DNA of 37,006 nucleotides, taken from NCBI RefSeq assembly GCF_002259645.1, contig NZ_MWWV01000024.1:1-37006 (forward strand). Reading direction: 5' to 3'. Below are positions 1 through 37,006 of the stretch, piece after piece. Under the pieces are notes generated by a model. It was given only the letters and a program-made list of their open reading frames with translations, did no database searches and had not been told where the DNA came from. This DNA is from Bifidobacterium tissieri (GTDB lineage Bacteria; Actinomycetota; Actinomycetes; Actinomycetales; Bifidobacteriaceae). Made by a program: the position numbers and the translations under genes. Position 1 is the first letter of the stretch; the number at the start of each line of letters is the position of its first letter.

Positions 1-962
1 AGTTCGAACGACTGCGTATCGTCGTGGAAGGTGATGTCGAATCCGGTCTTGCGGCTCGGATCGGGCGTCATGATCATGTCGACGTGGGTTTGCGATTCAT
101 GGCCGCCGTCCGCGGCGTCGATGCCGAACGTCGTCGTCGGCGCGTCGTGCTGTTCGGCCGCCTGCAGCAGCAGACCGAGATGGTCGCTGTCCGCGCCGAT
201 CACCATGGCGCGGCTGTTGGCGATGATCTGGCGTTTGCAGTGGAAGTAGTCCTCGAAGGTGGGGTGTTCGATGGGGCTGATGTGGTCGGGGCTGATGTTG
301 AGGAAGGCGCCGACGTCGAAGGTCAGTCCGTGCACGCGGTGGACCTTGTAGGCCTGGGAGCTGACCTCCATGACGAGGTATTTCATGCCGTTGTCGACGG
401 CCGTGCGCATCATGCGGAACGCATCCAACGACTCCGGAGTGGTCAGATGTGACGGTTCCCAGGTTTTCCCGTCCAGACAGACGGCGATCGAGCTTGTCAT
501 AGCCGCATGGCCGTCGGAGAATGCGTTGAGAATCGCGTGGGTGAAATAGTCGGTGGTGGTCTTGCCCTTGGTGCCGGTGATGCCCACCACGGTGAGGGAG
601 TCCTGCGGGCGTCCGAAGAACTCGGCCGACAGCAGACTCATCGCCTTGTGCACGTCGTCCACGATCAGTCCGGGAGCGGTGGTGCGATCCTCATGGTCGG
701 TTTCCGCCACATAGCAGGCGAGACCCTGATCGTCGATGCCGTCGAGGAATCTTGGGTCGAATCGTCCCTTGATGAACAACAGGCTTCCCGGCTTCACTTC
801 GCGGGTGTCGTAGGTGATGGTGGTGAACGGCGTCTCGCTGTTCGGTAGATCGTGTGCGTCAAGCGTCCAGACCTCGCCGGCGATGATCTCGCGGAGCAGT
901 CCATGCTGGGCGAGCAGCTGCGCTGCCGAAGCCAGGCACAGTCCGGAACGATTCGATTCCAT
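1..962 (-). CDS. MurE-like Mur ligase, paralog 2 (3' end outside window)
   Basis: The frame stays open from ATG 962 to the window edge, so about 320 codons are visible and the C-terminal domain is missing. Mur ligases of this type add the third amino acid to UDP-MurNAc-L-Ala-D-Glu in the cytoplasm, using ATP. The P-loop GTKGKTTT is present, and the stretch from the P-loop to the middle domain matches the neighbouring paralog closely, partly base for base. An in-frame ATG at 968 is an alternative start; 962 is preferred because it aligns with the ME- start of the paralog and lies about 10 nt after an AGAGGA ribosome-binding site. It follows the paralog on the same strand after a 95-bp gap. The two copies could differ in substrate (Lys versus Orn), or one could be a spare; the sequence does not decide this. 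Confidence 0.85.
   Translation of the reverse strand, partial: MESNRSGLCLASAAQLLAQHGLLREIIAGEVWTLDAHDLPNSETPFTTITYDTREVKPGSLLFIKGRFDPRFLDGIDDQGLACYVAETDHEDRTTAPGLIVDDVHKAMSLLSAEFFGRPQDSLTVVGITGTKGKTTTDYFTHAILNAFSDGHAAMTSSIAVCLDGKTWEPSHLTTPESLDAFRMMRTAVDNGMKYLVMEVSSQAYKVHRVHGLTFDVGAFLNISPDHISPIEHPTFEDYFHCKRQIIANSRAMVIGADSDHLGLLLQAAEQHDAPTTTFGIDAADGGHESQTHVDMIMTPDPSRKTGFDITFHDDTQSFE
210..448. repeat. Direct repeat, copy A (identical to 1793-2031)
   Basis: These 239 bases are identical to 1793-2031, read base by base. Both copies lie at the same place in the two MurE paralogs, with a constant offset of 1583. Flanking coding sequence diverges sharply on both sides. A second block, 551-648 against 2134-2231, differs at only one base (598/2181). 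This is the pattern of gene conversion rather than conserved protein alone. Confidence 0.9.
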
Positions 963-985
963 GGGCATACGGTCCTCTTCTCTCA

Positions 986-1034
986 AATATCCGTCGTGCA
1001 CGCCACAACTTCATCGGCATGCACGACGGATATT
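986..1034 (-). repeat. Perfect 15-bp inverted repeat between the two MurE genes
   Basis: AATATCCGTCGTGCA at 986-1000 is the exact reverse complement of 1020-1034, with a 19-nt loop. In the direction of transcription it lies after the first ligase gene and about 20 nt before the start codon of the second. There is no T-run after it, so it is not a standard terminator. It could set the expression ratio of the two genes as an attenuator, mRNA-stability element or operator. Confidence 0.7.
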
Positions 1035-1057
1035 CTACAGCGGCCGTGTAGTGCGGG

Positions 1058-2533
1058 TCACTCCTGTGTGCCGAACAGGCGGGCGATCAGACGGTCGTCG
1101 CCCTCATAGGCCACATGACGGTTGTGATCCTTGATCCAGCGTTCGTCGCCCTTGCCGATGAGCAGCAGCACGTTGAGGCGTCCGTCGCGTTCCCGCGCGC
1201 GGTCCACGGCCCAGGTCACGGCTTCGGTGCGGTCCACGATGATCGTCGACTCCACGTTCGGTGCCGTCACGTACCCCTGCATCTGCCTGCAGATGTCGAG
1301 ATACGGTTCGGTATCGCTGTCCTCGGTGGTGAACACGAACTGGTCGATGCGTGACTGCGCGGCGTTGACGATGCCGTCGCGGCGGTCGTAGGCCTTGTTG
1401 CCGGCCGAGCCGGTGACCAGCGTGATATGCGGGTGATCCGCGCCGAAGCGCTTGTCCACGAAGTCGAGCAGCGCGTTCACGCTGGCGTAGTTATGCGCGT
1501 AGTCCACGATCGCCACCGTGTTGCTGTGGGAATCATGGAACTGTTCCATACGGCCCGCGATACGTACGGTGTCCATGGCGTTCAGCGACGGATCGCCGTC
1601 GGGGACACCGATCACATGGGCGATCGCCAGGGCCGCTGCCGCGTTCGCATAGTTGAAGTCGCCGTCGATGGCCAGATTGTGGGATTCCATCACCTGCTCG
1701 CGCGGTGCCGTCTCGGTCACGGCGATGCCGGCACGTGCGGCGTCCTGACGGATCAGATCGGAGTGCGCGCATCCCTTGCCGAGAACAAGCGTGCGGCTGT
1801 TGGCGATGATCTGGCGTTTGCAGTGGAAGTAGTCCTCGAAGGTGGGGTGTTCGATGGGGCTGATGTGGTCGGGGCTGATGTTGAGGAAGGCGCCGACGTC
1901 GAAGGTCAGTCCGTGCACGCGGTGGACCTTGTAGGCCTGGGAGCTGACCTCCATGACGAGGTATTTCATGCCGTTGTCGACGGCCGTGCGCATCATGCGG
2001 AACGCATCCAACGACTCCGGAGTGGTCAGATCGGATTCCTCGTAGTGTTCGCCGTCGAGGCAGTTGTCCACCGACGAGAACAGGGCGGCCTTGCCTCCCG
2101 ACCAGGCGTTGAGTACGGCCTGCGTGAAGTAGGCGGTGGTGGTCTTGCCCTTGGTGCCGGTGATGCCCACCACGGTGAGGAAGTCCTGCGGGCGTCCGAA
2201 GAACTCGGCCGACAGCAGACTCATCGCCTTGCGGGAATCGTCCACGATCAGTCCGACGGCATCGGTGTGCTCCGAATAGTCGGTTTCCGCCACGTAGCAG
2301 GCAAGACCGGCCTTGCTGGCGGCGACCATGTATTCGGGCTTGAACCGGCCCTTGCAGAACAGCAGCGTGCCGTGGTCCACGGTTCGAGAATCGTAGGTGA
2401 CCGACGTGAATTCGATGTCATCGAAAGCCTGGGGGTCGAGTGACCAGTGATCGTTGCGAATGATTTCCCGGAGCAGCCCCTGCTGTTCGAGCAGACGAGC
2501 GGCGGATGCGAGTGAGAGCGTCATGGTTTCCAT
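1058..2533 (-). CDS. murE: MurE-type UDP-MurNAc-tripeptide synthetase (L-Lys/L-Orn type likely)
   Basis: 491 residues, a normal length for MurE. The cytoplasmic enzyme ligates the third residue of the peptidoglycan stem to UDP-MurNAc-L-Ala-D-Glu. Visible features are the N-terminal uridine-binding domain, the ATP P-loop ITGTKGKTT (residues 125-132), a candidate carbamylated lysine K239 in FHCKRQ, the middle-domain DYAHN (344-348) and GSAGNKAYDRR (375-385). At the position where diaminopimelate-adding enzymes carry DNPR, this protein reads EDSD (404-407), so it is not expected to add mDAP. Lys or Orn fits the known bifidobacterial cell wall. The start is ATG 2533, with ATG 2524 possible; AGGA lies just upstream. 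The second paralog follows on the same strand. Confidence 0.9.
   Translation of the reverse strand: METMTLSLASAARLLEQQGLLREIIRNDHWSLDPQAFDDIEFTSVTYDSRTVDHGTLLFCKGRFKPEYMVAASKAGLACYVAETDYSEHTDAVGLIVDDSRKAMSLLSAEFFGRPQDFLTVVGITGTKGKTTTAYFTQAVLNAWSGGKAALFSSVDNCLDGEHYEESDLTTPESLDAFRMMRTAVDNGMKYLVMEVSSQAYKVHRVHGLTFDVGAFLNISPDHISPIEHPTFEDYFHCKRQIIANSRTLVLGKGCAHSDLIRQDAARAGIAVTETAPREQVMESHNLAIDGDFNYANAAAALAIAHVIGVPDGDPSLNAMDTVRIAGRMEQFHDSHSNTVAIVDYAHNYASVNALLDFVDKRFGADHPHITLVTGSAGNKAYDRRDGIVNAAQSRIDQFVFTTEDSDTEPYLDICRQMQGYVTAPNVESTIIVDRTEAVTWAVDRARERDGRLNVLLLIGKGDERWIKDHNRHVAYEGDDRLIARLFGTQE
1793..2031. repeat. Direct repeat, copy B (identical to 210-448)
   Basis: Partner of the repeat at 210-448, inside the first MurE gene. 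It encodes the segment from SDLTTPES-like sequence to the IIANSR region of the middle domain. The identity includes synonymous positions, which selection on the protein alone would not preserve. Confidence 0.9.
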
Positions 2534-2665
2534 TGTTCCTGACTGGACGTTGCGGATGATGGTACCTCCATCCGGCGGATGACGCGGAACATGCCCGTGC
2601 CGCCGGAATCGCTGACAGTGTATCTCCGCATGCGTTCAAGAACGCTGGGAACAATATGATGATTC

Positions 2666-2696
2666 CGTGATGATCCGAGTTTCTGCGATCATCACG
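2666..2696 (-). terminator. Hairpin after exonuclease gene (weak terminator or binding site)
   Basis: CGTGATGATC (2666-2675) and GATCATCACG (2687-2696) form a perfect 10-bp stem with an 11-nt loop, seven bases past the stop codon of the minus-strand exonuclease. The sequence after it has no clear T-run, so a role as intrinsic terminator is only likely, not certain. Confidence 0.45.
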
Positions 2697-2702
2697 CGGC
2701 TC

Positions 2703-3449
2703 CTAGGCGAACCAGGAGTCGGTGCTGGGAGTCCGTCCCTTGGACGTGAGCCATTGGTTGAACGAATCCTGCCAGCGGCGGTAGGCGTCTCGCTGCCAGT
2801 CCATGAGCTCGCCAAGGGTGATCCTGCCGGTCTGTGGATAGAGCCGGGTGATCGGTGCGATCAGATCGACCGCTGCAATGGTGTCGGCGGTGGCGTCGTG
2901 GAAGTCGCCATGCGGCTCCACTCCGTAGTAGAACGTGGTGTCGGTCAGTGTGCGCTTGCCTTTGCGATGGGAGATCTCGCGGTCGATCACCAGCGGGTCC
3001 ACCACGGTCAGTTCGCCGTGCAGACGGTCGTTCAGCGGGGTCAGTCCCCAACGGGCCAGATCGCCTTCAAGCATATGCACATCGAATGGCGCGTTGTAGG
3101 CGAGCAGGGGGATGCCGTGGTTCTGCGCCGTGGCGATGACATTCGCGATCTGCTCCAGCAGTTCGGTTGGCTCACCGCCGTGCTCCTGCAGGAAGGCGTC
3201 GGTGAAGCCGTTCACCCGACTTGCCGCGGGTGCGATCGGCTGATGAGGATTGATCAGCCATTCGCCGACCACATCCGCCTCGTATCCTCTGGCGGGATCC
3301 CGTAGCACCAGCGTCGCCGAGCAGATGGCATCCCTGCCGGGGGCGATGCCTGTGGTCTCGGTGTCGAATCCGAGCAGCCAGGAATCGGCCAGCGTCTGAT
3401 CAGCGGTCTGATGTGGCGCCGTGTCAAGCGCCGTAAGCAATTCGGTCAT
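2703..3449 (-). CDS. DnaQ-like DEDDh 3'-5' exonuclease
   Basis: About 248 residues from ATG 3449. The three exonuclease motifs are all present: Exo I FDTET, Exo II NAPFD and Exo III HDATAD (residues 38-42, 129-133 and 194-199 if counted from the upstream TTG at 3479). These carry the four acidic metal ligands and the general-base histidine of the DEDDh class. The family includes the proofreading subunit of DNA polymerase III, oligoribonuclease and stand-alone nucleases; this one is a single-domain form whose substrate (DNA or RNA) cannot be told from sequence. The longer TTG start would overlap the divergent sigma-factor region, so ATG is preferred, although neither start has a strong ribosome-binding site. 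Confidence 0.85.
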   Translation of the reverse strand: MTELLTALDTAPHQTADQTLADSWLLGFDTETTGIAPGRDAICSATLVLRDPARGYEADVVGEWLINPHQPIAPAASRVNGFTDAFLQEHGGEPTELLEQIANVIATAQNHGIPLLAYNAPFDVHMLEGDLARWGLTPLNDRLHGELTVVDPLVIDREISHRKGKRTLTDTTFYYGVEPHGDFHDATADTIAAVDLIAPITRLYPQTGRITLGELMDWQRDAYRRWQDSFNQWLTSKGRTPSTDSWFA

Positions 3450-3523
3450 GTCTTGTATTGTCGGCGTGATTGACGACAACGGATGAGCTCAACGGTTTGG
3501 ATGGTCGACCGTGGCACAATGGA

Positions 3524-4264
3524 ATGGTGGTTGACAACAAGATTCCCGAGGCGACCGACGGGGGCCGGCGTGCCGAATTCGAAGCGCTGGCCATGCCGGC
3601 GGTGGATGGCCTGTATCGTCAGGCGATGAAGCTGACCAATAATCCCGAGGACGCACAGGATCTGGTTCAGGACACCTTCGAACGTGGGTTCAAGAACTTC
3701 GACTCGTTCAAGGCCGGCACCAACTTCGCGGCATGGATGACCACCATCGAGCGCAATCTGTACTTCAACCAGTACCAGAAGGCGAAGCGTCGTCCGCAGC
3801 GCGCCAATGATTCGACGGGGGAGTACGACGACTGGGATATCTACTCCGCGTCCGAGCATAGCGGCGAAGGGCTGAAGTCCGCCGAGCAGACCTACTGGGA
3901 TGCGTTCGCGCCAGAGGAGATCATGGCCGCGTTGAACAAACTCAGCCCGGAACGCCGGCAGGTGTTCATCGATGCTGCCATCGATGGCAAGTCGTACCAG
4001 CAGGTCGCCGATGAGCAGGGCGTGAAGATCGGCACGGTGATGAGCCGTCTCAACCGCGCCCGCACTCAGCTGAGGCGCGAATTGGAAAGCTACGCCCGCG
4101 AACGCGGGTACGGCAAAACGGGCAGGGTGAAATCCGCGCGGAAGACGGTTTCACCAACCGCGAACCCCGAAGACCGCGATTCAGGCGATAATGGAAAACA
4201 GCGGCCGCATGACGATCGGCGGACGACAGTCGATGGCCGTGCCGTGGGAAAGGAGCGCTCATGA
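3524..4264 (+). CDS. sigH: ECF RNA polymerase sigma factor, SigH/SigR type
   Basis: 246 residues from ATG 3524. Region 2 spans roughly residues 28-95 (LTNNPEDAQDLVQDTF, then GTNFAAWMTTIERN), and region 4 roughly 130-185 (LSPERRQVF, YQQVADEQGVKIGTVMSRLNRA). The internal SAEHSGEGLKSAE-like stretch and the overall pattern match SigH/SigR, the thiol-stress and heat-stress sigma factors of Actinobacteria. A charged tail of about 55 residues extends beyond the usual end. The ATG has no ribosome-binding site; GTG 3527 and an upstream TTG 3470 are alternatives. The stop overlaps the next gene (ATGA), so the two are translationally coupled, as expected for a sigma/anti-sigma pair. Confidence 0.88.
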   Translation: MVVDNKIPEATDGGRRAEFEALAMPAVDGLYRQAMKLTNNPEDAQDLVQDTFERGFKNFDSFKAGTNFAAWMTTIERNLYFNQYQKAKRRPQRANDSTGEYDDWDIYSASEHSGEGLKSAEQTYWDAFAPEEIMAALNKLSPERRQVFIDAAIDGKSYQQVADEQGVKIGTVMSRLNRARTQLRRELESYARERGYGKTGRVKSARKTVSPTANPEDRDSGDNGKQRPHDDRRTTVDGRAVGKERS

Positions 4265-4551
4265 ACGGTCATATCGAACGCCATACCAGCGTCAGCGTCA
4301 CGAGTGATCCGGCCGGTGTTCGGCATACGACGATCACGCAGACGGTGATCGGCACTGCATCGGCGTCCCCATCCGACGGCGGGAATGACGCGAACGCCGA
4401 CAATCCGGGTGAGTGTTTCGATATCAACACCTGCTGTGACGATCGTGAGAAGGCCATGATCGAAATGCTGAGGGCCTATCTGCGTCCGGATGGCGCGCCC
4501 GACTGCCTGATCGAGCGTCTGCGTCAATGTCTGCGCGATGAGGGCCGGTAG
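4261..4551 (+). CDS. Small Cys-rich protein, candidate anti-sigma factor (RsrA/RshA-like)
   Basis: 96 residues, overlapping the sigma-factor stop by four bases and preceded by a perfect AGGAG five bases before ATG. Cysteines lie at 52, 58, 59, 82 and 90. The C-terminal half (CCDDREKAMIEMLRAYL, then GAPDCLIERLRQCL) has the spacing of the RsrA/RshA family: a cysteine pair, an amphipathic helix, then AP-x-x-L-x-x-R. The canonical HxxxCxxC zinc motif is not intact, and the first 45 residues are Ser/Thr/Asp-rich and unlike the family. Position and coupling argue for an anti-sigma factor of the preceding SigH-like protein, probably a redox sensor, but this is an inference. Confidence 0.6.
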   Translation: MNGHIERHTSVSVTSDPAGVRHTTITQTVIGTASASPSDGGNDANADNPGECFDINTCCDDREKAMIEMLRAYLRPDGAPDCLIERLRQCLRDEGR

Positions 4552-4676
4552 AAGGCGGACGGAGATCAGCTCGCCGGCTATACCCTGACCATACCGGTGA
4601 CCATGCTGATTTCTTCGTGTATGCGAACCTGAATTGGAGCGAATCGCGAGCTTTGGACGAAAGCCCTGATTACAAA

Positions 4677-4714
4677 AAGAACCCCGGATGTCGATATGAC
4701 ATTCCGGGGTTCTT
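4677..4714 (-). terminator. Intrinsic terminator of the bL37 gene
   Basis: AAGAACCCCGG-ATGTC (4677-4692) pairs with GACATTCCGGGGTTCTT (4698-4714), with one bulged base and a 5-nt loop. On the minus strand the stem is followed by TTTTTG, a proper U-tract. It lies about 27 bases past the bL37 stop codon. On the plus strand the tail is poorer, so it may only weakly stop transcripts from the sigma-factor operon. Confidence 0.8.
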
Positions 4715-4740
4715 CCGCTTGGAAAGCCTGCCTGCAAAAA

Positions 4741-4815
4741 TCAGGCGTTCGGCCTCTTGCCGTGGTTTGCAGCCTTCTTACGGCGGTCACGACGCAGACG
4801 TCCGCGCTTGCCCAT
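4741..4815 (-). CDS. 50S ribosomal protein bL37 (24 residues)
   Basis: A 24-codon gene too short for usual ORF calling: MGKRGRLRRDRR, then KKAANHGKRPNA. Half the residues are Lys or Arg. The MxKRGR start and the ANHGKRPNA end match the small actinobacterial large-subunit protein bL37, first seen in mycobacterial ribosome structures, where it has the same length. The ribosome-binding site AGGAGT is five bases upstream. The gene has its own promoter (-10 GATAAT, -35 TTGTAT, 17-bp spacer) and its own terminator, so it is a monocistronic transcription unit. Confidence 0.9.
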   Translation of the reverse strand: MGKRGRLRRDRRKKAANHGKRPNA

Positions 4816-4853
4816 GATGGACTCCTTTACTGATGATGAAATAAGCCTGATGG

Positions 4854-4882
4854 ATTATCCCATATTTGTGGGACAAATACAA
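4854..4882 (-). promoter_or_regulatory. Promoter of bL37
   Basis: Read on the minus strand, TTGTAT (4882-4877) and GATAAT (4859-4854) are separated by 17 bases, a good match to the vegetative consensus. The start codon lies about 40 bases downstream, after a short leader with AGGAGT. Confidence 0.7.
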
Positions 4883-4951
4883 CTTGAGGTCAACCCACGG
4901 TTCATTTTCCGGTCATCCATCCGGGGGCCGTCACTATGCGCCCGTCACTGT

Positions 4952-4981
4952 GTTCGTGGATATTCGTGGATATCCACGAAC
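4952..4981. repeat. Nested palindrome with three half-sites
   Basis: TTCGTGGATATCCACGAA (4963-4980) is a perfect 18-bp palindrome. The same half-site, TTCGTGGATA, is repeated just upstream at 4953-4962, so 4952-4962 can also pair with 4971-4981 as an 11-bp hairpin with an 8-nt loop. It lies six bases past the galM stop codon and about 70 bp upstream of the bL37 -35 box. There is no T-run on either strand. It could be a terminator variant for galM or an operator. Confidence 0.6.
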
Positions 4982-4987
4982 GGGTGA

Positions 4988-5938
4988 TCACAGGCTTGCG
5001 CTGATGAACAGCTTGCTGGTGAAGGTCTCACCGGGCTTGATGCTGACCAGATCGATGCCGGTGTTGAAGGCGTTGGCATAAGCGGTCTGCGGCTCCACAG
5101 CGGTGCCGGCCGGGTGCATGAACGCGGGGAATCCGGTTCCGGTGCACACCTGGAACGAGGTGATGGTCTCGTCGCCGCCCACCTTGACGGTCAGACCGTC
5201 GGGACGGGTGAACGTGGCGGTCACGGTGCCGTCGGCGTCATGATGCAGGTCGGTCCAGGCGTCGTCGAACGGCTGGTCGACCAGCAGCGGGTTCTGACGC
5301 AGATCGTACTTGGTTCCCTCCACGGATTCGGTGCCGGTGGGGATCAGGTTCTCATCCACGGTCACGTGCGTGTCGCCGGGCACGGTCAGATGGCACTGCG
5401 CGTTGTGGCCGTCGATCTCGTCGCCGTATCCGTTGAATCCGTTGTCGAGCCACGGGTGGATGGCCATGGCCCACGGTGCGTTGATGTCGCCGTTGTTGTA
5501 GGCGCTCACGGTGATATGCATGCCGTCCTCGGCCAGCTCATGCGTGCAGGTGACCAGCAGATCGAACGGATATCCGTTCATGTTCGGCACTCGCCACGTC
5601 TGCGTGACGGAGGATTCGGTGAGCGTCTCGAGATTCCAGAAGGAGCGGTAGCCGTATCCGTGGATGGCGTTGTTGCGGTCATGCTCGTCGATGGGCAGTT
5701 CATAGGTCTTGCCCTCGAACGTGTACTTGCCGTCCTTGATGCGGTTGGGGAACGGGATGAGTAGCTGTCCCTGGCAGCAGGTGATCGGATCGTCCGGGCC
5801 GAGGGGAACGATCACGTTCCTGCCCTTGTAGGTCACCTTGCGCATTGTGGAGCCCAGCTCCGTGATCACGGCCTCGTAGTCGCCGCATGAAATCGAATAC
5901 TGCTGGCCGGTACGCGGCGGCAGGTTCTTGCTTGCCAT
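4988..5938 (-). CDS. galM: Aldose 1-epimerase (galactose mutarotase)
   Basis: 316 residues from ATG 5938. Mutarotases interconvert alpha and beta anomers of galactose or glucose in the cytoplasm and feed the Leloir pathway. Landmarks are PFPNRIKDG near the start, the substrate histidines in NAIHGYGYRSFW and AIHPWLDNGF, and the likely catalytic glutamate in GTAVEPQTAYANAFN. The ATG at 5938 has GGGAG eight bases upstream; ATG 5944 is only two bases from it and the upstream frame to 5998 has no site of its own. The gene stands alone, divergent from ispH. Bifidobacteria use milk and plant galactosides, which fits, but no transporter or galK is adjacent. Confidence 0.88.
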   Translation of the reverse strand: MASKNLPPRTGQQYSISCGDYEAVITELGSTMRKVTYKGRNVIVPLGPDDPITCCQGQLLIPFPNRIKDGKYTFEGKTYELPIDEHDRNNAIHGYGYRSFWNLETLTESSVTQTWRVPNMNGYPFDLLVTCTHELAEDGMHITVSAYNNGDINAPWAMAIHPWLDNGFNGYGDEIDGHNAQCHLTVPGDTHVTVDENLIPTGTESVEGTKYDLRQNPLLVDQPFDDAWTDLHHDADGTVTATFTRPDGLTVKVGGDETITSFQVCTGTGFPAFMHPAGTAVEPQTAYANAFNTGIDLVSIKPGETFTSKLFISASL

Positions 5939-6128
5939 ATCCATCACTCCCGTAGTGAACATCCGAATCGGATGCATGTCGATTGGTCGTTGCGGCAATC
6001 ATGTTACCGCATGTTACCGCTCTCATTAGTGTACCCGCATATGTGGGATGTCTGCTCTCGACGCGGGCTCTTCGCCGTGATGCCTTACCATGGGTTGCAG
6101 TTTGTGTTGATAGGGAAAGGCTGTATCC

Positions 6129-7118
6129 ATGGGCAAGGGCATTGTGCTGGCCGATCCGCGCGGCTTCTGCGCCGGAGTCGACCGCGCCATCCAGACCGTC
6201 GAGACGATTCTCAAGGCGGCCAAGAATGGAGGGGACGCCCATCCGAAGGGGCTGCCTCCCGTGTATGTGCGCCGCCAGATCGTGCACAATCGTCATGTGG
6301 TGGGTGATCTCGCCGCGCAGGGAGCGGTGTTCGTGGAGGAGCTCGACGAGATCCCCGACGAGGCCGTGGCCGCGGGCATCCCCATCGTGTTCTCCGCGCA
6401 CGGCGTCTCCCCGGCGGTGCAGCACGAGGCCGCGCGTCGCGGCATGCACGTGGTGGACGCCACCTGTCCGCTGGTCAGCAAGGTGCATCGTGAAGTGCTG
6501 CGGTATGTCAAGGACGGCTACGAGATCGTCTACATCGGACACCGTGGGCACGACGAAGCCGTCGGCGTGGTGGGGGAGTCGCCGGAGCACGTCCACCTGA
6601 TCGAACACGCCGATGATGTGAGCGCACTGGACTTTCCCCCCGAATCGAAACTCGTGTATCTGTCACAGACCACACTGTCGATCGATGAGACCCGTTCCGT
6701 GATCGAAGCGCTCAAGCAGCGCTTCCCCTGGATCATCGAGCCACCGAGCTCCGACATCTGCTACGCCACACAGAACAGGCAGACCGCCGTCAAATCCGTT
6801 GCCGAAAAGTCCGACTGCGTGGTCGTGGTGGGATCGGCGAACTCATCGAATTCCGTACGCCTCATGGAGGTCGCCGAGCAGGCGCTCGCCGGCAGGGGGC
6901 GGGCATGGCGGGTGGACGATGCCAGCGAACTTGATCCGGCATGGTTCGAGCACGCCTCGTCGGTGGGTGTCACCTCCGGCGCATCCGTTCCCGAGGCGCT
7001 CGTCTCCGGCGTGGTGGATGCGCTCAAGGCCATGGGGTATGAGGATGTCTCCTACGTGACCACCACGAAGGAGAAAATGCATTTCGTCCTGCCCGCCGAA
7101 CTACGCCGCGTCCGCTAA
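6129..7118 (+). CDS. ispH: 4-hydroxy-3-methylbut-2-enyl diphosphate reductase
   Basis: 329 residues, a full-length IspH/LytB. It carries out the last step of the MEP isoprenoid pathway, making IPP and DMAPP with a [4Fe-4S] cluster in the cytoplasm. The three cluster cysteines are C14 (DPRGFCAGV), C113 (DATCPLVSKVH) and C211 (SDICYATQNRQ). The HGV motif at 91-93, TTKEK near the C-terminus and SANSSNS are also present. The start ATG has GGGAAAGG eight bases upstream. It is convergent with the deacylase gene, with only 16 bp between their stops and no room for a standard terminator. Confidence 0.95.
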   Translation: MGKGIVLADPRGFCAGVDRAIQTVETILKAAKNGGDAHPKGLPPVYVRRQIVHNRHVVGDLAAQGAVFVEELDEIPDEAVAAGIPIVFSAHGVSPAVQHEAARRGMHVVDATCPLVSKVHREVLRYVKDGYEIVYIGHRGHDEAVGVVGESPEHVHLIEHADDVSALDFPPESKLVYLSQTTLSIDETRSVIEALKQRFPWIIEPPSSDICYATQNRQTAVKSVAEKSDCVVVVGSANSSNSVRLMEVAEQALAGRGRAWRVDDASELDPAWFEHASSVGVTSGASVPEALVSGVVDALKAMGYEDVSYVTTTKEKMHFVLPAELRRVR

Positions 7119-7134
7119 ACGAGACTGTGGGCCG

Positions 7135-7641
7135 CTACCACGTGGCGATTGGCGCGGTGACGGCATCCAGCACGTCGATGAGATCCCTTGGGGCCACGCC
7201 GATGCTCAGTCCTCGCTTGCCTCCGGAGACGAGCATCTCATCGAAGGCAAGCGCCCCCTCATCGATCACCGTACGGTGATGGGTCTTCTGCCCGAGCGGG
7301 GAGATGCCGCCCACCACATAGCCGGTCTGACGCATGGCCTTCTTCGGGTCGGCCATCTGCGCCTTCTTCGCGCCCACGGCCGTGGCCAGCGCCTTCATAT
7401 CCAGGTGTCCGCTCACCGGCACCACAGCGGTCACCAACTCGTCGCCGGTGTCAGCCAGCAGCGTCTTGTATACCTGATGCTGGTCGTAGCCGAGCTTGGT
7501 GGCGGCCTCCACGCCGTAGCCATCGTCCATGTGGTCGTTGGAATGCTCGTATTCATGCAAGGTGAACTCCACGCCCGCGTTCTCCAGTTGCAGTGTGGCG
7601 GGTGTGGACCCCTTGCCCTTGTTCTTCGCTTTCTTAGACAT
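7135..7641 (-). CDS. ybaK: YbaK/EbsC-type Cys-tRNA(Pro) deacylase
   Basis: About 168 residues from ATG 7641. The family hydrolyses mischarged Cys-tRNA(Pro) in trans. The typical landmarks are seen: STPATLQLENAGVEF at the start, YKTLLADTGDELVTAVVPVSGHLDMKAL, a lysine-rich segment (GAKKAQMADPKKA) and the closing GGISPLGQK and SGGKRGLSIGVAP. The longer frame to ATG 7683 adds 14 residues without family resemblance and has no better ribosome-binding site. The N-terminal KKAKNKGKG is a basic tail. Confidence 0.88.
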   Translation of the reverse strand: MSKKAKNKGKGSTPATLQLENAGVEFTLHEYEHSNDHMDDGYGVEAATKLGYDQHQVYKTLLADTGDELVTAVVPVSGHLDMKALATAVGAKKAQMADPKKAMRQTGYVVGGISPLGQKTHHRTVIDEGALAFDEMLVSGGKRGLSIGVAPRDLIDVLDAVTAPIATW

Positions 7642-7869
7642 GCCTTCAGTAATACCCTCAGCGGTCAACCGGGCAACCGGCATCGTTCCGGACTGTCCGA
7701 GCGATCGTTTGTGATCCGGGATGCCGAATCATGCGGCCAGTGTGTGCATTCGTCAAATCAATCCTGAGGATGATGACCATGATTCGGTGTCGGGTCTATC
7801 GTTTCTGCGTTGGAAAACCGTATTGACGATACGTGACATGGCGAGACGAAACGAGTGAGGTGATCCGGA

Positions 7870-9336
7870 GTGCGTTCGAAGTGGGTTCGCGATCTGCTGC
7901 GTATTCATATCGACTCGGGATGGCTGCCGATGGGCTTGTTCGCAGTGGTCTGCATCGGCGTGATCATCCTGTTCGTCATGTCGCTCCGGACGGCGAACGA
8001 CGCCTGTGAACCATCCGATTCGAATGAGAGGACCCATGGTCCGATCGCGGGCATCGTCGCGCGTATCCGCTCGTATCGCGCATCGTGGATGCCGGCTGGT
8101 GCGGTCATAGGGTTCGTGGTGGGATTCGGCATCACGTTCCTGCTCGACCGGCTTCTGGTGTTCGGCGTGGAACTGGGAATCGCGGTTGATCTTGTTGTGG
8201 GTGCCGGATGCGCGGTCATCGGCGCGCTTGCCGCCGCCATCATGGTGTTCCGCGCCCGCCGACGGTTGCTGGCGATCGTGCTGGTGCCGTTCGCTGTGCT
8301 GTCCTGCGCCGTGAACGTCAACGGCGTGTATGGCGAATATCCCACATTGGGTAGTGTGCTCGGCGTGTCCACGTTCCGCACGTTCGACCCCTCCCTGATC
8401 CATCCGGCGACCACCACTGTCGAAGAATGGAACAATGCCGTTGAACGAGGGCATGACCCTGTGGTGTCCGAGCACGGTCTGGTGGCGTCGGTCGCCATCC
8501 CGGCGACGCAGTCCGGATTCCGGGCCCGTGACGCCGTCATCTATCTGCCGCCGGCCGCTCTGGTGGATGATCCGCCGAAACTGCCGGTGTTCATCATGAT
8601 GTCCGGTCAGCCGGGCAGTCCCGACCGCACGTTCCTCGCCGGTCAGCTACGGCGCATCTTCGACGACTACGCCGCCTCGCACCACGGGCTGGCGCCGATC
8701 GTCATATCGCCGGACCAGCTGGGCAATGCCTTCCACAACACACTCTGCGTCGACTCGGGAAAGTACGGCAACGCGGAAACCTATCTCACCCGTGACGTCA
8801 CGAACTGGATTCGCGACACGCTGCCGGTGGAGCGCGACGCCGCCCATTGGGCCATCGGCGGCTTCTCGCAGGGCGGCACCTGCACGATCCAACTCGGACC
8901 GTCGCATCCCGACCTGTACGGACATATGTTCACCGTGGGTGCCGAGCTCGGTCCCCACAATGGCAGCGAGCGTTCGATGATCCAAACGTTCTTCAACGAC
9001 GACGAGAACGCCTATCGCCGGCATGTGCCGATCGACATCATGCGTGCACGGAAACATTCCGATCAGACGCTGATCATGGCGGCTGGCGCTCTGGACGACG
9101 AATCCATATCGAACATCACGCAGGTCGCGGGCGTGGCCAAGGATATCGGCATGGATACGACCACCTTCGTGGTGGAAGGGACCGGACACGACTGGCATAC
9201 CGTGCAGTCCGCGTTGCGTGCCAGTGTCGACAGGCTCGGCATGCAGCTCGGGCTTGGCGGTCAGGCCCGGCCACTGGAGGATTTCAACAATATACGACCG
9301 CTTGACGTGGCAACGATCCCGGACAAAGGGGAGTGA
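7870..9336 (+). CDS. Membrane-anchored alpha/beta-hydrolase esterase
   Basis: 488 residues from GTG 7870, with GAGGTG seven bases upstream. About four hydrophobic segments (roughly residues 20-40, 75-95, 105-127 and 132-150) precede an extracytoplasmic esterase domain from about residue 200. The nucleophile elbow is GGFSQGG with Ser333; GTGHDWHTV near residue 440 supplies the catalytic histidine. The fold resembles the esterase D / mycolyltransferase-like group. It is translationally coupled (TGATG) to a DUF2156 aminoacyl-lipid synthase. In enterococci and corynebacteria, esterases encoded beside such synthases act on aminoacylated lipids, so a hydrolase of aminoacyl-phosphatidylglycerol or a related lipid is a reasonable guess. 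Cutinase-like or feruloyl esterase activity remains possible. Confidence 0.75.
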   Translation: MRSKWVRDLLRIHIDSGWLPMGLFAVVCIGVIILFVMSLRTANDACEPSDSNERTHGPIAGIVARIRSYRASWMPAGAVIGFVVGFGITFLLDRLLVFGVELGIAVDLVVGAGCAVIGALAAAIMVFRARRRLLAIVLVPFAVLSCAVNVNGVYGEYPTLGSVLGVSTFRTFDPSLIHPATTTVEEWNNAVERGHDPVVSEHGLVASVAIPATQSGFRARDAVIYLPPAALVDDPPKLPVFIMMSGQPGSPDRTFLAGQLRRIFDDYAASHHGLAPIVISPDQLGNAFHNTLCVDSGKYGNAETYLTRDVTNWIRDTLPVERDAAHWAIGGFSQGGTCTIQLGPSHPDLYGHMFTVGAELGPHNGSERSMIQTFFNDDENAYRRHVPIDIMRARKHSDQTLIMAAGALDDESISNITQVAGVAKDIGMDTTTFVVEGTGHDWHTVQSALRASVDRLGMQLGLGGQARPLEDFNNIRPLDVATIPDKGE

Positions 9337-11957
9337 TGACCGACACGATGACGACAGCCAACAATGAGGCGCAACATACGGAACCGTCGCCTCAGGAAGC
9401 ATCCAAACCGATGAAGACGGAGAAATTGAAACCGGCGAAGCCGACACGGCGATCGTATTCGTTCAGGCCGCTGCTCACCGACGTGACGCAGTGGATTCGT
9501 TCCAATCCGCTTGCCGTGGGGTTCGCGCTTGCCGTGGTGGTGATCAATCTCGGACTTGCCATCTGGACGGCGGTCACCGGAAGCGCGTTCCCGCCGCAGT
9601 CGGCGCGCATCAGCTACGACAAGCTCGGGCACGGCATGCTTTACGTGGTGCCGTTCGCTCTGCTGATCGTCATGCATCCGTTGCGGCTGCTGCTCGATAT
9701 CCCCGTGCTGCTGATAGCCGGATCGGTTGCGGAGTCCCGATTCGGTGCCGTCAAGACGGTGTGGATCGCGTTGATCTGTTCCGTCGGCGGCATCGCCGCG
9801 GGCATGGGCGTGTCCGTGATGGTGAACGGACACAGCATGGTGTGGCGGACCATGGCGCAGACGGGCACCGTGCTCGGACCGCTTGCGGTGGTTGTCGGTC
9901 CCCTGATGGCGGCGAGCGCGTTCACCTCACTGCTCTGGCGGCATCGCATCCGCGTGATCGGCTACGCGATTGTGGCCACGCTTGTGCTGTACCGAGGCGA
10001 GCCCGGCGACTATTGCATTCTCGCGGCCGCGCTGTTCGGGCATCTGCTTGGCTATCTCATGGCGCAGCGTGACGATGAGCGTATCCAGTGGAACCACGGT
10101 ACGGTGCTGGAGACCAGACGCATGCTGGGCATTGTCTCGGCCGTGTTCGCGCTTGGTCCGCTGGTCGCCATGTCCTCGCCGATCCATCACGGACCACTGT
10201 CCACGCTCGGACTGCTGCTCGGCCCGAATTCATTGGACAACACCCGTCTGGAGCAGTGCCTCAACGGCGTGGGTTCCATGGACTGCTTCATGCAGTATCG
10301 ACTGCAGCGACTTTCCATGCCGGGCGGCATCCTCGTGTCACTGCTGCCGTGTGCATTCATGCTGGTCGTGTCGTGGGGTCTGTTCAAGGGGCGCCGACTG
10401 GCGGCGTGGACGAGCATCATCGCCAACATCGGCACTGCGGAACTCGCTCTGATCTACTACTTCGTGTTTCCGCTCGCCCAATCGCCCGATGGCATGCGCG
10501 CGCTGATCGTGCACGGTGCGTGGCGGTCCGCGCTGTTCACCGCGGCGCTGCCCATCATCTTCGCGCTCGTTGTTGCCATGTCCATGCGATGCTTCCGACT
10601 GCCGACCGACCTGCGTCGTCTGGCGGCGGGACTGGCGGCGTCCGCGGGCTCGTTCCTGGTGCTGTCGGCGGTCTACCTGTTCGTCGGCATGTCCAGACCG
10701 GGGGAGTTCACCGAGCGCCCGACATTCGTCCTGCTGCTCGAGGATCTGCCCAGACGATTCCTGCCGATCGGCTTCCTCAACGAGATCACGCCCGACTTCC
10801 TGCCCAAGAACGGTACCGCCGCATCGGCGGTCTATCAGGGTATCGGTCCAGTGTTCTGGGCGGTTGCGTTGGCGGCGGCGCTCTGGTGCTTCACCGATGC
10901 CGCACTGGAAGGTCATGAGGCGCAGGCCAAGGCGTCGCAGCTGGTGGAGATCGACGGCGAATCCATGTCGTTCATGGGCACTTGGGACGGCAACCGCTAC
11001 TGGTTCTCGTCCTCAGGAAGATCGGTGATCGCCTATCGTGTGGAGCATGGCATCGCATTGACCGTCACCGGCCCGTTCGGCGACAGCGCCGAATGGGAGC
11101 GGGACTTCAAGGATTTCATCGACTACTGCGCCGAACAATCATGGACGCCGGTGTTCTACAGCGTGCACGCCGGCCAACGTGATCTGCTCGCCTCGCTCGG
11201 CTGGCAGTCGCTGGACATCGGCACCGAGATGGTCGTACTGCCTGCGCAATGGCAGACCCGCGGCAAGAAATGGCAGGATGTGCGCACCGCCATCAACAAG
11301 GCCAAACGCGACGGTGTCACCGACGTACTCACCACATTCGAACAGGCGTCGCTGAGCATGCAGGCGCAGATCATGGACATCTCCGAGCAGTGGGCGGAGG
11401 AGAAATCACTGCCGGAGATGAAATTCACGCTCGGCGGCGTGGAGGAGTTGCTCGACCCGCGCGTGCGGCTGCTGTGCGCCGTGGACGCCGACGGCACCGT
11501 GCAGGCCGTGACCAGCTGGCTGCCGACGTGGCGCGAGGGACGAATCGTCGGCTGGACGCTGGACTTCATGCGCCATCGTCCCGACAGCGCCAACGGCGTC
11601 ATGGAGTTCCTGATCGCCCGTATGGCGGAACGGCTCAAGGAGGAGGGAGCCGAATTCATGAGCCTGTCCGCTGCGCCGCTCGCCGGCATCAGCGTGATGG
11701 AATTCGAGGGGCAGGGCAGCGGAACCGAATTCCTGCAGCATGTGCTCATGGCCGTGGCCGACATCATCGAACCCGTGTATGGATTTCATTCGCTGTTCCG
11801 CTTCAAGAAGAAATTCCAGCCGCAGGAACAGGGCGTGTACATCTGCTATCCCGATTCCGCCAAGCTTGCGCAGATTGCGCTCGCCGTGGTGCAGAGCTAC
11901 CTGCCGGACATGAAACCGGCCGATGTGGTGCGGTTCGTCAAGGCGCTGCGCGATTGA
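9336..11957 (+). CDS. mprF: MprF-like aminoacyl-lipid synthase with rhomboid-like membrane domain
   Basis: 873 residues from ATG 9336 (GTG 9333 possible), with GGGGAG just upstream. The C-terminal part, from about residue 545, is the DUF2156 / lysyl-phosphatidylglycerol synthetase domain: WDGNRYWFSSSGRSVIAYR, KKWQDVRTAINKAKRDG, then LSAAPLAG. It transfers an amino acid from aminoacyl-tRNA to a membrane lipid, changing surface charge and sensitivity to cationic peptides. The N-terminal half has about 12 membrane segments; its first six resemble a rhomboid fold (ESRFGAVKTVWIALICSVGG, HLLGYLMAQ) but lack a GxSG serine motif, so no protease activity is expected. The start overlaps the esterase stop, so the two genes form an operon. 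Confidence 0.82.
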   Translation: MTDTMTTANNEAQHTEPSPQEASKPMKTEKLKPAKPTRRSYSFRPLLTDVTQWIRSNPLAVGFALAVVVINLGLAIWTAVTGSAFPPQSARISYDKLGHGMLYVVPFALLIVMHPLRLLLDIPVLLIAGSVAESRFGAVKTVWIALICSVGGIAAGMGVSVMVNGHSMVWRTMAQTGTVLGPLAVVVGPLMAASAFTSLLWRHRIRVIGYAIVATLVLYRGEPGDYCILAAALFGHLLGYLMAQRDDERIQWNHGTVLETRRMLGIVSAVFALGPLVAMSSPIHHGPLSTLGLLLGPNSLDNTRLEQCLNGVGSMDCFMQYRLQRLSMPGGILVSLLPCAFMLVVSWGLFKGRRLAAWTSIIANIGTAELALIYYFVFPLAQSPDGMRALIVHGAWRSALFTAALPIIFALVVAMSMRCFRLPTDLRRLAAGLAASAGSFLVLSAVYLFVGMSRPGEFTERPTFVLLLEDLPRRFLPIGFLNEITPDFLPKNGTAASAVYQGIGPVFWAVALAAALWCFTDAALEGHEAQAKASQLVEIDGESMSFMGTWDGNRYWFSSSGRSVIAYRVEHGIALTVTGPFGDSAEWERDFKDFIDYCAEQSWTPVFYSVHAGQRDLLASLGWQSLDIGTEMVVLPAQWQTRGKKWQDVRTAINKAKRDGVTDVLTTFEQASLSMQAQIMDISEQWAEEKSLPEMKFTLGGVEELLDPRVRLLCAVDADGTVQAVTSWLPTWREGRIVGWTLDFMRHRPDSANGVMEFLIARMAERLKEEGAEFMSLSAAPLAGISVMEFEGQGSGTEFLQHVLMAVADIIEPVYGFHSLFRFKKKFQPQEQGVYICYPDSAKLAQIALAVVQSYLPDMKPADVVRFVKALRD

Positions 11958-12069
11958 TTCCGTGCCATCCGTGAGGCGTGGCCGGGTCATGTTCTGGACG
12001 CTAGGCGACACTTCGGCGACAAATGAACAAACTTTCACCGAAAACCCCCGAAAAGTACAGATAACCAAG

Positions 12070-12129
12070 TAGTATGGGGAGCGTTGGCAACAGCTGGCAG
12101 AGGTGTGCGAACGCTCACACGGGCGTTCG
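12070..12129 (+). promoter_or_regulatory. gap promoter region with leader hairpin
   Basis: The 211 bp between the lipid synthase and gap contain a possible -10 box TAGTAT (12070-12075); no convincing -35 is visible at 17 bp. The following leader contains CGAACGC (12108-12114) paired with GCGTTCG (12123-12129), a 7-bp stem with an 8-nt loop. The ribosome-binding site AGGAG is 9 bases before the gap start codon, followed by an A/T-rich ATAAATAA. Confidence 0.4.
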
Positions 12130-12168
12130 TCTCATGCGCCCCTCCACTTCCATTCAGGAGATAAATAA

Positions 12169-13227
12169 ATGACAGTTAAGATTGGTATCAACGGCTTCGG
12201 CCGCATCGGTCGTCTCGCTTTCCGCCGCATCTTCGAGCTGCAGGCTCGCGGTGGTCAGGCTGGCGATATTGAAGTCGCCGCCATCAACGATCTGACCACT
12301 CCCGCCACGCTGGCCTACCTGCTGAAGTACGACAGCACCCACGGCACCTTCCGTCACGACGATGGCACGCCGGTCGAGGTCACCTCCACCGACACCTCCA
12401 TCGTGGTGGATGGCAAGGAATACACCGTGTACGCCGAGAAGGATGCTAACAACATCCCGTGGGTCAAGAACGACGGTGTCGAGTACGTGCTCGAGTGCAC
12501 CGGCTTCTACACCTCCGCTGAGAAGTCCCAGGCCCACATCAACGCTGGTGCCAAGAAGGTCCTCATCTCCGCTCCGGCCAAGGACGACACCACCCCGACC
12601 ATCGTCTTCGGTGTGAACCACGAGATCCTCAAGCCGACCGACGTCATCGTGTCCGCCGGTTCCTGCACCACCAACTCCATGGCTGCCATGGTCAAGCTGC
12701 TGAACGACAAGTTCGGCATCAAGGCCGGCTTCATGACCACCATCCACGCCTACACCGGCACCCAGATGATCCTCGACGGCCCGCGCGGCACCAAGACCGG
12801 CCGCAACCTGCGCGCCGCCGGCATCAACACCATCGCCCACTCCACCGGTGCCGCCAAGGCCATCGGCAAGGTTGTGCCCGAGGTCAACGGCAAGCTGCAG
12901 GGCCACGCCCAGCGTATTCAGGTTCCGGATGGATCCGTCACCGAGCTGACCTCCGTGCTGGAGAAGCCGGCCACCGCCGACGAGATCAACGCCGCCTTCA
13001 AGGAGGCCTTCTCCAACACCGAGTACTTCGGCTACAACGATGAGGGCATCGTGTCCTCCGACATCATCGGCGACACCCACGGTGGTGTGTTCGATCCGAC
13101 CCAGACCGACGTCAACACCGTTGACGGCGTGACCCTGGCTCGTACGGTCACCTTCTACGACAACGAGTACGGCTTCACCTCCAACATGATCCGTACCCTG
13201 CTGTACTTCGCTGAGATCTCCGAGTGA
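12169..13227 (+). CDS. gap: Glyceraldehyde-3-phosphate dehydrogenase, NAD-dependent
   Basis: 352 residues, full length. It oxidises glyceraldehyde-3-phosphate to 1,3-bisphosphoglycerate, the payoff entry of the bifid shunt and lower glycolysis. The nucleotide-binding [10 protein letters not shown] (6-15), the catalytic cysteine C166 in SAGSCTTNS and the partner histidine H193 in TIHAYTGTQ are present; the usual SNASCTTN appears here as SAGSCTTN. Codon use is strongly biased to C/G-ending codons, as expected for one of the most expressed genes. It has its own leader and terminator. Confidence 0.97.
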
Positions 13228-13264
13228 GTATAGCGAGACGCTGATCAGTACTGATTAGTCCAAC

Positions 13265-13303
13265 AAGGCCTCACCGCCGGGCAACCGGTGGCGGGGCCTT
13301 TCC
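13265..13303 (+). terminator. Terminator of gap
   Basis: AAGGCCTCACCGCC (13265-13278) pairs with GGTGGCGGGGCCTT (13287-13300), with two G-U pairs and one mismatch, and is followed by TTTCCC. It starts about 38 bases after the gap stop codon. Confidence 0.75.
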
Positions 13304-13408
13304 CATATCGTCTCCCATGTCGTCACGAGCGCTTCACGAACGTGTATGCGTGACGTTCATTGATGAGACGTTGGCTGATGCCGACGTCTGTTTCGGAAGG
13401 ACCCCGTC

Positions 13409-13789
13409 ATGTCCCAGCCACTGTTTCTCTGCCATCCCCGTTGCTCCACCTGTGCCAAGGCCCGTACGTGGATGAATGACCATGGCATCGCCTACGTCGA
13501 ACGAGACATCCGCACCGACAATCCCACGGTCGAGGAACTGACCCGGTGGCATGCGGTCAGTGGTCTGCCTATCCGACGATTCTTCAACACCTCCGGACAG
13601 CTGTACCGGTCCATGGGATTGAAGGACAAACTGCCGTCCATGAGCGATGCCGACGCCATTGCCCTGCTCGCCACCGATGGCATGCTCGTCAAGCGTCCGC
13701 TGCTCATCATCGGAGATGATGTCGATGCTCCCACGGCCGTTCTTGTCGGCTTCCGCCAGCCCGAATGGGAATCCGCTTTGCTAGTGTGA
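13409..13789 (+). CDS. ArsC/Spx-family thioredoxin-fold protein
   Basis: 126 residues with GAAGGA nine bases before ATG. The N-terminus FLCHPRCSTCAKARTW contains a CxxC at C12 and C15, and the Arg-rich LPIRRFFNTSGQLYR and KRPLLI segments fit the ArsC/Spx/YffB fold. Family members are glutathione- or thioredoxin-linked arsenate reductases, or Spx-like RNA polymerase adaptors. The retained CxxC is typical of Spx/MgsR-like and low-G+C arsenate reductase-like proteins. No arsenic genes are nearby, so a true arsenate reductase role is unproven. The stop codon lies inside an 18-bp palindrome. Confidence 0.8.
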   Translation: MSQPLFLCHPRCSTCAKARTWMNDHGIAYVERDIRTDNPTVEELTRWHAVSGLPIRRFFNTSGQLYRSMGLKDKLPSMSDADAIALLATDGMLVKRPLLIIGDDVDAPTAVLVGFRQPEWESALLV

Positions 13790-13799
13790 GCTCACACTA
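13782..13799. promoter_or_regulatory. Perfect palindrome TAGTGTGAGCTCACACTA
   Basis: An 18-bp perfect palindrome overlapping the last codons and stop of the ArsC-like gene. The core TGTGA-GC-TCACA has half-sites like CRP or lac operators but with only two bases between them. It is followed within a few bases by another small inverted repeat, CGGACA-A-TGTCCG (13801-13813). There is no T-run, so it is not a terminator. Confidence 0.6.
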
Positions 13800-13845
13800 C
13801 CGGACAATGTCCGCAAATCGTTGCAAATTCCAACACCCACAATTT

Positions 13846-13863
13846 TTAGTGTGATCACACTAA
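13846..13863. promoter_or_regulatory. Perfect palindrome TTAGTGTGATCACACTAA
   Basis: Second 18-bp perfect palindrome, 64 bp centre to centre from the first and built of the same TAGTGTGA half-site with no spacer. A weak plus-strand promoter (TTGCAA at 13821, TTTAGT at 13845, 18-bp spacer) overlaps it. The flanking genes converge here, so neither needs an upstream operator at this place. Confidence 0.6.
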
Positions 13864-13951
13864 GTGAGCGGTTCGCACGGTATGTGGGATTATGGCCATT
13901 ATGCGAGGTGCGCGGGTATGTGAGAGTCGGGGCGCCGAGAGTTATCGTTGC

Positions 13952-14701
13952 TCACCGGCGTGCGAGCAGGGAGGAGATCTCCAGATCGAGCTCGCCAAGT
14001 GCGTCGGGGCCTTCGGGCCCGCGAGTCGTACGCCATGTGGGGGAGGGGGCTCCGGCGGAGAAGGTGATGTCGAGGATGCCGTCCCGCACGCTGATCGTCG
14101 AGGCGACGTCCATGAGAAACTCGTTGCTGACGCCAAGCGCCCGCGTATTGCGGAGATCCACGTCATCCACCTCGTATTTCAGGCCGCGAATAGTCACCCC
14201 GTGAGCCCGGTCGGAATGAGCGAAGACGGAGACCATGCTGCGGTTCGGCGCATCCCATGCCGCAAAGTCCAGCGTGGCGTCGGCAATCGACGTGGCCACG
14301 AAGCCGTTCCCATGCAGGAAACCGATACCGCCATGGCATGCGACGCGCGCCAGCATCTGCATATTCGCCAACGTGTGATCAAGGCGGCCGCCGAGACCGC
14401 CGTAGATGTGGAATCGTCGGGCCCCTTGCGCCCACCCGATCTTCACAGCGGAGAGCATGTCGGTTTCGTCCTTCTCACTGGGTAGTCGTGTGATATTTTT
14501 CAGCCCGATGTAGGCGGAGAAGTCATCCGAGACCGAGTCGAAGTCGCCGATGATGGCGTCGGTGTCGATGCCGAACGCGCGCGTATGATCGAGTCCTCCG
14601 TCGGCTGCGACGACGTAGGCGTTTTGGGGGATGATCGGCGTGTCGCCATAATAGTCGCCCGCACCGAAGATCACGCAATCCTGAATCGTGTGCCTGGTCA
14701 T
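13952..14701 (-). CDS. thiN: Thiamine pyrophosphokinase (thiamine diphosphokinase)
   Basis: 249 residues from ATG 14701, with GGAG five bases upstream. The enzyme transfers pyrophosphate from ATP to thiamine, giving the TPP cofactor that phosphoketolase and transketolase of the bifid shunt need. Landmarks are VVAADGGLDH, IIGDFDSVSDD (acidic metal site), LPSEKDETDM, GGLGGRLDHTLANM and a C-terminal beta-sandwich ending in LGVSNEF. The gene stands alone downstream of a TetR gene transcribed in the same direction, 143 bp apart. The frame extends to 14950 but without family resemblance. Confidence 0.92.
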   Translation of the reverse strand: MTRHTIQDCVIFGAGDYYGDTPIIPQNAYVVAADGGLDHTRAFGIDTDAIIGDFDSVSDDFSAYIGLKNITRLPSEKDETDMLSAVKIGWAQGARRFHIYGGLGGRLDHTLANMQMLARVACHGGIGFLHGNGFVATSIADATLDFAAWDAPNRSMVSVFAHSDRAHGVTIRGLKYEVDDVDLRNTRALGVSNEFLMDVASTISVRDGILDITFSAGAPSPTWRTTRGPEGPDALGELDLEISSLLARR

Positions 14702-14844
14702 GAATGCTCCAAACTCTGTGTTCTTGTGTGGCTGTGTTCTTGTGGTTATGGTTCTGTGCGACGATGTCGTTGTCGTTTTCATCGCACGGTCATGCTCCCG
14801 ATGATGACGGACGGTCGCGAGTCGTCGAATCAGATCAGGTGGAC

Positions 14845-15432
14845 TCAGATCCGGTTGCGTTGTCGCTGATCGTTCACCGCGGGGAACACCGTGTTGAGAA
14901 TGAACGTGATGAACCGGTCGATGGGCATGCGGTCGGCCATTTTCAACCATGAGGTGACGGCGGCCATAAGACCGGACAGGTAGAACTCCTTGAGCAGTTC
15001 GCGCTCGTCATCGCTCATGTCCGGCGACTGCGTGATGCCAAGGTACCGGTCCACCAGCGGCCAGATGATCGTCTTCATCCGGGTGACGAATGTGGGGTCG
15101 CCCTTGTCTCCGAGCAGTACCGACATGTACCGGGAATGCGATTTGGCCGCCTTGAGGATCACGCCCATGTTCGATTCGATATCGATACGGTCGTCGTCCA
15201 CGAGCATGTCGGCCACCAGTTCGTCGATCATGTCGAGCAGGCTGTCCTCGATCTGCGAGAACATGTCACGTACGTCGCGATAGTACAGATAGAACGTGCC
15301 GCGATTGTATCCGGCCTTCTCCGTGATCTCACGGACCGTGATCTTCTCGATCGGCCGGGTGCGATACATCGACCAGAATGCCTTGCAAAGCATGGCCTTG
15401 GTTCGTTCGGTCACCTGTGGCTGCTTCTTCAT
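14845..15432 (-). CDS. TetR-family transcriptional regulator
   Basis: 195 residues. The N-terminal helix-turn-helix (KITVREITEKAGYNRGTFYLYYRDVRDMF, about residues 30-58, described here in outline) is typical of TetR; the rest is the ligand-binding domain and resembles the TetR_C group found near efflux pumps. AAAGGCGG precedes ATG. The gene is divergent from an ABC ATPase and FtsX-type permease across 250 bp, the standard layout for a local repressor of an exporter. The ligand is unknown. Confidence 0.87.
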   Translation of the reverse strand: MKKQPQVTERTKAMLCKAFWSMYRTRPIEKITVREITEKAGYNRGTFYLYYRDVRDMFSQIEDSLLDMIDELVADMLVDDDRIDIESNMGVILKAAKSHSRYMSVLLGDKGDPTFVTRMKTIIWPLVDRYLGITQSPDMSDDERELLKEFYLSGLMAAVTSWLKMADRMPIDRFITFILNTVFPAVNDQRQRNRI

Positions 15433-15569
15433 GGTGCCGCCTTTCCGTGATGATCACCGTGGGATCGTTCATACCGTCATAGGACTAGGATCTGGACCGC
15501 CGATAATCCGGGAGCGTGTCGCGAATCGCACATCGACGTTGATCGATTCAATCCCAACCGTTTGCCGGA

Positions 15570-15609
15570 CCATCGCTCGACATGGCATACCCGCTGTGTT
15601 GAGCGATGG
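15570..15609. promoter_or_regulatory. Inverted repeat in the TetR-ABC intergenic region
   Basis: CCATCGCTCGACA (15570-15582) and TGTTGAGCGATGG (15597-15609) are inverted copies with one mismatch and a 14-nt centre. It lies upstream of the -10-like box for the ABC operon. It may be an operator for the adjacent TetR protein, though the centre is long for TetR. Confidence 0.5.
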
Positions 15610-15633
15610 CCGTCCGCGTTGCCGATACAGTGA

Positions 15634-15646
15634 TTGTATAACACAA
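15634..15646 (+). promoter_or_regulatory. -10 region with short palindrome before the ABC operon
   Basis: TTGTATAACACAA contains a -10-like TATAAC (15637-15642) inside a TTGT/ACAA inverted repeat. It is about 40 bases before the ATPase start codon. No clear -35 is seen at 17 bp. A regulator bound here would block the promoter directly. Confidence 0.4.
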
Positions 15647-15682
15647 CACGATGTTCAATGGCGGGTCTGTGGAGGTGGCACG

Positions 15683-16384
15683 ATGCCGTATATCGAATTC
15701 AATGACGTGACCAAGCAATACGGTTCCGAGGACACGGCGATTCTGGCGCTCGACAAGGCGTCATTCCAGGTGGAGAAGGGCGAGCTGGCCGTGGTGCTCG
15801 GCGCGTCCGGAGCGGGCAAGACCACCGCGCTCAACATTCTCGGCGGCATGGATCGCGCCACATCCGGTACGGTTCGCGTGGACGGTCGTGACATCACCGC
15901 ATGCACCGAGAACGAGCTCGTCGACTACCGACGGTTCGACGTCGGATTCGTGTTCCAGTTCTACAATCTCGTTCCCAATCTCACCGCGCTGGAAAACGTG
16001 GAGCTGGCCTCGCAGATCTGCGAGCATGCGTTGGATGCCACGACGACACTCGCCAAGGTGGGATTGGAGCACCGCATGGCGAACTTCCCCTCGCAACTGT
16101 CCGGAGGCGAGCAGCAGCGTGTCTCGATCGCCAGGGCATTGGCCAAGAACCCCAAACTGCTGCTCTGCGACGAGCCGACAGGCGCGCTCGACTACGCCAC
16201 CGGCAAGCAGATTCTCCAGCTGCTGCAGGACACCTGTCGCAACGATGGCATCACCGTCGTGCTCATCACCCACAATTCCGCGCTCGCCCCCATGGCCGAT
16301 CGATTGATCCGCTTCCGCTCGGGCACCGTCACCGACATGATGGTCAATCCCGATCCCACGCCCATCGCCGACATCGAATGGTGA
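15683..16384 (+). CDS. ABC transporter ATP-binding protein (LolD/MacB type)
   Basis: 233 residues from ATG 15683, with GGAGG seven bases upstream; the longer open frame has no ribosome-binding site. Walker A is GASGAGKT (40-47), the signature [14 protein letters not shown] starts at 139, and Walker [13 protein letters not shown] is at 159-170, with the switch histidine in [24 protein letters not shown] is typical of the MacB/LolD/FtsE branch. It partners the FtsX-type permease encoded 10 bp downstream. Such pairs are mechanotransmission ABC systems for export or peptide resistance. Confidence 0.93.
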
Positions 16385-16394
16385 GGTGAGCCCG

Positions 16395-19300
16395 ATGACC
16401 ATACCAGCGAGAACCTCGCGGAAACCCGCGCCTCGCCGCAAGCCGGCGCATTCGGCGGCGTCACGCAGACGTCCGGTCGTCAACACCGCGTTCGCCAAGG
16501 ACATCCGCCGTACGATCGCGCACAACGGCAAACGGTTCATCTCGATTCTCATCATCACCGCGCTAGGCGTCACCATGGCCACCGGACTGCATGCGGCTTG
16601 CCTGGATCTGCTGCGGTCCGCCGACTCGTTCTTCGACGGGCAGCATCTCTATGACGTGTCCGTGGTCTCCACGCTGGGACTCACCGATGATGACATCACC
16701 GCACTGGCCAAGGTCAAGGGCGCGGAGAACGTGCGCGGGGGACGTTCGGAAGAGGCCAACGTCAGCGTGAACGGCGACACGGCCACGGCGACGCTGAGCC
16801 AGATCGTCACCGGCTTCAACACCCCGTACGTGCTCGATGGGCGACTGCCCGACAATGATCATGAGACGGTGACCACCAGCGCATACCTCAACAACAGCGG
16901 CGCGAAAATCGGCGATACGGTCAGTTTCACCAATGCGGCAAACGACACGAACACGGCCGGGGACTCCGTCGGATTCGATGACGGTTCCGGTACGAACGAG
17001 ATCTTCTCCCGACACGACTACACGATCGTCGGCACGGTGATCGACCCGACCAACACCAACAACAGTGAAGGGGCCACCGCGTTCCGTGACACGTCGTCCG
17101 TGCCCGACTACACGTTCTTCATGACCGACGCGGCGGTGAATGCCGACGCCAGAGACGTATACACGGCTGCCTACGTCAGCGTATCCGGAGCGAGTGCGGA
17201 GCGTGCCTATTCCGACGCCTACACCACTCGCGTGGACACGGTGAAGAACGCGATCGTCGACATTCAGTCCGACCGAGAACAGACCCGTACCACGTCGATC
17301 AAGGACAAGGCCACCGCCACCGTGGACGACGAGGAGCGGAAGGCCAACGACGAACTCGGCAAGGCCCAGGCGCAGATCGATGACGCGCGCAACGAACTTG
17401 CCGACCGCCAGCGTCAGATCGATACGCAGGAAGCCCAGCTGGACGCGCAGGAAAAGCAGCTTCAGGCAGCCCGATCACAGCAGAGCGCCGGTAGAAGCGC
17501 CAGCCCGACCGCAGAATCCGAAGCTGAATCCGAACCCGCCGACGAAACCAGTGCCGCACAGGCCCAGGCGCAAATGCAGGCCGCGCAGGCCCAGGCCGAA
17601 GCCGCCGCGCACCGAATCGCCGAAGGACGGGCGCAGATCAAGGACGCCAGGCAGCAGATCGCCGACGCGCAGAGCAAGCTCGACTCCCAGCAGAGCGAAC
17701 TCGATCAGAACAAGGCGGAAGCCCAGCAGAAGATCGCCGACGCGCGCGTCGAGGTGGACAAGATCGAACCAGCCCGCTGGTACGTGCGCGACCGCATGGC
17801 GCTCGGCGGCTATTCCAGCATCGACAGCGACACCAAATCCATCAACGCCATCGGCACCGTATTCCCCGTCATGTTCCTGCTCGTGGCCGTGCTCATCAGT
17901 CTCACCGCCATCACCCGCATGGTGGAGGAGGAGCGCGGACTGATCGGCACATACAAGGCGCTTGGCTATCGTCGCGGCGAGATCCTCCGCAAATACGTGA
18001 TCTACGCGTTGCTCGCATGCCTCGCCGGCGGGCTGCTTGGCGATCTTCTCGGCTTCATCGCCATGCCCAAGATCATCTTCTCAATCTTCGAGACCATGTA
18101 CCTGCTGCCCGCATTCACCCTGCACTTCGACTGGCTGTACGGCGTGGCGGGCATCGCCCTGTTCGTCGTCGCCATCGTCGGCAGCGCGATTCTGGCATGT
18201 CGCAGTGAACTCAGACTCAGCCCGGCCGCGCTCATGCGGCCCAAGGCCCCTCGCGCCGGCAAACGCATCCTGCTCGAACGCATCGGATTCATCTGGAAAC
18301 GCATGTCGTTCCTCAACAAGGTGACCGCACGCAACCTGTTCCGATACAAGTCCCGCGCATTCATGACCATCGCCGGCATCATGGGCTGCACCATGCTGCT
18401 CATGTGCGGATTCGCCATCAAGGACTCCGTGGTGGAGCTTTCGCCCAGCCAATACGGCGGCGTCTACGAATACGATCTCATGGCCGTGACGAATGACGGC
18501 GACCATGATGCCGCACTCAACGAACTGAGCACGAACAACCGGGTCAAGGACGTACAATCCGTACGCATCGACTCCGGCACGGTGAACGCCATCAACGGCA
18601 ACCGCGAGGAAAGCGTACAGATCCTGGTCGTGCCCAGGGCCGGCGATATCAGCGGATACATCAACCTTCGTGAAGCGCAGAGCGACTACAGCGCCGCAGT
18701 CGGCGGGGGAGCGCCGGTGACGCTCACCGACACTGGCGTGGCCATCACCAAGAACGCGCAGCAGATGCTCGACCTGACGGAAGGCGGCAAGGCCCATCTC
18801 AAGGATTCCTCCCTCAACGGCGTGGACGTGACCGTCGACTCGGTGGTCGAAAACTATCTGGGCAACACCGTGTACATGACACAGCCACTGTACGAGAAGC
18901 TGTTCGGCGACTACAAGGCCAACGGCATGCTCGCCCACCTCAACGGCGATGCGGACGCGCAGATCGGATTCACCACTGATCTGCGGCACGATAGCCGCTA
19001 CCTGTCCGTGACCGGCACCGCCGAACTCGTACGGGACTTCGCCAAGAACTTCACGCTCATCAACACCGTGGTCTACGTACTGCTCGTACTCGCCGGCGCG
19101 CTCGCCTTCGTGGTGCTGTTCACGCTCGGCACTACGAATATCTCCGAACGGCAGCGGGAACTTGCCACCATCAAGGTGCTGGGATTCCGCAAGCGGGAAG
19201 TGCGGCATTATGTGAACAAGGAGATGATCATCCTCACCCTTATCGGCGTGGTGTTCGGCCTGCCGTTCGGGCGTCTGGTGGCCGAGGGATTTACTGTGGC

Positions 19301-19460
19301 GCTGCGTATGCCGAGCATGTACTTCGCCGTGCATGCGCATTGGATCAGCTACGTGTATTCCGCTGTGCTGGCGCTTGGCTTCGCGCTGGTGGTTGCGCAG
19401 GTGACCAATCGCATGCTCGACCGCATCGACATGGTCTCCGCGCTGAAGAGTCCCGAGTGA
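16395..19460 (+). CDS. FtsX-like ABC permease with long extracytoplasmic coiled coil
   Basis: 1021 residues from ATG 16395 (GAGGTGAG upstream; GTG 16386 would add three residues). Layout: basic N-terminus, membrane segment at about 43-66, a large extracytoplasmic region, an Ala/Gln/Asp-rich coiled coil at about 308-458 interrupted by a Ser/Glu-rich linker, an FtsX block of three membrane segments at about 480-610, a second extracytoplasmic domain, and a final FtsX block at about 885-1015. The whole is a single-chain duplicated permease, so it works with a dimer of the upstream ATPase. The substrate is unknown; the TetR gene next door suggests induction by a toxic or membrane-active compound. 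Confidence 0.9.
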   Translation: MTIPARTSRKPAPRRKPAHSAASRRRPVVNTAFAKDIRRTIAHNGKRFISILIITALGVTMATGLHAACLDLLRSADSFFDGQHLYDVSVVSTLGLTDDDITALAKVKGAENVRGGRSEEANVSVNGDTATATLSQIVTGFNTPYVLDGRLPDNDHETVTTSAYLNNSGAKIGDTVSFTNAANDTNTAGDSVGFDDGSGTNEIFSRHDYTIVGTVIDPTNTNNSEGATAFRDTSSVPDYTFFMTDAAVNADARDVYTAAYVSVSGASAERAYSDAYTTRVDTVKNAIVDIQSDREQTRTTSIKDKATATVDDEERKANDELGKAQAQIDDARNELADRQRQIDTQEAQLDAQEKQLQAARSQQSAGRSASPTAESEAESEPADETSAAQAQAQMQAAQAQAEAAAHRIAEGRAQIKDARQQIADAQSKLDSQQSELDQNKAEAQQKIADARVEVDKIEPARWYVRDRMALGGYSSIDSDTKSINAIGTVFPVMFLLVAVLISLTAITRMVEEERGLIGTYKALGYRRGEILRKYVIYALLACLAGGLLGDLLGFIAMPKIIFSIFETMYLLPAFTLHFDWLYGVAGIALFVVAIVGSAILACRSELRLSPAALMRPKAPRAGKRILLERIGFIWKRMSFLNKVTARNLFRYKSRAFMTIAGIMGCTMLLMCGFAIKDSVVELSPSQYGGVYEYDLMAVTNDGDHDAALNELSTNNRVKDVQSVRIDSGTVNAINGNREESVQILVVPRAGDISGYINLREAQSDYSAAVGGGAPVTLTDTGVAITKNAQQMLDLTEGGKAHLKDSSLNGVDVTVDSVVENYLGNTVYMTQPLYEKLFGDYKANGMLAHLNGDADAQIGFTTDLRHDSRYLSVTGTAELVRDFAKNFTLINTVVYVLLVLAGALAFVVLFTLGTTNISERQRELATIKVLGFRKREVRHYVNKEMIILTLIGVVFGLPFGRLVAEGFTVALRMPSMYFAVHAHWISYVYSAVLALGFALVVAQVTNRMLDRIDMVSALKSPE

Positions 19461-19547
19461 TGTTTCTCACAGCCCGGAAATCACGCGTGCCGCCATATTG
19501 CGGAGTAGGCTTGATCTTGGCTGTATCGAACGTGAAAGGATTGCATT

Positions 19548-19952
19548 ATGGCAACGCTCACCGCTGAGATGAAGACCTTCATCGAGAACAATCTGGGCTG
19601 GATCGCCACCCAGAACGAGGACGGCACCCTGGACCTCGGTCCGAAGATGTCGCTCTTCGTACTGGACGACAACCACATCGCCTACCACGAGCGCACCGCA
19701 GGTCAGGCATACAAGAACCTGCAGGCCAACGGCAAGCTGGTCATCGCCTTCGCCAACCTCGCGGAGAAGAAGGGCTACCGTTTCCGTGGCAACGTGGTGC
19801 TGCACACCGACGACGCCATCTACGAGGAGCAGGTGAAGGTGGCCGAGGAGAAGGGCACCAAGAAGCCCGCCGCCATTCCGGTGCTCGAGATCACCGAGAT
19901 CGAGGACCTCGCCTCCGGACCGAACGCCGGCAAGACCATCGTCAAGGACTGA
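19548..19952 (+). CDS. Pyridoxamine 5'-phosphate oxidase-like flavoprotein (PPOX family)
   Basis: 134 residues with AAAGGA before ATG. The pattern LGWIATQNEDGTLDLGPKMSLFVLDDNHIAYH is a split-barrel FMN-binding fold: an N-terminal helix, then strands that bind flavin phosphate. Similar small proteins reduce or bind F420/FMN ligands or haem; a true PdxH role is unlikely at this size. It is 87 bp downstream of the permease, with its own leader, and ends before a terminator. Confidence 0.78.
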   Translation: MATLTAEMKTFIENNLGWIATQNEDGTLDLGPKMSLFVLDDNHIAYHERTAGQAYKNLQANGKLVIAFANLAEKKGYRFRGNVVLHTDDAIYEEQVKVAEEKGTKKPAAIPVLEITEIEDLASGPNAGKTIVKD

Positions 19953-20022
19953 AAAGGCCTGAGCTTGGTGTGCTGAGTATTCGGTTTTTCTGAGTACTCT
20001 GAGTAATTCATACTGTGTTGCA

Positions 20023-20060
20023 GGGCGGAACGGCAGACGGAAGTCGCCGGTCCGCCCTTG
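20023..20060 (+). terminator. Terminator after PPOX gene
   Basis: GGGCGGAACGGC (20023-20034) pairs with GCCGGTCCGCCC (20046-20057) with one mismatch, followed by TTG and a T-rich stretch. It separates the PPOX gene from the convergent PH-domain gene. The bases before it contain three direct copies of CTGAGTA (from about 19974). Confidence 0.65.
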
Positions 20061-20084
20061 TCATATTTCAATGCGCTTATGCGT

Positions 20085-21728
20085 TTAATCGTGGAGTGTG
20101 TCGATACGTGCCGCTTCACACCGGGCCTTCGCCTTCCCGTTGTTTGACACATGCCTGACGTGCATGGCCCAGTCATGCAGGTATTGGGCGTCGACGGTAC
20201 GGATTGCGGTGAACCGCAGTTCCGAATAACCGTTCGTGACGAACACGGGCATGGTCATGGATTCCACGCCGGCGGCGAGCCGCCATGGATAGATGCGGCG
20301 TCGTACATTCTGGATCCGGGTCCGTGTCGTGAACATGGTGACGAAGCCGAGTCCGCGGGCCCCGGTGACGACGATGCGGTCGCCGCCGAGCAGCGCATAT
20401 CCCTCCGTACGCAGTTTCAGCCAACGTCGTGCACACGCATAGGCACCGACGGCAGCCGGAAGCGGCAGAAGCCATGGCAGCCAGGGCACCGAGATGATGG
20501 CGATCATGACGGCGGTCGCCGTGCCCAGCGTGCCGATGACGGTCAGCGTTATGGGCATCGTCAGCAGATACCGTCCCAGTCCGTGTGCCGTGCGCGTCGC
20601 CGGAGGAACGTGAAGATTCCACTCGGGCAGTATGACCGCCAGTGTCGCATACAAGCGGTCGTCCGCAACGACCGGCAGAATGCCGCCAGCCGACATCGCG
20701 GCCAGTTCGTCGTCATCGGCACCGGATGTGGTGAGACCGACTTGAACCGAACTGAGATGCAACGCCCTGCGCAACACCGATTGATGAATCGTCACGGTCT
20801 GCACATGACCGACCGGAATGGTGAACGAGCGTCGGGTGAAGAATCCGCGAACGATGATCAGATCATCACCGCGACGCCACACCTCGAATCGGTAATACAG
20901 CATCAGCGATTTGACGATGCTGATGGCCAGTATCATCAGCAGTCCCGTGGCTATCGTGATGATCATGCTCAGCGTGCTGCTGGAGGAGAAGCGGATGATC
21001 GACTCCTGTGCCGAGTAGAACATCTTCCTGGGAAGCAGATCCTCCAGATTCTGCGCGAATCCGTACAGTACGAGTAACGCTGCGAGGAATTCCAGATCAG
21101 TGAGCGCGAACAGCACCGTATCGCGTACCGATGCACGAAACGCCAGTCTGCCGGCGTCTTCGTGGACAACGGTTCGACGAACGGTCTCATGATCGTCATA
21201 CTCGACGTCGTGCCGATCCTCGCGGGTGGATTCGACGGACACGGCCTGCCTGCGCAGCCGTTCCAGCTGCGTGCCCACCGATTGCGGTACCGCCGTGAGT
21301 GTGATGGATGATCCGTTGGATATGCCGCCCGATTCGACGGCGACGCTGACCAGTCCGAACGGCCGAAGAACGAACGGCGTGGTGATGTTGATCGTGTGGA
21401 TGCGATCGTAGGCGATGGTGGTGCGTACCGTGTTGAGGATGCCCACCTCCATCGTGATGCCATCGTCGTTAAGACGATACCGTTTTCTCGACCATGCCAC
21501 GATCCTGATTACGGCCATGCCCAGCAGAGTGGCCGCCACGGCCAGACGGATGGCGTGTCGCGGCATCCGCAGCCATGAGGTCATCACCAGCAGTGACACC
21601 ATCGTGCCGATGATGGACCGGGCCCGTTCGGTGATGTCGATCACCAGCGACAGTGGATGCATACGGTGCCAGTCGGCCGATTCGTCGTGTAGCCGCACTG
21701 GCGTTGTCGGCGGATGCGGTGCCGTCAT
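20085..21728 (-). CDS. Membrane protein with bacterial PH domains (YdbT-like)
   Basis: 547 residues. It has about six membrane segments in three pairs, each followed by a bPH2 (DUF304) domain: the first at about 80-130 (YRLNDDGITMEVGILNTVRTT, described in part), a second after residue 270 (DDLIIVRGFFTRRSFTIPVGHVQ) and a third near the C-terminus. This is the YdbT architecture of Bacillus, whose partner is YdbS. Its start overlaps the upstream gene by four bases (ATGA), so the two are coupled. In Bacillus, ydbS/ydbT give some resistance to bacteriocins; here the function is not known. Confidence 0.82.
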   Translation of the reverse strand: MTAPHPPTTPVRLHDESADWHRMHPLSLVIDITERARSIIGTMVSLLVMTSWLRMPRHAIRLAVAATLLGMAVIRIVAWSRKRYRLNDDGITMEVGILNTVRTTIAYDRIHTINITTPFVLRPFGLVSVAVESGGISNGSSITLTAVPQSVGTQLERLRRQAVSVESTREDRHDVEYDDHETVRRTVVHEDAGRLAFRASVRDTVLFALTDLEFLAALLVLYGFAQNLEDLLPRKMFYSAQESIIRFSSSSTLSMIITIATGLLMILAISIVKSLMLYYRFEVWRRGDDLIIVRGFFTRRSFTIPVGHVQTVTIHQSVLRRALHLSSVQVGLTTSGADDDELAAMSAGGILPVVADDRLYATLAVILPEWNLHVPPATRTAHGLGRYLLTMPITLTVIGTLGTATAVMIAIISVPWLPWLLPLPAAVGAYACARRWLKLRTEGYALLGGDRIVVTGARGLGFVTMFTTRTRIQNVRRRIYPWRLAAGVESMTMPVFVTNGYSELRFTAIRTVDAQYLHDWAMHVRHVSNNGKAKARCEAARIDTLHD

Positions 21729-22282
21729 ACGTCGTCCTTCGACGTCAGCACCCGCATGCTGATCTGATTCACGATCGAGGTGGCGCAGTCATCATCGAGC
21801 GCCGCGATCTCATGTTCGTCCACGGCGGTATGGAGCTCCACCGCGGTAAGGGAGAAGCGTCGCAGCAACGGCCCCTGTTTGGTCGTCACATGCTGTATGC
21901 GGTTGTAGGGGATCGTCGTGGTGGTGCGCAACAGCCATCCCTTGTGCAGCATCACATCATGGGGGCCGATCGAGTATCGGTTGAATGCGTAGGCGTACCG
22001 GATCCGCAGCGGCTGCGTGGCAAGATCAGCCATCAGCATCACGACGGCGACCATCAGCACAGGACCATGCCAGAACGTCCACCACCCGGCAAGATGACTG
22101 ATCAGCGCGACGATGCCACAACCGAGAGCGCCGGAACAGTCCCTGATCGCCGACCGCAGCAGCCATACGCGCTTCACCGATGCAGGCAGACTCGTCCATG
22201 GGCGTTCCCCCTCCGACGGAGCGGATTCCATCGTGGTGTCTGTGGAATCGTCTCCGGCCACGGTGTGCATGGCGTCGTGCAT
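21725..22282 (-). CDS. Small membrane protein with bacterial PH domain (YdbS-like)
   Basis: 185 residues from ATG 22282, which has a perfect AGGAGG five bases upstream; an open extension to 22342 has none. Two membrane segments (about 55-95) are followed by a bPH2 domain (YAFNRYSIGPHDVMLHKGW, then IPYNRIQHVTTKQGPLLRRF). It is first in a two-gene operon with the larger YdbT-like protein. Confidence 0.82.
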   Translation of the reverse strand: MHDAMHTVAGDDSTDTTMESAPSEGERPWTSLPASVKRVWLLRSAIRDCSGALGCGIVALISHLAGWWTFWHGPVLMVAVVMLMADLATQPLRIRYAYAFNRYSIGPHDVMLHKGWLLRTTTTIPYNRIQHVTTKQGPLLRRFSLTAVELHTAVDEHEIAALDDDCATSIVNQISMRVLTSKDDV

Positions 22283-22406
22283 GATCGCCTCCTTCCGCGA
22301 CTCAGCGTAGCAGGGGACCGTCCGGATTACGTGTCTGGGCATCGAAGGGCGTTGATAATCTGAGAAGGAATGGGACGTGACGCGCTACGTGCAAAGGGAG
22401 ACGAGT

Positions 22407-23204
22407 ATGGACCATCAGATCAAGGCCGTGTTCTTCGACATCGACGGCACGCTCACCAGCTTCAAGACCCACGAGGTGCCCCAATCCACCAAAGACGCCA
22501 TCGAGGAACTCAAGGGCAAGGGCATCAAGGTGTTCATCGCCACAGGACGCGCCCCCTCGCAGATGAAGATCGTCACCGCCCGGCTCGGTATCGATTTCGA
22601 CGGCTATATGACCATGACCGGCCAGTACTGCTTCGATGATCATGGATTCCTTAAAACGCATGACATCGACAAGACCGATCTGCGCATCTTCCTCGACTAT
22701 CTCGCCGACCATCCGCAGGTCGGCGCGAACTTCGCCGAAGAGGATTACGTGTACTTCAATCAGATCAACGAGATCATCCGCAACCAGTACGCAGGTCTTG
22801 GCGCCACGGCACCCTCGCTGGTGATCGACGACGTCAACCGCGTGTTCAGCCATCCCACCTACCAGTTCAGCGCATTCGTCAAGGAGGACGAGGAACGACG
22901 TATCGTCGATCTGCTGCCCGGATGCCGTTCGGTGCGGTGGCATCCCGCGTTCTGTGATTTCATTCCGGCGGACGGCGGCAAGCCGGCCGGCATCAAGGCG
23001 TTCATGGAACTGTACGGGTTCGAGCGCGAGGAATGCATGGCGTTCGGCGACGGCGGCAATGACGCGGACATGCTCGCCTACGCCGGAATCGGCGTGGCCA
23101 TGGGCAACGGCGGTGAATTGGCGAAGGCCTCGGCCGACTATATCACCGCGGATGTGGATGACGACGGCATCCTCAAGGCGTTGCAGCACTTCCATGTGCT
23201 CTAG
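22407..23204 (+). CDS. HAD-superfamily phosphatase, Cof subfamily
   Basis: 265 residues from ATG 22407, with AAAGGGAG upstream. HAD motif I FFDIDGTL gives the nucleophile and acid/base aspartates; motif II is ATGRA, the lysine is in GGKPAGIK, and motif IV is FGDGGNDADML. The C2-type cap between motifs II and III marks the Cof/YbiV group, which act on sugar phosphates or cofactor phosphates. The substrate cannot be told. It is a single gene ending at a shared terminator. Confidence 0.9.
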   Translation: MDHQIKAVFFDIDGTLTSFKTHEVPQSTKDAIEELKGKGIKVFIATGRAPSQMKIVTARLGIDFDGYMTMTGQYCFDDHGFLKTHDIDKTDLRIFLDYLADHPQVGANFAEEDYVYFNQINEIIRNQYAGLGATAPSLVIDDVNRVFSHPTYQFSAFVKEDEERRIVDLLPGCRSVRWHPAFCDFIPADGGKPAGIKAFMELYGFEREECMAFGDGGNDADMLAYAGIGVAMGNGGELAKASADYITADVDDDGILKALQHFHVL

Positions 23205-23295
23205 GGCCGATCGGCCGATCCGAATCTGGGCGGCCATTCGGGAGCCTGACCGACTGCCGGCCCGTACATAACGCATATAACGCATATACCTACCA

Positions 23296-23333
23296 TTGGT
23301 GCCCGGCCTCCGTCCGTGGAGACCGGGCACCAA
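23296..23333. terminator. Bidirectional hairpin between HAD and VOC genes
   Basis: Two 16-base arms (TTGGTGCCCGGCCTCC and its near-perfect inverse) with a 6-nt loop and one mismatch. It lies between two convergent genes, so it probably ends transcription from both. The T-runs are short. Just upstream, ATAACGCAT is tandemly repeated. Confidence 0.7.
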
Positions 23334-23394
23334 CTCGATGTGTGGCGGGCGTGACCCGTGGTCATGATGACGAATGATCACGCCGGATCCGACA

Positions 23395-23748
23395 TCAGTG
23401 CTTGCACGCCTCGATGTTGTTACCCTCCGGATCGTGCACGAACGCCGCATAATACGTCGGACCGTAGTTCGGGCGGGGGCCGGGTTCGCCGTTATCGGTG
23501 CCGCCGGCCGCAAGACCAGCCGTATGGAACGCCTTGATCGCGTCCTCGTCACCGACGAACGCCACATGAGCAGGCGTCACATCGCCATCCGTCCGGCTCA
23601 CCCAGACGCTGCTGCCATCCGCGGACGCGAACTGCACGGCACCCGGGAACTCCGCACCCTTCGTGTATCCAAGCGGGGCGAGGGCGGCCTCGTAGAACGC
23701 GGCCTCCGTATCGAAGTCCTTCACCTTGATCGTCAGATGATCGAGCAT
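23395..23748 (-). CDS. VOC/glyoxalase-superfamily protein
   Basis: 117 residues from ATG 23748, five bases after AGGAGG (ATG 23751 is too close to that site). LDHLTIKVKDFDTEAAFYEAALAPLG and the C-terminal YYAAFVHDPEGNNIEACKH are typical of the VOC fold; H4 and the closing glutamate are likely metal ligands. Members include glyoxalase I, dioxygenases and antibiotic-binding proteins; which one is not decided. Confidence 0.85.
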   Translation of the reverse strand: MLDHLTIKVKDFDTEAAFYEAALAPLGYTKGAEFPGAVQFASADGSSVWVSRTDGDVTPAHVAFVGDEDAIKAFHTAGLAAGGTDNGEPGPRPNYGPTYYAAFVHDPEGNNIEACKH

Positions 23749-23935
23749 CATATCCTCCTTCATCGTTGATGGAACGGCCCATTGCTGGAATCCACTACGA
23801 TTCTAGGCACGATCCGTATCGACGCTGCGTATATTCGTTTCGCATGGGCGATTCGCGGAATCTTCGCCACAAAACCGCATCATGGTCGCATAATAGGTGG
23901 GACGGCATTCGACTGGCACGGCAAAGGCGGACGAT

Positions 23936-25606
23936 ATGAGAATGAAGGACAACGGAAACCGACCGATTCTGCAATCAAAGGTCTTCCTCTACGTCACCGA
24001 ATTCTTCTCCGGCATGGCCGTCATGGCCGCCGAACTCGGCGCATCCCGACTGCTCGCCCCTTACTTCTCCAGTTCCCAGATCGTCTGGACCATCATCATC
24101 GGCACCATCATGATCGCGCTCGCCCTGGGCGCCGTAGTCGGCGGCCGGTGGGCCGACAGGAACCCCGACCCCGATCTGCTGTACCGTCGCATCGCCATCG
24201 CCGCCGCGTGGATCGCGCTGATCCCGCTCGTGGGCAAGTACCTGATCCTGCTCATCTCCGGCCTGCTGATCGTCACCGTCTCGACCAACTTCCTTGTGAT
24301 CGCGGCGTTCATCAGCTGCATGGTCATCTTCGTACCACCGCTGTTCCTGCTTGGCACCGTCACGCCGGGACTGGTCAAATTCACCACCGATTCGCTCGAC
24401 GACAACGCCACCATCGTCGGACGGCTGTCCGCATGCAACACGATCGGTTCCATCCTCGGCACGTTCCTGCCCACATTCGTCACCATTCCCGCGGTAGGCA
24501 CGTTCGTCACCTTCCTGATCTTCTCCGGACTGCTGCTCGCCATCGCGTTGGCGTACTTCATCTCCTCGCGCATCAAACCGGTGGTTGGAGCCGTCTGCAC
24601 CGTGCTGTTCATCGGCTCGGCGGTGTTCTCTCCCATGAGCGGATTCGCATTCTGGGAGAACAATCTCGCCTATGAAGGCGAATCCATCTACAACTATCTG
24701 CAGGTCAGGAACCTGTCCGACCGCACCATTCTGTCCACGAACGTGCTGTTCGGCGTGCAGTCCGTCACCATGAAATCCGACGGGCTCACCGGCATGTACT
24801 ACGACACGGCACTGGCCGCGCCGGCGCTCGCCGATCATGCCGGCTCCGCGCTGATCCTCGGCATGGGAACCGGCACCTATGCGCGGCAGCTGCGTCGGTA
24901 CTATCCCGACATGAAGGTGCAGGGAGTGGAGATCGATGGGAAGATCACGCGTCTGGCGGGGGAGTACTTCGACGAGCCGAGCGACATCCCGGTCAGCACC
25001 TACGACGGTCGGGCGTGGCTGGCCGCCAGCGACGAGACCTACGACGTGATCATGGTCGACGCGTATCAGGACATCACGATTCCGTTCCAGATGAGCAGCG
25101 TCGAATTCTTCCGCATGGTGAAGAGCCATCTGAACCCCGGCGGCGTCATGGTGGTGAACATGAACATGATCTCCGACGGCGAGGGGTCGATCAACGAATC
25201 CCTGCAGGCCACTATCGCATCCGTGTTCGGCGGCGGCAATGTGATCACGGCCGATGTGCCGCGGACCACCAACCGCGAACTGTTCGCCAAGACCCAGGGC
25301 GAGGACAAATCGTTCAAGGGCGTGAGCGATCTGGCCAAGGATTCCAAGGCGATCCCGCTGCGGGCCGTCACCTACATCCGCACGCATGACTCCGAGCTTC
25401 GCGACTACATGTCCGATGTGGCCCACCGTTTTGTGAAGGTGGAGGAGCCCGAAGCCGACAGCCCGCTTATCCTCACCGATGACAAGGCCCCAGTGGAACT
25501 GCTTGGCATGCGTGCCATCGACCAGCTCATCGCCGCGGAGGCGGGTCCGTACCGCACGATTCTTAAGGAGCGGGGCATTCAGGGGCTGATCGACGAGGTA
25601 CGCTGA
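23936..25606 (+). CDS. Membrane-fused spermidine-synthase-like protein
   Basis: 556 residues from ATG 23936. The first ~220 residues form about seven hydrophobic segments like half of an MFS transporter (MAAELGASRLLAPYF, then GTIMIALALGAVVGGR). The rest is a Rossmann methyltransferase-like domain with LILGMGTGTYARQL (about 303-316), VQGVEIDGKI, DGRAWLA and IMVDAYQDITIPF, as in spermidine synthases. Polyamine synthesis genes are not nearby, and in such fusions the putrescine aminopropyltransferase activity is generally unproven. It ends just before the infC promoter. Confidence 0.85.
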   Translation: MRMKDNGNRPILQSKVFLYVTEFFSGMAVMAAELGASRLLAPYFSSSQIVWTIIIGTIMIALALGAVVGGRWADRNPDPDLLYRRIAIAAAWIALIPLVGKYLILLISGLLIVTVSTNFLVIAAFISCMVIFVPPLFLLGTVTPGLVKFTTDSLDDNATIVGRLSACNTIGSILGTFLPTFVTIPAVGTFVTFLIFSGLLLAIALAYFISSRIKPVVGAVCTVLFIGSAVFSPMSGFAFWENNLAYEGESIYNYLQVRNLSDRTILSTNVLFGVQSVTMKSDGLTGMYYDTALAAPALADHAGSALILGMGTGTYARQLRRYYPDMKVQGVEIDGKITRLAGEYFDEPSDIPVSTYDGRAWLAASDETYDVIMVDAYQDITIPFQMSSVEFFRMVKSHLNPGGVMVVNMNMISDGEGSINESLQATIASVFGGGNVITADVPRTTNRELFAKTQGEDKSFKGVSDLAKDSKAIPLRAVTYIRTHDSELRDYMSDVAHRFVKVEEPEADSPLILTDDKAPVELLGMRAIDQLIAAEAGPYRTILKERGIQGLIDEVR

Positions 25607-25628
25607 TCGACGACACGCGCCACGCCGG

Positions 25629-25656
25629 TTGCGTAACGGAAAAACTGTGGTACTAT
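25629..25656 (+). promoter_or_regulatory. Promoter of the infC-rpmI-rplT operon
   Basis: TTGCGT (25629-25634) and TACTAT (25651-25656) with a 16-bp spacer. The predicted start at about 25662 gives a 5' leader of roughly 310 nt, much longer than the leaders of other genes here. Confidence 0.65.
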
Positions 25657-25660
25657 CTTC

Positions 25661-25970
25661 AAGGCTTGAGAAATCAAGAAAGTGGAGAAATCCCACCTGG
25701 AAGCCTTTTACGGCCTCGGGTCCAAGGCCTACAGCCTTCCGGATCACTGATCACCACGATTCATGATCATGGTCTGACAGAGCAATGATGAGTCATCGTT
25801 TCATGATTCATGATTCCTGTGGAATCGCATGCCGTTGGCATGACAAAGGATTCCACACACGTATGGTCGTCTTCATGACGTTTTCGCGGATGACGATCGG
25901 TTGGACGTGTGGACGCTGTATGTTTCGGACGCAGATGGAATTTCGCCGGGCAGTAGGGAATGGAGTCATC
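25661..25970 (+). ncRNA. Structured infC leader, candidate autoregulatory element
   Basis: Between the promoter and infC are about 310 bases with no gene but strong pairing. An outer helix AAGGC/GCCTT (25661-25665, 25703-25707) encloses TTGA-GAAA-TCAA (25666-25677) and GTGG/CCAC (25682-25696). GGCCT/AGGCC (25712-25729) follows. A large hairpin then has an outer 9-bp stem TGTGGAATC/GATTCCACA (25818-25826, 25849-25857) and an inner stem CATGCC/GGCATG (25828-25842). None ends in a T-run. Leaders of infC-rpmI-rplT operons are known to bind ribosomal protein L20 in Firmicutes and enterobacteria; I do not recognise this fold as a named family, so the ligand is inferred. Confidence 0.6.
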
Positions 25971-26678
25971 ATTAGCGCCGAACCACGTATCAACGAAGAG
26001 ATTCGCGTACCGCAAGTACGCCTGATCGGCCCGAAGGGCGAGCAGGTGGGCGTCATCGCGACCTCTGTCGCGCTGAATCTTGCGCGTGAGGCAAGCCTCG
26101 ACCTCGTCGAGGTGGCACCGAACGCGAAGCCTCCGGTGGCCAAGCTCATTGACTACGGCAAGTACAAGTACAACGAGAAGATCAAGGCTCGTGAGGCTCG
26201 CCGTAACCAGAGCACCGCGGAGATCAAGGAGATTCGTTTCCGCCTGAAGATCGACGACCATGACTTTGATGTCAAGAAGGGTCATGTCGAGCGATTCCTT
26301 TCCGGCGGCGACAAGGTCAAGGTCACCATCATGCTGCGCGGCCGCGAGCAGTCCCGCCCGATCGGCGGCGTGGAGCTGCTGCGTCGTCTGGCCGACGAGG
26401 TGTCGGAGCTGGGCACGATCGAATCCCAGCCGCGTCAGGAGGGTCGCAACATCATCATGGTGCTGGCCCCCAAGGGCAAGAAGGTGCACACCCAGTCCGA
26501 GCAGCGTCGACGTGGTGCCTCCGCCCGCGCCGAGCGTCAGGCCCGTCAGGCCGCTCGACTGGCCGCGAAGAAGGAAGCCCAGGCCGAGGCCGCAGCCGAG
26601 GCCCATGCCGAACTGAACAAGACTTCCGTGAAGGAACATACTCAAAAGGAGGGCAGCAATGCCGAAGATGAAAAGTAA
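25971..26678 (+). CDS. infC: Translation initiation factor IF-3, probable AUU start
   Basis: 235 residues if translation begins at ATT 25971. IF-3 binds the 30S subunit, blocks 50S joining and checks the start codon. The conserved N-terminus [19 protein letters not shown] follows directly; GGAG sits five bases before the ATT. An in-frame ATC is only two bases from the site. The nearest upstream in-frame ATG (25935) adds 12 unlike residues and has no ribosome-binding site. The linker helix and C-domain ([23 protein letters not shown]) are normal; the C-terminal tail is rich in Ala, Glu and Lys. The 3' end overlaps rpmI by 20 bases. Confidence 0.9.
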
Positions 26679-26853
26679 CTCCGCTGCATCCAAGCGCGTC
26701 CGCGTCACCGGTACGGGCAAGCTGATGCACGCTGGTAGCTCCATGCGTCACAACCTTGAGCACAAGTCGGCCCGTATGCGCCGCGCTCTGAAGGCCGACA
26801 AGGTGCTGGCCAAGACCCAGACCGCCAACCTGAAGAACATGCTCAACCACTGA
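26659..26853 (+). CDS. rpmI: 50S ribosomal protein L35 (bL35)
   Basis: 64 residues, the normal length. [19 protein letters not shown] at the start and the basic body are diagnostic. The ribosome-binding site AGGAGG lies inside the end of infC, which this gene overlaps by 20 bases. It is the second gene of the infC operon. Confidence 0.97.
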
Positions 26854-26901
26854 TCCGTGGTCTGCACAGAAGACGACTTAGGAAAGCTGAGGAAATAAGA
26901 T

Positions 26902-27285
26902 ATGGCACGTGTCAAGCGCGCAGTCAACGCCAAGAAGAAGCGTCGCGTCGTTCTCGAAAGGGCTTCGGGTTACCGCGGCCAGCGCTCCCGCCTGTACCGC
27001 AAGGCCAAGGAACAGCTGCTCCACTCCTTCAACTACAACTTCCGCGACCGCAAGGCTCGCAAGGGTGACTTCCGCAAGCTGTGGATCCAGCGTATCAACG
27101 CTGCCGTCCGCGCCGAAGGCATCACCTACAACCGCTTCATCCAGGGTCTGCGTCTGGCCGACATCGATCTCGACCGTCGCGCTCTGGCCGAGCTGGCCGT
27201 CTCCGATCCGGAGACCTTCAAGACCATCGTCGAGGCCGCCAAGGCCGCTCTGCCCGAGGACGTGAACGCCCCGGTCAACGCCTGA
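26902..27285 (+). CDS. rplT: 50S ribosomal protein L20 (bL20)
   Basis: 127 residues. [36 protein letters not shown] and [12 protein letters not shown] are standard L20. It binds 23S rRNA early in assembly and in several bacteria represses its own operon by binding the infC leader. A strong terminator follows at 27310. Confidence 0.97.
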
Positions 27286-27309
27286 TAGTATTCATCAGTC
27301 GATGGTTGC

Positions 27310-27348
27310 ACCCCGTTACGTATACGCTACGTGACGGGGTTTTCTTTT
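27310..27348 (+). terminator. Terminator of the infC operon
   Basis: ACCCCGT-TACGTA paired with TACGT-ACGGGG, followed by TTTTCTTTT: a classical intrinsic terminator 25 bases after the rplT stop codon. Confidence 0.9.
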
Positions 27349-27374
27349 GCCGCCGTAGGTGAGGGGGATGATCC

Positions 27375-28280
27375 GTGCACGAGCTGATCGAACGTTTTCT
27401 GGCATACATTGATGTTGAGCGGGGCCTGGCCAAGGCCACGGTGTCCGCATACCGGTCCGATCTGACCAGATACGAGCAGTGGCTGAACGCCCACGGCATC
27501 ACCACGATCGACGCCGTCTCCCGTCACGATGTCGAGGATTTCATGGCGTCGCTCGCGGAGGAGAGCACAAGAAGCCGAGCCCGCCGTCTTGCGGCCGTGC
27601 ATGAGCTTCACCGGTTCGCCGTCTCCGAGGGCAATGCCCCATCCGACGTGTCAGAAGGGGTGAAGCCTCCCAAGGGGGCGTCCACCTTGCCCGATGTGCT
27701 CAGCGTGGATGAGGTGTCCGCGTTGCTTGACGCCGCTGCTCCCAAAGGTGCCGTGGACCCCGTATCCCTGCGTGACCGTGCGTTGCTCGAGTTCATGTAT
27801 GCCACGGGGTGTCGCGTCTCTGAGGCGGTGGGGACCGACCTCGCCGACATCGACCTCGATCGTCGTGTGGCGAGACTTACCGGCAAGGGGTCCAAGCAAC
27901 GGCTGGTCCCCATCGGATCCTATGCGTGCGAGGCCATGCGCGCGTATCTTTCCGCCGGTCGTGAGGCTCTGGTGGGCAAGGCTCGCAAAAATCCTGAGTT
28001 GCGCGCCATCTTCCTCAACAAGCGCGGGCGCCGGCTGTCGCGGCAGTCGGTGTGGGAGATCGTCACGACGGCGGGGAAGCGCGCCCACATCGACAGGCCG
28101 CTGCATCCGCATACGCTGCGTCATTCCTTCGCCACGCATCTTATTCAAGGCGGCGCCGATGTACGCACCGTGCAGGAGCTGCTCGGCCATGCGAGTGTGA
28201 CCACCACGCAGATCTATACGCACGTCAGCCCCCAGGTGCTCATGGAGACCTACCTGATCTCCCACCCCCGTGCCCGGTAG
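27375..28280 (+). CDS. xerD: Tyrosine recombinase XerD
   Basis: 301 residues from GTG 27375, with GGGGGA upstream. It resolves chromosome dimers at dif with XerC. Catalytic residues are R147 (TGCRVSE), K171 (TGKGSK), H246 and R249 (HPHTLRHSF), H272 (LLGHAS) and Y281 (QIYTHVS). The SAM-like N-terminal domain covers about residues 1-90. Its place ahead of parA and scpAB is the usual one in Gram-positive bacteria and argues for the housekeeping recombinase, not a phage integrase. Confidence 0.94.
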   Translation: MHELIERFLAYIDVERGLAKATVSAYRSDLTRYEQWLNAHGITTIDAVSRHDVEDFMASLAEESTRSRARRLAAVHELHRFAVSEGNAPSDVSEGVKPPKGASTLPDVLSVDEVSALLDAAAPKGAVDPVSLRDRALLEFMYATGCRVSEAVGTDLADIDLDRRVARLTGKGSKQRLVPIGSYACEAMRAYLSAGREALVGKARKNPELRAIFLNKRGRRLSRQSVWEIVTTAGKRAHIDRPLHPHTLRHSFATHLIQGGADVRTVQELLGHASVTTTQIYTHVSPQVLMETYLISHPRAR

Positions 28281-28405
28281 GGCCAATGGGCGATGGCAGG
28301 GATGCATCGAGCCGGGGATGCGGCAAGGCCATGGCAGGACGTTCATATGACACGTGGAGCACATGTGATTCAGGTGCGAACAAACTAGGCACGGTTGTTG
28401 TTAGC

Positions 28406-29254
28406 ATGGAGTCTATGCCTACTGATCTGTTAGGGCGCGAATATGAGACGTTCCCCGCGCCGCAAGCTTTGGACCATCATGGACCCGCACGAATCATTGC
28501 CATGTGCAACCAGAAGGGTGGCGTAGGCAAGACCACTTCATCGATCAACATCGCCGGTGCATTGACGAACTTCGGACGCAAGGTGCTGATCGTCGACTCC
28601 GATCCCCAGGGAGCGTCGTCGGTCGGACTCGGCATCAACGCGAACTCCGTGGACAACACCATCTACACGGCCATGTTCAACCCGTCGCTGGACCCGCACG
28701 AAGTCGTGCATCACACGAGGTTCGAGGGACTGGACATCATTCCCGCGAACATCGATCTGTCCGCCGCTGAAGTGCAGCTGGTCACCGAGGTCGGTCGTGA
28801 GCAGGTGCTTGCCAGCGTGCTGCGTCCGCTGCGCGACGAATACGATCTGATCATCATCGACTGTCAGCCGTCGTTGGGTCTGCTCACCGTGAACGCGCTG
28901 ACGGCGGCCGATGGCGTGATCATTCCCGTCGCGGCCGAGTTCTTCGCCCTGCGTGGCGTGGCGTTGCTCATGCAGTCCATCGAAAAGGTGAAGAGCCGCA
29001 TCAATCGCGGTCTGGAGATCGACGGCGTGCTGGTCACAATGTACACTCGCACGCTGCATTCCGAGGAGGTGCTCGACCGCATCTACGAGGCATTCCAGGA
29101 GAAGGTGTTCCACACCGTGATCACTCGGTCGATCAAACTGCCGGACGCCACGATCGCCGCCGCGCCGATCACCATGTACGCGCCGGATCACAAGACCGCC
29201 AAGGAATATCGCGAGGTGGCGCGTGAGATGGTGGCGCGCGGAGTGGTGGCGTGA
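28406..29254 (+). CDS. parA: ParA-family ATPase (chromosome partitioning)
   Basis: 282 residues from ATG 28406; ATG 28415 is equally possible and has GGAG three bases before it. The deviant Walker A KGGVGKTT follows MCNQ, and DSDPQGASSVGLG, IIDCQPSLG and the C-terminal block complete a Soj-like ParA. It drives ATP-dependent positioning of a partner on nucleoid DNA. No parB is adjacent. Location between xerD and scpA is as in mycobacteria (a second ParA-like protein besides the one near oriC). The stop overlaps the scpA start (GTGA). Confidence 0.92.
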   Translation: MESMPTDLLGREYETFPAPQALDHHGPARIIAMCNQKGGVGKTTSSINIAGALTNFGRKVLIVDSDPQGASSVGLGINANSVDNTIYTAMFNPSLDPHEVVHHTRFEGLDIIPANIDLSAAEVQLVTEVGREQVLASVLRPLRDEYDLIIIDCQPSLGLLTVNALTAADGVIIPVAAEFFALRGVALLMQSIEKVKSRINRGLEIDGVLVTMYTRTLHSEEVLDRIYEAFQEKVFHTVITRSIKLPDATIAAAPITMYAPDHKTAKEYREVAREMVARGVVA

Positions 29255-30159
29255 CGGCGGCGGAGCATCCCCTCGAATTACCGGAGCCACAGTTCCCGGA
29301 GTCACAGACCGGCGGTGCCATCGAATCCGATGCCACCGCCGGTTTCCATGTGGACCTCGAGTCGTATCAGGGCCCGTTCGACGTGCTGTTGGGCATGCTG
29401 GCCAACCAGCGGATGGAACTGACCGAGGTCTCACTGGCGACGATCACCGAGGAGTTCCTTGCCTACATCGGTGCCATGGATCTGACCGACAATATGGACG
29501 AGGCCAGCGGGTTCATCGATGTGGCGTCGGTGCTCGTGGAGGCGAAAAGCGCGGCCCTGTTGCCGTCCTTCGACGACGGCGAGCGCGACGAACGCAGCAT
29601 GGAGGCGTTGAGGGAGCGCGATCTGCTGTTCGCCCGACTGCTGCAGTACAAGGCGTTCAAGCAGGCCGGACTGGATTTTCGCACCCGTATGGACGCCAAT
29701 GCGGGGCAAGTGGATCATCCGGGGTACGTGGATGACGTGATCGCCGCCATGATGCCGGAGCTACGGCTTGCCACGGATGCGGATGCGTTGGCTCGTCTGG
29801 CCGCCAGGGCGATCGCCGGCGCTCCTCCCGAGGAGGTTGCCGTCAGCCAGCTGCATGTGCCTCTGGTGGATCTGCGCGAGCAGGCGTCCATGGTCAGGGA
29901 TCGGTTGCGTCGACTGCCGGCTGGTGGTTCCATGACGTTCGATCAGCTGACGGCCGACACGGATACGAGGATCGAGGTGGTGGCCCGTTTCCTTGCGGTG
30001 CTGGCGTTCTTCAAACAGGGCGATCTGCAGTTCAAGCAGGATGGACCGTACGCCGATCTGCATCTGCGATGGGCGGTCGGCGGGGATTCCCCGTCCGGGA
30101 CGACGGATGGCGGCGAAGGGAATGCCGCCGTGACGATGATTGAAAAGGATTTTGCATAG
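29251..30159 (+). CDS. scpA: Segregation and condensation protein A
   Basis: 302 residues from GTG 29251, overlapping the parA stop by four bases. It is the kleisin of the SMC-ScpAB condensin. The family core GPFDVLLGMLANQRMELTEVSL starts near residue 36 and FIDVASVLVEAKSAALLP follows; the C-terminal winged helix (IEVVARFLAVLAFFKQGDLQ) is intact. The first 30 residues are an acidic, Pro/Glu-rich extension with two similar EP(Q)FPESQ-like units. Confidence 0.95.
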   Translation: MTAAEHPLELPEPQFPESQTGGAIESDATAGFHVDLESYQGPFDVLLGMLANQRMELTEVSLATITEEFLAYIGAMDLTDNMDEASGFIDVASVLVEAKSAALLPSFDDGERDERSMEALRERDLLFARLLQYKAFKQAGLDFRTRMDANAGQVDHPGYVDDVIAAMMPELRLATDADALARLAARAIAGAPPEEVAVSQLHVPLVDLREQASMVRDRLRRLPAGGSMTFDQLTADTDTRIEVVARFLAVLAFFKQGDLQFKQDGPYADLHLRWAVGGDSPSGTTDGGEGNAAVTMIEKDFA

Positions 30160-30723
30160 ATGGTGAATGTGGATGATTTTCCCGGTGGGCTTGCGGCGTG
30201 CCTGGAATCGGTGCTGATGGTGACCGATCATCCTGTGACGGAGGATTCGCTGGCGTCCGTGCTGGACGTGGATGCCGATCGGGTGCGTGTGACGTTGGAA
30301 TCGTTGCGCGACGAATACGACGGTACGGAGGGGCTTCCGCGCCGCGGGTTCGAACTGCGGCATACGGTTCGCGGATGGCGTCTGGCGAGCCGACGGTCGT
30401 TTGATCCGATCGTGGAATCCTTTGTCAATGACGGCAGAACCGCGCGTCTGTCGCAGGCTGCCATGGAGACGTTGGCGATCGTGGCCTACAAGCAGCCGAT
30501 CACGCGTGCGCAGGTCGCCGCCATCCGCGGCGTGAACTCCGACGGTGTGATCCGTTCACTGACGCTGCATGGGTTGATCGGCGAGCGGGGCGTCGATCCC
30601 GACTCCCATGCGGCGCTGCTGGTCACCACCGATGTGTTTCTGGAGAAAATGGGACTGGACGGTCTCGGCCAGCTGCCGTCGCTCGCTCCGTTCCTCCCCG
30701 AATCGGTGAATGACGTGGCGTAG
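30160..30723 (+). CDS. scpB: Segregation and condensation protein B
   Basis: 187 residues, start codon directly after the scpA stop, with AAAGGA upstream. ScpB dimers bind ScpA and shape the SMC complex. Winged-helix landmarks are [36 protein letters not shown] and [29 protein letters not shown] (written here in outline). It closes the xerD-parA-scpAB series. Confidence 0.95.
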   Translation: [187 protein letters not shown]

Positions 30724-30881
30724 GACGTAACGTGTCCGCATGATCGCTGTCAAGGAATACGGCTACGATTGGTGCGGTTTGTGTGTGTATAGGGAAACGG
30801 CAACGAACCATTCCGAATACTCAGAATCGACGCAAGAACTTTTTGCGACACAAATAGACAGTCAACTAAGAGAGGTTTTCG

Positions 30882-32804
<1,923 letters not shown>

Positions 32805-32856
32805 TTCGTATCCCCGATCACGCATCGAGGGAAGCCGTCGGTCTCGGCAAGTGGAA

Positions 32857-32874
32857 TCGTGATGTCGATCACGA
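32857..32874. repeat. Inverted repeat TCGTGAT-GTCG-ATCACGA
   Basis: A perfect 7-bp stem with a 4-nt loop in the 105-bp gap between typA and the membrane-protein gene. No T-run follows. It may end typA transcription weakly or be a protein-binding site. Confidence 0.4.
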
Positions 32875-32909
32875 GACACTTGTAGGGTCCGGCGGCCATA
32901 CTGAACCAT

Positions 32910-33383
32910 ATGACTACACGAATGGAGATGACTCCACGGCGACAACGGGCAGATAACGATGCCTCCAAGCCGTGGAGTTTTCGTTTGCCCTCGTGGGGTC
33001 GCATCCTTGTCAGTGCGGCCTCGGGCGCGATCGTCGGCTTCGTCGGCGCCGCCACCCATCGCATGGGCGTCCAGTGGAGCATCCCCTACGGGCTGGTGCT
33101 GTCGTTTCTGCTGCTCGGCATATCCACATGGTCGGCGCGTGCCCGATCCGGCAGCGTCGGCGTGGGATTTCACCTCATCGCCTCCGGTGCGGTGACCATG
33201 CTGATCCTGCAGACGTCCACCCAATCCCGTGCGATGTTGATTTTCGGGTACGTTTCGGATTCCTATACGTTGCTCATGCAGAAGGCGGGCATCATCTGGA
33301 TGCTGGGCATGGTGGCGCTTCAGGTGTTCATGCTCGTGCTGCCGCAACGTTGGTTCGACGTGTCCGACAGAAGGAATCACTGA
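32910..33383 (+). CDS. Small integral membrane protein of unknown function
   Basis: 157 residues. A basic N-terminus (about 28 residues) is followed by four hydrophobic segments at about 31-48, 58-74, 85-101 and 124-144. I do not recognise a motif. The ATG 32910 lacks a ribosome-binding site; a leaderless message is possible. It sits four bases before pheA, so it could be co-transcribed with the aromatic amino acid genes. Confidence 0.7.
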   Translation: MTTRMEMTPRRQRADNDASKPWSFRLPSWGRILVSAASGAIVGFVGAATHRMGVQWSIPYGLVLSFLLLGISTWSARARSGSVGVGFHLIASGAVTMLILQTSTQSRAMLIFGYVSDSYTLLMQKAGIIWMLGMVALQVFMLVLPQRWFDVSDRRNH

Positions 33384-33386
33384 TTT

Positions 33387-34346
33387 ATGACCGTGTCATT
33401 GCATTATCTTGGGCCTCAGGGCTCGTTCACCCATCAGGCGGCGTCCGCGGCCGCAGAGCTCATCCCGGATGGCGGGGAATGCATTGCCGAACCGAACGTG
33501 ACCGCCATCTTCAACGCCGTGGCCAACGGCGACGGTTGGGGAGTGGTCGCGTGGGAAAGCAACATCGAAGGCTATGTGGTGCCGAATCTGGATGCACTGA
33601 TCGACGCCGAGGATGTGGCGGGATTCGCCCGGGTGAGCGTCGACGTCGCATTCGATGCGCTGGTCCGTCCCGGACACGGTGACCTGACCGTGGTCCGAGC
33701 GCATCCGCACGGGCTGGCACAATGCTCGAAATTCATTGTCGAACATGGACTGACCTCCGAGCCGTCATCGTCCAACGCCGCCGCATGCCGCGACATCGCC
33801 TCCGACGAGGTGGCGCTTGGCCCATCCATCTGTGCCGGACTCTACGGTCTGAATGTGTTGTGCAAGGACGTTCAGGACTTCGACGGAGCGGTTACCGACT
33901 TCCTTGTGCTGGCACCGCGCGAGCAGGCACGAGAGCAGCTCGCGCAGGCCGAATCCAACGGGGTCGTCGAATTCGAATCCATCGTCGCGTTCATTCCGTT
34001 GAGTACCGGACCGGGCGTACTGGCCGATCTGCTCGATGTGATTCGCGATGCGGGACTGAACATGACCAGTTTCATTTCACGGCCGATCAAAGGTCATGCC
34101 GGCACATACAGCTTCATCGCCACGCTCGATGCGGCACCTTGGCAGCCGCAGTTCAAAACGGTGCTCGGCACCGTGGCTGCGCATGGGGATTGGGTGAAGA
34201 CGCTGGCCGTATACCCGCGTAGGGAACGGCCGAATCCGCCGGTGAGTGCGTGGATGCTGCCCAAGGGCGGCGTACGACTGGACTCCACGGACGTATCCGG
34301 TGTGCGATTCGAACCGGACGATGACAGGGAGCTGCTATGGGCGTGA
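33387..34346 (+). CDS. pheA: Prephenate dehydratase
   Basis: 319 residues. It converts prephenate to phenylpyruvate, the committed step to phenylalanine. GPQGSFTHQAA (9-19), ESNIEGYVVPNLD (57-69) and SSSNAAACRD (127-136) are in place. The catalytic TRF motif reads TDF (T170, D171, F172). A C-terminal ACT domain (about 205-285; GLNMTSFISRP in place of the usual ESRP) would bind phenylalanine for feedback control. No chorismate mutase domain is fused. It overlaps tyrA by 10 bases. Confidence 0.9.
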   Translation: MTVSLHYLGPQGSFTHQAASAAAELIPDGGECIAEPNVTAIFNAVANGDGWGVVAWESNIEGYVVPNLDALIDAEDVAGFARVSVDVAFDALVRPGHGDLTVVRAHPHGLAQCSKFIVEHGLTSEPSSSNAAACRDIASDEVALGPSICAGLYGLNVLCKDVQDFDGAVTDFLVLAPREQAREQLAQAESNGVVEFESIVAFIPLSTGPGVLADLLDVIRDAGLNMTSFISRPIKGHAGTYSFIATLDAAPWQPQFKTVLGTVAAHGDWVKTLAVYPRRERPNPPVSAWMLPKGGVRLDSTDVSGVRFEPDDDRELLWA

Positions 34347-35419
34347 ACATGACACCAGAGCGACCCGAGGCGCAGGTGATCGCCATCGCCGGACTCGGAC
34401 TGATCGGCGGATCGCTCGCCCGGCGACTGACGGAACGCGGTCGTCGTGTGATCGCATGGAACCATCGCCCGGCCCCATACGATCGTGCGCGTGCCGCCGG
34501 CATCGAATGCGTGGACGACGTGGCGGAACTGGCTCGCGCGGTTCCGGACGTGCTTGTGCTGTGTACGCCGCTCAAGGCCATGCCGGATGTGCTGCGACAG
34601 CTGGCACCGGTGATGGACCCGCATACCGTGCTCGCCGATGTGGGTAGCGTCAAGGGGCAGGTGCGTGACGAGGTGAAGGCTGTCGGGCTTGATGATTGCT
34701 ATGTCGGCGCCCATCCGATGGCAGGCAATGAGTTCTCCGGCTATGCCGCATCCGATCCGTCACTGTACGACGACGCCCTATGGGCGGTGACCTTCGACGA
34801 GCGGACGTCCTATGAGCGGCTGCTCGTCGTGGTCGATATGATCTGCGAGGGAGTGGGCGACCGCATCATCGTGATCGACGATGACACGCATGACCGTGCC
34901 GCCGCGATGATCAGCCACATGCCGCATGTGGTGTCCACGGCATTGGCGAACGAACTGACCGAAATGCCGGAACGCAACATCGCTCAGGCGCTGGCCGCCG
35001 GATGCTGGCGCGACATGACGCGCGTCGCCCTCACCGATCCCGACCGGACCCGTGCGATGGTGGAGGAGGATGCCGCGAATGTGGCCCGGTTGCTGCACCA
35101 CATGGGCGAACGTCTGGAATCCATGGCGGCCCTGCTCGAATCCGGTGACGATACTGCGCTCGCGCAGGTTCGGGAGTTCTTCGCCGTGGCACATCCCTAC
35201 CGCGAATACAAGGCCCGTGAACGTGCGGGAGTCGAACACGAGTCGGTGACCGTGCGGATTGACGGCGATGATGAGAACGGTACCGCAGGGGCCACGGAGT
35301 CCGGGCGTTCCACATGGCGTGACCGGCTGCTTGCATCCGCCCGGCGGGGCGAACACATCACGCATATGACGGATCGGAACACCGCCATCGCCGAGATTCG
35401 CACGGCACTGGTCAGTTGA
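34337..35419 (+). CDS. tyrA: Prephenate dehydrogenase
   Basis: 360 residues from ATG 34337, with AGGGAG upstream inside pheA. It makes 4-hydroxyphenylpyruvate, leading to tyrosine. The NAD-binding GLGLIGGS (19-26), DVGSVKG and GAHPMAGNEFSG (125-135, with H126) are present. The dimerising helical domain follows. The gene overlaps the convergent TetR gene by eight bases at its 3' end, so no terminator can lie between. Confidence 0.92.
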   Translation: MGVNMTPERPEAQVIAIAGLGLIGGSLARRLTERGRRVIAWNHRPAPYDRARAAGIECVDDVAELARAVPDVLVLCTPLKAMPDVLRQLAPVMDPHTVLADVGSVKGQVRDEVKAVGLDDCYVGAHPMAGNEFSGYAASDPSLYDDALWAVTFDERTSYERLLVVVDMICEGVGDRIIVIDDDTHDRAAAMISHMPHVVSTALANELTEMPERNIAQALAAGCWRDMTRVALTDPDRTRAMVEEDAANVARLLHHMGERLESMAALLESGDDTALAQVREFFAVAHPYREYKARERAGVEHESVTVRIDGDDENGTAGATESGRSTWRDRLLASARRGEHITHMTDRNTAIAEIRTALVS

Positions 35420-36023
35420 GCAGATCGACCGGAGCCAGCGTGCGTGCACGATCGATGATCGTCGCGATGGTCTCCGGCGGTTCATCGCAGCCGCGTTTGA
35501 GCCACAGCCAGACGATGGCGGTGAGCGACGCGGCGAGCATCTCCCGGACGTACACGGAGGGAATGTCGTCGCGGTTCGGTTTCTTGCCCACCTTCTCCGC
35601 CTCGATGAGCAGCAGCTCGGTGATGATGTCCTTGGTGCGGTTGTACAGCTGCATGTCGTTGCCGCTGTGCGAGATGGCGTCGAAGAACGCGAAGTCGTTC
35701 TTGATGTACCGTAGTCCGTCAAGAAGCGCGTTGTAGGAGATGAGCTGTCCGTCAGCGCCCGTCTGTTGCGGACCGGTCGTCTGCCGTGGGAAGGACGGCC
35801 CTGGAGTGAGCATGATCTGCGTCAGATCGCTCATGGCGTTGGAGAGCAGTTGCTGACGCAGATCGAACTTGTCGGTGTAATGCGTGTAGAACGTGCCTCG
35901 ATTGATATGCGCCTCACGGGCGAGATCGCTGACGGTCATGGCGTCGAAACCCTTGGCGTTAGTCAACGTGATGAACGCCTCTTTGATGGCCCCCTCCGTG
36001 CGGGTGTTTCTGTGCTGTATCAT
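35412..36023 (-). CDS. TetR-family transcriptional regulator
   Basis: 203 residues with GGAG five bases before ATG. The helix-turn-helix AMTVSDLAREAHINRGTFYTHY is at about residues 28-49. The C-terminal part resembles the TetR_C group of the first TetR in the window, but the sequences differ. It has no divergent target gene; its 3' end overlaps tyrA. A TATAAA in the minus-strand upstream region could be its -10. Target unknown. Confidence 0.87.
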   Translation of the reverse strand: MIQHRNTRTEGAIKEAFITLTNAKGFDAMTVSDLAREAHINRGTFYTHYTDKFDLRQQLLSNAMSDLTQIMLTPGPSFPRQTTGPQQTGADGQLISYNALLDGLRYIKNDFAFFDAISHSGNDMQLYNRTKDIITELLLIEAEKVGKKPNRDDIPSVYVREMLAASLTAIVWLWLKRGCDEPPETIATIIDRARTLAPVDLLN

Positions 36024-36152
36024 GGCGGCTCCTTGATGGATTCATGGTCATGGGATTCGTGATCCGGATCGTGGATTTCGATCGGATATCGAACATGATC
36101 AACACGGTGTTTATAGCGATACAAGCACAGGCATTTGACGAATCATGTCCGC

Positions 36153-36407
36153 TCATGGCCGGAGGAACGTCGGTCTCTCCGGAATGGGCTTGAGTCGTAC
36201 GATGCTCATGGCGTCGATGGTGACGATCTGGGCCTTTCTGCGGCCGTTGGCGGATTCGTCGCGCAGCATCGTCAGCGTCGTGCCATCCCAGCCGGTGACA
36301 TGACCCACATAATCCCGGTACTTCTCCCTTCCATCGGCCTCGTCGACACCCATGGTCGTGCGTACCACGATGCGTGCCCCCAGCGGAATGCGTTTCGGTA
36401 AGATCAT
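36153..36407 (-). CDS. Small SH3/Sm-like beta-barrel protein, unknown function
   Basis: 84 residues. The pattern GARIVVRTT, YRDYVGHVTGWDGTTLTMLRD, VTIDAMSIVRLKPIPERP is like the small SH3-type domain at the N-terminus of actinobacterial GNAT proteins, here standing alone. No ribosome-binding site is seen; TAGACT ends seven bases before the ATG, which fits a leaderless message. The CRP-like site at 36466 is about 60 bp upstream. Confidence 0.65.
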   Translation of the reverse strand: MILPKRIPLGARIVVRTTMGVDEADGREKYRDYVGHVTGWDGTTLTMLRDESANGRRKAQIVTIDAMSIVRLKPIPERPTFLRP

Positions 36408-36465
36408 GATGCCGAGTCTACTGTTCGCCGAACTGGTCGAAGCGTATGGTTTCAGACGTCTGTAT

Positions 36466-36481
36466 TGTGATTTACGTCACA
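36466..36481. promoter_or_regulatory. CRP/GlxR-type operator TGTGATTTACGTCACA
   Basis: TGTGA-N6-TCACA, perfect in both halves, and it also fits the actinobacterial GlxR form TGTGANNTANNTCACA. It lies between the minus-strand SH3-like gene and a plus-strand short reading frame, so it could control either. Whether this organism has a CRP-family regulator cannot be seen here. Confidence 0.6.
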
Positions 36482-36534
36482 TCAATCGGTTGCCATAGGT
36501 TTCATTGCGGTGCCGAAACCCCTGCAGGAGTAAC

Positions 36535-36597
36535 GTGAATATCGTTGGTGGGAAGCCCTGCCTCCGGATGTCGTTTCCCGGATGCAAACGGGGATGA
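36535..36597 (+). CDS. Candidate 20-residue peptide (short ORF)
   Basis: GTG 36535 is preceded by AGGAG four bases upstream and opens MNIVGGKPCLRMSFPGCKRG, stop TGA 36595-36597. Two cysteines and four basic residues, no hydrophobic core. A perfect terminator begins two bases after the stop. No relative comes to mind; there is no plus-strand gene after it, so it is not a leader peptide for a nearby gene. It might equally be part of a small RNA. Confidence 0.4.
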   Translation: MNIVGGKPCLRMSFPGCKRG

Positions 36598-36598
36598 G

Positions 36599-36640
36599 AA
36601 AACCTCTTCGCAGGCAATGATGCGCGAAGAGGTTTTTCTT
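36599..36640. terminator. Bidirectional intrinsic terminator
   Basis: AAAACCTCTTCGC (36599-36611) and GCGAAGAGGTTTT (36624-36636) form a perfect 13-bp stem with a 12-nt loop. TTTTTCTTT follows on the plus strand and TTTTC on the minus strand. It ends a plus-strand transcript from the 36.45-36.6 kb region and probably the minus-strand transcript from the right edge. Confidence 0.85.
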
Positions 36641-36669
36641 TGGCCTATAACCCTAACCGGACTCCATAA

Positions 36670-36795
36670 TCACCACAGTCCGATGATCTTCCACCATCCC
36701 ATGCCCACGGTCAGCCATACCGCCACGGTGACGATGCCGCACAGGAACCCGATCCGGGGGCTATAGGAACTTTTGTGGTGCTTTAGAGTCCTTTC
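36670..36795 (-). other. Open frame for a second membrane segment, -1 frame of the 66-residue gene
   Basis: From codons overlapping the stop of the 66-residue gene, a 41-codon frame reads into SPRIGFLCGIVTVAVWLTVG, then MGWWKIIGLW and stop at 36670. The hydrophobic run is a good membrane helix. There is no ATG, GTG or TTG before it, so it would need a -1 frameshift, a rare start codon, or be a broken 3' end of the upstream gene. The terminator follows 30 bases later. Confidence 0.35.
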
Positions 36796-36983
36796 TCACG
36801 GTTTGTGTGCCGATTGTGGCGGGTGTGGCGTCCGCGGCGTTTGATGAGCGGGTGGATGGCGTGCAGGATGAACATCAGGGCCCCGGCCGCGACGAGTGCC
36901 GGCCGGCTTCCGGCGCCAATGGCGTCGATGAGTTCGAATACGACTTGGATGAGTCCCAGCAGAGTTGCGATGTTTTGGATCAT
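36783..36983 (-). CDS. Small membrane protein (may extend past the window)
   Basis: 66 residues from ATG 36983. An amphipathic N-terminal helix (IQNIATLLGLIQVVFELIDA) is followed by a membrane segment at about residues 29-45 and a very basic, His/Arg-rich tail (KRRGRHTRHNRHTNREK). I do not recognise it. The frame is open to the window edge, so the true start could lie outside. Confidence 0.55.
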   Translation of the reverse strand: MIQNIATLLGLIQVVFELIDAIGAGSRPALVAAGALMFILHAIHPLIKRRGRHTRHNRHTNREKGL

Positions 36984-37006
36984 GCCGACGTCTATGCGGA
37001 TTGGCC

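Follow-up and report, generated by a model that had tools for sequence, protein, structure and literature searches.

Spot 42 and CyaR of Escherichia coli are small RNAs under the control of CRP. In bifidobacteria, small RNAs have been described in B. animalis subsp. lactis (PMC4338058) and B. breve (PMC5746004), and in corynebacteria GlxR and small RNAs have been treated as predicted co-regulators (PMC8247434), according to the accessible portions of these reports. The window analysed here, a stretch of 37,006 nucleotides of Bifidobacterium tissieri, carries near its right end a compact unit for which a first-pass annotation had proposed either a regulated peptide or a small RNA. Of these, the small RNA is supported by an operator, a -10 box, a predicted RNA start and a hairpin retained in seven genomes, with a fixed distance between operator and -10 box; the peptide is not supported. 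The unit is probably a CRP-activated small RNA gene on the plus strand, with a non-coding product of about 95 nt. A limited literature search returned no earlier description of the unit and no literature on the neighbouring DUF6725 gene.

Layout of the unit and its short reading frame

The features of the locus, in window coordinates, are as follows.

35412-36023, minus strand: TetR-type gene, left of the unit
36153-36407, minus strand: divergent DUF6725 gene; -10-like box AGTCTA (TAGACT on the minus strand) at 36415-36420, 7 bases ahead of the ATG
36466-36481, unstranded: CRP/GlxR-like operator TGTGATTTACGTCACA, centre about 70 bases ahead of the predicted RNA start
36482-36494, plus strand: conserved block TCAATCGGTTGCC (TCAAACGTTTGCC in G002), the first 12 bases of which have an identity of 0.79
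36531-36536, plus strand: -10 box TAACGT (TAGCGT or TAGCCT in other relatives), with a good -35 box absent
36535-36597, plus strand: 20-codon GTG frame with TGA, unconserved and judged to be no gene
36541-36545, plus strand: transcript start predicted from the -10 box
36547-36556, plus strand: RNA 5' element GGTGGGAAGC, of the form GGYGGGAAGC, in 7/7 genomes
36577-36592, plus strand: middle hairpin CCCG...CGGG, clade-dependent in sequence and no better than shuffles
36599-36641, unstranded: 13-bp terminator hairpin with T run, common to the small RNA (plus) and the convergent permease side (minus)
36673-36759, minus strand: DASS permease remnant (residues 462-490 of the G001 protein), beside the unit

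The perfect TGTGA-N6-TCACA site of the first-pass annotation was read directly at 36466-36481, and the letters of the 20-codon frame, with AGGAG at 36526-36530 four bases ahead of the GTG at 36535, were as it had described. The terminator was confirmed as a perfect 13-bp hairpin, with stem arms AAAACCTCTTCGC (36599-36611) and GCGAAGAGGTTTT (36624-36636) fully paired around a loop of 12 bases; the stem lies one base past the stop codon rather than the two bases given earlier. Next comes TTTTTCTTT at 36633-36641.

That the unit encodes a peptide of 20 residues, two of them cysteines, under CRP regulation is highly improbable. The spacing of AGGAG and GTG and the position of the terminator right past the stop would suit such a gene, but both AGGAG and GTG coincide with the -10 box region upstream of the predicted start, the GTG overlapping TAACGT itself. 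The frame is also disrupted in close relatives, a finding that the first-pass annotation had itself named as counting against a peptide. Counted from the GTG position, it runs to 20 codons in G0, 99 in G1, at least 200 in G8, 16 in G6, 16 in G5, 46 in G4 and at least 200 in G2, and in G4 and G2 the GTG is replaced by CTG, which leaves 2/7 genomes without a start codon. The peptide was rejected on these varying lengths and missing start codons. Its two cysteines are not retained among the relatives, and frames beginning within the predicted RNA vary in length as well.

Conservation and promoter geometry

Conservation was analysed in a genus sample of nine genomes, the window genome and eight others. 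The unit was identified in seven of them (the window genome, G001, G008, G002, G004, G005 and G006); a plain DNA search detected it in 4/9, including the window genome, and the remainder were recognised by reading the equivalent intergenic place. G003 and G007 have neither the unit nor the permease found beside it in relatives; their DUF6725 gene is present and their malic enzyme gene lies elsewhere.

The window holds one perfect operator, whereas 100 shuffles averaged 0.07. Since 7/100 shuffles carried at least one perfect operator, the operator by itself is weak evidence, and the decisive evidence is conservation. The operator is preserved in all seven genomes, with a single base changed in the right half of the G004 copy. 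Mean pairwise identity across the seven reached 0.92 in the operator, 0.79 in the 12 bases that follow it and 0.83 in the -10 region; outside the elements it fell to 0.38-0.53 in the spacers, which one inserted base in G004 lowers slightly, and to 0.30 upstream. The element GGYGGGAAGC and the 5' arm of the hairpin, CCTCTTCGC, were each found in 7/7 genomes, and the unit is conserved outside any conserved reading frame. The hairpin is present in all seven, with a plus-strand T run in 3/7 and without one in 4/7. The 5' arm CCTCTTCGC is identical even where the T run is missing, a constancy beyond what termination alone would require.

The -10 box, which follows the pattern TAxCxT throughout, lies 57 bases from the operator centre in six of the seven genomes and 58 in the remaining one. 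Measured in the other direction, from the operator to the -10-like box of DUF6725, the distances are 53, 54, 41, 41, 74 and 48 bases; G008, which lacks AGTCTA, reads AGTGTA. The combination of a variable spacing to DUF6725 and a fixed one on the plus strand indicates that the geometry is preserved towards the plus strand only. The conservation of the elements, their fixed geometry, the absence of a conserved frame and the presence of one CRP-type protein in the genome were observed directly.

In the mechanism we propose, a CRP/GlxR-type protein would bind the operator, some 70 bases ahead of the predicted start (a distance that fits class I activation by E. coli CRP), and would recruit RNA polymerase to the TAxCxT promoter. 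The lack of a good -35 box is as expected of an activator-dependent promoter. The RNA would begin a few bases ahead of GGYGGGAAGC and stop at the hairpin (36599-36636), and it would most likely act in trans to bring metabolism into line with carbon status. Transcription, CRP activation, both RNA ends and any function in trans are what we infer from the conserved elements. In the accessible part of the B. breve report, the promoter consensus is TATAAT and TTGACA with 17 bp between them, and stem-loops that fall outside the class of rho-independent terminators are considered as points of termination or pausing (PMC5746004). A consensus scan of 33000-37006 listed no promoter, nor did it list the hairpin at 36599-36636, the loop limit of the scan being 8 bases.

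The structure of the predicted RNA was compared with dinucleotide shuffles. The full RNA folded better than these, with z values of -2.0 to -3.6; with the last hairpin removed, the values ranged from -1.1 to +0.7, no better than shuffles, and the structural case therefore rests on the hairpin. In the RNAalifold consensus, one of 13 pairs was changed on both sides and another was broken in 2/7 genomes.

The distribution of the unit appears to be narrow and clade-specific. Among 189 family genomes, a model (R1) recovered the seven unit genomes, from which it was built, at E values of 2.3e-25 to 1.9e-20, and the next best match was at 1.4e-4. At E <= 1, 68/189 matched, seven of them strongly, and there was no strong match outside the own GTDB genus in these 189 genomes. 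An order-level search of 396 genomes returned the window genome alone at E <= 1e-4. Thirty R1 loci (L042-L071) were collected, 23 of them outside the seven unit genomes (18 of the 23 were read by eye, and the stretch for the short locus L055 was misplaced); GGYGGGAAGC occurred in one of these 23, and the 100 bases examined there contained no operator. The weak match in G003 (E 0.00176) has no operator in the 90 bases ahead of it. The unit was present at two of 14 named Bifidobacterium DUF6725 loci, those of B. callimiconis and B. vansinderenii; the other 12 have no perfect operator in 450 bases upstream and no GGYGGGAAGC in the locus.

Neighbouring genes and competing explanations

According to the first-pass annotation, no annotated gene accounted for the stronger plus-strand tail of the terminator. 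For the hairpin there is such a gene: in the relatives, a convergent minus-strand permease ends about 30-90 bases from it. In G001 the gene next to the unit is a convergent minus-strand anion symporter of the DASS family, beyond which lies a divergent malic enzyme gene, and the positions of the two genes in the other five relatives agree with this arrangement. Of the eight other genomes, six have the unit together with the permease and two have neither.

The window genome has an intact unit but a broken permease. The remnant lies about 33 bases from the window hairpin, and a second piece, residues 436-476, was located at C10:613-741 between a fragment of an IS1249-type transposase and the malic enzyme gene. 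The two places share a 20-base end in inverted orientation (window 36762-36781 and L087 630-649). The arrangement across window 36673-37006 and L087 1-741 (G000:C10) suggests that the permease was broken by an insertion sequence together with the loss of residues 1-435. The malic enzyme of this genome passes the NCBIfam cut-off of PRK13529, but under the malolactic model its score is 707.7 against 850. On the minus strand, a 66-aa frame that includes a hydrophobic stretch (36783-36983) matched nothing in Pfam or NCBIfam and may be part of the inserted element, or no gene; the contig ends at 37006, right of the unit.

Two explanations that draw on the neighbouring genes were weighed against a trans-acting small RNA. 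The operator might serve the divergent minus-strand DUF6725 gene, alone or alongside the plus-strand promoter. It does lie between both start regions, 41-74 bases from the -10-like box of DUF6725, and in G003, which lacks the unit, a one-mismatch operator TGTGATGAATTTCGCA (L030) stands 67 bases upstream of DUF6725. On account of this site a role of the operator at DUF6725 is conceivable. The spacing, in contrast to the fixed plus-strand distance, is variable and not a multiple of the helical turn, which disfavours an operator devoted solely to DUF6725. The best operator in G007 has three mismatches, and an operator with fewer than two mismatches in 450 bases upstream occurred only at the two unit-bearing loci of the 14 named ones. 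A DUF6725 operator would also leave the -10 box, GGYGGGAAGC and the hairpin without explanation. We regard this alternative as unlikely and the small RNA gene as the best explanation. The DUF6725 ATG, 7 bases past the TAGACT box, would fit a leaderless mRNA.

The hairpin could alternatively be the terminator of the permease, with the plus-strand promoter producing an RNA that is antisense to the permease mRNA through overlap or read-through and does not act in trans. In 6/6 relatives that have a permease it lies convergent to the unit, and both genomes without the unit lack it; read-through is conceivable in the 4/7 genomes that lack the plus-strand T run. Yet with a working terminator the RNA would stop 30-90 bases short of the permease stop, and GGYGGGAAGC is conserved though distant from any overlap. 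The survival of an intact unit beside a broken permease also speaks against antisense action and points to a role or targets of the small RNA beyond the permease, although the loss may be recent. Antisense control of the permease is thus rather unlikely, marginally more so than the DUF6725 alternative. A wider interpretation, that the unit, which goes together with a dicarboxylate-type permease locus, represents a new clade-specific family of CRP-activated, trans-acting bifidobacterial small RNAs linking carbon status to organic-acid use, with targets elsewhere, is put forward tentatively.

Candidate regulator, target searches and known systems

A single cNMP-binding protein was found in the window genome, 239 aa long (G000:C7) and carrying the domains cNMP_binding and HTH_Crp_2. 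The best match of this CRP-type protein among solved structures was 7ets_A, a Crp/Fnr family regulator (5.6e-99). The class III cyclase family PF00211 had no match in the same genome, the control matching in 5/14 genomes. If the mechanism holds, the unit would be a direct output for the bifidobacterial CRP/GlxR-like protein.

Further sites for the regulator were sought across the genome. The pattern TGTGATTNNNNTCACA has three perfect copies genome-wide and nine entries at up to one mismatch, one place being counted on both strands (control, 2). With one mismatch or none, the operator combined with the TTGC block pattern occurred in 8/189 family genomes, six of which are unit genomes (control, 1). 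Two operator-like sites 61 bases apart (L038 and L039, G000:C23:197849-197925) lie upstream of a plus-strand frame of at least 438 aa, a possible further CRP target. The conserved block at 36482-36494, CAAACGTTTG in G002, resembles a LacI-family half-operator and may be the site of a second regulator.

Target searches combined pairing with the neighbouring genes and a search for the complement of the 5' element; no recurrent small RNA target was found by either. Against the permease start (5/6 loci), the fractions of locus windows that paired with the 5' part of the RNA as well or better were 0.38, 0.70, 0.96, 0.97 and 0.12, and against the malic enzyme start (2/6 loci) they were 0.60 and 0.18; neither gave a signal. 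The complement GCTTCCCRCC occurred 132 times in the seven unit genomes, seven of these being the unit itself, compared with 88 for the reversed-pattern control, and 16 times in two genomes without the unit (control, 21). Of the 125 sites outside the unit, 100 were examined; these comprised 14 of the 22 sites of G008 and none of the 17 of G006. Ten groups of sites recurred in at least two genomes. The three groups that recurred in at least four all lie within long sense frames, and their recurrence is explained by the protein conservation of these frames; one recurring pair (G002 and G004) sits at a start codon.

At the gathering scores of Rfam 15, there were no matches in the window or in the loci of 4/6 relatives; the best sub-threshold match in 36400-36760 was RsaE, at 17.7 bits against 79 and on the minus strand. 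If transcribed as predicted, the unit would provide bifidobacteria with a family of regulatory small RNAs whose candidate regulator is named and whose promoter is defined, present in seven genomes. The bifidobacterial RNAs described for B. animalis subsp. lactis (PMC4338058) and B. breve (PMC5746004) are intergenic transcription units with a promoter and a terminator, as is predicted for the unit, as far as the accessible parts of the two reports go. The table in the B. breve report holds housekeeping RNAs and riboswitches (PMC5746004), and the 11 RNAs of B. animalis (PMC4338058) were set beside the unit by description alone. Mcr11 of Mycobacterium tuberculosis is a small RNA of an actinobacterium with a link to central metabolism; its regulator, in the portion of the report consulted, is AbmR and not CRP, and its sequence was compared with the unit through Rfam alone (PMC12101431). 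With Spot 42 and CyaR the unit would share the plan of a short intergenic RNA gene that has a CRP-type operator before its promoter and a hairpin terminator, and it would similarly connect carbon status to post-transcriptional control, although no sequence relation to either was found through Rfam at gathering scores.
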